A stretch of DNA of 64,000 nt from Roseivirga echinicomitans. GTDB taxonomy: Bacteria > Bacteroidota > Bacteroidia > Cytophagales > Cyclobacteriaceae. A program made the position numbers and the translations under genes. Below are positions 1-64,000 of the stretch, in pieces; the first letter of the stretch is position 1, and each line of letters opens with the position of its first letter. The notes under the pieces are model-generated. The model was not told the origin of the DNA. It searched no databases and worked only from the letters and a program-made list of their open reading frames with translations. Where the stretch lies: positions 620,001 to 684,000 of the forward strand of contig NZ_LRDB01000001.1 in NCBI RefSeq assembly GCF_001592935.1. The letters are read 5' to 3'.

Positions 1-1
1 C

Positions 2-289
2 TTTTCATTACGTTTTAGTCGAATTTCTGGGCTTGATTTGTTGAGAAATGAACTAGGAGTTATTAGTAAAAGAGCTAGTAAACTTCGATTTATAATGAAA
101 GAGCTTGCCGAAGCGGAAGCATTTTCTGTGAATACACTGTCAGAGAAACTTGAGCTTTCAAGTAGGGCGATTCGAGATGATTTACAAATTCTGGTTGAGC
201 ACGGTTATGTAAACATGATTGGAGAAACAAAGGATCGTGTTTATACCCTAACTTCTAAAGGAGTTCAGTTTCTTAAAGCTGATAACTGA
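2..289 (+). CDS. C-terminal end of a winged-helix protein (cut by window edge)
   Basis: The reading frame is open from the first bases of the window, so this is the tail of a longer protein rather than an 83-residue gene starting at the TTG at 38. The last ~65 residues look like a winged helix-turn-helix: a helix-rich stretch followed by LSEKLELSSRAIRDDLQIL (recognition helix region) and a wing ending in VYTLTSKGVQFL. This resembles DeoR/ArsR-type HTH tails used for DNA binding or appended to other domains. The N-terminal domain is outside the window, so the function cannot be named. Directly downstream lies a repeat-rich spacer and then a convergent gene. Confidence 0.6.
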   Translation, partial: FSLRFSRISGLDLLRNELGVISKRASKLRFIMKELAEAEAFSVNTLSEKLELSSRAIRDDLQILVEHGYVNMIGETKDRVYTLTSKGVQFLKADN

Positions 290-512
290 TAGCTTAGTCA
301 CGATTCGGAAGTTTTTATCGGAAGTTTTATCGGAAGCTCTATTCCTTTTTTTCGACTCTACATAGAAAAGCCATTACCGTAATATTGTGCTTCTGTAATA
401 CCGTAGTGCCGTAATGCAGTGCGTTTTTAATAAAATAGTGGAAAGAAAAAACTTGGCTATAAATTATTCGGAAGTTTTATTCGGAAGTTTTGAACACAAA
501 TTATCCTAGATT
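290..512. repeat. spacer with repeated CGGAAG-type motif
   Basis: This spacer between two convergent genes holds five copies of a short motif of the form TCGGAAGTTTT or TCGGAAGCTCT. Three lie clustered near 305-345 and two near 469-492. Between them is a stretch with repeated CCGTAAT units (about 375-418). No gene or clear terminator is seen. The motif may be a degenerate dispersed repeat. Confidence 0.5.
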
Positions 513-1670
513 TTAGGCCTTGTGTAAATGTGCTGGAAGATCTTCAATACGCTCACAGCAGATCTGCTCCATCACTTGTTGTAATTGGGTTTTTAAAATG
601 GAGATGGTATGATCTCCTCCCTTTTTGCCTAAAGCCCCAACACCATACATAAAGCTTCGGCCCATAAAAGTAAACTCGGCACCAGAGGCTAAAGTCCGGG
701 CTACATCAGGGCCTGAACGCATACCGCTGTCCATCATTATTTTGATTTGACCACTGTATTTCTCTGCAATTCTGGTCAAAGGTTTGATGGTCGATTCCCC
801 TGCGTCCAGTTGTCTTCCTCCATGATTGGAAACAATGATGCCATCCAAACCCAGTGCGATTGCCTTTTCGGTGTCTGCTTCGCTGGCTACACCTTTCAGC
901 ACGATTTTTCCTTTCCATTGGTCACGAATTCGGCTGATGCGATCATCATTCAATCGGCCAGAAAACATCTGATCCATAAATCCACCCAGTCCGCCTAGGC
1001 CCAAATTTTTAGGCATATAAGGTTTGAGTGTTGCGAAGTTGGGTTGGCCATGTTTGAGCGTTTGGAATGCCCAATGGGGATGCGTTATCACCTGCGCGAT
1101 ATTTTTCATGGTCAGACGAGGCGGCATCGAAAGCCCGTTACGAATGTCTCTTGGGCGATAACCAAAGGTGGGCACATCGCAAAGCAATACTAAAACTGGG
1201 CAATGCGCTGCGGCCGCGCGTTTCAAAATGTCGTCACGGAATTCTTCTTTGGCTGGATGATAAAGTTGAAACCAAGCCCTGCCTTCTGTCAATTCTGATA
1301 TGCGCTCGATGCTGCTTGTGGAGACAGTACTGAGGATAAAAGGAATATTGTGTTCGAAGGCGGCTTTGGCTAGAATTTCTGGCGCATTGGGCCACATCAA
1401 ACCTTGCAAGCCCACGGGTGCAATACCAAAAGGAGCATCATATTCATGACCAAAAAGCTCGGTTTTTAGACTGCTGCTTTTGTATGGCGCTAAGTATTTC
1501 GGCACCAAACTGAGCTCCCTAATTTCAGAGGTATTGCGGTGTAAATTGACGTCCTCATTGCAACCCCCATCCAAATACTCGAAGGCAAATTTGGGCATCT
1601 TCTTTTTGGCCTTATGGCGAAGGTCATCCATCGATGGGTAGTTCTTATTATATGACCAATTTGCTCCCAT
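513..1670 (-). CDS. lldD: FMN-dependent alpha-hydroxy-acid dehydrogenase, probably L-lactate dehydrogenase
   Basis: A 385-residue protein of the glycolate oxidase/lactate dehydrogenase family, which oxidises L-2-hydroxy acids to 2-keto acids with FMN. The family signature SNHGGRQLD is at residues 281-289 (His283 is the expected catalytic base and Arg286 binds the carboxylate), with the FMN-contacting Lys259 in IVLKG. Length is normal for the family. It starts one base after the GH3 stop codon, so it ends the fucose operon. The fuconate pathway encoded upstream produces L-lactate plus pyruvate, so oxidation of that L-lactate to pyruvate is the natural role (inference from context). Other L-2-hydroxy acids cannot be excluded. 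An ATG in good context sets the start at 1670. Confidence 0.88.
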   Translation of the reverse strand: MGANWSYNKNYPSMDDLRHKAKKKMPKFAFEYLDGGCNEDVNLHRNTSEIRELSLVPKYLAPYKSSSLKTELFGHEYDAPFGIAPVGLQGLMWPNAPEILAKAAFEHNIPFILSTVSTSSIERISELTEGRAWFQLYHPAKEEFRDDILKRAAAAHCPVLVLLCDVPTFGYRPRDIRNGLSMPPRLTMKNIAQVITHPHWAFQTLKHGQPNFATLKPYMPKNLGLGGLGGFMDQMFSGRLNDDRISRIRDQWKGKIVLKGVASEADTEKAIALGLDGIIVSNHGGRQLDAGESTIKPLTRIAEKYSGQIKIMMDSGMRSGPDVARTLASGAEFTFMGRSFMYGVGALGKKGGDHTISILKTQLQQVMEQICCERIEDLPAHLHKA

Positions 1671-4331
1671 TTAATTTTTCAGTTTGATCAATGATTCCAC
1701 CGTGAAAGTGTCGCTCGTTCCTTCTTCCGAATTTTTGCCAACCATTACTCGGAACTTGCCCGCTTCAACTACACGCTCCATGTTCCTGTTCCAAAGGGAA
1801 AGGTCTTCAGGCTTTAAATCAAAACTTACACGTTTGCTTTCTCCAGCATTGAAGTGGATCCGTTGAAAACCTTTGAGTTCTTTTACTGCTGTGGTTACAG
1901 AGCTGATCAAGTCGCTTAGATAAAGCTGTACGACTTCTTCACCCGCTTGAGTTCCGTTGTTGGTCACCGTTACTTCGATGTGAATTGTTCCTTCTCCTTG
2001 ATTCGTAATCTGAAGGTCCTTATAATCGAAAGAGGTATAACTTAAACCGTAGCCAAAAGGGTAGAGGGGTGTAATTTTCTCATCGACATAGCGGTGGTTT
2101 CTGGTGGGTTTGGCACTGTAATACATTGGCAGTTGGCCAACACTACGAGCAACCGTAACAGGCAAACGACCCGCAGGATTGTAGTCTCCAAATAGGGTTT
2201 GTGCCACCGCTAAGCCTCCTTTTTCTCCAGGAAACCAAGCCTCTAAAATGGCAGGCACTTTCTGATCTAAACTGTTAATGGATAAGGGGCGACCGTTGAG
2301 CACAACACATACCACTGGGGTTCCAGTAGCAAGAATGGCGTCTACGAATTCCTTCTGAAGGCCATAGAGTTCTAGGCTGCTTACGTCTTTATTTTCTTCT
2401 ACTAGTTCATTCGATTCACCGACCACCACAATGGCGACATCTGATGATTTTGCCTGCGCGATCGCTTCCGTCAAATCTGGCTTTTGCATGTTCCAGTTGA
2501 GATAAGCTTTGGCGCCATAACCACCTTCCCATACGTCCATCCTGATTTTGTATTCCTTTCCTTTCACAAAATCCATTGGCGCAGTTTCGATGCTTGTCGC
2601 TCCTTTTTCCCAATTGTCAATCACCAGTTTGTCGTCTACCCAAAGCCTTACGCCATCATCGGAACTGACGGCTAACCATCCGCTAAATGATTGGTCTGGC
2701 TGAAGGTAGCCTTCCCATGTAACAGAGAAGTGATCTTCACCCACTCCTTCGCCCGGAGAGCCCGGCCATTCAAACGCGACTTGCTTGTCAATTCTAGTGA
2801 GCACAGGTTCGCCCTCTACATTTCTATTGTTGAAGAATGTGGCATTCAATCCGTTTTGCGATTTGTCTTTGGTTTTAAAGTTGGCCATCGGAATGGGTTG
2901 ACCTTTATAAATAAGGGGGACACCTTCGGAATACACTACTTCCGTATTCGCTCCGAGCAATTGCTTCACCCCTTCATAAACCGTGATGGCTTTTTTGTTT
3001 TTTACAGAATAGCCACCCAAAACGGACTCATTGGCCAATGGGCCAAGCACCGCGACCTTCTTTAAGTTTTTACTTAGGGGCAATAAATCACCTTCATTTT
3101 TGAGCAACACCATCGATTTCAAAGCTGCTTCTAAGGCCAGGTTTTGGTTTTCCTGACTGTGATTTCTTTCGTCAATAAGTCTTTGTTCTGTATATGGATT
3201 TTCAAACAAGCCCAACAAGAATTTCAATCTCAAAACCCCTGATACCGCTCTGTTCACTTTAGAAATATCAAGCGATCCTTCGTTCACCAATTCTATAATG
3301 GTTTGCTGAAATTCCTCATTTGGGAAATCGTAGAACTGCATGTCGATGCCCGCAGAAATGGCTTGCCGGATGGATTCTTTAGGAGAGTCGCTGGATTTGT
3401 GGCTGCTCTGCAAAAAGCGAATCGCGCCAAGGTCAGAAACCACGATGCCTTTAAAGCCCCATTCGTTTCGGAGCACTTCGGTCATCAGCCATTCATTCGA
3501 GGCATTGGGAATTCCATCAATTTCGGAGTAAGCGGCCATGGTGCCCAAAGCGCCTCCTTCCATAAATGCTTTTCTAAATACGGGAAGGTAATCCTGTCTT
3601 ACGGATCTTTCTCCCAACAAAACAGGGCCCGCATTTCCTCCCGCTTGTGGAGATCCGTGGGCGGCAAAATGTTTGGGTTCTGCTACCATCGAGCGGTCAG
3701 AACTCAAGTCTTTTCCTTGGATGCCTTTGATCAAGGCGGTACCAAGTTCGGCAGATAAGTAGGTGTCTTCTCCCAGTGTTTCTGCAATTCTTCCCCAGCG
3801 TGGTTCTCTGCCCAAATCGAGGTTGGGGCCTAAACCGAAATGTACGCCATGCGCCCGGCCTTCGGTGCCAATGACCTGCCCCACCTTTTCCATTAAGGCT
3901 TTGTCCCAAGTAGCGCCAAGGCCAATATTCATGGGGAAAGCAGTACTGCCCTCACCCATATAGCCGTGCAAAAACTCGGACATGAGTAATGCGGGAATTC
4001 CCCAGCGGTTATTCTTGATGATAAATTCTTGAAGTTGATTGGCTGCTTTGGCGTCTTTCGGATAGTAATCGTGTACCGCGCCTGCACCCAATTTTTCTCC
4101 GATCAATTCCTTGGCCAACGCGAGTGAAAAGGCTTCTCCTTCCTTAATATTTGCTCCGTTGTACATGTCCATCTGCCGTACCTTTTCTTCCAAACTCATT
4201 CTTGAAAGAAGGTCAGAAACCCTTTCTTCCACTGGAAGTTTGGCATTTTGGTATGGATATTTTTGGGCAAATAGTGATATGCCCACTACCTGGAAAAGTA
4301 TGATTAAACTGAAAATTCGCTTTTTGTACAT
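1671..4331 (-). CDS. GH3 beta-glucosidase with PA14 insert, secreted
   Basis: An exported glycoside hydrolase family 3 enzyme, expected to release beta-linked glucose (or a related sugar) from oligosaccharides in the periplasm. I take the start at 4331 because it gives a signal peptide (MYKKRIFSLIILF, then GISLFAQ); a start at 4391 would add 20 hydrophilic residues in front. In the short form the catalytic Asp is D300 in the VVSDLGA motif, a PA14 carbohydrate-binding insert spans roughly residues 492-620, and the C-terminus is a fibronectin-III-like domain. This order (GH3 N, GH3 C interrupted by PA14, FnIII) is common in Bacteroidota. It directly precedes lldD. It is cut off from the rest of the fucose operon by about 7.4 kb of opposite-strand cargo, so it may now need its own promoter. 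Substrate is inferred from family only. Confidence 0.88.
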   Translation of the reverse strand: MYKKRIFSLIILFQVVGISLFAQKYPYQNAKLPVEERVSDLLSRMSLEEKVRQMDMYNGANIKEGEAFSLALAKELIGEKLGAGAVHDYYPKDAKAANQLQEFIIKNNRWGIPALLMSEFLHGYMGEGSTAFPMNIGLGATWDKALMEKVGQVIGTEGRAHGVHFGLGPNLDLGREPRWGRIAETLGEDTYLSAELGTALIKGIQGKDLSSDRSMVAEPKHFAAHGSPQAGGNAGPVLLGERSVRQDYLPVFRKAFMEGGALGTMAAYSEIDGIPNASNEWLMTEVLRNEWGFKGIVVSDLGAIRFLQSSHKSSDSPKESIRQAISAGIDMQFYDFPNEEFQQTIIELVNEGSLDISKVNRAVSGVLRLKFLLGLFENPYTEQRLIDERNHSQENQNLALEAALKSMVLLKNEGDLLPLSKNLKKVAVLGPLANESVLGGYSVKNKKAITVYEGVKQLLGANTEVVYSEGVPLIYKGQPIPMANFKTKDKSQNGLNATFFNNRNVEGEPVLTRIDKQVAFEWPGSPGEGVGEDHFSVTWEGYLQPDQSFSGWLAVSSDDGVRLWVDDKLVIDNWEKGATSIETAPMDFVKGKEYKIRMDVWEGGYGAKAYLNWNMQKPDLTEAIAQAKSSDVAIVVVGESNELVEENKDVSSLELYGLQKEFVDAILATGTPVVCVVLNGRPLSINSLDQKVPAILEAWFPGEKGGLAVAQTLFGDYNPAGRLPVTVARSVGQLPMYYSAKPTRNHRYVDEKITPLYPFGYGLSYTSFDYKDLQITNQGEGTIHIEVTVTNNGTQAGEEVVQLYLSDLISSVTTAVKELKGFQRIHFNAGESKRVSFDLKPEDLSLWNRNMERVVEAGKFRVMVGKNSEEGTSDTFTVESLIKLKN

Positions 4332-4554
4332 TGGTTTTTTATTCTCGTAATTCAAAAAATTAGCCCTCCACTTTTCGCCTTCTTTTGCCATGGATAGGGC
4401 TTGCTGAAAGGGTCAATTTACGGAAATGAGTTGGGATATTTACTCGATGGTGGGTGCTCTGGTTTCCCGACAGTTTACTTCCCAGAATAAATGAATGAGG
4501 TGCATTAAAGATAGACGTGCTTCATAACAACCTCCGAGAGGCCTCACCCTTTTA

Positions 4555-4574
4555 TCCCTCTCCTTGGAGAGGGA
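4555..4574. repeat. polypyrimidine/polypurine hairpin
   Basis: A perfect 9-bp inverted repeat TCCCTCTCC-TT-GGAGAGGGA. Similar short CTCC/GGAG hairpins occur at 12132-12144, 57649-57669 and 57727-57744, so this looks like a member of a dispersed small repeat family. It is absent from the second copy of this flank. Confidence 0.55.
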
Positions 4575-4795
4575 CAGCACATTCTGCTAGGTTTTGCATA
4601 TGTACTCCAATCTTGCACGCTGTACCCTGTTTTCCACAGTGTACCTCGGGCATACAAGAATAAGAGATATGGCTTACCACTTGTAAATATTCTTCTAATT
4701 GTCTTTCTTTATTATAGAAAAACATGCCTTCAGCTTTCACTCATCGTGCTTTTCTTTTTTTGTAAAAAGTGCTTTTAGCATACCCTATTGGATTT

Positions 4796-4866
4796 GCTAA
4801 CCCTCACTTTTTGTAAACTATTAGAAATAAACGCCCATAAAAGTGAGCGTTATATAGTGTTAGGGG
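4796..4866. other. attC-like hairpin at left end of module B
   Basis: Nested inverted repeats: the outer pair is CTAAC (4797-4801) with GTTAG (4859-4863), the inner pair is CTCACTTTT (4803-4811) with AAAAGTGAG (4839-4847). The GTTAGGGGTG at 4859-4868 is matched by its reverse complement CACCCCTAAC at 6568-6577, after module B. This is the layout expected when an integron-type cassette begins at a GTT core. The arms are not a strict match to the canonical attC consensus, so this is a resemblance, not an identification. Confidence 0.45.
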
Positions 4867-4883
4867 TGATTAAATAAAAATCT

Positions 4884-5306
4884 ATGGAACGGGAAGAATA
4901 CATTAAATCAAGAGTTGATTTGGATTATTGTTTTTATGACAGTAGAGCGAAGCAATATCGAACCGCTCATTTAACATTTCGAATTTTAGTAGTCATGATT
5001 TCAGCATCAATCTCAGTAATCGCAAATGTAGAATTTGGCATTAAGAATGTTTTGCTTTCAATTTTAAGTTCTTCTGTAATTATTTTGGTAGGTATTTCTG
5101 AACTTATGAAGTTCCGAGAACAATGGATGGAATATAGAACTACTGCAGAAACAATAAAATCTGAAAAAATGCTTTTCCTTACCAATACAGGGCCATACTC
5201 TCAAGAGGGTAAGTTTAACTATTACGTTGAGAACCATGAAGCCATTGTCAAGTCTGAACACATAAATTGGAAAAATTTCTTTATCAAGAAAGATCATGGG
5301 CAATGA
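4884..5306 (+). CDS. SLATT-domain membrane protein
   Basis: A 140-residue protein with a short charged N-terminus, two close hydrophobic segments (about residues 30-48 and 52-72) and a C-terminal amphipathic helix region. This is the layout of SLATT domains, which are predicted to form membrane pores as effectors in nucleotide-signal-linked bacterial conflict systems (family knowledge). Its stop codon overlaps the start of the next gene by the sequence ATGA, so the two are translationally coupled. It lies in an AT-rich plus-strand insertion inside the minus-strand fucose locus. The prediction is that it damages the membrane when activated by its TIR-like partner. No experimental support can be read from the sequence. 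Confidence 0.7.
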   Translation: MEREEYIKSRVDLDYCFYDSRAKQYRTAHLTFRILVVMISASISVIANVEFGIKNVLLSILSSSVIILVGISELMKFREQWMEYRTTAETIKSEKMLFLTNTGPYSQEGKFNYYVENHEAIVKSEHINWKNFFIKKDHGQ

Positions 5307-6556
5307 GCAATTTTGAAACGGAATTTGGTAACAGAAGAATCGGGTTTCTAATAAGGAAATTTGAGGAACGTGATGATCGAAACACCCTTATTAAGACAGT
5401 AAGAGATTCTTTTCGTGAACGAGGATTGAAAATTGTTGATGCTAGTGAAAAGAACCTTCACTCAGAAACTTGGGGGAACATTAAACAATTCATGGATCAC
5501 TGTTCTTATGGCGTTGTTGTTATTGATAATTTTAGCCCAACAAATTCTGGCTTTAACCCCAATGTTTTTTTGGAGATAGGGTACCTACTGGCATTAAAAA
5601 AGGATATTCTGATCCTCATTCAAAATAGCTTAGCTGATAAACTCCCTACGGATATTAAACCTTTCCTTTATACCAGCTTTGATTCTCAGGAGATCCAATC
5701 GCCACAGTTGCGTCAAAAAATTATCAAGTGGATTGATAACACTGTCAATTACAATCCAGGATATTTGAGCGTATATTTAAAGGGTGAGATTGTCAGTGTC
5801 GATTTGATTTCCGAATTCAAAGAAGTGGTTTATGCCATTTCCGACTGTAACATAACAGAGAGTAGCAAACTAATAGCGCCAGATCAAAAGGAATTAGATG
5901 ATGAGTGTATCGATTGTCCAGATGGAGCGAGAAAAATAACATTTAGGACCCAAACCAAAAATATGGCTGATAAGCTAGTTGCAGATTATGAAAACAACTT
6001 CTATACGAATGTCCCTTTTCTTCATAATAGTTTATTAAAGATAAAGGCCAATTCAAGTGCAATTTCTGAAAGCTACGCTGATGGTGGAATTCACTACCTA
6101 TTTAATGATGAAAAGGAAGCTTTAATTTATTGCCAAAACCAGGGGATTGAGGGATGTAAGGATGAAGAACATTTCGCTTCAAGCAATTTCAAACTTAAGA
6201 AAACAAGCAATCATGATGAAATTGAAATATTTATCCTGCCAAAGTTTGACAACGAAAACACTTTTTTGTACATATCCAACTACCTTCAAAGCGAAAACAG
6301 ATTTTGTATAAAGATGTGTCATTATCCAAAAGATAATTCAAGAATTGTGGTGCCATTTCATGCCGTTGATATTTTATATCTAATAATATTTGGCGAACTA
6401 CCAGACCCTAAAAGACTTAAGATAAACTCAGACTATAGAAAAAGATATTTGGAAATTGTAGATTTACATTTAGATAAGGTGATTTACAATGTTGAAAATA
6501 GGATTGCTATTGAACCGGGAATTGCGAAAAATGTAAAATATTTTGATCACAAATAA
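5303..6556 (+). CDS. TIR / nucleoside-deoxyribosyltransferase-like protein with unknown C-terminal domain
   Basis: A 417-residue protein. The start at 5303 is chosen over the TTG at 5267 because its ATG overlaps the SLATT stop codon (ATGA). Residues ~10-155 look like a TIR/deoxyribosyltransferase-type Rossmann fold: a first strand IGFLIRKF, a central strand VVVID (71-75) and the motif NPNVFLEIG (85-93), whose Glu91 matches the expected catalytic acid. Such domains cleave or bind NAD or nucleotides in immune systems. The remaining ~260 residues are not recognised; they contain a Cys pair (DECIDCPDG) that could be structural. With SLATT it forms a probable two-gene defence unit: this protein could sense and make or cleave a nucleotide, and SLATT could act on the membrane. 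That role is inference. Confidence 0.62.
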   Translation: MSNFETEFGNRRIGFLIRKFEERDDRNTLIKTVRDSFRERGLKIVDASEKNLHSETWGNIKQFMDHCSYGVVVIDNFSPTNSGFNPNVFLEIGYLLALKKDILILIQNSLADKLPTDIKPFLYTSFDSQEIQSPQLRQKIIKWIDNTVNYNPGYLSVYLKGEIVSVDLISEFKEVVYAISDCNITESSKLIAPDQKELDDECIDCPDGARKITFRTQTKNMADKLVADYENNFYTNVPFLHNSLLKIKANSSAISESYADGGIHYLFNDEKEALIYCQNQGIEGCKDEEHFASSNFKLKKTSNHDEIEIFILPKFDNENTFLYISNYLQSENRFCIKMCHYPKDNSRIVVPFHAVDILYLIIFGELPDPKRLKINSDYRKRYLEIVDLHLDKVIYNVENRIAIEPGIAKNVKYFDHK

Positions 6557-6567
6557 ACTAGCTATAC

Positions 6568-6687
6568 CACCCCTAACAAATGCTAAAATGAATATGCGAA
6601 CTGATCCATTAGATACCATGGTGAGAGTTGGGAACTTCAGAGTATTTAGGAAATGGAGCACAGACTCAATTTAGCTAAACGTTGCCA
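6568..6687. other. attC-like recombination site at right end of module B
   Basis: This is the best attC-like structure in the window. It has an outer element CACCCCTAAC (6568-6577), a 4-nt spacer, an inner arm GCTAAAATGA (6582-6591), a ~74-nt central region, the complementary inner arm TCAATTTAGC (6666-6675; 9 of 10 paired), a 5-nt spacer, and GTTGCCA (6681-6687). Order, spacer lengths and total size (120 bp) fit the R''-L''-L'-R' plan of integron attC sites. The outer element is the reverse complement of the module's first bases at 4859-4868, as expected for a cassette. No integrase gene is in the window. Confidence 0.5.
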
Positions 6688-6691
6688 TAAC

Positions 6692-6768
6692 CTACAACTC
6701 AAAAACCTTCTCCATCAACATCCATTTTTCACCTGGCTTCGCGAAGGGTAAGGCTTGTTGATATTTCC
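6692..6768 (-). pseudogene. 3'-end fragment of the L-fucose/L-rhamnose-type mutarotase gene
   Basis: About 77 bp that nearly repeats the last ~25 codons and stop codon of the intact mutarotase gene at 11772-12101 (same reading frame, stop TAG at 6692-6694, a few substitutions). Similarity stops abruptly after 6768 and switches to the flank sequence otherwise found at 4414. It is therefore a chimeric junction left by recombination or tandem duplication, not a gene. Confidence 0.85.
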
Positions 6769-7181
6769 AATTTACTGAAATGAGTTGGAATATTTACTCA
6801 ATCGAGGGTGCTATGACTTTCCAATATTCGCTTCTGTTTTCCTGAATATCTTTCCGCATTAGAGAGGCTAGACTTTCTGACAATTTGCATTACCAATGCA
6901 AATGAATTGAGGATATAATTCCTTCGTAATAACATCGAAAGAGCCTCCCCCTTTTGTTCCCATGGCATACAGGAATCAGAGATGCGGCTTACCACTTGTA
7001 AATATTCTTCTAAATGTCTTTCTTTATTATAGAAAAACATGCCTTCCACTTTCACTCATCGTGCTTTTCTGGAAATTGTAAAAAGTGTTTAGCATACCCT
7101 ATTGGGTGTGCCAACGCTCACTTTTTGTAAACTATAGAAATATAACGTGCATAAAAGTGCGCATTATACAATGTTGTAGCC
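6766..7181. repeat. right copy (A') of the duplicated slot flank
   Basis: Diverged duplicate of 4414-4868, fused at its left edge to the mutarotase 3' fragment. It carries an 85-codon minus-strand frame (6798-7055) whose first ~30 residues match the shorter frame in the other copy. Similarity is strongest from about 6964 to 7150. Apart from this frame and the hairpin at 7109-7181 the ~520 bp before the next gene hold nothing I recognise. Confidence 0.75.
7109..7181. other. attC-like hairpin at left end of module D
   Basis: Nested elements TGCCAAC (7109-7115), inner arm GCTCACTTTT (7116-7125), complementary inner arm AAAAGTGCGC (7153-7162; 9 of 10) and GTTGTAGCC (7173-7181). It is the homologue of the hairpin at 4796-4866. 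GTTGTAGCC is matched by its exact reverse complement GGCTACAAC at 11637-11645, at the far end of module D; extending to 14 nt, 12 positions pair. Confidence 0.45.
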
Positions 7182-7203
7182 AATACAAGAAAAACCTCCG
7201 AGT

Positions 7204-8148
7204 ATGAACAAAAGTGCCATATATATATTCACATGCAATCGTACAATGGAACTCAAAAGGTTGCTTCATGAATTATATACTATTAAAATAAATTATGTTA
7301 TTTATATAATTGATGATTCTAATAATATAGAATATATTAAAAACAATATAATAAGTATAAACAAATATTCCAATGCTACATACCTGGGGGCAAGGCAATA
7401 CTGGGACTTTTACAGCATGAATGGAAAGTCTAACCATAGTCAATTATTGGGGGATGAGACTTGGAATTTAGGAATTGCTCGAAATTTTGCATTAGATCAT
7501 TCAACTCTTTTGGGGTATGAGAAAGTACTATTTGTTGATGACGACATATCAGGTATAGGTGAAAAAGTAATAGAAGTTGGGTTCGAATCGCTTATCGGAA
7601 ATTGTTTTGTTTCATGTAGTTTGAAAGGAGTTGAGGATGATTCGATTGTTGGTCATATCGCAAAGCAAGTAGGCGTTATTGTTGAAGGACCCAAAATGTT
7701 ATCTGGGGGGTTTTTGTTTTTATCACCATCTTCAATCACTCATAGATTTTACAACATTTATAATGAAGATTGGATATTGCAGCTTCTTGAAAAAGAAATG
7801 GAACAATTAATTATACCATATACTGTATTCCATAGTATGAATCAAGAGGTAGAATGGACTATTGATAAGGCCGTATTTCAAGAATTAGGGGAACTCGCCA
7901 TAAATGGTCTTTTTGAAAACTACCAAGCATTATCTATGGACTATTCCTTTTGGGGTAATGTACTAGCAAAAAGGATAAAATTTATTGAAAAAATAAATGA
8001 ACGTTCTCTGGATTTAAGAAATCATCATGGTCACAGAATTTGTATTAGACTTTTAGAATGGTTAAAGCAACTTGACGGGCATTCCCTTCAAAAATCTCTG
8101 GAACAAAAAAATTCGCATATGTATTTTTCCAAAAGCATTGAAAATTAA
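7204..8148 (+). CDS. GT-A-type glycosyltransferase-like protein
   Basis: A 314-residue soluble protein. The N-terminus has the alternating strand-helix pattern of GT-A glycosyltransferases (AIYIFTCNR, then YVIYIIDDS with Asp37/38), and FVDDDIS (D112-D114) is a good DXD-type metal/nucleotide-sugar site. A stretch GPKMLSGGFLFLS near residue 165 is typical of the acceptor side of such folds. I infer transfer of a sugar to an unknown acceptor; the exact family is not recognised. It is AT-rich compared with the fucose genes. It opens a five-gene plus-strand set with the acyltransferase, TIR-like, adenylation and carrier-protein genes, so it may glycosylate the product made by these enzymes. Confidence 0.55.
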   Translation: MNKSAIYIFTCNRTMELKRLLHELYTIKINYVIYIIDDSNNIEYIKNNIISINKYSNATYLGARQYWDFYSMNGKSNHSQLLGDETWNLGIARNFALDHSTLLGYEKVLFVDDDISGIGEKVIEVGFESLIGNCFVSCSLKGVEDDSIVGHIAKQVGVIVEGPKMLSGGFLFLSPSSITHRFYNIYNEDWILQLLEKEMEQLIIPYTVFHSMNQEVEWTIDKAVFQELGELAINGLFENYQALSMDYSFWGNVLAKRIKFIEKINERSLDLRNHHGHRICIRLLEWLKQLDGHSLQKSLEQKNSHMYFSKSIEN

Positions 8149-8160
8149 TAAAGCGACTAT

Positions 8161-8775
8161 ATGAAATCTTATAAATCAATAGGAACTGGGATTTTTGTTC
8201 ATAGCAAAGTGAAGATTGGTAAGAATGTCACAATTGGACAAGGTTCATGTATCGGCTTTGGTGACCCTAATGACGGTGACCTGATTATTGAGGATAATGT
8301 TCAGATTGGTGCCTTCTGTGTAATCCACTTTGGTGCGGTAATAAGAGATTCTGCATATATAGACCACAGGTGTGTTATTGGATTTGAAACTGAGATCGGG
8401 TGTAATACACAGATTCTTTCTGGAAAAGAAGTTGCTAGAAAATCAAAGATTGGCAAAAATTGCATCATTTGTGGAAATGTTGCAGACAGAACTATTATAG
8501 AAGATGATGTTACCTATCATGGGGAAATAGCTCATTCCCATAGAGATGCAAATCGCAATTGGGATGAAACGGAAGAGCCGTCACCTATCATTTATAGAGG
8601 TAGTGTAGTTGGGGTAAATGCCATAATAATTGGCCCCAGAAGAATTGGACCCTGTGCTTACATCGGTGCTGGTGAAATTGTTAAAACTGACATTGGTGAA
8701 GGAATAGCATTAATCATGGGCAAACAACAAACAGTAAAATCATTGAGAGGATTCATTAAACCAAGATGCAAATGA
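8161..8775 (+). CDS. left-handed beta-helix (hexapeptide) acyltransferase
   Basis: A 204-residue protein made almost wholly of hexapeptide repeats (for example VKIGKN VTIGQG, IIEDN VQIGAF, SKIGKN CIICGN). This is the signature of trimeric LbetaH acyltransferases, which move acetyl or other acyl groups from CoA or a carrier protein to sugars or amino groups. A loop with HSHRDANRNWDE (about residues 121-132) interrupts the coils and may carry the catalytic His. It follows the glycosyltransferase by 12 bp and overlaps the next gene, so it belongs to the same operon. A carrier protein in the same operon could supply its acyl or aminoacyl donor (inference). Confidence 0.75.
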   Translation: MKSYKSIGTGIFVHSKVKIGKNVTIGQGSCIGFGDPNDGDLIIEDNVQIGAFCVIHFGAVIRDSAYIDHRCVIGFETEIGCNTQILSGKEVARKSKIGKNCIICGNVADRTIIEDDVTYHGEIAHSHRDANRNWDETEEPSPIIYRGSVVGVNAIIIGPRRIGPCAYIGAGEIVKTDIGEGIALIMGKQQTVKSLRGFIKPRCK

Positions 8776-9947
8776 GAAAAAATCACACATCTATTAACGT
8801 TTTTGTATCCCATCCATTTAAACCTGATAATGGCGTTTATGATCTCGAAAAATTTCGAACTAATATAAAACTCCTGCTTGCTGAAGCAGAAAGCCTTGTT
8901 AGGAAAGAACATAATGATTTTGAACTAGACACTACATTTGAGTTTGTGGATTTCCAAAATAGATTGCCAACGCAAATAAAAAACAGTATAGCAAAAAGTC
9001 ACTTTGCATTAGTTGATGTAACCGAAAATAACCCCAATATATTTTTCGAATATGGATTAATGAAAGGTTTAAATATCCCGGCATTGCTGATCAAAACAAA
9101 CGAGTCATTTGGAAACTTTGATTTACCTGCCGACATGAAGGATGAAATTGCTGTTCGCTACGAAAATTTTGATGAGCTACGAAAAAAATGTCTCCATAAT
9201 ATAGTAGCCTTGTTTAAAGGATTATTAAAGAATGATTTCATTTATAAGAAGCTTATAGACAAAATTTGGTTTAATACTAACTCAGAGCCAAGGTTAAGTA
9301 TTGTTGTATCTTCAATTCAAAATATAGAAGAAAACACTGCTTCTGCAGCTGACTATTTATTCTTAGAAAACCTTGGTGACAAAGGAGCTTTACTAGATAT
9401 AATGACCTTTTTAAGTAGACTGTACCCTAATATAGAACCTTCTATTTCTCAAGCAACCGACTTTGATAATCATGAAGGTAATATTGTGGTTCTCGGTGGC
9501 CCAGGTGACGAAAGTGGTTACTGTAACAGTTTATGTGCGACCATGATGGAAAAAATAGACTCTAAATTCTCTTACTCGGAAGACTGTGAAGTTCTACTAC
9601 TTGATGGTAAGACATACAAAGCGCAGAAAAAAGATAATAGGATATCTATAGATTATGGTTATTTCGCTCGCTTCCCAAACCCATTTAACCCTAAGTATTC
9701 TGTTGTACTAATCCATGGAATACACACTTTTGGTGTGTGGGGTGCGGCAAAAGCGTTTTCGTACCATACAGTAGCTCATAAAAATGTGAAGACGGTCATG
9801 GAGAAGTTTAACCTCAATGATATAAATGACTCGGCATTTGAGTGTTTTTTTAAAGTTAAAATTCAAAATCTTCACAATAGTATTTCTAAGAGCTATGTGG
9901 AGTGTCCAAAGATTTCTAGTGAGGATATCTTTCCGTTGAAATTTTAA
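8766..9947 (+). CDS. TIR / deoxyribosyltransferase-like protein with novel C-terminal domain
   Basis: A 393-residue protein overlapping the preceding stop codon. ATG at 8766 or at 8772 (ATGA overlap) are both plausible starts. Residues ~8-150 form a TIR/NDT-like domain: INVFVSHPF, then FALVDVTENNPNIFFEYG (80-97), where Glu95 matches the catalytic acid of the family. This is the same type of motif as in the module B protein at 5303. The ~220-residue C-terminal part contains NIVVLGGPGDESG and YSVVLIHGIHTFGVWGAAKAF, which look like strand-loop-helix nucleotide-binding segments, but I cannot name the family. Sitting inside a biosynthetic operon is unusual for a TIR-like protein. It might be an immune effector guarding or using the product, or a nucleoside-modifying enzyme. 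Confidence 0.6.
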   Translation: MQMRKNHTSINVFVSHPFKPDNGVYDLEKFRTNIKLLLAEAESLVRKEHNDFELDTTFEFVDFQNRLPTQIKNSIAKSHFALVDVTENNPNIFFEYGLMKGLNIPALLIKTNESFGNFDLPADMKDEIAVRYENFDELRKKCLHNIVALFKGLLKNDFIYKKLIDKIWFNTNSEPRLSIVVSSIQNIEENTASAADYLFLENLGDKGALLDIMTFLSRLYPNIEPSISQATDFDNHEGNIVVLGGPGDESGYCNSLCATMMEKIDSKFSYSEDCEVLLLDGKTYKAQKKDNRISIDYGYFARFPNPFNPKYSVVLIHGIHTFGVWGAAKAFSYHTVAHKNVKTVMEKFNLNDINDSAFECFFKVKIQNLHNSISKSYVECPKISSEDIFPLKF

Positions 9948-9951
9948 TACT

Positions 9952-11397
9952 GTGAAAGATTCTATTGAACTTATAAAAGACAATGCAAAAAATTACCCCG
10001 ATCGCATTGCTGTAATTGACGGAAAGCGAAAAATCAGCTATGGTGATTTTATCATTCTTGTTAATTCTATTTCTCATCAATTGGGGCCACAATCCAAAAT
10101 TGTAATTGATTTAGATCAGGGAATAGAAGCGTATGCTTTAATAATTGCCATTCTTAATGTGGGTGGAACTTATTGTCCCCTTAGTACTGCCGCTCCTTTG
10201 GAGCGGAAAAAGCAGATAATAAATGAGTTTTCTCCTGACTTGATTGTTGTTTCATCAGAAGAAAAAGTTTTGGAGTTGAATCCAATTGACTCAATCACTT
10301 TTACAAGTTTACTTTCATATACAAACGATACTGATGTTGATATTTCTTACGATGGAGAAGATATTATTTATATTATCTACACATCTGGTTCAACGGGCAC
10401 CCCAAAAGGTGTGAGGGTTTGTCGTAAAGCGTTGAACAAATTTTTAGAATGGTCAATACCAACTTATGGAGCTAATGAAAATGACGTGTGGGGACAGTTT
10501 TCCTTTTTGAGTTTTGACTTGAGCATCGTAGATATTTTTACTTGTTTATGTTCTGGTGCTACTCTGTATTCAATGAACAATTTGTCCGCTAAGAAATTTC
10601 GCCCTGCCGGAGAAATAGAAAATCAAAAAATTACTGTTTGGCATTCAATACCAAGTGCTATAGAATTCATGATCAAAAATTTTCAAAGCAGAACTTACAA
10701 TTTTTCATCTCTGCGTTTGATGAGTTTTTGTGGTGAACCATTGAAGAAGCATCAGGTTGAATTTTTGTTGGAAAAGAATAATTCTCTGAGAATTTTCAAT
10801 ACGTACGGACCAACAGAAGGAACCTTGTTCTGTGCTTGGCAGGAGTTGAACGTTACAAATTATCTTGACCTTTCACTTTTTTCTATGAGCATCGGCAAAG
10901 GGATTCCGGGTTGGAGTCTCCAACTAAATGGTCTTGAGGAATTTGAAGAAAAGGAAATTACAATTTATGGCGACTTTATTGGAAAGGGATATTTGGGCAA
11001 CGTAGTTGATTCAAAATTCAAAGAAATCAATGTAGATGGACAATTGGTTGAAAGTTTTGAAACTGGTGATTTGGTGAATGAGGTAAAAGGGAACATTTAT
11101 TTCTCATGCCGTAAAGATAGGCAGGTCAAATTAAAGGGATACAGGGTAGAATTGGATGAAATTGATTTTAGGATAAATGAATACCTCAACTTGACTTCGG
11201 TTACTTTAGTAAATAATGAGATGCTTTATTCTTTCATTGAAACAACCGATGGGATCAATGATTCTGAATTAAGGAATCATTTGAAAACGGTATTAGAAGA
11301 ATATAAAATACCACATGGATTCTACCCAATTAAAGAAATTCCAAGAAGTCAAAATCAAAAGGTTGATTTTAACATGCTTAAGGGGAAAATAACATGA
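9952..11397 (+). CDS. stand-alone amino-acid adenylation enzyme (ANL superfamily)
   Basis: A 481-residue adenylation domain of the nonribosomal-peptide type, starting at GTG 4 bp after the previous stop. Visible core motifs: A3 YTSGSTGTPKG (143-153), A4 with FDLS where Asp189 is the residue that binds the substrate amino group (so an amino acid is the likely substrate), A5 NTYGPTEG, A7 ETGDL, A8 RKDRQVKLKGYRVELDEID, and A10 NQKVDF with the catalytic Lys. It should activate an amino acid with ATP and load it on the carrier protein encoded next, whose start overlaps its stop (ATGA). This resembles two-gene loading pairs such as DltA/DltC. There is no condensation or thioesterase domain. Confidence 0.85.
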   Translation: MKDSIELIKDNAKNYPDRIAVIDGKRKISYGDFIILVNSISHQLGPQSKIVIDLDQGIEAYALIIAILNVGGTYCPLSTAAPLERKKQIINEFSPDLIVVSSEEKVLELNPIDSITFTSLLSYTNDTDVDISYDGEDIIYIIYTSGSTGTPKGVRVCRKALNKFLEWSIPTYGANENDVWGQFSFLSFDLSIVDIFTCLCSGATLYSMNNLSAKKFRPAGEIENQKITVWHSIPSAIEFMIKNFQSRTYNFSSLRLMSFCGEPLKKHQVEFLLEKNNSLRIFNTYGPTEGTLFCAWQELNVTNYLDLSLFSMSIGKGIPGWSLQLNGLEEFEEKEITIYGDFIGKGYLGNVVDSKFKEINVDGQLVESFETGDLVNEVKGNIYFSCRKDRQVKLKGYRVELDEIDFRINEYLNLTSVTLVNNEMLYSFIETTDGINDSELRNHLKTVLEEYKIPHGFYPIKEIPRSQNQKVDFNMLKGKIT

Positions 11398-11654
11398 GCA
11401 AAAAATTAAAGCATCCAAAGGAGATTGTTGCAACAGCACTTAATATAAGCATTGACCAGCTTAACGAAGATTCAGCTTATGGAAAAACACCTAATTGGGA
11501 TAGCTTAAACCATGTTGCTATTATCAACGATTTAGAAACTAATTTTGAAATTCAAATTCCTGACTCAGAAATAGAAAATTATTTAACCATGAGGGCGATC
11601 ATTGAATTGTACGAAAAAATAAATAAGCACAGTACCGGCTACAACAAAGAATAA
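11394..11654 (+). CDS. acyl/peptidyl carrier protein
   Basis: An 86-residue carrier protein with the phosphopantetheine motif WDSLNHV; Ser37 is the expected attachment site. The helical pattern and the acidic surface after the Ser fit ACP/PCP domains. Its start overlaps the adenylation gene stop by 4 bp, so it is the obvious partner that receives the activated amino acid. No phosphopantetheinyl transferase is in the window. The last codons overlap the 9-bp element that marks the right end of the module. Confidence 0.87.
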   Translation: MSKKLKHPKEIVATALNISIDQLNEDSAYGKTPNWDSLNHVAIINDLETNFEIQIPDSEIENYLTMRAIIELYEKINKHSTGYNKE

Positions 11655-11771
11655 AAAACAAATGACCGATAAGGGTTTCAGCAAGTTTGGCACTCTCAAC
11701 AAACATCCAGCTGGGCTGATGGGAAAGTGCTCTGAATGCCCTGCTGTTTTTTCTACAAACGCTACAGAAAC
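11637..11771. other. right end of module D, degenerate attC-like region
   Basis: GGCTACAAC (11637-11645) is the exact reverse complement of the module's first bases (7173-7181). Further right, AAAAAACA (11653-11660) can pair with TGTTTTTT (11745-11752), and GCACTCTC (about 11690-11697) roughly pairs with GAAAGTGC (11723-11730). The point corresponding to the GTT at 6681 reads GCT here (11761-11763). It lies at the same distance from the mutarotase stop codon as in the first slot. The structure is weaker than at 6568-6687. Confidence 0.4.
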
Positions 11772-12101
11772 CTACAACTCAAAAACCCTTTCCATCAACA
11801 TCCATTTTTCTCCCGGCTGCGCGAAGGGTAAGGCTTGTTGATATTGCCACATCAGTGCTTCCCATGCTTGCACTTTAGGATTGGCCTGGTCCATTCTTCC
11901 TTTTTCATCAAATGAGAAATGATCTTCCGTTTCCATAATCATGCAAAGCCGATTACTAAGCAGGTAAATCTCCATTTTTAGAATACCCGAAACGCGAATG
12001 CTTTCAATGATTTCTGGCCATACCTTTTCATGATGGACTTTGTATTCCTCAATCAATTGAGGGTCATTTTTTAGGTCGAGTGTTAGACAGTATCTTTTCA
12101 T
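11772..12101 (-). CDS. L-fucose/L-rhamnose-type mutarotase
   Basis: A 109-residue RhaM/DUF718-type mutarotase, which interconverts the alpha and beta anomers of a deoxy-sugar. The first strand RYCLTLDL, the motif VHHEKVWPEI (candidate catalytic His) and the C-terminal GEKWMLMERVFEL are typical of the family. Located directly after the fucose permease gene, it most likely works on L-fucose. A 77-bp duplicate of its 3' end lies at 6692-6768. Next on the minus strand would be GH3, but module cargo now lies between. Confidence 0.85.
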   Translation of the reverse strand: MKRYCLTLDLKNDPQLIEEYKVHHEKVWPEIIESIRVSGILKMEIYLLSNRLCMIMETEDHFSFDEKGRMDQANPKVQAWEALMWQYQQALPFAQPGEKWMLMERVFEL

Positions 12102-12116
12102 TTTATTACCTCCTCC

Positions 12117-12144
12117 GCCCTTCGGGCACCTCCTCCAAAGGAGG
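12117..12144. repeat. paired small hairpins between fucP and mutarotase
   Basis: Two short inverted repeats: GCCC-TTC-GGGC (12117-12127) and CCTCC-AAA-GGAGG (12132-12144). The second resembles the purine-rich hairpins at 4555 and 57727. They fall in a 75-bp intergenic space inside the operon and could modulate mRNA stability. Confidence 0.5.
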
Positions 12145-12176
12145 ACATCCGTGCGAGTAGTTACATTAACAGTTAA

Positions 12177-13487
12177 TTATAGTTCATTCGCCAATTTACT
12201 CACCTTTCTTCCATACCAGCCAATATACACGAAACAGAGCAGTGGTAAGATAAAGGAGAAATTCACTTCGCTTGCACCCGTAATTTGAGTGTCGTTCACT
12301 GCGCTTCCGCCTAAATCTATAATCATTCCTTGCCATTTGGGTAATAAGGCGCCTCCTACAATGGCCATTACCAAGCCCGCTGCCCCGATTTTGGATTCTT
12401 CTTCATTCAGACCATTCAAGGAAACCCCGTAAATGGTGGGGAACATGATGGACATGAAAAGGGAGATGGCAACCAAAGCATACAAACCATAAATTCCTTC
12501 CACATAAATGGTGAGCACCGTACTTATTCCAGCCAATAGGGCAAAATACTTGAGTAACTGACCAGAATTGACAAACCTGAGGAGGTAAGTGCCAATTGCC
12601 CTTCCTACTAAAAAGAGGATGAAGGCCGCGAATTGATAATTGGCTGCGTCTGAACTGGAAATGCCTATGGCTTCGGCATACTGATAAATATATGTCCAGC
12701 ACATGATTTGCGCTCCCACATAGAACACTTGCGCCAATACACCGAGTACGTATTTTTTGTTTTTGCGCAAGGCATCGAAGGATGCCCTAACACTAGGAAT
12801 TTCTCCATCGCCTTTTGTCTGCGGCATTTTGCTCACTGCAATCAGAATAAAGATGCCGATAAGCACTAAGCCGAGAATGACGTAGGGATTACGAATGACC
12901 ATCAGGTCAGAGGTTCTGATCAAGGTTTTTTTCGCCAGCTCAAGTGAAGCAAAGTCTGCTATATCATCGGACTGCAGTTTTTTGAGCACGAACTGCTGCG
13001 CAACGAGCAGTCCAGCCAATAACCCAACAGGGTTGAACGACTGCGCCAAATTGAGGCGTTGAGTGGCGGTTTCTTTTGCACCCATGGCCAAAATGTATGG
13101 GTTGGCTGTGGTTTCTAAAAAAGCCAAACCAAAGGTGAGAATGTAGAGGCCAAGGCAAAAGAACCAGAATTGCTCCGTAATGGCTGCGGGATAAAACAAA
13201 AGCGCCCCGAAAGCATAAAGTGCTAAACCGATTAACACGCCTACTTTATAAGAGTATTTTCTCACGAATAATGCGGCAGGTAAGGCCATGCAAAAGTAGC
13301 CCCCATAAAATGCCATTTGCACCCAAGCGGCTTGAGAATTAGTCAGCTCTAGCACCTTCTTGAAAGCCTGCACCATGGGGTCGGTCACCGCATTCGCAAA
13401 ACCCCAAAGCGCAAAAAGCGATGTAATCAGAATGAAGGGGAGAAGCGTTTTTCGGTCAACGAGTTTTGCCTTGGTTGATGCTTTCAT
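12177..13487 (-). CDS. fucP: L-fucose permease, MFS family
   Basis: A 436-residue, 12-helix major facilitator protein of the fucose-galactose-glucose proton symporter group. The segment LFALWGFANAVTDPMV in the first helix and FLETTANPYI around residue 130 (the conserved acidic residue used for proton coupling in FucP) are characteristic. It imports free L-fucose across the inner membrane. The gene lies between the mutarotase and fucose dehydrogenase genes, which fits this substrate. Confidence 0.87.
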   Translation of the reverse strand: MKASTKAKLVDRKTLLPFILITSLFALWGFANAVTDPMVQAFKKVLELTNSQAAWVQMAFYGGYFCMALPAALFVRKYSYKVGVLIGLALYAFGALLFYPAAITEQFWFFCLGLYILTFGLAFLETTANPYILAMGAKETATQRLNLAQSFNPVGLLAGLLVAQQFVLKKLQSDDIADFASLELAKKTLIRTSDLMVIRNPYVILGLVLIGIFILIAVSKMPQTKGDGEIPSVRASFDALRKNKKYVLGVLAQVFYVGAQIMCWTYIYQYAEAIGISSSDAANYQFAAFILFLVGRAIGTYLLRFVNSGQLLKYFALLAGISTVLTIYVEGIYGLYALVAISLFMSIMFPTIYGVSLNGLNEEESKIGAAGLVMAIVGGALLPKWQGMIIDLGGSAVNDTQITGASEVNFSFILPLLCFVYIGWYGRKVSKLANEL

Positions 13488-13496
13488 ATTGGCGGG

Positions 13497-14282
<786 letters not shown>

Positions 14283-14286
14283 TCAT

Positions 14287-21100
<6,814 letters not shown>

Positions 21101-21101
21101 G

Positions 21102-22559
21102 TTAGTGCTTTACCTTCTCAATTTTGAGCACCCAAGCATCTGAAGCCGGTGGGTTTTTTCTTAGGCTTTCAGGAATAATCACTTCAAAACCATTTCCAAC
21201 CGCCTCCCATTTCAGGTTTACTTTTGAACCCAACATGGTTACTTTGGTTCCCTTTTCTGGTTGTATTGTGGATAACCATATTTTGGCTGGAGGTTGATTT
21301 TCGTTGTCCTCGGGCAGGTAAGCTGCATAAACAACTTTGGTATGTCTGTTTTGTGTCAAGGCTACTTTACCTTCTTTATAAGGTGCAATAGGTCGAGTTT
21401 CATAAATGGCCTCACTATTTACGTCCATCCATTGGCCAATACCTTCCAATAATTCATAAGCACCTTCATCAAATTCACCTAGAGGAGAAGGGGCAATATT
21501 GAGTAATAGGTTTCCTCCTTTCGAAACAATATCCAGTAGCATATGCACAGCTTTTCGGGTTGAAATGTAGGTTGGTTTTTTGATCCAAGACCAGCTTCCG
21601 CCAGCAATCATTGGCGATTCCCATGGGTAAGGAATCATGTGTTCAGGAATTCGGTTTTCTGGGGTTATGTAGTTTTGATAAGGCCCTTCCACTGCTCGGT
21701 CAACAACAATAGTTCCTGGCTGCTTTGCTCTTACTTCCTCTACTAACCTTGGCATGTCGATGTCCTGATTCTGAAGATTGACCTGCTTAAAATCCTTTTT
21801 CACTTTGTAAGCGAGAATTTCCTCATTGGTATAGGGCTGCACCCAACCGCCATCGAACCAGAGAATATCCACTTTGCCATAATCGCTCATAAGCTCGTTT
21901 ACTTGGCCATGGGTGAAGTCTTTGAATTTTTCCCAACGATCGGGATAGGTATTTACATTGTAGTTTACGTTTCGATCTGGGGTCGCAAAATTCTTCCACC
22001 AATAATAGGGCGAGTGCCAATCAGGTTTAGAAAAATAGGCGCCAATCATAAAGTCTTCAGTTCTGAAGGCGTCAAAAATCTCCTTTGTGATATTGGCTTT
22101 TGGGTTGGTGTGAAATGGCGTTTTAGGGTCGGTGATTTTGTAATCCGTGAACTTCGAATCGAACATAGTAAAGCCATCGTGGTGTTTGGTAGTGAATACC
22201 ATGTATTTCATCCCTGCGCGCTTGGCCGCTTCTGCCCATTTACTTGGGTCGAAGTTTACGGGATTGAAAGTCGTTTGTAGATTTTCATATTCCTGCTTAT
22301 ACAATTCATAATTGTCGTGTGGCCTTGTGCACCATGGCTCGTCTTCGGCACAAATGGACCAAGATTCTACAATGCCCCATTGGCTGTAAGTTCCCCAGTG
22401 CATCAACAAACCAAATTTAATGTCTTGCCATTGCTCTAATTTTTCTAAAACTAAAGGGTCAGTCTCTGGAAAGTACTTCTGCTTTTCTTCTTGTGCGTCT
22501 GTTAAAAAAGGAAGCGTCAGTAAGAAGGTAAGAACAAATCGTAGGCTTGACTTTTTCAT
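21102..22559 (-). CDS. GH29 alpha-L-fucosidase, secreted
   Basis: A 485-residue GH29 enzyme with signal peptide (MKKSSLRFVLTFLLTLPFL, then TDAQ). The substrate-binding motif LLMHWGTYSQWG and HHDGF are present, and the nucleophile is Asp236 in ILWFDGGW. GH29 enzymes are retaining fucosidases, complementary to the inverting GH95 next to it, so together they cover different fucosyl linkages. It follows the lactonase gene by 6 bp. Confidence 0.93.
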   Translation of the reverse strand: MKKSSLRFVLTFLLTLPFLTDAQEEKQKYFPETDPLVLEKLEQWQDIKFGLLMHWGTYSQWGIVESWSICAEDEPWCTRPHDNYELYKQEYENLQTTFNPVNFDPSKWAEAAKRAGMKYMVFTTKHHDGFTMFDSKFTDYKITDPKTPFHTNPKANITKEIFDAFRTEDFMIGAYFSKPDWHSPYYWWKNFATPDRNVNYNVNTYPDRWEKFKDFTHGQVNELMSDYGKVDILWFDGGWVQPYTNEEILAYKVKKDFKQVNLQNQDIDMPRLVEEVRAKQPGTIVVDRAVEGPYQNYITPENRIPEHMIPYPWESPMIAGGSWSWIKKPTYISTRKAVHMLLDIVSKGGNLLLNIAPSPLGEFDEGAYELLEGIGQWMDVNSEAIYETRPIAPYKEGKVALTQNRHTKVVYAAYLPEDNENQPPAKIWLSTIQPEKGTKVTMLGSKVNLKWEAVGNGFEVIIPESLRKNPPASDAWVLKIEKVKH

Positions 22560-22565
22560 GATTCA

Positions 22566-23396
22566 TCAATTTAGGGTGTAAAATTTTGCCGCATTAATCC
22601 CCCAAAACTTGGCCTTGTCTACCTCTGAAAAATCTTTGAGGTACTCTTCCATTAAAACGCAGGTGGTGGTATAATTTCCAGCCAATTTACATACGGGCCA
22701 GTCGGAGCCGAACATAAGTCGATCTGTTCCGAAGGCCTCAAAAGCTATGTCTAAATAAGGTCTTATGTCTTCCATTTTCCAATTGTGCCAATTGGCTTCG
22801 GTGACTAAACCAGAGACTTTGCAAAACACATTCGGTGCTTTGGCCAGCGCCTGAATTTGTTCTTTCCATGGCGAAAATACTTGTTCTTTGATTTGAGGTT
22901 TGGCCAAATGGTCAATAACAAAGGGTTGCTCTGGAAACTGTTTTACCAGCTCCAGAGCAGTACCCAAGTGTTTAGGAAAGATCAGAATATCATAGGTAAG
23001 TCGGTATTTAGAAAGAAAGGAAATACCTCTTTTAAAATCATTTTGGAGCATAAAATGCTCGTCTGGTTCGGCCTGAACAATGTGTCTGAGGCCTTTAAGT
23101 TTTTCATTTGTGGCGAAGTGAGCTAAGCGATCCTCTGCATTTGCGGCTCGCAAATCTATCCAGCCCACTACTCCCTTGATGAAGGAATTGGATTGTGCCA
23201 ACTGAAGTAAAAAATTGGTTTCTTCTTCGGATTGATCGGCTTGTACAGTTATACAGCCGTCAATTCCATTGTTGTCCATTTCTTCTTTCAACTCTGATGG
23301 AAGAAAATCGCGCATCAGTACAGACATAGAGTTATCTATCCAGGAGTCTCTTACCGGATTGTACTGCCAAAAGTGCTGATGCGCATCGATTTTCAT
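22566..23396 (-). CDS. amidohydrolase-family L-fuconolactone hydrolase
   Basis: A 276-residue amidohydrolase of the COG3618 type with metal-binding HQH (His6 and His8) and FGSDWPVCKLAG near the C-terminus, a signature of sugar lactonases in this family. It opens L-fucono-1,5/1,4-lactone to L-fuconate. It overlaps the next upstream gene (diketo-acid hydrolase) by 4 bp. Confidence 0.85.
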   Translation of the reverse strand: MKIDAHQHFWQYNPVRDSWIDNSMSVLMRDFLPSELKEEMDNNGIDGCITVQADQSEEETNFLLQLAQSNSFIKGVVGWIDLRAANAEDRLAHFATNEKLKGLRHIVQAEPDEHFMLQNDFKRGISFLSKYRLTYDILIFPKHLGTALELVKQFPEQPFVIDHLAKPQIKEQVFSPWKEQIQALAKAPNVFCKVSGLVTEANWHNWKMEDIRPYLDIAFEAFGTDRLMFGSDWPVCKLAGNYTTTCVLMEEYLKDFSEVDKAKFWGINAAKFYTLN

Positions 23397-24247
23397 CCGT
23401 ACTTGATCACATTTTGTTTTGCCACTCCAAGTCCGTCAACGCCCAATTCCATCACATCTCCTTCAACAAGGTACTTTTGCGGATTAAGCCCCAGACCTAC
23501 TCCAAAAGGAGTTCCGGTAGAAATAATATCCCCGGGTAAAAGCGTCATGAATTGGCTGATATAGCTCACCAATTTTGGAATCTTGAAAACCATATCCGAT
23601 GTATTGCTGTCTTGCATGGTTTTGCCATTCAATTTCAACCAAAGGTTAAGGTTACTAGGGTCACTTATTTCGTCTCGGGTGGCCAACCAAGGACCAAGGG
23701 GAGCGAAGGTATCGTTGCTCTTTCCTTTTACCCATTGCCCTTGCCTTTCCAATTGAAATTCTCTCTCACTGATGTCGTTGTGCAGTACATAGCCTGCGAT
23801 ATATTCTAGCGCATTTTCTTCTTCTATATAAGAGGCTTTTTTACCAATGACCACAGCAAGCTCTACTTCCCAATCAGTTTTCTGGCTTCCTTTTGGAATA
23901 ATTACATCGTCATCTGGGCCACAAATAGCAGTAGTAGACTTGAAGAAAAGCACGGGTTCCGTTGGCAATTGCATCCCACTTTCTTTTGCATGCTTGGCAT
24001 AGTTCAATCCCACACAAACGATTTTAGAAGGCCTGCAAAGGGGAGGGCCAAGACGTTCGCTTTCAGGAATTCTTGGACAGTTGTCAATATTTTTTGACAG
24101 CCAAGTGATCAATCTTTTGATGCCGTCTGTTTCAAAAAAGGCCTCATTATAGTCTTCTCCAAAGCCAGTTACATTAAGCCTTTGACCATTTTTATTGATG
24201 ATTCCGGGTTTTTCTTCTCCGGCTTTTCCAAATCGAATTAACTTCAT
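23393..24247 (-). CDS. FAH-family hydrolase, 2,4-diketo-3-deoxy-L-fuconate hydrolase
   Basis: A 284-residue fumarylacetoacetate-hydrolase-fold enzyme. Metal-binding acidic residues occur in TDWEVELAVVIG, and the family motifs GLNYAKHAKESG and GYVLHNDISER are clear. In the known oxidative fucose route this enzyme splits 2,4-diketo-3-deoxy-L-fuconate into pyruvate and L-lactate. It abuts the 2-keto-3-deoxy-fuconate dehydrogenase gene without a gap. Confidence 0.85.
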   Translation of the reverse strand: MKLIRFGKAGEEKPGIINKNGQRLNVTGFGEDYNEAFFETDGIKRLITWLSKNIDNCPRIPESERLGPPLCRPSKIVCVGLNYAKHAKESGMQLPTEPVLFFKSTTAICGPDDDVIIPKGSQKTDWEVELAVVIGKKASYIEEENALEYIAGYVLHNDISEREFQLERQGQWVKGKSNDTFAPLGPWLATRDEISDPSNLNLWLKLNGKTMQDSNTSDMVFKIPKLVSYISQFMTLLPGDIISTGTPFGVGLGLNPQKYLVEGDVMELGVDGLGVAKQNVIKYG

Positions 24248-25024
24248 TTATGTGTTGAGTTTTATGAATCCCCCATCAATTGGGTAGTCTGTTCCTGTAA
24301 TAAATCCCGCCTCATCTGAACATAAGAACAAGGCTAAGTTCGCTATTTCTTCGGGCTGTCCCATTCGACCAATGGGTTGCGTTGCCGAAAGCTTTTCGAA
24401 CATTTCTTTTTCTTCTCCCGGATAATTCTTGGCGATAAAACCGTCCACAAATGGCGTATGCACTCTTCCTGGCGATATGCAATTGCAACGAATACCTTCC
24501 TTCACGTAGTCTTTGGCTACAGAAAGTGTCATGGTGAGTACGGCTCCTTTGCTCATTGAATAGGCAAAGCGATCGGCAATACCGACAGCCGAAGCCACCG
24601 AGGCCATGTTCAGAATAACACCGCCCGATTTCTTCATGTATGGGACGCAGGCCAACATACCGTTGTAAACCCCCTTTACATTGACAGCATAAATTCGATC
24701 CAAATCCGCTTCTGTTGTGCCTTCCAAATTACCCACATGGGCAATGCCCGCATTATTCACCAGAATATCTATTGTGTGATTTTCTGCAATCGCATCAATC
24801 ACCTTTTTTACTTCGGTTTGATTAGACACATCGCAAGCATGGCTTTGGGCAGTTCCACCAGCAGCTTCAATTTCAAGTACTACTTCATTGGCCGCCTCTT
24901 TATTTAAATCCAGCACCTGAACATTGGCTTTCGCTTCTGCAAAAACTAAAGCGATGGCTCTCCCAATGCCGCTGCCTGCCCCAGTAATGATGGCGTTTTT
25001 TCCTTGAAGACTAAACTTGCTCAT
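24248..25024 (-). CDS. SDR oxidoreductase, probable 2-keto-3-deoxy-L-fuconate dehydrogenase
   Basis: A 258-residue short-chain dehydrogenase with TGAGSGIG (cofactor), NNAGIAH and the catalytic YSMSK. The long C-terminal loop GRVHTPFVDGFIAKNYPGEE matches the 2-keto-3-deoxy-fuconate dehydrogenase group as I recall it. It overlaps the fuconate dehydratase gene by 14 bp, so the two consecutive steps are encoded together. Confidence 0.82.
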   Translation of the reverse strand: MSKFSLQGKNAIITGAGSGIGRAIALVFAEAKANVQVLDLNKEAANEVVLEIEAAGGTAQSHACDVSNQTEVKKVIDAIAENHTIDILVNNAGIAHVGNLEGTTEADLDRIYAVNVKGVYNGMLACVPYMKKSGGVILNMASVASAVGIADRFAYSMSKGAVLTMTLSVAKDYVKEGIRCNCISPGRVHTPFVDGFIAKNYPGEEKEMFEKLSATQPIGRMGQPEEIANLALFLCSDEAGFITGTDYPIDGGFIKLNT

Positions 25025-26330
25025 AATTCATTTCTTTGACCCAATAACTACCATTTGGGTAGGAATAGGTGTTGATGGATTCGGTTTTCATGGTAATGCT
25101 ATAGCCAACTTCTTCAGGCACAGTATAAGCCGCATTTTTGATGATTACTGGAGATTCGAAGTGTTCGTGGAGGTGATCTACATATTCTATTACTCGGCCT
25201 TCGGTACTTCCACTAATACAGATAAAGTCGATCATGGACAAGTGCTGAACGTACTCGCAAAGCCCCACACCGCCCGCATGGGGACAAACTTTCACCCCAA
25301 ATTTTGCAGCCATTAAGTACACTGCCAGTACTTCGTTTACCCCTCCTAAGCGACAGCTATCAATCTGGCAATAATCAATGGCTTCGGCTTGTAAAAACTG
25401 TTTGAACATTACTCTGTTTTGGCAATGTTCTCCCGTAGCCACGCGGATTGGCGCAACGGTTTGTCTGATTTTTTTATGACCCAAAATATCATCGGGATTG
25501 GTGGGTTCTTCGATCCAAAGTGGATTGAATTGCTTGAGTCCATCCATCCATTCAATGGCTTGGTCTACTTCCCATTTTTGGTTGGCGTCCATCATTAGGA
25601 ATCTGTCTTCGCCAATTTCTTCACGAATGATGGTGGCCCTGCGGATATCGTCTTGAAGATTGCTGCCTACTTTCATCTTCACATGGGTCCAACCTTCGGC
25701 AATGGCTTCTCGGCAAAGTCGTCTAATTTTTTCATCGGAATAACCCAACCAGCCCGCGGAGGTGGTATAGGCAGGATAACCGTTTTGTTTCAAATGAGCA
25801 ATGCGTTCTGCTTTACTCGACTCTTTCTGCTTTAGCATTTCCAATGCTTCTTGAGGCGTAATGGCATCTGTGATATAAGTAAAGTCAATGCAGTTCACGA
25901 GCTCTTCTGCCGACATATCGCTGACCAATTGCCAAAGTGGTTTGCCTTCTTTCTTCGCCCATAAATCCCAAATAGCATTCACTACGGCTCCTAAAGAAAT
26001 GTGCATTACTCCTTTTTCTGGCCCTAACCAGCGTAGCTGACTATCTCCATTAAGGCTATGCCAAAAGGCACCCATGTTTGAGGTGATTTCGGAAAGCTTT
26101 TTACCGATGATCATGGGCATATAAGCCCGAATGGCCTGAACGCAAATGTCATTTCCGCGGCCAATGGTAAAGGTTAAACCGTGGCCTTCGAGATGGGGAA
26201 TGGTGGTTTTTAGAATGAGGTAGGCTGCTGAATAATCGGGGTCGGGATTCATGGCATCAGAGCCATCCAGCGTTTTGCTGGTTGGGAAGCGGATGTCCTT
26301 CACTTCATAGCCTATAATCTCACAATCCAT
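25011..26330 (-). CDS. L-fuconate dehydratase, enolase superfamily
   Basis: A 439-residue enolase-superfamily enzyme that dehydrates L-fuconate to 2-keto-3-deoxy-L-fuconate. All catalytic elements are visible: KMK (Lys218 and Lys220), metal ligands Asp248 (MMDANQKW), Glu274 (WIEEPTNPDD) and Glu301 (ATGEHCQNR), and His351 (CPHAGGVG). The EEPTNPDD motif and length are typical of fuconate dehydratases. This is the first gene of the operon, facing the AraC gene across a 129-bp spacer. Confidence 0.92.
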   Translation of the reverse strand: MDCEIIGYEVKDIRFPTSKTLDGSDAMNPDPDYSAAYLILKTTIPHLEGHGLTFTIGRGNDICVQAIRAYMPMIIGKKLSEITSNMGAFWHSLNGDSQLRWLGPEKGVMHISLGAVVNAIWDLWAKKEGKPLWQLVSDMSAEELVNCIDFTYITDAITPQEALEMLKQKESSKAERIAHLKQNGYPAYTTSAGWLGYSDEKIRRLCREAIAEGWTHVKMKVGSNLQDDIRRATIIREEIGEDRFLMMDANQKWEVDQAIEWMDGLKQFNPLWIEEPTNPDDILGHKKIRQTVAPIRVATGEHCQNRVMFKQFLQAEAIDYCQIDSCRLGGVNEVLAVYLMAAKFGVKVCPHAGGVGLCEYVQHLSMIDFICISGSTEGRVIEYVDHLHEHFESPVIIKNAAYTVPEEVGYSITMKTESINTYSYPNGSYWVKEMNYEQV

Positions 26331-26459
26331 ATGGAAGGCAGTCTATTTGAGTCTAGAGCAATTTCTTCAATTTATTGAGCTTTGACTACGTTTAGGTATT
26401 CCAGTACTAACACTATGTTTGCATTGAATGGTGTGATTAACTTTATTGTAGATAAATAA
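26331..26459. promoter_or_regulatory. divergent promoter region for the fucose operon and its AraC regulator
   Basis: The 129-bp AT-rich gap separates the two divergent starts and must hold both promoters and probably the AraC site. On the plus strand TTTG (26418-26421), 16 nt, then TAACTTTA (26438-26445) weakly fits the Bacteroidota promoter pattern (TTTG and TAnnTTTG), with a spacer somewhat shorter than usual. I see no convincing operator repeat. Confidence 0.45.
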
Positions 26460-27341
26460 ATGTCGGTGAAAGCAACATTACTTAAACGTCATACCGCCCC
26501 AGATCATTCTTTTGCTATTGCGAAACATGATTTCCCCTATTTTCTTAAAGTATGGCATTATCATACTGCCCTCGAATTGGTGCACATTGTGAGAAGCGAA
26601 GGAACTCGTTTTGTAGGCGATAATATTGATCGTTTTAAGGCAGGAGAATTAATTCTGTTGGGCAGTAATTTGCCACATATGTATCAAAACGATGAAGCTT
26701 ATTTTAAGGAAGGTTCATCACTGAGGGCTGAAGCACTGGCCATTCATTTTGACCCTTCATTCCTTAAAACTTCTTTGGTGGATGTTCCAGAGTTTCGCGA
26801 AATCCATCAATTATTTGAGCGTGCTAAACTGGGGTTGAAGTTTTCAAAGGAGACTACAGGAAAAGTGAGGCCATTAATTTTAGAGTTGAGTGCATTGAAT
26901 GATTTGGATCGAATGATCCACTTTTTGAGCGTGCTTAGTTTGCTGTCCAAAGATAAATCTGCCCAAACCATTGCCAGTCCAGGCTTTGTAAATCACTTTG
27001 AAAAAACGGAAGGTTCCAAACTAGAAAAGGTTTATGATTATGTGATGAACAATTTTCAGGAAGGGATTGAGGTAAATCATATTGCGGACTTGGTGAGCAT
27101 GAATAAGTCTTCGTTTTGCAGGTATTTTAAGCAGACTACACAAAGAACATTCACCGAATTTTTGAATGAAGTACGGATCGGTTTTGCTTGCAAAATGCTG
27201 ATGGAAAAACAAATGAGCATCCTTGAAATCAGTTACCATTCTGGTTATAATAACATCTCACATTTCAATCGGCAGTTTCGAAAAAAGATGCAGCTATCGC
27301 CTACAGAATATATTTATCAGAGAAAGAGCAAATTTATCTAA
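26460..27341 (+). CDS. AraC-family transcriptional regulator
   Basis: A 293-residue protein with an N-terminal cupin-like sensing domain (residues ~1-160, with WHYHTALELVHI) and a C-terminal double helix-turn-helix (about 190-290) ending in ISYHSGYNNISHFNRQFRKK and SPTEYIYQRK, the classical AraC signature. It is divergent from the fuconate dehydratase gene and probably activates the fucose operon on binding L-fucose or a pathway intermediate (inference from position). Confidence 0.9.
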   Translation: MSVKATLLKRHTAPDHSFAIAKHDFPYFLKVWHYHTALELVHIVRSEGTRFVGDNIDRFKAGELILLGSNLPHMYQNDEAYFKEGSSLRAEALAIHFDPSFLKTSLVDVPEFREIHQLFERAKLGLKFSKETTGKVRPLILELSALNDLDRMIHFLSVLSLLSKDKSAQTIASPGFVNHFEKTEGSKLEKVYDYVMNNFQEGIEVNHIADLVSMNKSSFCRYFKQTTQRTFTEFLNEVRIGFACKMLMEKQMSILEISYHSGYNNISHFNRQFRKKMQLSPTEYIYQRKSKFI

Positions 27342-27386
27342 GTCCGTGTAAATTGGGTTGATTTTTAACCACCATCAGATAGAACT

Positions 27387-27875
27387 ATGTCGAAGAATCA
27401 CAGCTACAATGTTAAAGTAGAATGGACTGGAAATAAAGGAACTGGGACGAGTTCTTATAGAGATTACGAAAGAAGCCATATAATTCATGTGGAGGGAAAA
27501 GAAGCTATTCTTGGCTCATCAGATCCCGCTTTCCGAGGAGACAAAACAAAACACAATCCCGAAGACATGCTTGTGGCTTCTGTTTCTGCTTGTCATATGT
27601 TAGTGTATTTGCACTTATGTGCGGATGCTGGAATTACAGTTGTGAACTATTATGATAATGCTTCGGGTACGATGGAAGAAACGCCAAATGGCGGAGGCCG
27701 ATTTACTGAAGTAATGCTTATCCCCGTGGTTACGATTTTGGAAGCTGCCATGGTAACCAAAGCCAATGAATTACACCATAAGGCCAATGAACTTTGCTTC
27801 ATTGCCAATTCATGCAATTTCCCCATTCGTCATAACCCGACTTGCGAAGTAAGGGCTAAAAAATATTCAGAATAA
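27387..27875 (+). CDS. OsmC-family protein
   Basis: A 162-residue OsmC/Ohr-like protein. The two redox cysteines of the family are present in VSACHMLVYL (about residue 69) and NSCNFPI (near residue 147). OsmC proteins reduce organic hydroperoxides. It lies 45 bp after the AraC gene on the same strand and may be cotranscribed, without an obvious link to fucose use. Confidence 0.85.
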   Translation: MSKNHSYNVKVEWTGNKGTGTSSYRDYERSHIIHVEGKEAILGSSDPAFRGDKTKHNPEDMLVASVSACHMLVYLHLCADAGITVVNYYDNASGTMEETPNGGGRFTEVMLIPVVTILEAAMVTKANELHHKANELCFIANSCNFPIRHNPTCEVRAKKYSE

Positions 27876-28245
27876 TTATAAATAACGATCTAGATGACCA
27901 TCGAGCCTTTCTGATTGTTTCGTAGTCTTTCTTGAAGAAATGGTTGATAACCGACCGAGATTTTATGTGGTTTTCATAGACTAAGGCTAAAAGCATAACC
28001 TAGTTTTTTGGAAGTGAAACATACATTTTTTGAAATTTCTCTACCTGTATTAATACATAAAATAGGAGCCAAACTTCTTCATTTTTTAACCTGATAATCT
28101 GTTTGATGAAGTCTAATTTGGTTTACTTATCAATAAAAAAATAGTGCGCTTTTTACTGTAAACATGATTAAAGTCATATAGTGAAATTTGGAAGCGGTGA
28201 GTTAATTGCGCTATTTTATGGCATAGCGTTAGTAATCAGATAATT
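27876..28245. other. intergenic region without recognised feature
   Basis: 370 bp of AT-rich sequence before the lipoprotein cluster. It should hold the promoter of that cluster. I see no gene, strong hairpin or repeat. Confidence 0.5.
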
Positions 28246-28818
28246 ATGATTTTTAAAAATTCTATTAAATCAATACTCCTATTATCCTTGTTTTTTATTT
28301 ACTCCTGTGATTCTGCAGGGGGTGCTGATGAAGAAGAGCCTGAGTTTAATAAAGAAGGAACGGAGGTTACCTCTAATGTGACTGGTGTGAGATTAACAAA
28401 GTATGGGCCTGAATACCAGAGTATGACCAACTCACCAGGTATAGATTTTTCTCTTTTACAAGATAGTGGTACACTAGCTTGGCTAAACGTTGACAGTGGA
28501 ATTGGAAATGCAAAACTTGCCAAGTTGGTTGGTACCTTTGATTATTCCTTTTTTCAAGCGGAACCTACAAAAGACTTAAATAGAGGTAGTGATGATGCTA
28601 TTTGGTGGGACGATTCGGCACTGTACGGAGGAGCAGTAAATGGAAAGAATTACTGTCTCGTAGATGCGGATTATGATGGAACTTTTGAAACCATGCTATT
28701 GGTATACCTGAATGTTCAAGATCTAGAAAGCTCTTATTTTATAGGTAAAGCTGTAAAAACAGACGGTACCGATTTATCATTTTCCATGGCGAAACAAGTG
28801 CTAGATCAACTTAATTAG
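28246..28818 (+). CDS. tandem paralogous lipoprotein 1, unknown function
   Basis: A 190-residue lipoprotein: signal peptide ending IYSC followed by an acidic stretch (GGADEEEPE), which suggests surface export in Bacteroidota. The C-terminal half has the pattern shared with the next two genes: FFQAEP, then GAVNGKNY, DADYDGTFET and YFIGKAVKTDGTDLSF. The DxDxDG-like loop resembles a calcium-binding site. I do not recognise the family. It is the first of three tandem copies, 21 bp before the next. Confidence 0.75.
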   Translation: MIFKNSIKSILLLSLFFIYSCDSAGGADEEEPEFNKEGTEVTSNVTGVRLTKYGPEYQSMTNSPGIDFSLLQDSGTLAWLNVDSGIGNAKLAKLVGTFDYSFFQAEPTKDLNRGSDDAIWWDDSALYGGAVNGKNYCLVDADYDGTFETMLLVYLNVQDLESSYFIGKAVKTDGTDLSFSMAKQVLDQLN

Positions 28819-28839
28819 ACAACAAGGAATTTTATTTTT

Positions 28840-29379
28840 ATGAAGAAGCACCTATTTACCCTAGTTATTTTTTGCTTTATCGCATTACTTTTCCACAGCT
28901 GTGGTAGTGATGGAGATGATGAAAAACCTACTGTTGAAGAGTATACTATAACTACCTATGGCCCGGGTATTAGGTTTATTGACCCCCCTATGCCAAGTAT
29001 AAGTATTGAAGCTCCATTTAGCGATACCCCTAGCTTTGCTGAAATATTTCTAGGTTTCCCACAGCAGTTTGGCGTGATGAATTCAACACAAGCATTTTTT
29101 CAATCTGCCCCTACTGAAGCACTTACTATTGATACCGATTACCCTGATCATTCATTTTGGCTATTGAATAGAACAGAATTGCAGAATGGAGCAGTAACTG
29201 GCTTGAATTACATTTTCATTGACCAAGATGGCAACGGAATATTGGAGACAGCTTACCTGTTGCGCTTGGATGCTACCGCGCCTAGAGATGATCAAAAGAC
29301 TTACTTGATTGGAAAAGTAGTCAAGAATGATGGAACCGCTATCACATTTGCTAAAGCCAAGGAATTGTTAGACAATTAG
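28840..29379 (+). CDS. tandem paralogous lipoprotein 2, unknown function
   Basis: A 179-residue lipoprotein (signal ending FHSC, then GSDGDDE). Shared C-terminal pattern: FFQSAP, NGAVTGLNYIFID, the loop DQDGNGILET, and TYLIGKVVKNDGTAITFAKA. The N-terminal half differs from its neighbours and is rich in Pro. Function unknown; it probably arose by local duplication. Confidence 0.75.
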   Translation: MKKHLFTLVIFCFIALLFHSCGSDGDDEKPTVEEYTITTYGPGIRFIDPPMPSISIEAPFSDTPSFAEIFLGFPQQFGVMNSTQAFFQSAPTEALTIDTDYPDHSFWLLNRTELQNGAVTGLNYIFIDQDGNGILETAYLLRLDATAPRDDQKTYLIGKVVKNDGTAITFAKAKELLDN

Positions 29380-29392
29380 AAAAAGACAGATT

Positions 29393-29959
29393 ATGAAACT
29401 TAGGTATATAATTACAATGCTCCTTGCTATGCTCGTTATCCAAGGCTGTTCATCAGCCGATGATTCTGACCCTACAGCTGATGGCATTCGTACTCAAGAT
29501 ATTACGACAAGCAATAATGGATATACATTAGTCCATTTCCGTTCCGAAAGGCAAAGCGTTGACCTTGACAATCCAGCGGAGAGCATTCATCTCTCAAAAC
29601 TCTCTGACGACTATTATTTTTCAGCTAATCCGACAAAACTGGGTATTGACCAAACAGGGCAAGCATTTTTTCAGACTGAGCCCAACTCAAGCATTAGCCT
29701 TAGGGTTGATATGCCTTGGAATGCACTTTGGTTAGACGCCTCTGGAGCTCTTCAAAGTGGTGCTGTGAATGGATTGAATTATGTCTTTTTTGATGATAAT
29801 CAGGATGAGGTTTTTGAAACAATCTTTATGCTTCGGTTAAATGCTTCAGAAGCTGAAACAGCTTCTAAAACCTATATTGCCGCTAAGGTGGTGAAAGAAG
29901 ACGGTTCAGCGATTGACTTTGCTACAGGTAAGACCTTGTTAAATACCCTTGAAAAGTAA
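29393..29959 (+). CDS. tandem paralogous lipoprotein 3, unknown function
   Basis: A 188-residue lipoprotein (signal ending IQGC, then SSADDSD). It has FFQTEP, SGAVNGLNYVFFD, the loop DDNQDEVFET where the Gly of the calcium-like loop is lost, and TYIAAKVVKEDGSAIDFATG. The conserved C-terminal half with variable N-terminal half suggests a binding module whose specificity differs between paralogues. Unknown function. Confidence 0.75.
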   Translation: MKLRYIITMLLAMLVIQGCSSADDSDPTADGIRTQDITTSNNGYTLVHFRSERQSVDLDNPAESIHLSKLSDDYYFSANPTKLGIDQTGQAFFQTEPNSSISLRVDMPWNALWLDASGALQSGAVNGLNYVFFDDNQDEVFETIFMLRLNASEAETASKTYIAAKVVKEDGSAIDFATGKTLLNTLEK

Positions 29960-30011
29960 CCATCAAGTTCAACCGAGGAGACCTAAAATATGGAGCCTCA
30001 ATAATTATAAA

Positions 30012-31556
30012 TTAACGATCGGGCCTGTCATCTACATAATTGTGGCCATGCAAGAGACTGTCTTGTTTGGTGTTTCCAGTTAATTTGGAAAGCAACTCAT
30101 CTGTGGCGTCCAAGCGAGACATAAATGTTGGGAAGTCTACTTGGTATTCAACGTTCCAAATTCGCTCATTCATCACTGGCAAACGTTTTCTCAAACTCAT
30201 AAATTCGCTTTGCTCTGCCTGCTCCCAAGCACACATTTGAGCACCGAGAATTAGGTTGGAACCGTTCGTTTGAATGGGGTCGAAAGAAGGCGCTTTTGGA
30301 AACCAGTTTTCCCAACGGGAAACATTCCAGTTGTAAATAGTTTCCGGCTCCCATTTCTTGCGATTGACCACATATAGCGGTTTCCAAGAAGTGTTGACCA
30401 CGGTGTAGCCATCTTCAATTAAATCATTGGGCAAATACCTGTTGGTTTCGAACTCATAGACAATAATGTCTTTTGGAATCTCCACTTTACCTTCTTTTCT
30501 AAAGCCTTCCCAAACCGCCATTTGCTTGCCGTGCTTTTTTACGATGTCATTCATTCGCACAATAAAATGACGATATAAATCATGCACATCGTCACCGAGG
30601 TCGTTGGTTTTCATGTACTCTTGAACATGTGGATCATTATCCAATTTATGGAAGATGGCTTCGTCTCCTCCAATATGAATTATAGGAGTTGATTTGAAAA
30701 TGGGGATAATCTCGGCTAGAATTTCTTCCAAAGCGGTATAGACTTCTTCCTTGCCCATGTTAATGGTCCACGGGTTTTCTTTAATATCCTTGATTCCGAA
30801 AAGCTCGGGATATGCTTCAACAATAGAACTAGCATGACCAGGAATATCAATTTCAGGAATAATGGTTACGCCACGTTCTTGCGCATAAGCCTCTAACATT
30901 TCCAATTCTTCAAAAGTATAATGCCTGTCGGGGGTAGAAAGCTTAGGGTATTTTTTTGAAGGCAATGTATAGGACTGATAGTCGGTAAAGTGGAGGTGCA
31001 AGTAATTGGATTTGTAAAACGAGCTCATGTTGATAAGCTCTTTAATGCTTTCTACAGAATGCCACTGACGGGCCAGGTCAATCATCAAACCTCGGTAGCC
31101 AGAATCTGGACGGTCTTCCATATTGAGGATTGGAAAACTTAATTTTCCTTCATCAACAAAAGCCAATTGAAGCAGGCTATTGCGTGCCATCGCCAGAGCT
31201 TGGTAAGAACCCCCAGTAACGTTGATTTCCTTATCAATTTTAATCTGGTAGCTGTCTTTTTCCTGCTGACCATCTATAGTGAAGGTAATGTCTGCTGAAT
31301 TTTTGCTTTCGGCTATTTCAACTTTAAAATCGGTCAAGGCCAATAGTTCTGCTTGAAAGATTTTCGCTAAGGGGGCTAGTGCTTCTTCTACAAAGATTGT
31401 GCTCTGTTCTGAAAGCCGAACGGCCTGAGCCGAGACAGAGATTTGCTTAGGAATAGGTACCAGGTTGATGGTATTGCTGTGGTCGAACGTTTCTGTCGTA
31501 CTGTTACAGGATTGAAGAAATAAGATGGAAAGGACTAAGAGTACTGTTTTTTTCAT
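30012..31556 (-). CDS. GH20 beta-N-acetylhexosaminidase lipoprotein
   Basis: A 514-residue GH20 enzyme with a lipoprotein signal (LFLQSCNST). Residues ~30-140 form the N-terminal GH20b domain; the catalytic barrel follows with GYRGLMIDLARQWHS, PEIDIPGHASS and the Asp298-Glu299 pair in HIGGDE. Substrate-assisted catalysis releases terminal GlcNAc or GalNAc. It is a separate transcription unit from the fucose locus, yet it could complement that locus on fucosylated host- or animal-type glycans. Confidence 0.9.
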   Translation of the reverse strand: MKKTVLLVLSILFLQSCNSTTETFDHSNTINLVPIPKQISVSAQAVRLSEQSTIFVEEALAPLAKIFQAELLALTDFKVEIAESKNSADITFTIDGQQEKDSYQIKIDKEINVTGGSYQALAMARNSLLQLAFVDEGKLSFPILNMEDRPDSGYRGLMIDLARQWHSVESIKELINMSSFYKSNYLHLHFTDYQSYTLPSKKYPKLSTPDRHYTFEELEMLEAYAQERGVTIIPEIDIPGHASSIVEAYPELFGIKDIKENPWTINMGKEEVYTALEEILAEIIPIFKSTPIIHIGGDEAIFHKLDNDPHVQEYMKTNDLGDDVHDLYRHFIVRMNDIVKKHGKQMAVWEGFRKEGKVEIPKDIIVYEFETNRYLPNDLIEDGYTVVNTSWKPLYVVNRKKWEPETIYNWNVSRWENWFPKAPSFDPIQTNGSNLILGAQMCAWEQAEQSEFMSLRKRLPVMNERIWNVEYQVDFPTFMSRLDATDELLSKLTGNTKQDSLLHGHNYVDDRPDR

Positions 31557-31680
31557 GGTTGGTCGATTGAAGGAAAGCTCGGGTGTAGGATAATGTGAAC
31601 ACTACATCAAAGTTACTTTGCCTGAAATTAAGGATTCTTCGGTTACCGTCTAATGACTTATTATGTGTGGGGTAGAAAAC

Positions 31681-31708
31681 AAAAAGCCCCGACATGTCAG
31701 GGCTTTTT
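31681..31708 (-). terminator. terminator of tRNA-Leu
   Basis: Inverted repeat AAAAAGCCC (31681-31689) with GGGCTTTTT (31700-31708). It starts two bases after the tRNA 3' end on the minus strand and has T-tracts on both sides, so it can work in both directions. Confidence 0.8.
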
Positions 31709-31709
31709 G

Positions 31710-31793
31710 TACCAGAGGCGGGACTTGAACCCGCACGCTCAGAAGAGCACAAGATTTTAAGTCTTGCGTGTCTACCAGTTCCACCACTCCGGC
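31710..31793 (-). tRNA. tRNA-Leu (anticodon UAA)
   Basis: An 84-nt tRNA on the minus strand. The acceptor 5' strand GCCGGAG pairs with CTCTGGT including G-U pairs, the anticodon stem CAAGA/TCTTG encloses the loop CTTAAAA (anticodon TAA), and a long variable arm (typical for Leu) precedes the T arm GCGGGTTCAAGTCCCGC. No CCA is encoded. Confidence 0.93.
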
Positions 31794-31912
31794 CTCGTCT
31801 TCCATAGCCTTAGCCTAGGAAGGCATCGTCTTCCATAGCTTTCGCTATAAAGACTTTGACTATCAGATAGTCAAGTTTTTTGGTAGTCTTTAAAACCTAT
31901 CGGCTCTAAAGT

Positions 31913-31939
31913 AAAAAAGCGCGATCATGATCACGCTTT
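31913..31939 (-). terminator. minus-strand terminator
   Basis: AAAGCG (31916-31921) with CGCTTT (31934-31939) around an inner GATCATGATC palindrome, followed on the minus strand by TTTTTT. It probably ends the transcript that carries tRNA-Gly. Confidence 0.6.
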
Positions 31940-31990
31940 GATATTTTTGAGTGAAAAGACGATCCCGATACTTTAGGATAAATCTTGCGA

Positions 31991-32026
31991 CTCATTATGT
32001 AAAGACGAAAGTCTTTACATAATGAG
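31991..32026. repeat. perfect 16-bp hairpin with GAAA loop
   Basis: CTCATTATGTAAAGAC (31991-32006), loop GAAA, and the exact reverse complement (32011-32026). With no T-tract it is not a normal terminator. It may be a structured RNA processing site or the remnant of a mobile repeat. Confidence 0.7.
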
Positions 32027-32131
32027 CGGGAGACGGTCCCGAAACTTCGGGACGAACCGCAACCAAACCTTGGCATGGTGCAATTATTGTCTACTCATAA
32101 ATAAAAGCACCAACGTGTCTTTAATATTATG

Positions 32132-32204
<73 letters not shown>

Positions 32205-32441
32205 TTATTTCAGTACTTATTTTCCGCCCTTGTGGCGAATTGGAGTGCAAATTTAACTAAGGGCTTTAAATATGCAATACGTTTTGTGAAAAAATAAATG
32301 TATTTCTACTTCTGCTTATCAATCAGTGCTTTGAGACACCCCACAACCGCTAATACGTGCAACCTTAGTTAATTTTTTGCATCTGTGGAGTAATGAATAA
32401 TAAATAAGCTCGTCTGATAAGTAACTCAAATCAACAAAACC

Positions 32442-34805
32442 ATGGTCAAGAACATCTTCATCACCGCGCTGCGTGTCTTTTGGAAAGAACGCGGCTATGC
32501 TATTTTAAACATTTCAGGGCTCACCGTTGGCATTGCCACAAGCCTAATGCTGTTCCTTTATATTCAAGATGAAAAGTCGGTCGATCATTTTCATAAGGAC
32601 ATAGACCGAATCTATCAAGTAATGGAACATCAGCGTTATTCTGGTGGCTATGTACTTACCACAACAGCAAACCCTGGCCCACTAAAAGAAGCTTTTAAGG
32701 CCGAAATGCCTGAAGTGGAATACATCACTCAACTGGTCTGGCAGGAGGAGCGTCTATTTATTGTAAACGACCAATCCTATAAATCACAAGGCAGGGTGGC
32801 CAGCGAAGACTTTTTCCAGGTTTTCGACTTTCCCTTTATTGAAGGGAGTCAAGAAAATAGCTTGACCGCACCAGATGTCGCCTACATTTCTGAATCCTTG
32901 GCGGAACGTATGTTTAAGACCACCGCGGTTTTAGATAAAATGGTTAGCATCAACGGTTGGGGTGAATATAAAATTGGAGGTGTGTTTAAAGACCCGCCCG
33001 TCAACTCAACCCTCGACTTTGAATTTGTACTGCCCATTGAACCTTGGCTTGTCCACAATGAATGGCTGGAAGATTGGGGGAATAATGGCATTAGAGATTA
33101 TGTCAAGCTTCATGAAGGAGTTGATGCTCAGGCCTTCAACATAAAAATTAAAGACTTTATAAAAACGAAGAATGAGGGTTCTGTCGTAGACCTCTTTGTT
33201 CAGAATTTAGGAGAACAATACCTGCACGGAAGATACAAAGATGGAATTCAAGCAGGTGGAAGAATTACCTATGTGAGGTTGTTTGGCTATGTGGCCGTAT
33301 TTATACTGGTCATTGCCTGTATCAATTTCATGAACTTGGCTACGGCACGTTCTTCAAAAAGAGCCAAAGAAGTAGGCGTAAAGAAAGCAGTGGGTTCTAC
33401 CCGAGGTCAGCTGATAGCTCAGTTTATGGGAGAATCTGTAATTATGGCTTTGGCCTCCACATTACTGGCGGGTTTGGTGATTATGCTCTTGTTACCCTCC
33501 CTTAATGACTTTACCGATAAAGCGATGGCCTTCTCCCTTTTAGATGTGAATAACCTGCTGTTGATTATTGGAATAGCCTTGGTGGTGGGTGTTTTGGCAG
33601 GCAGCTACCCTTCCGTTTTTCTTTCGTCCTTTTCGCCAATCAAAGTATTGCGAGGCAGTTTCCGTTCTTCGGGTTGGACCAATGGGATACGAAAAGGCTT
33701 GGTGGTTTTTCAATTTCTGATTTCCATTTTCTTGATCATCAGTAGCATGGCCGTTCACAAGCAGATTTCTTATGTAAAGAATATCAACCTCGGTTATAAT
33801 AAAGAGAACGTGATCTATATTCCTATGGAAGGAGAACTTCAGAACGAAAGTAAGATTGAGCTTTTCAAGGCTAAAATGCTGGAAAATCCGAACATTTTGA
33901 ATGTATCTACGGCCAGCAATACTCCTATCAATATTGGTAGCTCTACTTCTGGCGGTTTTTCTTGGGAAGGAAAAGACCCTGAAAGCGAAGTGCTATTTAC
34001 AGTATTGCAGGTGAGCACCGGTTTTATTGAAACCTTGGGAATGGAAATGAAAGAAGGCCGTTCTTTTGACCCTAATTTGGTGAGCGATACGCTCAATGTG
34101 GTCATCAATGAGCAGACGGCCAAAAACATGAACATTGAAAGCCCATTGAATCAGCCCATCACTTTTTGGGACAGACAAGGCAAGGTGGTTGGCATCGTAA
34201 AGGACTTCCATTTTGCTTCGCTGCACAATAAAATTGACCCCTTGGTGATCAGTTTAAGGCCAGAGTCATCGAGTGTAATGTTTATGAAAACCACTACCGA
34301 AAACACCAAAGCCACTTTAGATTATGTAGAAGAGGTGTTTAAAGAAGTGAATGGTCAGTATCCGTTTGAGTACCAGTTTTTAGATGAGCAATACGAAAAC
34401 CTCTATCGCAGAGAATCCGATATTGGTACTTTGGCCAATATTTTCACCCTGATTGCCGTATTTATTTCACTTTTAGGACTCTTTGGTTTGGCTTCTTTTG
34501 CCGCAGAGCAGCGCATCAAGGAAATAGGGATTCGCAAAGTGTTGGGCGCTGGAATTTCTAATTTGATAATGCTCTTGGCCAAGAACTTCCTGCTGTTGGT
34601 GCTTTTGGGCTTTGGAATTGCCGTGCCATTGTCCTACTTCTTCTTGTCGGATTTCCTCTCGGCCTTCGAGTATCAAGCAACCATTGGTGTAGGCGTATAT
34701 GTTTTTGCTGGCTGTGCATCTGTGCTCATTGCTTTGCTTACGGTAAGCTATCATTCATTCCGTGCTGCGGCAGCCAATCCAGTGAAGAGCTTGAAGTATG
34801 AGTAA
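32442..34805 (+). CDS. FtsX/MacB-type ABC transporter permease
   Basis: A 787-residue permease with two FtsX units: an N-terminal helix (about 20-40), a periplasmic MacB-core-like domain, three helices around residues 290-400, then a second periplasmic domain and a final three-helix group after residue 680. The motifs ATARSSKRAKEVGVKKAVGS and EQRIKEIGIRKVLGA are the cytoplasmic coupling helices. No ATPase gene is adjacent, so it must borrow one. In Bacteroidota such proteins are common and their cargo (peptides, lipids or drugs) is mostly unknown. Confidence 0.87.
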   Translation: MVKNIFITALRVFWKERGYAILNISGLTVGIATSLMLFLYIQDEKSVDHFHKDIDRIYQVMEHQRYSGGYVLTTTANPGPLKEAFKAEMPEVEYITQLVWQEERLFIVNDQSYKSQGRVASEDFFQVFDFPFIEGSQENSLTAPDVAYISESLAERMFKTTAVLDKMVSINGWGEYKIGGVFKDPPVNSTLDFEFVLPIEPWLVHNEWLEDWGNNGIRDYVKLHEGVDAQAFNIKIKDFIKTKNEGSVVDLFVQNLGEQYLHGRYKDGIQAGGRITYVRLFGYVAVFILVIACINFMNLATARSSKRAKEVGVKKAVGSTRGQLIAQFMGESVIMALASTLLAGLVIMLLLPSLNDFTDKAMAFSLLDVNNLLLIIGIALVVGVLAGSYPSVFLSSFSPIKVLRGSFRSSGWTNGIRKGLVVFQFLISIFLIISSMAVHKQISYVKNINLGYNKENVIYIPMEGELQNESKIELFKAKMLENPNILNVSTASNTPINIGSSTSGGFSWEGKDPESEVLFTVLQVSTGFIETLGMEMKEGRSFDPNLVSDTLNVVINEQTAKNMNIESPLNQPITFWDRQGKVVGIVKDFHFASLHNKIDPLVISLRPESSSVMFMKTTTENTKATLDYVEEVFKEVNGQYPFEYQFLDEQYENLYRRESDIGTLANIFTLIAVFISLLGLFGLASFAAEQRIKEIGIRKVLGAGISNLIMLLAKNFLLLVLLGFGIAVPLSYFFLSDFLSAFEYQATIGVGVYVFAGCASVLIALLTVSYHSFRAAAANPVKSLKYE

Positions 34806-34815
34806 GTAAATTATG

Positions 34816-34856
34816 AGCTTGTTTCGGTTTTCGTTAATGCAGAGCCGGAACAAGCT
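34816..34856. terminator. bidirectional terminator between convergent genes
   Basis: AGCTTGTTTCGG (34816-34827) with CCGGAACAAGCT (34845-34856), 11 of 12 paired, between the FtsX-type permease and the convergent membrane-protein gene. Confidence 0.65.
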
Positions 34857-34860
34857 TAAA

Positions 34861-35313
34861 TTATTCCTTCACAGGCGCATAAGGATTAATCTCCCTCAGC
34901 TTTTCTTCCAAAGCGCGAAGGTCTTTAATGCGTAACCAGCTAATGCGCAGTTTGTGCTTTTGCAGCTTATCATCTTTGTCCAACAGGTTCATACCAATGT
35001 GGAGGTGATCGGTTTCGTAATAACTATCAAAGTTGTACTTGGTCACCAAAATTGAATTTTCCTTTTTCGAAAATAATTTTCTTGTGCTGATGGCAATCCC
35101 TCCTTCCGTTTCCATTGCAGTAACATACAACGGCCAATTCACCAGGCTAGATAAAAAACCAAAAATAGGCGCAAAGGCCACCAATAAGATCAAACTGGGC
35201 AGGTCTGGGCGGATAATGTATTTGTATACAAAGATGAAAACCGCAAAAAGCAGGTAGAAATACAGTAAGTATTTAAAACGGTTCACTTTTCCTTTGTTGC
35301 TAATCTGCTTCAT
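34861..35313 (-). CDS. small membrane protein, unknown function
   Basis: A 150-residue protein with two hydrophobic segments in the first half (about residues 14-30 and 38-62), separated by a short loop (RPDLPS), followed by an ~85-residue cytoplasmic beta-rich domain (ILVTKYNFDSYYETDHLHIGM). The layout recalls small PH-like or YcxB-like membrane proteins, but I do not recognise a specific family. It stands alone between convergent and divergent neighbours. Confidence 0.7.
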   Translation of the reverse strand: MKQISNKGKVNRFKYLLYFYLLFAVFIFVYKYIIRPDLPSLILLVAFAPIFGFLSSLVNWPLYVTAMETEGGIAISTRKLFSKKENSILVTKYNFDSYYETDHLHIGMNLLDKDDKLQKHKLRISWLRIKDLRALEEKLREINPYAPVKE

Positions 35314-35451
35314 AGTAGATGGTTTTTCGAAGGGTGAATTTAATCAAAAATGAGATATATGAATTTTATTTTCTGACCGAGGCAACGGTTTTGGCAACTC
35401 ACTCCGTATGGGCTTCAGAATCAATAAATGTTTCACATAACTCAAAAGAAA

Positions 35452-36240
35452 ATGTTAAAGAAAATCTTAATCATGTCGTTTTCCTTGGCGCTCATCACAG
35501 CTTGCCAAGACGATGAAATATCAAGTGACATTAGTGATGTAACCGTAACGGAAATTAATACAGAGAGTTTGCCAAGTTCTGTACAGACTTACATCAATGA
35601 AAATTTTGTGGGCGAAGTAGCTACTTCGGCTTTTAAGGTGACGAGTTCGGAAGCTACCAATTTCGAAGTGTTTTTAACCAATAGTATGAACTTGGTTTTT
35701 TCGCAAAACGGAGACCTAGAAGAGTTTGGTGAAGACGTATCTCAGGTGGATTGTGCTGGCCGTCCGCAACGCAGAGGAAAGCATCAGAGGAAAGGGGATC
35801 GACCTGAAGGCGATAGGCCGACTCAGTTGGAAGTGGCCGATTTACCAACCTCAGCTGCAGATTATTTAACGACCAATTACCCTGACAGCACCGTGCTAAA
35901 AGTGATGTTTATTGATAATGCAGACATTAGTCAATACCATGTTTTGGTCAAAGAAGTGGGCGTAGTGGTTTTCGATGTGGATGGAAATTTCGTAGAACTG
36001 AAAGAACGTCAAGAAAAGAACTGCAGACGTTTTGAGAAAGTTGAAATTGAAGATTTAGCGGAAGCAATTAGAACTTATATCACCAATAACTACCCTGACA
36101 ATGAAGTGTTAGGCGCTAGAACTGGAGAAAGAAATGGAGCTACTGAAATTCACGTTTTAGTGAAAGAGGTTGGCGCTTTGATATTCGATGCAGACGGAAA
36201 TTTCGTTGAGTTGAAAACGTGTGGGATGAAAAGGGGCTAA
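35452..36240 (+). CDS. PepSY-like lipoprotein with three repeats
   Basis: I start at 35452 because MLKKILIMSFSLALITAC is a clean lipoprotein signal; an in-frame ATG 24 bases upstream would bury it. The mature protein has three PepSY-like units (about residues 35-100, 125-187 and 197-260 of the short form); the last two each end in YHVLVKEVGVVVFDVDGNF or a close match, the first is diverged. A basic hydrophilic linker (RPQRRGKHQRKGDRPEGDRP) separates units 1 and 2. PepSY-like domains are thought to bind or inhibit other envelope proteins; the partner is unknown. Confidence 0.8.
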   Translation: MLKKILIMSFSLALITACQDDEISSDISDVTVTEINTESLPSSVQTYINENFVGEVATSAFKVTSSEATNFEVFLTNSMNLVFSQNGDLEEFGEDVSQVDCAGRPQRRGKHQRKGDRPEGDRPTQLEVADLPTSAADYLTTNYPDSTVLKVMFIDNADISQYHVLVKEVGVVVFDVDGNFVELKERQEKNCRRFEKVEIEDLAEAIRTYITNNYPDNEVLGARTGERNGATEIHVLVKEVGALIFDADGNFVELKTCGMKRG

Positions 36241-36261
36241 GCTCCGTTTCATAATTGAGGG

Positions 36262-36283
36262 CCGGAAATCGAAAGATTTCCGG
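36262..36283 (+). terminator. terminator after the PepSY-like gene
   Basis: Perfect stem CCGGAAATC-GAAA-GATTTCCGG followed by TATCTTTTTG. It sits 21 bp after the stop codon and only 22 bp before the sigma-factor start, so the sigma gene needs a promoter in or downstream of this hairpin. Confidence 0.8.
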
Positions 36284-36305
36284 TATCTTTTTGCAACCAA
36301 ACAAA

Positions 36306-36842
36306 ATGACAGAGAACATAATACAGCTTATTGAAGGATGTAAATCCAATGACAGGGCCGCCCAAGCAGCACTGTATAAGCAATATTATGGCTACGCAAT
36401 GAGCATCTGTATGCCTTATTCAAAAACCAGAGATGAAGCAGAAGAAATTGCCCACGATGGTTTTCTGAAAGTCTTTACCAACATCGAAAAGTATGATATA
36501 GACTTTGGCTTTAAAGGGTGGATCAGACGCATATTTATCAACGCTGCGATTGATTACTTTAGAAGTAACAAAAAACACTACGATCAGGATGATATTGATG
36601 AGGCCAGAGGTGTAGAAAGTTTTGAAGACAACATTATCGATCAACTTTCAGCTCAGGAAATTGTGCTCCTAGTTCAGGGCTTGCCCCCAGCTTACAAAAT
36701 GGTGTTTAACCTCTATGTAATGGAAGGCTACAAGCATCATGAAATTGCAACACAATTGGGGATTAACGAAGGCACATCGAAATCCAATTTGGCGAAAGCC
36801 AGGAATAAACTAAAGCTAGCATTAAGCCGCCAGGCATCTTAA
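36306..36842 (+). CDS. ECF RNA polymerase sigma factor
   Basis: A 178-residue ECF sigma factor; the ATG at 36306 is preferred since an upstream start at 36255 lies in the terminator hairpin. Region 2 has DEAEEIAHDGFLKVFTNIEKY and FKGWIRRIFINAAIDYFR; region 4 has LPPAYKMVFNLYVMEGYKHHEIA and the HTH end GTSKSNLAKARNKLK. It forms a unit with the FecR-type anti-sigma gene 10 bp downstream and the TonB receptor after it, the usual trans-envelope signalling arrangement. Confidence 0.93.
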   Translation: MTENIIQLIEGCKSNDRAAQAALYKQYYGYAMSICMPYSKTRDEAEEIAHDGFLKVFTNIEKYDIDFGFKGWIRRIFINAAIDYFRSNKKHYDQDDIDEARGVESFEDNIIDQLSAQEIVLLVQGLPPAYKMVFNLYVMEGYKHHEIATQLGINEGTSKSNLAKARNKLKLALSRQAS

Positions 36843-36852
36843 TAGCAGGATT

Positions 36853-37719
36853 ATGGAAAACTTTGACAAGAAAATAGAAAATAAACTGTCCTCATATCAA
36901 CATGAAGAACTGCCTAGTGATGCTTCTGCAAAACGCATGTTTGAAATGCTGGATGAAGTGCTTCCGCAGGAAACCAAGGTGGTGCCTTTACAGGAAGTGA
37001 AGCCAGCAAAATCGGTTTCTAGTTTCTTTTTAAAAGTGGCCGCTTCCATTGCTATTTTACTCACTGCTGGCTATGCTTTTTATACTTTCAATGAGGTAGA
37101 AATAAGCGTAGGAAATACGGCTCAAAAGGAAGTGATCTTGCCAGATGGATCCATCGTGACGATGAATTCTGGCTCTCAAATTCAGTACAACAAATTACTT
37201 TGGAAATTGAAGCGTGAATTGAGTCTTGAAGGAGAAGCCTTTTTTGAGGTTGAAAAAGGAGAAAAGTTTGTGGTGAACTCAACTTTGGGAAGAACTCAAG
37301 TATTAGGTACCAGCTTTAATATTTATGCCCGAGGAAAGAAATACGAAGTGAAATGCAGCACGGGAAAAGTATTGGTAAGCTCTAATCGCACTAATGAAGA
37401 AGTAATTCTTTTGCCGGGTGAGGGGGTGGTGCTTAAAGAAGAGATACTTCGACCTTTTGAATACAATATGGAAGAAAATGACGATTGGCGCCAAGGCGAA
37501 TTTTACTTCGATCAGGCATTTTTTGACATTGTGATTGCCGAATTGGAAAGACAATATGGCGTTACTGTAAGCTACCCTGATCGCTATAAAAAGGAAAGAT
37601 ATACAGGCTATTTCAATAACAAAGATTTGGCCATGGCCTTGAAAATGGTGAGCGAGGCAATGGGCCTAGAAGCCAAGCAAAAAGGTAAAAACATTGAAAT
37701 GATACCTTTAAAAGAATAG
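36853..37719 (+). CDS. FecR-type anti-sigma factor
   Basis: A 288-residue FecR protein: N-terminal cytoplasmic anti-sigma part, one membrane helix (about residues 56-75), then a periplasmic FecR domain starting at QKEVILPDGSIVTMNSGSQI with the typical GEAFFEVEKGEKFVV segment, and a C-terminal secretin/TonB-like signalling domain. It holds the sigma factor inactive until the receptor reports its ligand. Confidence 0.92.
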   Translation: MENFDKKIENKLSSYQHEELPSDASAKRMFEMLDEVLPQETKVVPLQEVKPAKSVSSFFLKVAASIAILLTAGYAFYTFNEVEISVGNTAQKEVILPDGSIVTMNSGSQIQYNKLLWKLKRELSLEGEAFFEVEKGEKFVVNSTLGRTQVLGTSFNIYARGKKYEVKCSTGKVLVSSNRTNEEVILLPGEGVVLKEEILRPFEYNMEENDDWRQGEFYFDQAFFDIVIAELERQYGVTVSYPDRYKKERYTGYFNNKDLAMALKMVSEAMGLEAKQKGKNIEMIPLKE

Positions 37720-37786
37720 GCTTATGTTTGCTTAGCACAACAAGCAAAAGCATCCACCTTGCGAGGTGAAATGATTACAACCTTCT

Positions 37787-40480
37787 ATGAGAAATCGATT
37801 TATAGTCATCGTTTTTATCAGCTGTACATTGCCAAACCTTCTGTTTGGCAATGGTGATGTTGTGATCAATGAACAATTTAAAAATGCACCCCTTAAAGAG
37901 GTTTTAAGAACGCTAAGGGACAATTATCAATTGAAAATTGCCTTTACCGACAAGTTCGTTCGCGATATTGAAATCAATGCATCGATTAATAACCTCAATG
38001 TTTACGACACATTCTCCAAGGTTTTAGAAGGCACAGATCTCACCTTTGAATTGGTTTCTGCCAACACGGTAATCATCAAAAGAAAGAAGACTGAGTTGGT
38101 AGAAGTGGCCAGTACTTTTGAGTTAACAGCGGTGGTGAGTGATGCCATTTCTGGAGAGGAATTGCCCTATGCATACGTTTGGGTAAATAGTCGTCAGCAA
38201 AATATAATGGCCAATGTTGAAGGCTACTTCTCCATCCCCTCAGTGAATGAACAGACCCAACTGAACATTTCCTATTTAGGCTATAATGACACCCTATTGA
38301 CGATAAGTGATGATTATAGAAATAGAAGATTGCAAATTAAACTTCAACCCAACTATGTTGAATTAGAAGATGTCTTGGTGGAATCGGAAAAGGAAACGAA
38401 CGATTTTAAAAGCGAAGAACAGGCAGGTAAATTCACTATGAATCCTGCCATTGCTCAAAAAACGCCATCGGTGGGAGAAGAAGATGTCTTCAGAACTTTA
38501 CAATTGCTGCCGGGGGTAAATGCCACCAATGAGGCTTCTTCGGGGCTCAGTATCAATGGCGGAACCTCAAATCAAAACCTCGTACTCTTCGATGGTTTTA
38601 CGGTATATCATGTAGATCATTTCTTTGGGTACTTTAGCGCATTTAACCCTTTGGCCATTAAATCGCTTCGGCTGTATAAAGGCGGCTTCGAATCCAAATA
38701 TGGCGGCAGGGTATCCAGCGTGGTTGATATTTCCGGAAAAGATGGTAACCGCAATAAAACAAGTGGTTCTTTAGGAGTCAATTTGTTAAGTGTAAACACG
38801 TCTTTAGAAGTGCCACTTTCAGATAATGGAGCAACCTTATTCTTTTCAGGAAGGCGGTCTTACACCGACATTTGGAGTTCCTCTTTGTTTGAAAACATCT
38901 TCTCTATTTTTGAAAGCAGTATTACCGAAGACCAAGATGCACAGATTCCAGGAGCAGTACGAAGCATAAGAAGTGAGCTCATTCCTGACTTTTATTATAC
39001 CGATCTCAACCTAAAAATTTCGACAAGAATTAGCCCTAAAAATCACTTGTCGTTTAGTTTTTACGATAGCAACGATATTCTGAATTACACTGAAACTTCC
39101 CAAACTAGATATAGGGATACACTTCGTGTGGACACCGATAAATTGGGAATTATTAAATGGGGGAATGTGGGCACTTCGTTGAACCTTTCACGCCTATGGA
39201 ACACAAGCCATTACTCCAGCTTATTACTTTCTTATTCCAACTATGAAAGCACCTATAACGAAAGAGCGACCAGTAAAAGCGTGTCAAGAACCGAAGGCGA
39301 ATTTGAGTCAAGCACCAAACAAGATCAAGTGAATAGTATCGAAGATGTTTCTTTAAAGTTCGATCATGAATGGGACATTAACAGTTCCAGTAAAATCGAA
39401 ACGGGAGTCATGGTCTCCCTATATAATAATGAATTTAGGTACGAAGCGGACGACTCGGTATTGGTGGATAATTCGATGAATCAGGCATCGCTACTTGCTC
39501 ATTACATCCAAGGCTCATTCTACCTCAACCCAAGCTTTTCCTTCACCCCTGGCCTTCGTACGAGCTACCTTTCAACCACCCAAAAGGTTTATTTGGAACC
39601 AAGGCTGTCATTTCTTTATCAACTCAATAGCAGCTTCCAATTGAAAGGAGCTACGGGTTTATACAATCAGTTCATTAATCAGTCGAATACGAAGAATGTG
39701 CTTGAAGGTAGTCGTGATTTCTGGATTTTGGCCAACGATAAAACCGTTCCTGTTCAGCATGCTTGGCATGGCCTTTTAAGTTTGGAATACAATAAAGGCG
39801 GGCACGTATTCTCTGTCAGTTATTTCAGAAAAGAGTTTGACGGTTTACTGGAATACGCTTTTAAAAACGGAAGCCTAATTACTCAGTTCGATGATGAAAG
39901 AAGGGTTTTTGATGAGGGAAAAGGAACCTCCAAGGGTCTTGAATTTATGGTAAAACGTGATTTCGGGAAGTTAAGCAGCTGGTTGTCTTATACGCTATCC
40001 GAGGTTAAATATACCTTTCCCAGACTCAATCGGGGGAAAAGCTATTTTGCCGATCATGACCAACGCCACGAACTGAATTGGTATGGCACTTATACTTATA
40101 AGAATTTCGAATTTTCAGCCACTTGGGTATATGGTTCAGGAAAACCGTACAGTACATTCGATGGTATAGAAACAAGAAAGCCTTCAGACGATAGAGGCCC
40201 TACCATAGGCAAATTAAATTTCACAGAAAAAAATGGGGAGCGTCTTCCAGAATACCATCGCCTTGATGTGAGTGCAAAGTATCGATTTCAATTAGGCTTA
40301 GGCAGTGCGTATGTTGCTTTGAGCATTTTCAATCTGTATGATCGCGAAAATGTGTTCGACACCAAAGTGTCGGTGATTGCGCCAGCCGATTCAAGAAATC
40401 GAAGAAATCCAATCATCAGTTCAACAAATGTAGCCTTGATGGGAATCACCCCAAACCTATCTTTTGGAATTGAGTTTTGA
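37787..40480 (+). CDS. TonB-dependent receptor with signalling (STN) domain
   Basis: An 897-residue outer-membrane receptor: signal peptide, STN domain (about residues 20-95), a carboxypeptidase-like regulatory beta-sandwich (about 105-190), plug (about 220-320 with LQLLPGVNATNEASSGLSINGG and LYKGGFESKYGGRVSSVVDISG), and a barrel to the C-terminal Phe. The STN domain links it to the FecR protein encoded just upstream. No SusD partner follows, so it is not a standard SusCD glycan importer. Its ligand is unknown. Confidence 0.88.
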   Translation: MRNRFIVIVFISCTLPNLLFGNGDVVINEQFKNAPLKEVLRTLRDNYQLKIAFTDKFVRDIEINASINNLNVYDTFSKVLEGTDLTFELVSANTVIIKRKKTELVEVASTFELTAVVSDAISGEELPYAYVWVNSRQQNIMANVEGYFSIPSVNEQTQLNISYLGYNDTLLTISDDYRNRRLQIKLQPNYVELEDVLVESEKETNDFKSEEQAGKFTMNPAIAQKTPSVGEEDVFRTLQLLPGVNATNEASSGLSINGGTSNQNLVLFDGFTVYHVDHFFGYFSAFNPLAIKSLRLYKGGFESKYGGRVSSVVDISGKDGNRNKTSGSLGVNLLSVNTSLEVPLSDNGATLFFSGRRSYTDIWSSSLFENIFSIFESSITEDQDAQIPGAVRSIRSELIPDFYYTDLNLKISTRISPKNHLSFSFYDSNDILNYTETSQTRYRDTLRVDTDKLGIIKWGNVGTSLNLSRLWNTSHYSSLLLSYSNYESTYNERATSKSVSRTEGEFESSTKQDQVNSIEDVSLKFDHEWDINSSSKIETGVMVSLYNNEFRYEADDSVLVDNSMNQASLLAHYIQGSFYLNPSFSFTPGLRTSYLSTTQKVYLEPRLSFLYQLNSSFQLKGATGLYNQFINQSNTKNVLEGSRDFWILANDKTVPVQHAWHGLLSLEYNKGGHVFSVSYFRKEFDGLLEYAFKNGSLITQFDDERRVFDEGKGTSKGLEFMVKRDFGKLSSWLSYTLSEVKYTFPRLNRGKSYFADHDQRHELNWYGTYTYKNFEFSATWVYGSGKPYSTFDGIETRKPSDDRGPTIGKLNFTEKNGERLPEYHRLDVSAKYRFQLGLGSAYVALSIFNLYDRENVFDTKVSVIAPADSRNRRNPIISSTNVALMGITPNLSFGIEF

Positions 40481-40484
40481 TTGC

Positions 40485-41018
40485 TTAACCGAACTTGATT
40501 TTACTCGTCAAGTCCCATAACACCACGCCAATACTGACCGAAATGTTTAGGGAATGCTTCGTGCCAAACTGAGGAATTTCCAAACAAGCATCAGCGGCTT
40601 CAATCACTTCGTCTTCCACCCCAAAAACCTCGTTGCCAAAAACTAAAGCATACTTTTGGTCTTTTTCAATTTTGAAATTCTCTAGTGAAGTGCTGTTATC
40701 TGCTTGTTCTACCGCCAGCACTTTGTATCCCTTTTGCTGTAAGTTTTTACAAAGTGTCGTGGTGTTTTCTGCGTGTTCCCAATCCACAGATTCCGTAGCG
40801 CCTAAGGCTGTTTTATTGATTTCTCTATGGGGAGGTTGGGCGGTAATACCGCAGAGGTAGACCTTTTCGATGGCGAAAGCATCGGAAGTACGAAAGGCCG
40901 AACCGACATTGTTCATGCTGCGGACGTTATCTAGAATAAGCACGAGGGGAAGCTTCTCAGTGGTTTTGAATTCTTCCAGTGTCAGTCTATCGAGTTCGTC
41001 ATTCTTGAGTTTTCGCAT
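40485..41018 (-). CDS. TrmH/SpoU-family RNA 2'-O-methyltransferase
   Basis: A 177-residue SPOUT methyltransferase. I choose the ATG at 41018, because an upstream start at 41051 would run through a terminator hairpin. Family motifs: LILDNVRSMNNVGSAFRTSDA, ALVFGNEVFGVEDE and IPQFGTKHSLNISVSIGVVL, which build the knot and SAM site. It methylates tRNA or rRNA; the exact site is not evident. Convergent with the TonB receptor with only 4 bp between stops. Confidence 0.87.
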   Translation of the reverse strand: MRKLKNDELDRLTLEEFKTTEKLPLVLILDNVRSMNNVGSAFRTSDAFAIEKVYLCGITAQPPHREINKTALGATESVDWEHAENTTTLCKNLQQKGYKVLAVEQADNSTSLENFKIEKDQKYALVFGNEVFGVEDEVIEAADACLEIPQFGTKHSLNISVSIGVVLWDLTSKIKFG

Positions 41019-41030
41019 GCCCAAAATTAA

Positions 41031-41062
41031 AAAAAGTATCGCTCTTATCACCGATACTTTTT
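41031..41062. terminator. bidirectional terminator
   Basis: AAAAAGTATCG (41031-41041) with CGATACTTTTT (41052-41062). It lies in the gap before the methyltransferase start. Confidence 0.7.
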
Positions 41063-41068
41063 AGGCAT

Positions 41069-41097
41069 AAAAAAAGAGTAGAGTCCTAAGACCCTAC
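41069..41097 (-). terminator. terminator of the outer-membrane barrel gene
   Basis: GTAGAGTC (41078-41085) with GACCCTAC (41090-41097) containing one G-U pair, followed on the minus strand by a T-tract. It lies 28 bp after the stop of the 41125-41742 gene. Confidence 0.7.
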
Positions 41098-41124
41098 CCT
41101 ACACATATGGCTTTCAAAGAACCA

Positions 41125-41742
41125 TCAAAAATGAAAGCCGATATAGACTGTTAATGCCGAATTTTTTGCTTCGCTCGTGGCTTCTCCAGCGAACGATCCT
41201 GATTTACCGATTTCTCGGAAACCGTAGTTATACCTTACTCCCAAAATACCTCCGTCAAAGTCGTAACCTAAACCTCCAACCGCACCATAATCTATGGTAT
41301 TGAAGTCGTCTCGGTCTAGTTCTTGGATACTGTTGATGGAACCGTCTCCATCTACATCTTTGATTTTAACTCCAGCCAAGAAGCCTACATAAGGTCCGGC
41401 ATGAAGGTTAAGCTTGCCCAAGTTGGCGCTAAGCATAACAGGCATTTTGATATAATTAAGGTTGTATTTGTATTTACCACTTCCTGAAAGGAAGTTGTTG
41501 TACTGCACTGCAGCTCCTTTTTGAGCGTATAGGAATTCGTGTTGAATGCCTAAGAAATCTGTGATTTTAATGCGGTTATAAATACCAATGTTTAAACCGA
41601 CTTTGGCGTTTTCGTCATCCACATCATCTACATATAGATTTGAAATATTGGCGCCAACAGTAAAACCTGTTTGGGCCTTTGCCGCTGATGCTATTAGCAA
41701 CATCATTAGAGCAATTATGTATAGTTTATTTGTCGTTTTCAT
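41125..41742 (-). CDS. outer-membrane beta-barrel protein
   Basis: A 205-residue protein with signal peptide (MKTTNKLYIIALMMLLIA, then KAQ). It begins with TGFTVGANISNLYVDD, alternates hydrophobic strands (YNRIKITDFLGIQHEFLYAQKG, shortened in practice to the family pattern) and ends in LTVYIGFHF, a C-terminal Phe as in barrel proteins. It matches the PorT-like/OMP_b-brl_2 type. Structural or receptor role unknown. Confidence 0.8.
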   Translation of the reverse strand: MKTTNKLYIIALMMLLIASAAKAQTGFTVGANISNLYVDDVDDENAKVGLNIGIYNRIKITDFLGIQHEFLYAQKGAAVQYNNFLSGSGKYKYNLNYIKMPVMLSANLGKLNLHAGPYVGFLAGVKIKDVDGDGSINSIQELDRDDFNTIDYGAVGGLGYDFDGGILGVRYNYGFREIGKSGSFAGEATSEAKNSALTVYIGFHF

Positions 41743-41783
41743 GGTTCTAGATTTTTCGTAAGTTTTTATATGCTTAGCTTTTT

Positions 41784-41814
41784 AAAGTAGGCTCCTGTTA
41801 TAGGAGCCTACTTT
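41784..41814 (-). terminator. strong hairpin after the coiled-coil lipoprotein gene
   Basis: Perfect 12-bp stem AAAGTAGGCTCC (41784-41795) with GGAGCCTACTTT (41803-41814), 28 bp past the stop codon of the gene at 41842. Confidence 0.75.
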
Positions 41815-41841
41815 CTTGCTATTACTCAGTTGAGGAGGGTA

Positions 41842-42765
41842 CTAGCTTTTTGTTGATATCACCAAGTATTTAGATACTTGCCAAAACTTTTTAGGGTCGG
41901 TGATCTCTAAGTATTTGATGTTTGCTTCATTTTCATCTTGCACGATTACATAAGAATCGGCAGGGTGTTCAGTAACAAGCTCTACCTTATTTGCTTCGAT
42001 TGGGAGTTTAGAAAACTCACGAATATCAATTTCGATATATTCTTTGCTATCTGCTGATTCATTTAAATCGATGCTTCTACCAATCCAAAGGAAACCTCCT
42101 TCTTTAGAAACTAAACCTCTTTCTTTTAGGTCTTTGAAACTACCCACTGCATAGTGAACAGTGTTCAAATCGTCATTTACAGAAGTCAGTAATTCGATTT
42201 CTTGATCTTTAGTGTTGATCTCTCTTACCTGAGTGGCTGTTATCACTTGAATTGAATCATATCTCCCAGCGATCATATTGATTTGCTCGTCCTTTCTAAG
42301 TACTTCACTTCTCAAATCGGCAATCATCGTGCTTCGTTGTTCCAAATCATCAGTCAACTGATTGATTCTTTTTTGGAAAGCAGTAAGCTTCAGGTCTGTG
42401 TTTCTCAACTTACCTTTTAAGTCATCTATAGTCTGGTTAGACTGTGCAACCAAATTATCGATCAATGCAAGTTCTTTTAGAAGCTTGTCCTTGTTATTGG
42501 CGTTATCACCTGACTGTGCGTTGGCAATAAGGTTTTCTTTTTCCACAATCGTTGCAACCTGATCTTCCACCTGACTAAGCATGTTTAATACTTCATTAAA
42601 GGCGGAGTCTCTTGATGCAATCTCGCTTTGCATTTCCTTAATAGAAACGGTTTGCTCTTCGATTACTTTTTCTTTTTCACCACTACTGCAAGACGCCAGA
42701 CCTACAGTGGCGAACGCTGCTAGCGCCAAAAGCGCTTTGCTTGTTTTTGAATTTTGAATTTTCAT
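41842..42765 (-). CDS. coiled-coil lipoprotein
   Basis: A 307-residue lipoprotein (VGLASCSSG lipobox) with a long coiled coil (about residues 38-205) rich in heptads such as LIANAQSG and DLEQRSTMIADLRSEVLRK, and a small C-terminal beta-rich domain (YVIVQDENEANIKYLEI) ending in YLVISTKS. It probably spans or spaces part of the cell envelope. I do not recognise a named family, although similar lipoproteins are frequent in Cytophagales. Confidence 0.75.
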   Translation of the reverse strand: MKIQNSKTSKALLALAAFATVGLASCSSGEKEKVIEEQTVSIKEMQSEIASRDSAFNEVLNMLSQVEDQVATIVEKENLIANAQSGDNANNKDKLLKELALIDNLVAQSNQTIDDLKGKLRNTDLKLTAFQKRINQLTDDLEQRSTMIADLRSEVLRKDEQINMIAGRYDSIQVITATQVREINTKDQEIELLTSVNDDLNTVHYAVGSFKDLKERGLVSKEGGFLWIGRSIDLNESADSKEYIEIDIREFSKLPIEANKVELVTEHPADSYVIVQDENEANIKYLEITDPKKFWQVSKYLVISTKS

Positions 42766-42888
42766 GGCTACTGATTTATATGTGTTAATACTTATTTTCT
42801 CTTGTGGTTGGTGTTATGCCAAAACAAGACCACAATGAGAATTTCTCGTAAATCACTGTTAATCAGGATAATGAAAAGTAAGCAAACA

Positions 42889-42917
42889 AAAAATGCTCTA
42901 CTTTCGAGAGCATTTTT
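42889..42917 (-). terminator. terminator of the sigma-54 activator gene
   Basis: Perfect stem AAAAATGCTCT (42889-42899) with AGAGCATTTTT (42907-42917), 32 bp after the stop codon at 42950. Confidence 0.85.
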
Positions 42918-42949
42918 GTCAAAATGAATAAAATCTGAAATGTTTTCTG

Positions 42950-44305
42950 TTAGGCCGTCTCCTCAATTTCTTTGAGCATTCGGTAGATGGTAGATTGGCC
43001 GATATCTAATTTCTGGGCAACAAGCTTAATGTCGTTGTCATAGTTCTTTAAATACAACTGAATGATTCGCTGGTTGTATTCTTTTAGGCTCATTTCTTCG
43101 CCAGACATTTCAGCAATCACATCTTTAGTGCCGAAGGTGATATCATCGGGGTGGATTGTTTCTCCTTCAGACATTACCACCGCGAGTTCCACCACAGATT
43201 TCAGCTCTCTAATATTTCCAGGAAAACCGTAACCCAATAGTTTTTTGGCAGCATCGGATGAAAGGACTTTTTTAGGCAACCCATTCTCTTTACAGAATTC
43301 ATCGATAAAGTACTTGGCCAGAACAATGACATCTTTTCCGCGCTCGCGCAAAGGAGGGAGATGGATGGTTAATCCAAAAAGGCGATAATATAAATCTTCT
43401 CTAAAATTGCCAGCTTTAACTTCATCTAGTAAATCGCGATGGGTAGCGGCAACAATTCTGCAGTTGATTTTTACAACGTCTGTTCCCCCAACTCGGATAA
43501 TTTCTTTTTCCTGAAGGGCCCTTAATATTTTGGCCTGAAGGGTTTTGTCCATCTCACCCATTTCATCCAAAAAGAGCGTTCCGCCATTGGCTTGCTCAAA
43601 CTTTCCAATGTGGCGATTGGCCGCACCGGTAAACGCTCCTTTTTCATGACCGAAGAGTTCACTTTCTGCCAATTCCTTTGGAATGGCGCTCATGTTTACG
43701 GCTATAAACGGACTTTCTTTCTTTTCAGAATTATAATGAACTGCCTTTGCCACTAGTTCTTTTCCTGTACCCGTTTCTCCGTTAATGATCACTGAGATAT
43801 TGGTAATGGTGGCTTTCTTAATGAGTCCAAAAACTTTTTTTAGTGGTTCACTTTGTCCTATAATGGAGCTTTGGAAATCATATTTCTTTTCAACTTCCGA
43901 TTGTAAGGTCTCTATTCTTTCTTGCAGAGATGAATGCTCACGAATGTGCTTGATTACATTATGGAGCCTGTCCTTAATGTCTTTGGTTTTGGTAATGTAA
44001 TCGTAAGCGCCACTTTTTAGCAGCTCCACAGCGGTGTCTATTTCGTTTTGTTCGGAAATGACAATGACCTTAATTTCAGGGGCAACTTCCTTTATCTTTT
44101 TCAAAAGCTCCTCGCCATTGGTATCGGGAAGACGATAATCCAATGTAATTACTTGTGGTTTTTCTTTGAGGGCGTCCATCAAGGATTTGCCATCTTCAAA
44201 GGCCACCACACGATAATCGGGGTTTAACTCAAGGGTATAAACGATAAGTTTTCGGTACCATTCATCATCTTCAACTACGAAAATGGTAAAAGAGGTTTTA
44301 TTCAT
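42950..44305 (-). CDS. sigma-54-dependent response regulator (NtrC type)
   Basis: A 451-residue regulator in three parts: receiver (1-125, phospho-acceptor Asp56 in VITLDYRLPD), AAA+ domain (about 145-375) with Walker A GETGTGKE, the sigma-54 contact loop GAFTGA and the arginine finger region, and a Fis-type HTH at the end (VAQKLDIGQSTIYRMLKEI). It activates promoters read by sigma-54 RNA polymerase. No cognate kinase lies beside it. It is followed divergently by a permease gene that could be a target. Confidence 0.92.
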   Translation of the reverse strand: MNKTSFTIFVVEDDEWYRKLIVYTLELNPDYRVVAFEDGKSLMDALKEKPQVITLDYRLPDTNGEELLKKIKEVAPEIKVIVISEQNEIDTAVELLKSGAYDYITKTKDIKDRLHNVIKHIREHSSLQERIETLQSEVEKKYDFQSSIIGQSEPLKKVFGLIKKATITNISVIINGETGTGKELVAKAVHYNSEKKESPFIAVNMSAIPKELAESELFGHEKGAFTGAANRHIGKFEQANGGTLFLDEMGEMDKTLQAKILRALQEKEIIRVGGTDVVKINCRIVAATHRDLLDEVKAGNFREDLYYRLFGLTIHLPPLRERGKDVIVLAKYFIDEFCKENGLPKKVLSSDAAKKLLGYGFPGNIRELKSVVELAVVMSEGETIHPDDITFGTKDVIAEMSGEEMSLKEYNQRIIQLYLKNYDNDIKLVAQKLDIGQSTIYRMLKEIEETA

Positions 44306-44470
44306 GTGACCAATTTACAAAATGAAATTAAGCTTGCGTGTTCAATTTTATTTTTCGCTTAAGAGATACTTTTTAAACTCAGAAAAGCTATCGGTTGTTT
44401 GTTCTCTATTCTTTTGAGTTGTATGGTCTCATCCTAAATAAGTAAACATCATTTAACATCCAAAATGAAG

Positions 44471-44505
44471 CATAAAAAAACCCGAGGTTAACTACTCCTC
44501 GGGTT
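44471..44505 (-). terminator. terminator of a possible short minus-strand transcript
   Basis: AACCCGAGG (44479-44487) with CCTCGGGTT (44497-44505), followed on the minus strand by a 7-base T-tract. No annotated minus-strand gene lies upstream except the short frame at 44541-44591. Confidence 0.75.
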
Positions 44506-44540
44506 ACTAAACAAATAAACTACTAACTTAATGAAGATGA

Positions 44541-44591
44541 TCACACGTTTGTGATCGAATTCTTTGAAACCTGAGGGTTACTACGTCTCAT
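44541..44591 (-). CDS. possible 16-residue peptide gene or leader
   Basis: A 17-codon frame (MRRSNPQVSKNSITNV and stop) on the minus strand, ending 36 bp before a strong terminator. Its end overlaps a small palindrome GATCACA-CGTT-TGTGATC (44539-44556). Upstream, GATCTTTG near 44605-44612 on the minus strand resembles the -7 promoter element TAnnTTTG. Together these make a compact transcription unit of ~140 nt, either a short peptide gene or a small RNA. It does not lead into ntrC, since the terminator is between. Confidence 0.4.
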   Translation of the reverse strand: MRRSNPQVSKNSITNV

Positions 44592-44987
44592 TGATTTCTA
44601 ATACAAAGATCGTTTTTTTAAGAGAAAGGTTGTGTTTCTTAAATTAATTTAACGTTAATTAACTGGTTGGTTCATGTCCTATTTGAGAGGTACTATACTA
44701 CTTTGAACCAATTCGATCCCGTGTTATTGTGTTTATTGGCTTAAATCGGTGTTTTAATCTTTTCACTCTGCTAGAGTTTCCTTTTCCAATACCAGAAAAG
44801 CTCATCACAAGTTTTCTCAAAATGTGTTAATTTGTTCGCTTGTCTGAATTACAAGTGCATTTCGGGGCGACCCTATTGACAGATCTTTAGGGTTGACATA
44901 AAGGGGCGGTAATAAGAAAATGATCCCAATCGCTTTTTAACTTAGCTTTTAGTTGTAGATTTATTCAACAGGTCAAAACAACAAACA
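44592..44987. other. 396-bp intergenic region
   Basis: It holds the start of the possible short minus-strand unit and the promoter region of the following permease gene. I looked for a sigma-54 box (GG-N10-GC) upstream of the permease and did not find a good one. No other feature seen. Confidence 0.45.
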
Positions 44988-47387
44988 ATGAACGTTATCA
45001 ATTTAAAATTCACACTCCGCTTTTTGTGGAGAAATAAGTTCTTTACGCTTCTAAATCTTCTTGGACTCACACTTGGTATTACAGCCTCCATCTGGCTGAT
45101 GCTTTATTTAAAGAATGAGTTGTCTTATGATCAATACCACGAAAATGCAGACAGGGTTTATCGCTTTAGCCACCTTATAAAGGCGCCTGGGGTTGAATTC
45201 AATACTGCCTTTTCTGCCAACGAGTTATCTCCAATGTTGGCAGAAGAGTTTCCAGAAATTGAGACTTATGCTAGGTTTAGCCCTGCAAATACAAGGGAGA
45301 TTACTTTCCAAAATGAAACCTTTAGAGAGCGGGATATTTTCTATACAGATCCCGATGCAACAAAAATATTCACTTTAGATTTTGAAGAAGGAAATGTTAA
45401 ATCTGCCCTAGCGGAGCCCCTTTCTGTTATTATTTCGAAAGATATTAGCCAGAGACTTTTTGGTAATGGTTCAGCAATAAATAAAATTATAGAAATTGAT
45501 GGAAGGAATGTCAAAGTCACGGGTGTATTCAAGAATCAACCTGAAAACACACACTTTAAATTCCAAGTGCTGATATCTGGAGTAGCACAAAGGGAGTTTG
45601 CTTTTCAAGATGGAGTATTTAATTCTGAGGCACTATGGAACCCTGACTGCGCCAACTATATTTTGATGAAGCCTGGTTTTGACAAGGCTAAGTTTCTTGA
45701 AAAATTTAAAGCGTTTAATGAAAAATACTACATGCCTTTCGGCAGAGTTGTTAGTGGAGAGCACTTTTTACGCATTCAAAAATTGGCAGACATCCATTAT
45801 GATACGGTTAAAATTGAAGATGATTTTCCAAAAGGAAATTCAAATAACCTAGTCGTTTTTACCATCATTGGGTTGTCTATTCTTTTTTTGGCTTGCATCA
45901 ACTATATCAATTTATCAACGGCCCGTGCTGGACTTCGTGCTAGAGAAATTGGGATTAGAAAAGTGTTGGGCTCGGATTCACTAAGTCTTAAAATGGCGCT
46001 GCTTTTTGAGTCTGTTGTTCAGGTTTCTGTGGCCCTAATCTTAAGTATAATTACGGCTTGGTTGCTTATTGAGTATTCGGGTTTTCAAGCATTGCTGGGC
46101 GTTAGCTTTTCCTTCAACTTATTTGCTCAGCCAGATCTGATAGGTTTAATTCTCTTACTAGTAATCTGCACTGGTTTGATTTCAGGGCTGTACCCAGCGC
46201 TGTATTTGGCCAAAATAAAACCTGTGAAAGCCCTAAAAGGCAATTGGGTTGCAAGCAGAAGTGGCAACTGGGTTAGAAGGGGTTTAGTGCTTTTCCAGTT
46301 TGTAATTTCAATTGGCGTTCTCACGGGTACTTTGCTGATGAAAGACCAACTAAACTTCTTACAGAATAAAGAGCTGGGATATGATAAGGACCAAATTCTA
46401 GTCATCAACAGCCAGGATAGTTTAGCGCAGACCAAGTTTAAGGTTTTGAAGGAAGTGTTTGAGCAGAACCCACAAATAGAAGCAGTAAGTTCTTCCAATT
46501 TTTTACCGGGCACCAATGTCGGTCAAACTGTTTTCATGGTAGAAAAAGATGGAGAAATGCAACAACAGGAATTTAAAACACTGCAAGGCGATGCGAACTA
46601 TCTGGAGACTTTTGGAATGACCTTGAAGGAAGGTAGATTTTACCGAGGAGACGAGACTAGGGGCAATGCGTATTTTGTGGTGAATGAAACAGCGGCAAGA
46701 ATGCTTGGCTGGGAGAGCGCAATTGATAAAAGGATGGGCTTCTTTCATCAAGAAGAGTTTGGGAGAGTAATTGGAGTGGTAAATGATTTCAATTTTTTCT
46801 CCCTGCATAACCCTATTGAACCTTTGGTAATTGTGTTTAATAATCAACCAGGTAGCCGCCTAATCGTAAGGTTTAGACAAGGCAATGAAGAGAAATTAAT
46901 AGCGGGGATAAAAAGTATTTGGGAGGAAACCATCCCAAATTATCCGCTCGATTACTCTTTCTTGAACCAAAGTTTACGAGACCAATATGAAGCGGACAAA
47001 AATCAAAACACTTTGATTACTTCAATGTCAATTCTCTGCATTTTTGTTTCTTTAATAGGGCTCTCAGGGCTGTCTGCTTTTAATGTGAGTCAACGCAGAA
47101 AAGAGATTGGGATTAGGAAAGTGCTTGGCGCCATGACGCGCCAAATTATACACATCATTTTCTCTGATACACTCAAAATTATTGTGTTGGCAGGTGTAAT
47201 TTCTGCACCTATTTCATTTTGGGTCATCAGTAAGTGGGCAGAAAACTTTGCTTATCAAGCTCCTGTAAGTTTCTTTTCCATGGTGATTTCTGTGGTCGTA
47301 GCGATTCTCTTGACTTTGAGCATTGTCAGTATTATTGTATGGTTTACCTCTCGAAAAAATCCAACAGAAACCCTGAGGTATGAATGA
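44988..47387 (+). CDS. FtsX/MacB-type ABC transporter permease
   Basis: A 799-residue permease with the same architecture as the protein at 32442: first helix after MNVINLKFTLRFLWRNKFF, periplasmic domain, helix group with STARAGLRAREIGIRKVLGS, a second periplasmic domain, and final helices after NVSQRRKEIGIRKVLGA. No ATPase partner is adjacent. The neighbouring sigma-54 regulator is divergent at 680 bp. Confidence 0.87.
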   Translation: MNVINLKFTLRFLWRNKFFTLLNLLGLTLGITASIWLMLYLKNELSYDQYHENADRVYRFSHLIKAPGVEFNTAFSANELSPMLAEEFPEIETYARFSPANTREITFQNETFRERDIFYTDPDATKIFTLDFEEGNVKSALAEPLSVIISKDISQRLFGNGSAINKIIEIDGRNVKVTGVFKNQPENTHFKFQVLISGVAQREFAFQDGVFNSEALWNPDCANYILMKPGFDKAKFLEKFKAFNEKYYMPFGRVVSGEHFLRIQKLADIHYDTVKIEDDFPKGNSNNLVVFTIIGLSILFLACINYINLSTARAGLRAREIGIRKVLGSDSLSLKMALLFESVVQVSVALILSIITAWLLIEYSGFQALLGVSFSFNLFAQPDLIGLILLLVICTGLISGLYPALYLAKIKPVKALKGNWVASRSGNWVRRGLVLFQFVISIGVLTGTLLMKDQLNFLQNKELGYDKDQILVINSQDSLAQTKFKVLKEVFEQNPQIEAVSSSNFLPGTNVGQTVFMVEKDGEMQQQEFKTLQGDANYLETFGMTLKEGRFYRGDETRGNAYFVVNETAARMLGWESAIDKRMGFFHQEEFGRVIGVVNDFNFFSLHNPIEPLVIVFNNQPGSRLIVRFRQGNEEKLIAGIKSIWEETIPNYPLDYSFLNQSLRDQYEADKNQNTLITSMSILCIFVSLIGLSGLSAFNVSQRRKEIGIRKVLGAMTRQIIHIIFSDTLKIIVLAGVISAPISFWVISKWAENFAYQAPVSFFSMVISVVVAILLTLSIVSIIVWFTSRKNPTETLRYE

Positions 47388-47389
47388 GG

Positions 47390-49267
47390 CTAAGCGTATG
47401 TTTTCAAGTCATTTAAAGCGAAGGCCATTCCAGTATTGAACTCATGAATTAGAGATTTGGTGCTGTCTTCTATTTGACTAGCTATCATTAATTCATGGAT
47501 TTCTTTTCTGCTCTGACTCAAAAAAGGGATGCCCAAGTAGTCAACACTTGGACGAATTTTGTGTAGTACTTTTCTGACTTCGACCCAGTCTGATTGAGCG
47601 ACTTTCTCATTGAAGGCATTCATTTCTAAAGGAAGATTCAGAAGAACAACTTCAATCATATCTTTCAGAAAGCTTTGGTCTCCCTGAACTGTGCGTTCTA
47701 GCACGCTCAGGTCAATTTTAAATTTACTCTTTAAAGACAAAACTTGAATGATGTTTTGTTCAAGAAACGTGAGGTCAACGGGTTTTTGCAATAGCCGCCA
47801 GTTGCTCAGCATTTCTAGAGGGCTGGGTTCTTCAAACTGGCTTCCACTTACAAAGATGAAAGGCACAAAATCATTTACACTCCTTATTTGATGAATCACC
47901 TGAATTCCACTTATGCCTTTAAATTGAATATCAGAAATAACAATGTCGAAATCGTTATTTGTTAAATTTTCAATCAGCCCTTCGCCCGAAGATACCACAG
48001 TGAGTTCTGCTTTTCTAGACTCTAAAAAAGCAGCAATTACAGCTTGGCTTACAGGGTCGTCTTCCCCAAAAAGAATTTTAAAACCAGAAAGTGATGCACT
48101 AGACCTTGGCTTTTCATTCGTTTTCTCCTCCGTTTTGCCTTGATCAAAAGCGAGATCGAAGCTCATGGTTGTGCCCTTCTGTGGTTGGCTAGTTATTTGT
48201 AGTTTTCCACCAAAAGCCTCAATAAGTTTTATTGCAATACTTAAGCCCAGCCCTGTTCCACCAAAAATTCGATTAGTGCTTTGGTCGGCTTGAGAGTAGG
48301 GCTCTAATACAGAGTTAATCTGTTCTTGGGTCATGCCAATGCCCGTATCGGTTAATTGAAAATGTATTTTTAATTGATTGTTTTCGAGCCCTATTGGCTT
48401 TACTGCTAATGCTACGCTGCCGTTTGAGGTAAACTTTAGGCTATTTCCTATTAGGTTATACAATACTTGACTCAAGCGTGTAAGATCACTTTTGAGCATG
48501 ATCGTTTCTTTGGAAATGTCAAGTTTTATTTGGGTGTTTTTCCTTTCGGCTTCAAACTCAAAACCAGCAATAATATTTGAAATGCATTCTGTTAGATTGA
48601 AATCTATATTCTCAAAACGCAGTTTACCTGCTTCAATTTTAGAGATGTCGAGAATGTCGTTGATGATGGAATTGAGGTGATCGGAAGTGGACTTCAGAGA
48701 AGGTAGGTAGTTATCCAGCTTGGAGTTGTCTGACTGAATTAAGCTAACCAAGCCAGAAATGCTATTCAGTGGAGTTCTTACCTCATGACTTACATTTGCA
48801 AAAAACTGATTTTTGAAATTTTGTATTCTCTTTAGTTCTTCGTTTTGAAAACCAAGAAGTTGATTCTCCATTTCCGATACTTTATTTTGAAGTAAAGCTA
48901 TTTCCTCATTGATGGCGCTATTATTTCGGCTTTGTTGATTTAATAGAATTCTTTGGTAGTCACTTGTTTTGTCAAGAATCACGAGTTGGGTTTGTCCGTT
49001 TTCCAACTTATCGAAGGTAAGGCTAAAGAGTCCTTGGCGTTGCTCTTCCCACTCTACTTCTGGAAATGCATGGCGCTCGCCAGTAGCCATAGTTTCGAAT
49101 ACTTCTTGTAGACTTTGAATGAAAATGAACTGATCAAAAATTGACCTGTTTTTGTCAGTTTTTAGCAGAGTATCACAGCTTTCAAATATTTTTCCAGCTT
49201 CATCAAAAATGGCTACCTGAATTTTTGAGGCGATCTGCTGAAGTTTAATTTGGTCGAGCTTATCCAT
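47390..49267 (-). CDS. soluble hybrid histidine kinase with receiver and Hpt domains
   Basis: A 625-residue protein without membrane helices: PAS-like region (1-105), coiled coil (115-155), HisKA with His161 (FFANVSHEVRTPL), ATPase domain (about 265-378, with GGTGLGLSI), receiver with Asp446 (DIVISDIQF) and a C-terminal Hpt domain with His569 (VLHKIRPSVDYLG). It therefore holds a whole His-Asp-His relay but no output domain. It is the last gene of a tight five-gene operon with a small GTPase directly before it (no gap), which suggests that GTPase state and phosphorelay are linked. Confidence 0.9.
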   Translation of the reverse strand: MDKLDQIKLQQIASKIQVAIFDEAGKIFESCDTLLKTDKNRSIFDQFIFIQSLQEVFETMATGERHAFPEVEWEEQRQGLFSLTFDKLENGQTQLVILDKTSDYQRILLNQQSRNNSAINEEIALLQNKVSEMENQLLGFQNEELKRIQNFKNQFFANVSHEVRTPLNSISGLVSLIQSDNSKLDNYLPSLKSTSDHLNSIINDILDISKIEAGKLRFENIDFNLTECISNIIAGFEFEAERKNTQIKLDISKETIMLKSDLTRLSQVLYNLIGNSLKFTSNGSVALAVKPIGLENNQLKIHFQLTDTGIGMTQEQINSVLEPYSQADQSTNRIFGGTGLGLSIAIKLIEAFGGKLQITSQPQKGTTMSFDLAFDQGKTEEKTNEKPRSSASLSGFKILFGEDDPVSQAVIAAFLESRKAELTVVSSGEGLIENLTNNDFDIVISDIQFKGISGIQVIHQIRSVNDFVPFIFVSGSQFEEPSPLEMLSNWRLLQKPVDLTFLEQNIIQVLSLKSKFKIDLSVLERTVQGDQSFLKDMIEVVLLNLPLEMNAFNEKVAQSDWVEVRKVLHKIRPSVDYLGIPFLSQSRKEIHELMIASQIEDSTKSLIHEFNTGMAFALNDLKTYA

Positions 49268-49744
49268 TTATAGCATGGCTTTAGAGAGGTCAATAAAGGC
49301 ATCTTCTACATACTCTCCCGTTTTAGCACTTGTGGTTTTAAAGGGGAAGTCGATGGTTTCAGTGATAGAGCTGAGCTCTTCTTCTGAAAGTAAGTCCTTT
49401 TTATTTCCTAAAACTTGAATGGGTGCGTTGGGCAGTAGCGTTTTCAGGTATTCTACTTGACCAGAGAGGTTTTCGTAGGTTGAAGGGCGTGTGAGGTCAA
49501 ATACATAAATGATTCCGTGTGAGCCCAATTTATAGCTTTTTGAAACGCTATTTTGTTCTGTTTCACCTGCGATATCCCAAATGAGTAATGTCATTTGATG
49601 CCCATCGAATTCAACTACTTTCTTATCGATTTTTACCCCAATGGTAGTAAGATATTTCTCTGAGAATTTGCTGTAGACGAACTGTTGGACAAGGGAGGTT
49701 TTTCCTACTCCAAAGTGCCCAACAAGGATTACTTTCTTATTCAT
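49268..49744 (-). CDS. Rab/Ras-like small GTPase
   Basis: A 158-residue small GTPase, start chosen at 49744 (MNKKVILVG), which overlaps the end of the preceding gene by 8 bp. All G boxes are visible: P-loop GHFGVGKTS, switch I with TTIGV, WDIAGETEQ (the Gln-containing G3 region), GNKKD (G4) and TSAKTG (G5). It is closer to the Rab/Roc-type bacterial GTPases than to MglA. It probably cycles between GTP and GDP under control of the protein encoded just upstream. Confidence 0.9.
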   Translation of the reverse strand: MNKKVILVGHFGVGKTSLVQQFVYSKFSEKYLTTIGVKIDKKVVEFDGHQMTLLIWDIAGETEQNSVSKSYKLGSHGIIYVFDLTRPSTYENLSGQVEYLKTLLPNAPIQVLGNKKDLLSEEELSSITETIDFPFKTTSAKTGEYVEDAFIDLSKAML

Positions 49745-50573
49745 GCTTGTCAAAGTTATCAAAGTATTCCTCTAATCCAGAGGTAATGCTCTCCTGCTTC
49801 ACTTCGTCATCTCCGTCTTTTGCCTTTTTAAGCACTTTTTCGGCAAAGTCTAACAGGGTGTCGTCTAGCTTGTCTCGGAAAGCCATACTCATTCCTCCTG
49901 AAGTAACTACGGCTATAAAAAATGACTTGAAGTTTTTGATCACTATTTTATAATTGTCGTAGTCAATGCTGTCTAACTCTTGAGTTTCTCCTTTAAAGGC
50001 ATCTTCTACAAAAGTCTTAATGGCCGTAAGCATAGCGGCAATCATGTCTTGGTCCACCGAATGGTTTTTAGAGAAGCTTCCTAGGAGCATTCCCGATTGT
50101 TTTTCGACAATAAAGATCTCTTCGATTTTTGGTTCAATGAGTTTAGAAATGATTAGATCTTTTTGTGGGGTGCCTGTAAACCAAGCTTTGATTCGCATTT
50201 TCCATGCTTCCCAAGAAAAAGCTAGTTTCATTTGCTCATCTACTTTTTCGGAGAGCTTTTCTATTTCACTAGTAATGTACTTTTTGATCATTCGACCTAA
50301 AATAGGGTAGAGGGCTTCTACCACTTCATCTTGTGACTCGCTGATTTGTTTACGGATAGACTCAGTAATTTGAGGACCAAATAATTCTGGAAATTTAGCT
50401 CTCAGGTCTTCGCGCTCATTGTCCAGAATAGGCTGTATTTTTTCTTGCAGTCTATTTCTAGAATTCAACTGATCATCGAGGTCATTTAGCTTTTGGGCAA
50501 ACTCTTCCCTTTCCTCCCAGTCTTTCTCCAGGAGGATTTCTCTAAGTTTATCAAAAGCCAAGCCTTTGCTCAT
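49737..50573 (-). CDS. putative GTPase-partner protein with coiled coil and longin/roadblock-like region
   Basis: A 278-residue protein. The first ~110 residues are charged and helical (coiled coil, NDEREDLRAKFPELF region), the middle has amphipathic helices, and residues ~150-235 read IEEIFIVEKQSGMLLGSFS, then DMIAAMLTAIKTFVEDAF and FIAVVTSG. This strand-strand-helix-strand pattern is typical of roadblock/longin-fold regulators such as MglB, which act as GTPase-activating or scaffolding partners. The match is by pattern only. Translational coupling with the GTPase gene supports a shared function. Confidence 0.55.
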   Translation of the reverse strand: MSKGLAFDKLREILLEKDWEEREEFAQKLNDLDDQLNSRNRLQEKIQPILDNEREDLRAKFPELFGPQITESIRKQISESQDEVVEALYPILGRMIKKYITSEIEKLSEKVDEQMKLAFSWEAWKMRIKAWFTGTPQKDLIISKLIEPKIEEIFIVEKQSGMLLGSFSKNHSVDQDMIAAMLTAIKTFVEDAFKGETQELDSIDYDNYKIVIKNFKSFFIAVVTSGGMSMAFRDKLDDTLLDFAEKVLKKAKDGDDEVKQESITSGLEEYFDNFDKHE

Positions 50574-50583
50574 GAATGCTTAC

Positions 50584-50934
50584 TTATTCAGCGATTTGTT
50601 TACCCATTTCTTGAAGCAGGGCTCCGAGTAGTTTTCTGTTAACCTTTTTGTTATCGAGGTCAGTAACAGCTTCATCCATATCTGATCTAAGTTGGGTCAC
50701 CTTCTTATTCATGTCGGTTCTTAACTCGTTGATGATGTTGTTGAGCTGATCGCGTGTGTCGTTAAGTTCACTCTCTATTTCATTTCGGGTTCGCTTGATC
50801 AACGTCTTCATTTCGTTGAATTCTGCATCGTACTGCTGCATGCTTTCACCAAAAATCAACTGTTTTACTGCATCAATTTTTGGGTCGCCTGAAGAAATGG
50901 ATTGTTTCTTCTCTTCTTCTTTTTCCTTAGCCAT
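50584..50934 (-). CDS. small coiled-coil protein
   Basis: A 116-residue hydrophilic protein. Residues ~35-100 are a continuous heptad-rich coiled coil (EMKTLIKRTRNEIESELND and on). No signal peptide or membrane helix. It lies 3 bp after the upstream gene and 10 bp before the next, so it is part of the GTPase/kinase operon and may dimerise with the similarly coiled N-terminus of its neighbour. Confidence 0.7.
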   Translation of the reverse strand: MAKEKEEEKKQSISSGDPKIDAVKQLIFGESMQQYDAEFNEMKTLIKRTRNEIESELNDTRDQLNNIINELRTDMNKKVTQLRSDMDEAVTDLDNKKVNRKLLGALLQEMGKQIAE

Positions 50935-50937
50935 GAT

Positions 50938-51567
50938 TTATTTAATTAAAGCTTTAAGTGTTTTTTCGTCCACTTCGCCCGAAGGGAAGAGATTATTGTT
51001 TTCTTGAAAAGTCTTAAGTCTGTTGGTGGTAATTAAGCTGAATATTCCGTCTTGAGGAATACTATCTGCATTAGTATTGAGCAACTTTTGTAGCTCCCAA
51101 ACGGCCGCACCTTTTGCCCCCATTTTAAGGTCCAGCAAATGTAAATTTCGTTCGAACTTAATATCTTCTGGTCTGAGGTTTTGCTCAAAGTACACTTGTA
51201 CTTCATCGTTGCTATAGCCTTGTGATTTTAGCTTTGCCGAAAGCTCGAGTTTCGTTTCGAGCATCTTTGTCGTGGCGATCATTTCATTATAAACAGCAGT
51301 AGCTCGAGTGGACTCAAAGTCTTCATTATTGATGAATCGAACATCTATTTGATCATTTCTCCACAATGAGCGGGCATAAGCCCCCACCTCTAATGCGGTT
51401 TTGTAGTATTCTTTAAGTGCCGTGCGATTGTAAAAATCCGTGTCGATTTTTTCACTTAGCTCATAGTCGTAGGTCGATGGCGGGTTGAACCTTCGATCTT
51501 TCAAATACTGAACTGCGATATAGGCAACAACACCTATGAGTATTACAATAACTAGAAGACGCTTCAT
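50938..51567 (-). CDS. membrane-anchored protein with peptidoglycan-binding-type domain
   Basis: A 209-residue protein with one N-terminal membrane anchor (RLLVIVILIGVVAYIAVQYL). It has a helical middle and a C-terminal PG_binding_1-type domain (about residues 146-208: KMGAKGAAVWELQKLLN, then DGIFSLITTNRLKTFQE and GEVDEKTLKALI). It probably links the system to the cell wall. It is the first gene of the operon, which runs from 51567 to 47390. Confidence 0.75.
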   Translation of the reverse strand: MKRLLVIVILIGVVAYIAVQYLKDRRFNPPSTYDYELSEKIDTDFYNRTALKEYYKTALEVGAYARSLWRNDQIDVRFINNEDFESTRATAVYNEMIATTKMLETKLELSAKLKSQGYSNDEVQVYFEQNLRPEDIKFERNLHLLDLKMGAKGAAVWELQKLLNTNADSIPQDGIFSLITTNRLKTFQENNNLFPSGEVDEKTLKALIK

Positions 51568-51700
51568 GACTGTATTGATTAAAAAAACTCAGTTATAAAA
51601 ATAGCAGAAATTATTGGTCGGTTAACACATTTGAGAGTGATAAAACCATAAGAAATCGAGAAAAGTACCAAACCTGGAACGGGATTGGTATGAACGAGAC

Positions 51701-51730
51701 AAAAAAATGCCGCCCAAATTGAGCGGCATT
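51701..51730 (-). terminator. terminator of the outer-membrane barrel gene
   Basis: AATGCCGC (51706-51713) with GCGGCATT (51723-51730), followed on the minus strand by seven T. It is 26 bp past the stop of the gene at 51757. Confidence 0.85.
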
Positions 51731-51756
51731 AGAATGATCTAGTATGCTGTATTTTG

Positions 51757-54450
51757 TTATAAATCGTAGTTGACTGAGAACAAGAAGTAACGCTTTTGAA
51801 TGAAGTATTCGTAAGTGCTAATCAAACTTTCCGAAAAGGAATCTCTTCTTATTCCAGTAGTGTTCAGTAAGTTCATGGCTGTGGTTTTAAACTCCCATTT
51901 GCTCCCTTCCTTTCGGTAACTCAATTTGGCATTGAGCAGGTCATAGGTGCTTGTTGTTCCGTTCGAAGTGTTTTTATAAGTGTTAAACTCATAGTCGGAG
52001 TCGAAGCGGAAGTCTTTTAAGAAACGCAGGATCAAACGAGCAGTAGGTTTATGGTTTTCAAACTTACTACTGGTACTGTTGGCTGTGTAATTATTGAATG
52101 ACACTTCGTATCCGAAATTAAATTCTAACGCCTTTAATACCGTGGTAGAAAGTCCAGCCTTATAACCTTGCTGAAAACTTACATTCTCATTGGCAAGATC
52201 ACTAATTTGGTTATTCGTTACCGAGCGAGACCAGTTGCCCGAGAGGCTTACGCGGTAATGATCAAAGCGTTTATCAATACTGGCATTTCCCGATAGGTTT
52301 TCATTGGCCAAATCAATGTTCGTAGGAGTGTTTACCCTTTCCAAACCACTAAAATCTATAATGTTGGTGATGTCGTCATAGCGCTTTTGGTAGCTTACTC
52401 CACCCGAAACGTTTAGGAAATTATACATGTTGAAGTTGAAATAGTTAAGGCGCAAATTGTGATACCAACTATTGTCTAACACCGGGTTTCCCGCAAATAG
52501 TGAGTTGTAGCTTCTCACAATAATGCCTTTGGCTGCATTCTGAATATCGGTAAAGCTGGCAGACACATCATAATTTAGGTTCAAAGAATGTGAGTTTCTG
52601 AAATTATATTTTGCGTTTATCGAAGGAAGTAAAAGCGTTTTGTCAAAACCTTCGGCACTTCCGTTTTGCTGATTTTCGATATTATACTGATGCAAGTTGA
52701 GTCCTGGGTTCAACACCAATTTTCCAAATTTCACTTTGTAATACAGACCAAAGTAGTAGTCGCTAAAAGTGTAATCTACCAAGTTATTCAAGTCGGGATC
52801 GTTGAACTCATTTGTGCTACCATTGTCAAGTTTTTCCATAATGCTTGAGCTCAAATCCTGACTGGTTTGGTTCACACCAAGTTTAAAATTGATGTGGTTT
52901 GTGTTGTTCAGAATTCTATAATAGTTAATGGCTGCTTCGGCTTGCTCGGTGTTTATATTTTTAAGTTGAAGCAAGTTATAAGGGCTGTTACCCGTCATCG
53001 GAATGATTGCCGAAAAGGGCCTTTGTGTTGTAGACAAGTCATAATTTGGATCTTGCTTTTGGCTCTTATATGTGACTTCGGCCGAAAAAACGTTCTTCTC
53101 ATCTGGCGCATAGAATGTCCTCAATTGCTGCTCAATAGAGAACGGTTGCTGTGTGCTCATACTATTGATGTCATTGGAAGTATTATTGAAAAATGAATTT
53201 TGAAGGTCTGAGTTTTCAATATTAGAAAGACGAGAGAACACATTGTAATCCAATTGCAAGCTTGCGTTTGGCGAATAGGTAATGCCTAATTTAAACAGGC
53301 CAGAAGTACTCTGAACATTCGATTCAGAAGTGAGGGTTTCTGTTTCTCCTGATTGCAAAACATACTGACGCTCCGAAATGCTACCCAATGTGTTGTCCAC
53401 TTTAGAGCCGATGGCAAAACCCGAAAATCTGATTTTGCTGTTAGGTGTGTAATTGAAATTGAGCGCGCCCAATTGGTTGTTCAGCTCCTTCGCGCTATTC
53501 CTTTCTGCCATTGGAATTCCAAGTTGGTCGGAGCTTATACGGAAGTTTGAACCCGATCGGCCTGCTAAACTGGCCAAGCCCCCACTAAACCTAAAGTAGT
53601 CGCTCATGCTAAAGGCCAAGTCGCCTACATTGTTGGCATCACCAATAAAATTGATGTTCGTTTTCTTATCGTAATAGAAAACGTTGGCGTGTGCTTTATA
53701 CCTTTCTTCTGGGCCTACAGCGAGTTCCAAATCGCCAAAAACCATGTTCTTCATGTCCTCTTTGAGTTGTATATTCAATGCCAGTTGCTCGCTGTTATTC
53801 ACTCCGCTTAATGGGCCAACATCATTGAAATTCTGCAGCACCTGAACCTTGTCTACCGCTTTGGCAGGCAGGTTTTTTGTGGCCAATTTGGTGTCGCCTT
53901 CAAAGAATTCTTTGCCATCCACCAGTAGTTTGTCCACTTTTTTACCCTGTACTTTTACTTGACCGTCTTCATCTACTTCAAAACCGGGTAAATCTTTGAG
54001 CACATCTTCCAGTTTTCGCTCGTTGCCCTGCGTGAACACATCGGCTTTATAGGTAATGGTGTCGCCTTGAATGAGAATGGGCATTTCGGTCACCACTTCA
54101 AACGATCCTAAACTTCTTTCGTCATTATTCAACTGAATTGAAACGGGTAACGCTTGGGTGTCTTTGGCGGTGAAATACCTTTCAAAAGGAACGAAGCCAA
54201 TAAAACTGACTTTGAGCTGATAGACTTTTCCGCCTTCTAGCAGTAATCTAAACTGACCTTGTTTGTTAGTCACCCCAAACGAAGCAATCGTTTTTTTGGT
54301 GGTGTCCATGGCCATTACGTTGGCAAATTCAAGAGGCAAGCCTAATGAATCTCTTACCTCTCCAAGGTAAACTACTTTCTGTTGGGCCTGCGCTTGCTGT
54401 ATTGCTCCACATAGAAATGTGAGCAGAAAAATAAAGGCTATTCTTTTCAT
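51757..54450 (-). CDS. large outer-membrane barrel protein of the TonB-receptor type
   Basis: An 897-residue protein: signal peptide ending in AQAQ, a carboxypeptidase-like regulatory domain (about 25-110: YLGEVRDSLGLPLEFANVMA), a plug-like region (LEDVLKDLPGFEVDEDGQVKV and VQVLQNFNDVGPLSG) and a long beta barrel with a C-terminal FSVNYDL. This is the OMP_b-brl_3 type found beside GLPGLI proteins. Function unknown; possibly peptide or metal related. Confidence 0.82.
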   Translation of the reverse strand: MKRIAFIFLLTFLCGAIQQAQAQQKVVYLGEVRDSLGLPLEFANVMAMDTTKKTIASFGVTNKQGQFRLLLEGGKVYQLKVSFIGFVPFERYFTAKDTQALPVSIQLNNDERSLGSFEVVTEMPILIQGDTITYKADVFTQGNERKLEDVLKDLPGFEVDEDGQVKVQGKKVDKLLVDGKEFFEGDTKLATKNLPAKAVDKVQVLQNFNDVGPLSGVNNSEQLALNIQLKEDMKNMVFGDLELAVGPEERYKAHANVFYYDKKTNINFIGDANNVGDLAFSMSDYFRFSGGLASLAGRSGSNFRISSDQLGIPMAERNSAKELNNQLGALNFNYTPNSKIRFSGFAIGSKVDNTLGSISERQYVLQSGETETLTSESNVQSTSGLFKLGITYSPNASLQLDYNVFSRLSNIENSDLQNSFFNNTSNDINSMSTQQPFSIEQQLRTFYAPDEKNVFSAEVTYKSQKQDPNYDLSTTQRPFSAIIPMTGNSPYNLLQLKNINTEQAEAAINYYRILNNTNHINFKLGVNQTSQDLSSSIMEKLDNGSTNEFNDPDLNNLVDYTFSDYYFGLYYKVKFGKLVLNPGLNLHQYNIENQQNGSAEGFDKTLLLPSINAKYNFRNSHSLNLNYDVSASFTDIQNAAKGIIVRSYNSLFAGNPVLDNSWYHNLRLNYFNFNMYNFLNVSGGVSYQKRYDDITNIIDFSGLERVNTPTNIDLANENLSGNASIDKRFDHYRVSLSGNWSRSVTNNQISDLANENVSFQQGYKAGLSTTVLKALEFNFGYEVSFNNYTANSTSSKFENHKPTARLILRFLKDFRFDSDYEFNTYKNTSNGTTSTYDLLNAKLSYRKEGSKWEFKTTAMNLLNTTGIRRDSFSESLISTYEYFIQKRYFLFSVNYDL

Positions 54451-54483
54451 GTTGTGAGTTTTTGACCTTTGGGTTCGAAAAAA

Positions 54484-55329
54484 TTAATTGCCGCCTATTT
54501 TGATTGTAAAGCTTTTGCCATCTCCGTTGCTACCTTGGCTGTATTTCTCCATCATCTCTTTGGTTTTTTCGTCTCGAATAACCTTTAATTCTTCTGGAGT
54601 TACTTTTTTACCTTTTGATGGTTTCTTGATTTTTACACCCTCTTCTGGGTTTAGGACTACTTTGGTGCAGAGGTAGGTAATTTTACCATCAGAGATTTCC
54701 ATGATTAAACCGGGCAAGCCCCAAAAATCATCCGGCCCTTGTGATACTGGGATTTCAGGCGTGAACCAAGCTTCAATATTAATGGTATCAGAAGTTACTT
54801 TAGATTCTTTATCGTCATTGTCGAATGAAATGACTGTGCGCTCTACTATTTCGGAGAATATGGCTTTTTGGGCAGTGTAGTTACCAATTTTCTTGGTTTC
54901 GTTGGTCAATTGCCATTCTCGGTTTTTTAGTTCACTCTCAACTAAAAAAGGCTTACTAAACACTTCCGTTTCATTTAGAAAAAGATTGTCTGCCGTATTT
55001 TTGTACTTAGTGCCTGAATTAGAAGATATTCTCATCACCACACCCCCAGCTGCCGCTGCGGGCGCCCCTTCAAGACTTTCTACTTCCGCCCAGGTAGATT
55101 CTGTTAAGTTGAATTTCAACTCATATTCTTTTTGCATTTGCTTTTTCAGGCTTTCCTGAAGTTGCTTTTCCATTTCTGGCGACATACCATCTCCTTTAAT
55201 ACTCATATTACCCATTTTACGGGCCGACTGATATGTAGCAATTCCTTGAAAATTCTGAGCATTTAGGGTGAGTGTTCCTGCTGTTAGAATGCCCAATAAG
55301 AGCATGACTGTTTTTTTGAGCTTTTTCAT
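54484..55329 (-). CDS. GLPGLI-family protein
   Basis: A 281-residue exported protein (signal peptide ending LNAQ). It carries the family-defining sequence FWGLPGLIMEI and, in the middle, YTAQKAIF and WFTPEIPVSQGP. Members of this Bacteroidota family accompany outer-membrane barrel proteins such as the gene just downstream and their role is not known. It faces a divergent two-component system that may regulate both. Confidence 0.88.
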   Translation of the reverse strand: MKKLKKTVMLLLGILTAGTLTLNAQNFQGIATYQSARKMGNMSIKGDGMSPEMEKQLQESLKKQMQKEYELKFNLTESTWAEVESLEGAPAAAAGGVVMRISSNSGTKYKNTADNLFLNETEVFSKPFLVESELKNREWQLTNETKKIGNYTAQKAIFSEIVERTVISFDNDDKESKVTSDTINIEAWFTPEIPVSQGPDDFWGLPGLIMEISDGKITYLCTKVVLNPEEGVKIKKPSKGKKVTPEELKVIRDEKTKEMMEKYSQGSNGDGKSFTIKIGGN

Positions 55330-55446
55330 TTTTGATCTGTTTTATGGAATACAAACAAACTTATATTCATGCAAACAGATAGTTAACCAGTGTTAACGAG
55401 TGTTAACCTTTGATGCTCAGGCATTACGAATGCGTATATTTGAACT

Positions 55447-56952
55447 GTGAAAAAACGCAAGTTCAAGGCTATAATCTATCTGATTTCCTTTACGGTACTT
55501 GTTACTGTGGGCATTCAGGTGTATAGAAATGTTCAGAATTATAACCTGAACAAGCAGCGTTTTATCAACGATGTGCAAGTAGCCTTAGACAACGGAGTGG
55601 AGGGTTATTTTTCTTCTTTGGCCAAGAACTTCGTATACCTCGATAGAAACGATAGTGGCGCTTTTGATGCCAGTGAAATCAAAGCGTTTTTTCAGCATAA
55701 TATTGAAGGAAAGACAAGCGATTCTCTCTCGAAGTTTGAATTTTCAACCAAAAGCAGTGCTATTTCAGATACATCTATTGGGGGAGTAACAATTCGAAGC
55801 ACGGGCAAAGGAGACTCAAGAATTCGCATACTTGGTGGTACAAAACTTAATAATGCTGCCTCCATTAACAGCATTCAGGTTTTTAAAGACACCGTTCGAT
55901 CATCGAGGCTAAATGAGTTAGAAGCGTTCACTACTAGAGTAATGATTTCAATGGTGCAAGATTCCATTGATTTTGAAAACTTAACTAAGTATGTAAAGAA
56001 GGAATTGGGTCGAAAGAAAATAGACATTGATTTCGCCTTTGCCTCTTTACAAAATAATGAGATTGTTGAACGCTCGAGGGCATTTAGCGATGACGAGTTT
56101 TCGCTTTCTACCCTTTCAAAGGCCAGTTATTTACCTAAAAAGGAGTTAAAGATGTATTTTGATAATGCCTCTTTAATTATTCTGAAAAGGGGAATGGTGG
56201 ATTTATTGATTTCAATGCTCATATCAGTTTCTGTGATTGGTTCGCTGTTATACCTCTATAGAATCATCAATCAGCAAAAACAGTTGGCAGAAATTAAGAA
56301 CGACCTCATCAGCAATATCACCCACGAATTTAAAACCCCAATCGCCACGGTAACATCGGCCCTTGAAGCCATCGCCAATTTCAATAAGCAAAACGATCCG
56401 GAAAAAACGGCCAAATACTTAGACATGTCGAACGACCAGTTGAAGAAACTCAACCTGATGGTGGAGAAGCTGCTGGAAACGGCCACGCTTGATAGCGATG
56501 AATTGAGTTTGAGGAAAGAGCCTGTGAATTTAACACAGCTACTTTTTACTATGATTGAGAAGTATAAAATGCTAGCGGGCGAAAAAGGGCTTTCTTTTGT
56601 GGCACCTACTGTGGATGTAATTATTGAAGCTGATCCTTTTCACTTGGAAAATGCGCTCTCCAATTTGGTCGACAATGCCTTAAAGTATGGCGGAAGTGAA
56701 GTTCAGGTAATTTTGACGAAGTTAGGCAACCGTGCGCAGGTAATAGTGCAGGACAATGGCGGTTTTATAGAGAAGAGCCAAAAGGAAAGGGTGTTTGACA
56801 AATTCTACCGAATCCCTACCGGTAATCAACACGATGTAAAAGGTTTTGGGATTGGCCTTTATTATACCCGAAAGATAATTGAGAAACACGGAGGGTCGAT
56901 TGACTTAGTCTTGAAACCCCAATTAACCAGTTTTGAAGTGGCTTTTTCATGA
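55447..56952 (+). CDS. sensor histidine kinase
   Basis: A 501-residue membrane kinase: first helix near residues 8-25, a ~220-residue extracytoplasmic sensor region, second helix (about 250-272), HisKA with His293 (SNITHEFKTPIATV), ATPase domain with NALSNLVDNALKYG, FGIGLYYTRKI. It overlaps the response-regulator gene by 4 bp. It is divergent from the GLPGLI gene across 117 bp, which suggests that the pair controls the envelope unit at 51757-55329. Confidence 0.92.
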   Translation: MKKRKFKAIIYLISFTVLVTVGIQVYRNVQNYNLNKQRFINDVQVALDNGVEGYFSSLAKNFVYLDRNDSGAFDASEIKAFFQHNIEGKTSDSLSKFEFSTKSSAISDTSIGGVTIRSTGKGDSRIRILGGTKLNNAASINSIQVFKDTVRSSRLNELEAFTTRVMISMVQDSIDFENLTKYVKKELGRKKIDIDFAFASLQNNEIVERSRAFSDDEFSLSTLSKASYLPKKELKMYFDNASLIILKRGMVDLLISMLISVSVIGSLLYLYRIINQQKQLAEIKNDLISNITHEFKTPIATVTSALEAIANFNKQNDPEKTAKYLDMSNDQLKKLNLMVEKLLETATLDSDELSLRKEPVNLTQLLFTMIEKYKMLAGEKGLSFVAPTVDVIIEADPFHLENALSNLVDNALKYGGSEVQVILTKLGNRAQVIVQDNGGFIEKSQKERVFDKFYRIPTGNQHDVKGFGIGLYYTRKIIEKHGGSIDLVLKPQLTSFEVAFS

Positions 56953-57629
56953 CGGAAAAAATAAAAATATTGCTGGCCGAAGATGAAACGGCATTGGGCA
57001 CCATCATTAAGGAAAGCCTAGAAACCCGTGGTTTCGATGTACTTTTTTGTACCAACGGAGAACAAGCCTTAAATACTTACCGCGCTGAAAAACCAGAATT
57101 ATTGGTGTTAGACGTGATGATGCCTAAGAAGGACGGCTTTACGCTCGTCAAAGAAATTAGGGCTGAAAACGATAAAATTCCTGTCATTTTCCTCACCTCT
57201 AAATCCAGAACTGAAGATGTGGTGGAGGGCTTTGGCTTGGGCGGAAATGACTATTTGAAAAAGCCCTTTAGCATGGAAGAACTGATCGTTCGTATTCATG
57301 CGCTTTTAGACCGAAAGAGAAAACGGGAATCATCGGAGGAAGTCAGTATTGGTAAATACCGCTTCAATCTTTCTAAACAAAAATTGGGTTTGGGCGAGAA
57401 GGAACAGACCTTAACCCACCGCGAGGCGCAACTGCTTTTTCACTTGAGCGAAAACAGAAATGCAGTTACCGACAGAAGTTTGATTCTCACTCAACTTTGG
57501 GGCAATGACGACTTTTTTAATGCACGAAGCATGGACGTTTTCATTACCAAACTCCGCAAAAAATTAAGCGAAGATGAAACCGTAGAAATCCTGAATGTTC
57601 GGGGGTATGGCTATAAGCTGGTGTGTTGA
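56949..57629 (+). CDS. OmpR-family response regulator
   Basis: A 226-residue regulator with receiver domain (Asp55 in LLVLDVMMPKKDG, switch Lys in YLKKPF) and a C-terminal winged helix (TLTHREAQLLFHLSEN, RSMDVFITKLRKKL and VRGYGYKL). Partner of the kinase encoded immediately upstream. Confidence 0.93.
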   Translation: MTEKIKILLAEDETALGTIIKESLETRGFDVLFCTNGEQALNTYRAEKPELLVLDVMMPKKDGFTLVKEIRAENDKIPVIFLTSKSRTEDVVEGFGLGGNDYLKKPFSMEELIVRIHALLDRKRKRESSEEVSIGKYRFNLSKQKLGLGEKEQTLTHREAQLLFHLSENRNAVTDRSLILTQLWGNDDFFNARSMDVFITKLRKKLSEDETVEILNVRGYGYKLVC

Positions 57630-57648
57630 AAAAATGTTCTCAAATCCT

Positions 57649-57669
57649 CCCCCTTTTTTGAAAAGGGGG
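57649..57669. repeat. pyrimidine/purine hairpin, possible terminator
   Basis: CCCCCTTTT (57649-57657) with AAAAGGGGG (57661-57669), 19 bp past the response-regulator stop. It may terminate that operon and belongs to the same kind of purine-rich hairpins as at 4555, 12132 and 57727. Confidence 0.6.
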
Positions 57670-57726
57670 TTGGGGGATTAGATGATTTCAGCAAAGAGTT
57701 CTAATGTTTCGTTGCAATCCTCCCAG

Positions 57727-57744
57727 CCTCCTTCACTAAGGAGG
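57727..57744. repeat. purine-rich hairpin repeat
   Basis: CCTCCTT-CACT-AAGGAGG. The following AATTTGTGCTAGTGTTAAC recalls the sequence after the hairpin at 12132, so a longer repeat unit may be shared. Confidence 0.55.
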
Positions 57745-57830
57745 AGAAATTTGTGCTAGTGTTAACTAGTAGTTCTTTTGAATACCTCCTACCTCAGACT
57801 AACTTTCATAGAAAGACAAATCATGGAGAT

Positions 57831-60389
57831 TTACTTCGTCACTATTCTAATTAAGGCATCATAACCCTTCAGCTTACGCTTTTTGTGGTAGTCAAACATC
57901 TTATCGTTTTTGATGATTTGAATACTTTTTACATTCATTAAATCAAGTGCTTTAATCTGATCATCAGTCATGTCAGGTTTTAACTCCCCATCGATTTCTA
58001 GGATAGCGTTGTCTTCTTTAAGCCTTTTTATAGTAAAGTTGGTCCTTTGAGAGTTGTCTGTTTTGTCATCAAAATTCACAGTAGAAAAATCAAGCACACG
58101 GATACTCAAAGGTGAGCGCATTGTAATACCTGAGGTTGCTTTTTCATATCCGTTTTTAGTCTCAATAATTATTAATCCAGATACCGGAGTAGGAATATCT
58201 GGGTATTGCTTGAGGACTGCAGTCTGGCCTTTTATTACTGATATATTCTCAACCTGATTGGGGTCAAGGGTACTTATAATACCACTTTCTCTTAATTTGC
58301 CATCAACCATATAGCGGACGGTAGAGGTGTCTTGTGCTTCCTGTACAGTGCCTTTCGATAGTTTTATCAACTTGACCTTTATTTCCTTGTGCTCTTTTTC
58401 ATCATAAACGGGATAGTCTTCTATTATTTCTGAAACTCTAAGGCCTACCAGTTTATACTGGCTCATTTCTTCTTCGCCTAGAATCTTGCCCATGTACTGA
58501 TAACGTATTTTGGGAGCCGAAAAATTGATGGAACTATTCATTTCTTCCAAATACTGATTTACTTCTTTTTCATACTTGCTGAGATTGCTTGAATAAGAAT
58601 TTAGTGTTCTCCAGTGTTCACGTAATTCGTCCAGTTGTTTCTTGTATTGGTTGACAATGGCAGTATCAGTTTTTCCAGAGGCTTTCATCTGTTTCTCCAA
58701 TTCCTTCAACTCTACCTGAATTTGTGGAATCTCTCGCTCCACCTTTCTTGTTTCAGCGCGAATGCGAGCTATATTCACTTCCTCCTGCTCTTGAATCTCC
58801 TTTTCCTTCTTTACCCACTCAATGATTTCTTGCTGACTTACCTCAGCCTTTTCAACCTCTGAAACCTTAATTACTTCTTCCACTTCTCTAAGGGCTTTTT
58901 GGGCACGAACAATTTCCTGATCGGCCTGAGTTTTTGCAGCGCGTTCGGCTTCCGTTTCAGTCTGCGCACTGTTTTCTAACTTCGCTCTCTCAATCATTAA
59001 CTCTTCAAGTTGAGCCCTCCTCAGAGCTACTTCAATTTTTCTGTTTTTGACATTCACCATTTCGGCTAGTTCCCGGAGCTCTTCTTGGGTCCTCTGGTTC
59101 TCGTTAGAGAACTTATGGATCTGTTCGTAAGCGGCTTTATAGGCTTCAAACTCTTCGCCTGTGATCTCGGTTTTGTCATTCAAAAACATGGTGACAGTAC
59201 CCGAAGCATCGGTTTTTACCGTCACTTTAGAGTCTTGCTTCAATAATTCCAGAATGGCTTTCCTCACCTTGGTAGTGTCTTGAGGCGCTGGCATTTGCAT
59301 CAAGTTTTCGATGTTGTCTTCTTCCAAGTCAGCCATGGTGGGTTTGTCTTCTTGGCTTGCATTCTGACTCATAAGCACAAAGCTCAACACTAGAATTCCC
59401 AAAGACATAAAACCACCGAGCCAGTTCATTTGGGGCTTATGATCTACAATGCGTTTTACCCTGCTCAGCAATTGATTCTTCTTTCCCGCAAAGGCCAAAG
59501 CAGGTTGAAATTTATGACCTTGATATTCAGAGGCATTGGTGAGTGCTTTGATCAATGTCAGCTTTTTACCCAATTGGTTTAAGGCGATATCATCACAGTG
59601 GAATTCCCTTTCGGCATCGAGTTGTGTTTTGAGCCACCAAAAAGCGGGGTGGAAAAAGTAAACCACTTGCAACAAGTTGATAACTATGTTGATAAGAAAA
59701 TCTTTTCGTTTGATATGGGCCAATTCGTGCACTAAAATGGCCTCAATTTCATCGGTAGGAAGGGCTTGGATGAGCCCCATTGGGAAAATGATGACAGGCT
59801 TAATCACCCCCATGACCAATGGAGAAGAAACCCTTTCTGATTGCTTTAAAAGCACTTTTCCCTTTATTTTCAAGGACTCACAAAGGGTACTCATTTTCTC
59901 TAACCAGACGGCATCCGTAATTAGACTTGCTCCTGATTTTAAACGATTTAGAAAATAGAAACCTCCTAACATTCTGACTGTGAATAAGAAGGCGCCCATA
60001 AGCCAAATCACTAAGGCCAAATTGGCATTCTGTGACGTCAATGCTTTCCATTTTGCTAAAACTGTAGGAGAAACAACCGCCTGCTCTACTGGTGTGGAGG
60101 TTTCATTGAGCTCTAATGAAAATACGGAGGGGCTTTCGAAATCGAGCGCACTATTAAGGGTTGAAGTTGCCACTCCATTATCTAAATGCCCCAAAAAAGT
60201 AGTGACCGAAAGTAGGGGTAAGATGAGAATAGCGGCAAGTACTACGGCATAACGTTTTGCAGGCGAAGCTTTCTTCATAAGAAGCAAAACAACAAAACTG
60301 ATGATCAGCACTATGGCTCCCTGCCAAAGCGAATCGAATAGGGTTAAGCCCAAGGCTTCGGCCCATTGTGGGTTGATGAATCCTTTCAT
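57831..60389 (-). CDS. M56-family (BlaR1-like) membrane metallopeptidase with coiled coil and plug-like region
   Basis: An 852-residue protein. The N-terminal ~330 residues form a multi-helix membrane domain with the zinc motif HELAH (221-225) and the third-ligand region REFHCDD (261-267), as in BlaR1/MecR1. After the last helix (about 325-342) comes a ~190-residue charged coiled coil (about 430-620), then a region with VENISVIKGQTAVLKQYPDI and GLIIIETKNG that resembles the plug of TonB receptors. There is no beta-lactam-sensor domain. It overlaps the BlaI repressor gene by 4 bp; by analogy, activation would cleave BlaI. Confidence 0.85.
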   Translation of the reverse strand: MKGFINPQWAEALGLTLFDSLWQGAIVLIISFVVLLLMKKASPAKRYAVVLAAILILPLLSVTTFLGHLDNGVATSTLNSALDFESPSVFSLELNETSTPVEQAVVSPTVLAKWKALTSQNANLALVIWLMGAFLFTVRMLGGFYFLNRLKSGASLITDAVWLEKMSTLCESLKIKGKVLLKQSERVSSPLVMGVIKPVIIFPMGLIQALPTDEIEAILVHELAHIKRKDFLINIVINLLQVVYFFHPAFWWLKTQLDAEREFHCDDIALNQLGKKLTLIKALTNASEYQGHKFQPALAFAGKKNQLLSRVKRIVDHKPQMNWLGGFMSLGILVLSFVLMSQNASQEDKPTMADLEEDNIENLMQMPAPQDTTKVRKAILELLKQDSKVTVKTDASGTVTMFLNDKTEITGEEFEAYKAAYEQIHKFSNENQRTQEELRELAEMVNVKNRKIEVALRRAQLEELMIERAKLENSAQTETEAERAAKTQADQEIVRAQKALREVEEVIKVSEVEKAEVSQQEIIEWVKKEKEIQEQEEVNIARIRAETRKVEREIPQIQVELKELEKQMKASGKTDTAIVNQYKKQLDELREHWRTLNSYSSNLSKYEKEVNQYLEEMNSSINFSAPKIRYQYMGKILGEEEMSQYKLVGLRVSEIIEDYPVYDEKEHKEIKVKLIKLSKGTVQEAQDTSTVRYMVDGKLRESGIISTLDPNQVENISVIKGQTAVLKQYPDIPTPVSGLIIIETKNGYEKATSGITMRSPLSIRVLDFSTVNFDDKTDNSQRTNFTIKRLKEDNAILEIDGELKPDMTDDQIKALDLMNVKSIQIIKNDKMFDYHKKRKLKGYDALIRIVTK

Positions 60390-60763
60390 TTTTGCTCTCC
60401 TTCAAGTTGTTCAATGAGTTTTTTGATTTCTTCGAGCTCGGCTTTTGAGGTTTTTCCTTGCCCCAATGCCTGCATGACCAATTGCGAGGCGGAACCGCTA
60501 AAAGCGGCATCTACTAATTTATTGAGTAAAGTATGCTGTACATTTTTTTGTTCAATGGCTGGATTGTACACGTGGGTGCGTGACGATTCGTCTCTAGTGA
60601 CAATCCCTTTCTGCGCCATAATTTGCATCAGTTTTAAAGTAGTGGTGTAACCCGTTTCCTTTTCCTGACTGAGTATTTCATTGACTACCCTAACTGTACT
60701 TGGGCCTTTTTCCCAAAGCACTCTGAGTATGTCTAATTCCGATTCGGTGGGTTTATGTGTCAT
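60386..60763 (-). CDS. BlaI/MecI-type transcriptional repressor
   Basis: A 125-residue winged-helix repressor: PTESELDILRVLWEKGPSTV at the N-terminus, DNA-binding wing ETGYTTTLKLMQIMAQKG, and a C-terminal dimerisation helix set where the M56 protease would cut. Three inverted repeats of one type lie directly upstream (60820-60890) and are its probable operators. Confidence 0.92.
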   Translation of the reverse strand: MTHKPTESELDILRVLWEKGPSTVRVVNEILSQEKETGYTTTLKLMQIMAQKGIVTRDESSRTHVYNPAIEQKNVQHTLLNKLVDAAFSGSASQLVMQALGQGKTSKAELEEIKKLIEQLEGEQK

Positions 60764-60819
60764 GTTACTTCCGTTTTGTCTTTAAATCTTTACCTCTGCT
60801 GAAGTAGATGTTTCTAATC

Positions 60820-60835
60820 TACGACAAGTTTCGTA
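60820..60835. promoter_or_regulatory. BlaI operator 1 (imperfect)
   Basis: TACGACAAGTTTCGTA: inverted repeat TACGAN-N4-NTCGTA with one mismatched pair. It is the operator closest to the blaI start (57 bp). Confidence 0.55.
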
Positions 60836-60844
60836 TCAAACATA

Positions 60845-60860
60845 TACGAACGAATTCGTA
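60845..60860. promoter_or_regulatory. BlaI operator 2
   Basis: Perfect inverted repeat TACGAA-CGAA-TTCGTA, centred 25 bp from operator 1. Confidence 0.65.
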
Positions 60861-60874
60861 AATGCAAATTATCA

Positions 60875-60890
60875 TACGAATATTTTCGTA
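60875..60890. promoter_or_regulatory. BlaI operator 3
   Basis: Perfect inverted repeat TACGAA-TATT-TTCGTA, centred 30 bp from operator 2 (about three helix turns) and 155 bp before the S9 peptidase start, so that gene may also be controlled. Confidence 0.65.
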
Positions 60891-61044
60891 GACTAATCAA
60901 GGGACTTGCCTAAGGTCATATGATTTCTGCCGAAAATGTGAAATCCCTTTCCTCTCATCAGGTTTTTAGAACAATTATATTATCTATCTGTATTTAGCAT
61001 GAAAGGAATGCTTAATTTCATTAACCATTAAAACTACCAAAGAG

Positions 61045-63516
61045 ATGAAACTACTGAAGAATTTAAAACGATTCGCTGGTCTTTTGGTCTTGGTGATGCT
61101 ATTGAACTTCGGTTCGATACAAGCCCAAGATGCCAATATGGGCTACCAAAGGCCTCCAGAAGAAATTGCCAAACTGATTGACGCTCCATCAACGCCATCG
61201 GTGAGTATTGATTCCAAAGCAACATGGATGTTGTTGATGGAAAGACCAGGTTATCCTTCCATTGAAGAGGTAGCTGCGCCAGAACTTAGAATTGGTGGAA
61301 CAAGAATTAATCCTGCCACAAATGGACCAAGCCGCCAGAGCTTTATGACAGGCTTGAGCTTAAAGAACATTTCTTCAGGCCAGGAATTTCAGTTTTCGGG
61401 AATGCCAAGCAAGCCTCAAATTGGCAACGTAAGCTGGTCGATGGACGAAAGTAAAATTGCTTTTACCAATACTACCGAAAGCGGAATTGAGCTTTGGGTG
61501 GCAGATGTAAACAGTAAGTCAGCTAAAAAATTGACGGGTGAAATCATCAACAATGCCTACGTAGGCGCATTTGAATGGATGCCAGATAATAACTCCTTAT
61601 TGGCCAGCACGGTGGTAGACAACCGTGGCCCTCAGCCGAAAAGACCTTTGGCTCCGACCGGACCAGTACTTCAAGAAACTTCAGGTGCGCTTGCTGCTTC
61701 AAGAACCTATCAGGATTTACTTGAAAATCCTTATGATGAAATGCTTTTCGAATACTATACCATGGTTCAGTTGAGGAAAATTGACATGAATGGAAATAGT
61801 CAAAAAATAGGGCAACCCGATATTATTAAGTCGGTGAATATTTCACCTGATGGCCAATACATGTTGGTACAAACCATTCAGAAACCTTTTTCTTATTTGG
61901 TGCCTGCTTCTCGTTTTCCTTTTCAATACGAAGTATGGAGCAATACAGGAAGCTTGGTAAAAGTAATGGCCAAAATTGATTTGGATGAAGTTCGTCCGAA
62001 TGGTTTTGACGCCACAAGATTAGGCGCGAGAAGCATGAATTGGAGAGCAGACAAGCCTAATACTTTATACTGGGCAGTGGCCAACGATGGTGGCGACCCA
62101 AATAAAGAAGTAAAAGAGCGTGACATTGTTTACATGCAAAACGCTCCGTTCAACGGTAACCCAACCAAGCTTTTGGGCACTAGCTTACGCTACTCTGGTA
62201 TTCAGTGGGGCGATGAGAATCGTGCCATATTAAATGAAGGCTGGTGGGCGCAACGTTTAGACAGAGCTACTTTGATTGATCCTTCTAAACCGAACACTCC
62301 TGGTCAGGTGTTGATTGATCGTGCGACCACCGATCGTTATAACGACCCTGGAAACCCAGTGATGACGAAAAATCAATATGGTTGGAATGTGCTTTTATTT
62401 GACAAAGACAATTTGTTTATGCGCAGCACGGGTGGTTCGCCAGAAGGGGACAGACCCTTCTTGAGCAAATTCAACATGAAAACCAAAAAGGCGGAAATCC
62501 TTTTCAGATCCGAAGCGCCTTATTATGAAAGAGTAACCGACCTGCTTTCTAAAAAAGGAGACTTGATAATCACCATGCGTGAGTCGGAGAAAGAGCCGCC
62601 AAACTATTACATCCGTGACTTGAAAAAAGGCACGATGAAGGCGATCACCGAATTCCCTCATCCGCAGCCTTCATTAATGAATATTAACAAGGAGATTGTA
62701 AAGTACCAGAGAAAAGATGGCGTCAATCTAAGTGCCACTTTATATACCCCTGCGGGTTATGATAAAGACAGAGATGGCCGTTTGCCCGTAATTATGTGGG
62801 CTTACCCAATTGAGTACAAATCGGTAGAAACGGCTTCTCAAATTAGAGGTACACCTTATTCGTTTACCAGAGTAAGTTCAGGTTCTCCATTATTTTGGGT
62901 GCTTCGTGGGTATGCTGTAATGGATGGCACTGAGTTCCCGATTATTGGAGAAGGTGAAAATGAGCCGAACGACACTTTCGTAGAGCAATTGGTGATGAAT
63001 GCCGAGGCAGCGATTGACAAAGCAGTAGAAATGGGTGTGGGCGACCGTAATAAGTTTGCCGTGGGGGGTCATTCTTATGGTGCCTTTATGACGGCCAACC
63101 TTTTGGCGCATTCCGATTTATTTGCAGCCGGGATTGCCCGAAGTGGTGCTTACAATAGAACGTTGACGCCTTTCGGTTTCCAAAGAGAGGAACGTACTTA
63201 TTGGGAAGATCCAGACCTTTACAACACCATGTCGCCATTTATGAATGCCGATAAAGTGAATGAGCCATTGCTTTTGATTCACGGTGAGGCCGACAATAAC
63301 TCGGGTACTTTCCCAATCCAGAGTATTCGTTTTTACAATGCCATTAAAGGCCACGGAGGCACCTCTCGTTTGGTCATGTTACCACACGAAAGCCATGGTT
63401 ATAGAGCCAAAGAATCGATTATGCATATGCTTTGGGAAATGGATACTTGGATGGAAACGCACGTAAAAAATGCGAAAACTAAACCAGAGAATGCTGCCAT
63501 CAATAGTAAGAAGTAA
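61045..63516 (+). CDS. S9-family serine peptidase (glutamyl-endopeptidase/prolyl-oligopeptidase type), secreted
   Basis: An 823-residue exported peptidase (signal peptide ending SIQAQ). An N-terminal beta-propeller (about 60-560, with WSMDESKIAF repeats) precedes an alpha/beta hydrolase domain with the triad Ser677 (GGHSYGAF), Asp750 (HGEADNN) and His784 (HESHGY). Family members cleave short peptides, often after Glu. It stands alone and ends at a strong terminator. Confidence 0.92.
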   Translation: MKLLKNLKRFAGLLVLVMLLNFGSIQAQDANMGYQRPPEEIAKLIDAPSTPSVSIDSKATWMLLMERPGYPSIEEVAAPELRIGGTRINPATNGPSRQSFMTGLSLKNISSGQEFQFSGMPSKPQIGNVSWSMDESKIAFTNTTESGIELWVADVNSKSAKKLTGEIINNAYVGAFEWMPDNNSLLASTVVDNRGPQPKRPLAPTGPVLQETSGALAASRTYQDLLENPYDEMLFEYYTMVQLRKIDMNGNSQKIGQPDIIKSVNISPDGQYMLVQTIQKPFSYLVPASRFPFQYEVWSNTGSLVKVMAKIDLDEVRPNGFDATRLGARSMNWRADKPNTLYWAVANDGGDPNKEVKERDIVYMQNAPFNGNPTKLLGTSLRYSGIQWGDENRAILNEGWWAQRLDRATLIDPSKPNTPGQVLIDRATTDRYNDPGNPVMTKNQYGWNVLLFDKDNLFMRSTGGSPEGDRPFLSKFNMKTKKAEILFRSEAPYYERVTDLLSKKGDLIITMRESEKEPPNYYIRDLKKGTMKAITEFPHPQPSLMNINKEIVKYQRKDGVNLSATLYTPAGYDKDRDGRLPVIMWAYPIEYKSVETASQIRGTPYSFTRVSSGSPLFWVLRGYAVMDGTEFPIIGEGENEPNDTFVEQLVMNAEAAIDKAVEMGVGDRNKFAVGGHSYGAFMTANLLAHSDLFAAGIARSGAYNRTLTPFGFQREERTYWEDPDLYNTMSPFMNADKVNEPLLLIHGEADNNSGTFPIQSIRFYNAIKGHGGTSRLVMLPHESHGYRAKESIMHMLWEMDTWMETHVKNAKTKPENAAINSKK

Positions 63517-63541
63517 TTGATCCGTTCATACCGAAACAACG

Positions 63542-63565
63542 AACCGCACTTGAAAGAGTGCGGTT
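63542..63565 (+). terminator. terminator of the S9 peptidase gene
   Basis: AACCGCACT (63542-63550) with AGTGCGGTT (63557-63565) followed by a run of T, 25 bp after the stop codon. Confidence 0.88.
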
Positions 63566-63643
63566 TTTTTGTTTCGGGTTTACAGTTATAAAATTCGATA
63601 TATTTATTAGAGTCAGTCACATTTATTACTGATATTATATGCT

Positions 63644-64000
63644 TTAAAACAACCCCATTTGCCCTTTGTTGGTTTTTACAAATAAGTCGGTGCGAAGCTT
63701 AGGCCTTGGCTCCGTATTTTGAAAGTATTTGGCTTTAGAAAGCTCAAACAGTCGGTTGATGGATTGCACCATTAAACCCTCGCCTCGCATTTTGGTGCTG
63801 TAACGACTGTCGTTTAGCTTGCCTCCGTGCGCCTCTTTTATTTGGTTCAGAATTTTGCTTGCCCTGTCGGGAAAAGCTTCTTGCACCCAATGTTCAAACA
63901 CTTGGCCAATGGCGCCATTTAACCGAACCATGGTATAGCTGGCGCTTCGTGCTCCAGCCTCAGAGGCGGCTTTCATAATGTCAGGAATTTCATGATCGTT
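63644..64000 (-). CDS. C-terminal part of a PA0069/Rv2578c-type radical-SAM protein (cut by window edge)
   Basis: The frame continues upstream to the window end (NDHEIPDI precedes the internal Met at 63976), so this is a 118-codon tail of a longer gene. AASEAGARSASYTMVRLNG and GQVFEHWVQEAFPDRASKIL are characteristic of the radical-SAM family called PA0069 or spore-photolyase-like, whose function is not settled. The catalytic iron-sulfur motif would lie outside the window. Confidence 0.8.
   Translation of the reverse strand, partial: NDHEIPDIMKAASEAGARSASYTMVRLNGAIGQVFEHWVQEAFPDRASKILNQIKEAHGGKLNDSRYSTKMRGEGLMVQSINRLFELSKAKYFQNTEPRPKLRTDLFVKTNKGQMGLF

Follow-up and report, generated by a model that had tools for sequence, protein, structure and literature searches.

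Tandem integron-like platforms with putative gene cassettes in a sugar-use gene cluster of Roseivirga echinicomitans

Introduction

Messier and Roy reportedly found in 2001 that the additional domain of the integron integrase IntI is needed for activity. In the accessible part of one paper, the same domain is used to recognise integrons (PMC9024848), and the available section of a survey calls the insertion "not fully conserved" in its subgroup of integron-like recombinases (PMC8138268). The nearest published precedent for the locus described here is the rAID arrays of Bacteroidales, reported in a paper whose available text does not contain the word "integron" (PMC12247911).

Here, we analyze a window of 64,000 nucleotides from Roseivirga echinicomitans (contig NZ_LRDB01000001.1, positions 620,001 to 684,000), in which a slot inside a sugar-use gene cluster holds two exchangeable gene packages in tandem. 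Our main reading, to which we assign a probability of roughly three in four, is that an integron-like platform occurs twice in tandem beside the 3′ end of rhaM, that its cassettes are moved by an integrase acting in trans and lacking the IntI-specific insertion ("patch"), and that the tandem arose by recombination between alleles carrying cassettes B and D.

Results

The slot is bordered on the left by a GH3 glycosidase gene (minus strand, 1671–4391) and on the right by the intact L-rhamnose mutarotase gene rhaM (minus strand, 11772–12101). Flank A (4421–4790) and flank A′ (6770–7106) lie between them and align over 4367–4883 versus 6721–7197, with identities of 75% in the GH3-proximal part (4367–4468), 91% over 4640–4755 and 76% over 4774–4883. 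Because the middle portions (approximately 4500–4640 versus 6830–6955) are not alike, flank A consists of two conserved blocks, A-left and A-right, and a variable middle rather than a single repeat. The tandem repetition of flanks and rhaM 3′ end proposed in the sequence-only reading is real by alignment. The difference between A and A′ is of similar size to that between flanks from different species.

The slot contains three rhaM 3′ ends rather than two, because a further, degenerate one surrounds the GH3 start: positions 4349–4407 read QQALSMAKEGEKW on the minus strand and score 31 against the intact 3′ end, whereas the best of 500 mononucleotide shuffles scored 27. This copy (frag1, minus strand, 4349–4421) abuts flank A, and the first ~20 codons of the annotated GH3 reading frame fall within it. 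The second fragment (frag2, minus strand, 6689–6769) is joined to A′ and is identical to frag1 at 52 of 81 positions; here, 6677–6769 matches 11757–11849 at 88% over 93 nt. An integrating element that targets the rhaM 3′ end and leaves direct repeats could have inserted twice in tandem, which would suit both the three rhaM 3′ ends around two cargos and the persistence of a rhaM piece in two relatives, G004 and G006, neither of which yielded an intact rhaM. Such accretion appears very improbable to us: instead of sharing an exact att core, the repeats are degenerate and match the intact end at 41/67 and, in local alignment, 75/81 positions; the cargo yielded no integrase; and the rhaM repeats do not include the cassette cores. 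We likewise rejected an IS- or phage-type element, with no transposase or integrase in the cargo and a negative recombinase search of the window.

Both cargos have the anatomy of integron gene cassettes: a hairpin site with a G|TT core lies on the left, and R″, the reverse complement of the cargo's own first bases, follows immediately after the last gene. Cassette B (plus strand, 4860–6681) extends from 5′ TTAGGGGTG to the G of AAACG and encodes, on the same strand, a SLATT-type 2TM protein (4884–5306; DUF4231/SLATT_1, above cut-off) and a TIR-like protein (5303–6556; weak match, PF10137 below cut-off). Its ends (5′ GTTAGGGGTG, 3′ CACCCCTAAC) are complementary at 10/10 nt, R″ being the exact reverse complement of the cassette 5′ end at 6568–6577, within an attC-like site (plus strand, 6568–6681) whose L″/L′ arms reach p 0.03. 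Cassette D (plus strand, 7174–11761) is large and multi-gene, and its right end is tentative. Its genes, all on the plus strand, encode a possible glycosyltransferase (7204–8148; weak TAGT match, below cut-off), a hexapeptide-repeat transferase-type protein (8161–8775), a protein weakly similar to a TIR effector model (8766–9947; PDLC00733, E 6e-4; no Pfam match), an AMP-binding (adenylation) enzyme (9952–11397) and an acyl-carrier protein (11394–11654; PF00550, 21.7 versus a cut-off of 20.8). The ends of D (5′ GTTGTAGCCA, 3′ CGGCTACAAC) are complementary at 9/10 nt; in its attC-like site (plus strand, 11636–11761), R″ is GGCTACAAC, complementary to GTTGTAGCC at the 5′ end of the cassette, and arm pairing is weak (p 0.57). 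The single-strand folds of the attC sites of B and D were no better than those of shuffles. A search for Rfam RNAs at the flanks gave only two sub-threshold matches, and the search of an E. coli collection gave none.

The hairpin sites of platform 1 (plus strand, 4793–4868; core G4859|TT; 81.6 bits, E 2e-15) and platform 2 (plus strand, 7107–7182; core G7173|TT; 79.2 bits, E 7e-15) resemble attI/attC sites and scored highly against a covariance model built from 12 sites that include both. The hairpin of platform 1 folds with a z of −2.7, and that of platform 2 alone folds no better than shuffles. Covariation across the family supports the hairpin, with 7/9 pairs changed on both sides and none of 500 shuffles as high. 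The model found 41 matches in 12 of the 19 genomes of the genus, where the platforms are scattered, including five further places in R. echinicomitans itself. In a nucleotide search of the same genome (E 0.001), the last ~90 nt of the flank, which hold the hairpin, recurred at three further places on another contig; A-left (query 1–70) and A-right (query 258–470) recurred only at the slot. The sequence-only reading had expected that the flank repeats would not occur at many unrelated places; they do so for the hairpin part only, and recurrence elsewhere in the genome is expected of a recombination site. A typed 30-base consensus pattern gave no match in the species' own genome because the sites vary too much, and a looser pattern scan yielded mostly chance matches, although it brought out the sites L141 and L143. 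Separately, the hairpin and core in a tet(X3) context resemble these, yet no R″ turned up there when up to two mismatches were allowed, and this context remains a lead.

We then asked how often an R″ accompanies these sites. A 9-nt R″ lay downstream of 18 of the 31 sites examined, 16 of them strictly exact, whereas 1.6 would be expected when the same rule, which accepts either C or T as the core base, is applied; one of the 18, G006:C44, has a context unlike the others and may be a chance match. Among the sites new to this test, 8/19 had R″. There was no R″ match at 13/31 sites, most of which had only 1.5 kb available. The 31-site set covers the model matches except 10 of the 41, among them the C49:27k site (L129), which has no exact R″. 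Tested singly, attC arms reached p 0.05 at 4/26 sites, a comparison that is underpowered site by site; summed over 25 sites, excluding L169 and L170 (region cut) and one site short of sequence, they gave 115 versus 76.5 (sd 8.3; z 4.6), with 0/200 shuffles and 0/24 rotations as high.

Comparison across relatives bore out the claim of a variable accessory slot. G004 and G006 hold other cargo between the same GH3/left flank, with homologues of A-right, and the same rhaM 3′ end. The expectation that the alternatives would also occur singly found no counterpart: the genomes compared (one per species) included no B-only or D-only strain, and none of them had a platform that was empty, either single or doubled. 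In G007, GH3 and A-left are accompanied by part of the toxin-antitoxin insert; BLAST detected no rhaM piece, and the covariance model placed no hairpin site at the slot. In G008, G011 and G014, rhaM overlaps the next operon gene, and neither the slot nor GH3 is present. No R″ was seen by eye near the rhaM end of the G004 slot cassette, and an initial assignment of a G004 cargo gene as SLATT-like was dropped, since Pfam finds no family in it.

These shared junctions could also be explained by homologous recombination only, with the flanks serving as shared homology for double-crossover cargo swaps and no site-specific enzyme involved. R. echinicomitans, G004 and G006 do share flanks at both junctions, and homology between rhaM 3′ ends accounts well for the tandem. 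We regard this explanation as unlikely, because it leaves unexplained the 9–10-nt complements between cargo ends, the complement pairs at the 18 sites, nearly all of them at other loci, and the recombinase genes beside the same site.

One such gene lies in the R. echinicomitans genome away from the slot (G000:C2) and encodes a tyrosine recombinase related to integron integrases; directly after it come a site of this hairpin family and a cassette. It scored 209.7 against TIGR02249, below the cut-off of 265, and 220.6 against NF040815 (XerA-type), just above 220. The IntI-specific insertion is absent in all 43 aligned members of its group, leaving a 37-column gap, and residues ~214–246 of IntI4 (2A3V) have no counterpart in the recombinase; many members of the patch-less group carry an extra N-terminal part. 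In the tree, the patch-less recombinase, IntI and Xer form three separate groups, and the genus's own Xer proteins stand apart from the patch-less recombinase. A placement as sister to IntI was dropped, because we chose Xer as the root, so that the tree shows only this three-group separation.

The recombinase and the sites are linked at many loci. A recombinase gene or remnant lies within 70 nt upstream of 8/31 hairpin sites. Conversely, 3′ of recombinases at 33 loci, exact R″ was found for 14 of 72 candidate cores versus 1.3 expected, one of the 14 (L162) lying off the hairpin, and 12 further recombinase loci gave R″ at 7/23 candidate cores (7/12 loci) versus 0.06 expected. At loci with R″ evidence, the core is 33–140 nt past the recombinase stop. 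The Xer control gave 0/16 candidates at 8 loci, a weak control with only 228–350 nt downstream. Across the same order and class, a site and cassette often, though not always, lie 3′ of the recombinase; in an order-level sample, 12 of 30 recombinases had no site after them recognisable by eye, and eight of these 12 were followed by an ssb gene.

Alternatively, a canonical IntI, now absent or from elsewhere, could have moved the cassettes, leaving a cluster of attC sites lacking an integrase (CALIN) with the patch-less recombinase as a bystander. CALINs are common, off-target IntI insertion is proposed as their origin in the part available of PMC8618304, and canonical IntI is a common find elsewhere in the phylum, passing its cut-off in 105 of 395 sampled genomes. 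It passes that cut-off, however, in only 1/295 sampled genomes of the class and 0/19 of the genus, and the patch-less gene is tied to sites in many genera, making this scenario improbable.

Discussion

The linkage of site and recombinase, the site family, the cassette signatures, the variable cargo and the missing patch are shown by sequence comparison. We propose that the interval represents two tandem copies of one docking platform next to the rhaM 3′ end, each loaded with one cassette. A cassette would enter when the left hairpin site, with its G|TT core, undergoes site-specific recombination with the R″-bearing site of the cassette. The enzyme would most likely be the G000:C2 tyrosine recombinase acting in trans. 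Action in trans is assumed because tblastn (E 0.01) detected neither a recombinase gene nor a remnant of one in the 64-kb window, and the 700 nt upstream of each platform likewise yielded none.

The tandem would most likely stem from a crossover at the repeated rhaM 3′ ends between two versions of the slot, one carrying B and the other D, which fits because the frag2–A′ joint matches the position of the frag1–A joint. The sequence-only reading had proposed that the slot was exchanged by duplication or recombination; recombination of B and D alleles suits the tandem, but the cargo itself more likely entered by site-specific cassette insertion, because the junctions carry G|TT cores, R″ complements and hairpin sites. 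For this last step, a tentative alternative is duplication of a platform that was still empty, followed by separate cassette insertion into each of the two copies. The divergence of A and A′ (75–91% identity) would allow an old duplication, and the hairpin is kept in both platforms. We find this order of events rather doubtful, given the lack of an empty or doubled empty platform noted above and the resemblance of frag2 to a hybrid of rhaM and frag1, the product expected if loaded alleles had crossed over.

We lean slightly toward a broader view in which members of the Bacteroidia, the GTDB class of the host, harbor a widespread, separate integron lineage whose integrase either lost the insertion or lacked it from the start. 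HARP/DUF5710-like N-terminal repeats may serve folded-site recognition, with many small dispersed platforms instead of one long array, and this slot, like the rAID arrays, would be one product. If a natural cassette system does use a patch-less recombinase, domain-based surveys would overlook integrons in this class. Such a system would supply a form of the kind considered, in the accessible portion of PMC4792948, in connection with the descent of integrases from Xer-like ancestors, and would offer one mechanism for swapping such different genes between the same junctions in these bacteria.

Comparison with known systems

The system shares with sedentary chromosomal integrons its co-oriented cassettes, G|TTRRRY-type 5′ ends, R″ complementing the cassette's own 5′ end, sites that are imperfect palindromes in aggregate, and, at other loci, a tyrosine recombinase beside the first site. 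It differs in that the recombinase lacks the additional domain (43/43) and falls below the TIGR02249 cut-off, many members have extra N-terminal parts, the site follows the recombinase stop codon, and the platforms are scattered in the genus. By integron criteria, an attI-type site adjoins the recombinase gene at the recombinase loci but not at the slot. Against the CALIN criterion of at least two attC sites with no integrase nearby, the slot has two cassette sites, and the recombinase search of the window was negative. Like a CALIN, it has attC-like cassette sites without a nearby integrase, but each cassette has its own hairpin platform, a rhaM fragment lies between them, and a patch-less recombinase family is linked to the sites at other loci.

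In rAID arrays, as the available text describes them (PMC12247911), a tyrosine recombinase likewise precedes co-oriented short genes with conserved intergenic motifs, and a Parabacteroides plasmid carries a member of the same patch-less recombinase group ahead of Tdi1-type and SUKH/SMI1-KNR4 genes. Unlike those arrays, the slot carries SLATT/TIR-like and biosynthetic cargo rather than immunity genes and has no recombinase found in the window, and in the single array examined the complement pairs were short (runs of 8–9). Finally, G000:C2 resembles XerA-type recombinases in just passing their model (NF040815), but differs from these and from the patch-less, integron-like fringe in being linked to cassette sites and in standing apart from the Xer proteins of the genus.

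Repeat structure of the slot and its counterparts in related genomes

The window spans 620001-684000 of contig C1 in a 4.18-Mb assembly, and among named records its rhaM (L-rhamnose mutarotase) has its three best matches in Roseivirga. The sequence-only reading proposed one slot present twice in tandem, in the order flank A, module B, mutarotase 3' fragment, flank A', module D and intact mutarotase gene, and these repeats are present between the GH3 gene and rhaM. As a repeat, A and A' hold for both ends (A-left and A-right), which align, but not for their middles, which differ. Positions 6677-6769 hold a rhaM 3' end that matches the end of the intact gene at 88% identity, and a third, degenerate copy lies at the GH3 gene start (4349-4407; score above all 500 shuffles), so that rhaM 3' ends stand on either side of each cargo. 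The GH3 open frame begins 20 residues earlier than in the related genomes G004 and G007 (906 vs 886 aa; 4331-4391), and since the extra codons sit within rhaM-like DNA, the annotated start is probably wrong. Past the last gene of the operon, a 26-nt repeat occurs three times (ATTCGGAAGTTTT units, 303-504).

GH3 of G004 and G006 matches the 5' query at 94% identity, and their left flank is likewise the one present here. An A-right-like block follows (86-88% identical to A', 81-82% to A), then cargo that differs from B and D and has no Pfam match in either genome (one protein of 178 aa in G004, one of 768 aa in G006), and finally a rhaM 3' piece that closes the slot. The expectation that relatives would carry different cargo between these junctions was borne out; no B-only or D-only strain was found among the genomes compared, one per species. 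Intact rhaM was not found in G004 or G006. Inside flank A of these two genomes lies a ParE-family toxin gene preceded by a likely antitoxin ORF (L132 3776-4299; L131 8156-8470; the Pfam match was run on the G004 copy), an insert absent from flank A of the source genome. G007 carries GH3, A-left and only part of this insert, and in G008, G011 and G014 rhaM overlaps the next operon gene, with neither slot nor GH3.

The middle rhaM fragment is rhaM-like at its left and joins A' at the same point at which the degenerate fragment joins A. The observed order is exactly what would result if the rhaM end of a B-bearing slot crossed over with the GH3-side fragment of a D-bearing slot. Divergence between A-right and A'-right is 9%, compared with 6-7% for GH3 between these species, suggesting that the halves were long apart or came from different lineages; intergenic DNA may also change faster than GH3. 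An old duplication, followed by separate insertions into each copy, is a possible alternative that we consider somewhat doubtful.

Cassette anatomy and the hairpin site family

In both modules, the strand bearing the cargo genes begins directly after a hairpin ending G|TT (the platform). The first ten bases of B from the core (GTTAGGGGTG) return as the exact reverse complement CACCCCTAAC at 6568-6577, just past the last gene, and 9 of 10 return in this way after the last gene of D. The relation is kept around the different cargo of G006, with GTTGGCTGC at the start and GCAGCCAAC just before the rhaM end. Such end complementarity is the R'-R'' relation of integron cassettes (attC sites). On first look, R'' matched the expected core in five of nine hairpin copies, allowing one mismatch in ten.

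Of the two proteins encoded by module B (4860..6681), one is of SLATT/DUF4231 type, above cut-off, and the other has weak TIR-like similarity; judged from these sequences, a role in defence is plausible. Module D (7174..11761, right end tentative) is very large for a cassette, with five genes in about 4.6 kb. It encodes a possible glycosyltransferase (weak match), a hexapeptide-repeat protein, a TIR-like protein (weak match), an adenylation enzyme and an acyl carrier protein.

A covariance model was built from an alignment of 12 hairpin sites. The proximal stem shows changes on both sides in 7 of 9 pairs, a level reached in 0 of 500 shuffles, with weaker covariation in the longer stem. Across the genus the model gave 41 matches, spread over 12 of 19 genomes, with seven in the source genome; within the window it matched both platforms (both in the building set) and one weak reverse-strand site, and nothing else. 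A 9-nt R'' lay downstream of 18 of 31 sites, vs 1.6 expected when heads were shuffled and scored by the same rule, which accepts C or T at the core base (16 of the 18 were strictly exact); among the 19 sites not inspected before this test, eight had R''. At 8 of the 31, a recombinase gene or its C-terminal remnant lies 21-69 nt upstream. The attC arms exceeded shuffled and rotated controls in aggregate, but individually in only 4 of 26 cases.

Tyrosine recombinases beside the sites

Contig C2 of the source genome carries an intact 354-aa tyrosine recombinase with a site core 99 nt past its stop, followed by an HNH-endonuclease gene and then R'' and a palindromic site. The same arrangement occurs in G013, with three successive cassette starts by eye (the first R'' has mismatches and was left out of the objective count), and in G011 behind a frameshifted recombinase gene. 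Homologues at E 1e-60 or better were found in 106 of 291 genomes of an order-wide sample, source genome included. Among 30 fetched order-level loci, the stop is followed by a hairpin and G|TT core in 18 and by neither these nor ssb in four (both by eye), while eight have an ssb gene in place of the hairpin site, at most 60 nt after the recombinase (L164, L165, L167, L173, L174, L184, L185 and L188; recombinase open frames of 545-609 aa). These ssb calls are 120-aa-type ORFs, one of the eight confirmed with Pfam, and the recurrent pair may represent a different mobile system. Exact 9-nt complements were present at 14 of 72 candidate cores (one, in L162, off the hairpin) in 33 loci, comprising 29 of the 30 order-level loci plus L141, L143, L157 and L158, vs 1.3 expected. 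Twelve further loci from a phylum search had exact R'' at 7 of 23 candidates, vs 0.06 expected.

In several recombinases, the N-terminal part contains repeats that resemble HARP (24.8 bits against a cut-off of 25; 22.0; 16.9) or DUF5710 (19.1 against 26.5), with scores below threshold. By eye, this weak motif occurs in one to three copies (e.g., L141:1876-2937, L173 and L183) and is absent from some short members (e.g., L227 and L187). HARP domains of other proteins bind DNA forks, from which we offer the testable guess that these repeats may recognize folded sites.

Comparison with integrons and rAID arrays

The IntI-specific additional domain, or patch, is missing in 43 of 43 aligned recombinases; all seven canonical IntI have it. 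Against the best PDB hit, the alignment skips IntI4 residues about 214-246. By the usual definition, the system is therefore not an integron. Patch-less recombinases (99/99), canonical IntI (100/99) and the Xer proteins of the genus (100/99) form three separate groups in a tree that, rooted on Xer by choice and carrying a program warning of long branches, shows group separation and not which groups are nearest. Canonical IntI passed its cut-off in 105 of 395 genomes of the phylum, vs 1 of 295 in the class sample. The extra domain is reported to characterize IntI (PMC9668308), and an evolutionary discussion ties integrases to Xer (PMC4792948). An older survey, in which genes were picked by the additional domain or patch, records intI in the Bacteroidetes/Chlorobi group (PMC2426708); IntegronFinder 2.0 is reported to find a complete integron in Salinibacter, only In0 having been found earlier in Bacteroidetes (PMC9024848). 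No patch-less integron in this class was described among the matches listed (titles and abstract openings, subscription journals being mostly outside coverage).

rAID, as a preprint describes it, combines a recombinase with short genes that share one orientation and with motifs in the intergenic spaces (PMC12247911). On a Parabacteroides distasonis plasmid (L252, 3755-8852), a patch-less recombinase stands before successive Tdi1- and SUKH-type genes, which points to a recombinase group common to rAID-like arrays and this system. A Rufibacter plasmid (L251, 5117-9113) has a recombinase followed by short co-oriented genes, with an R'' complement run of 10 at the first. In pHH1107 (L248, 4840-4900) and in L249, a hairpin and G|TT core resembling the present sites separate tet(X3) from a truncated recombinase gene (tpnF); downstream of tet(X3) in L248, no R'' was found at two or fewer mismatches, so a cassette origin of this context is only a lead. 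Apart from the absent patch and the attC arms seen only in aggregate, the system appears integron-like in most of the features that can be examined from sequence.
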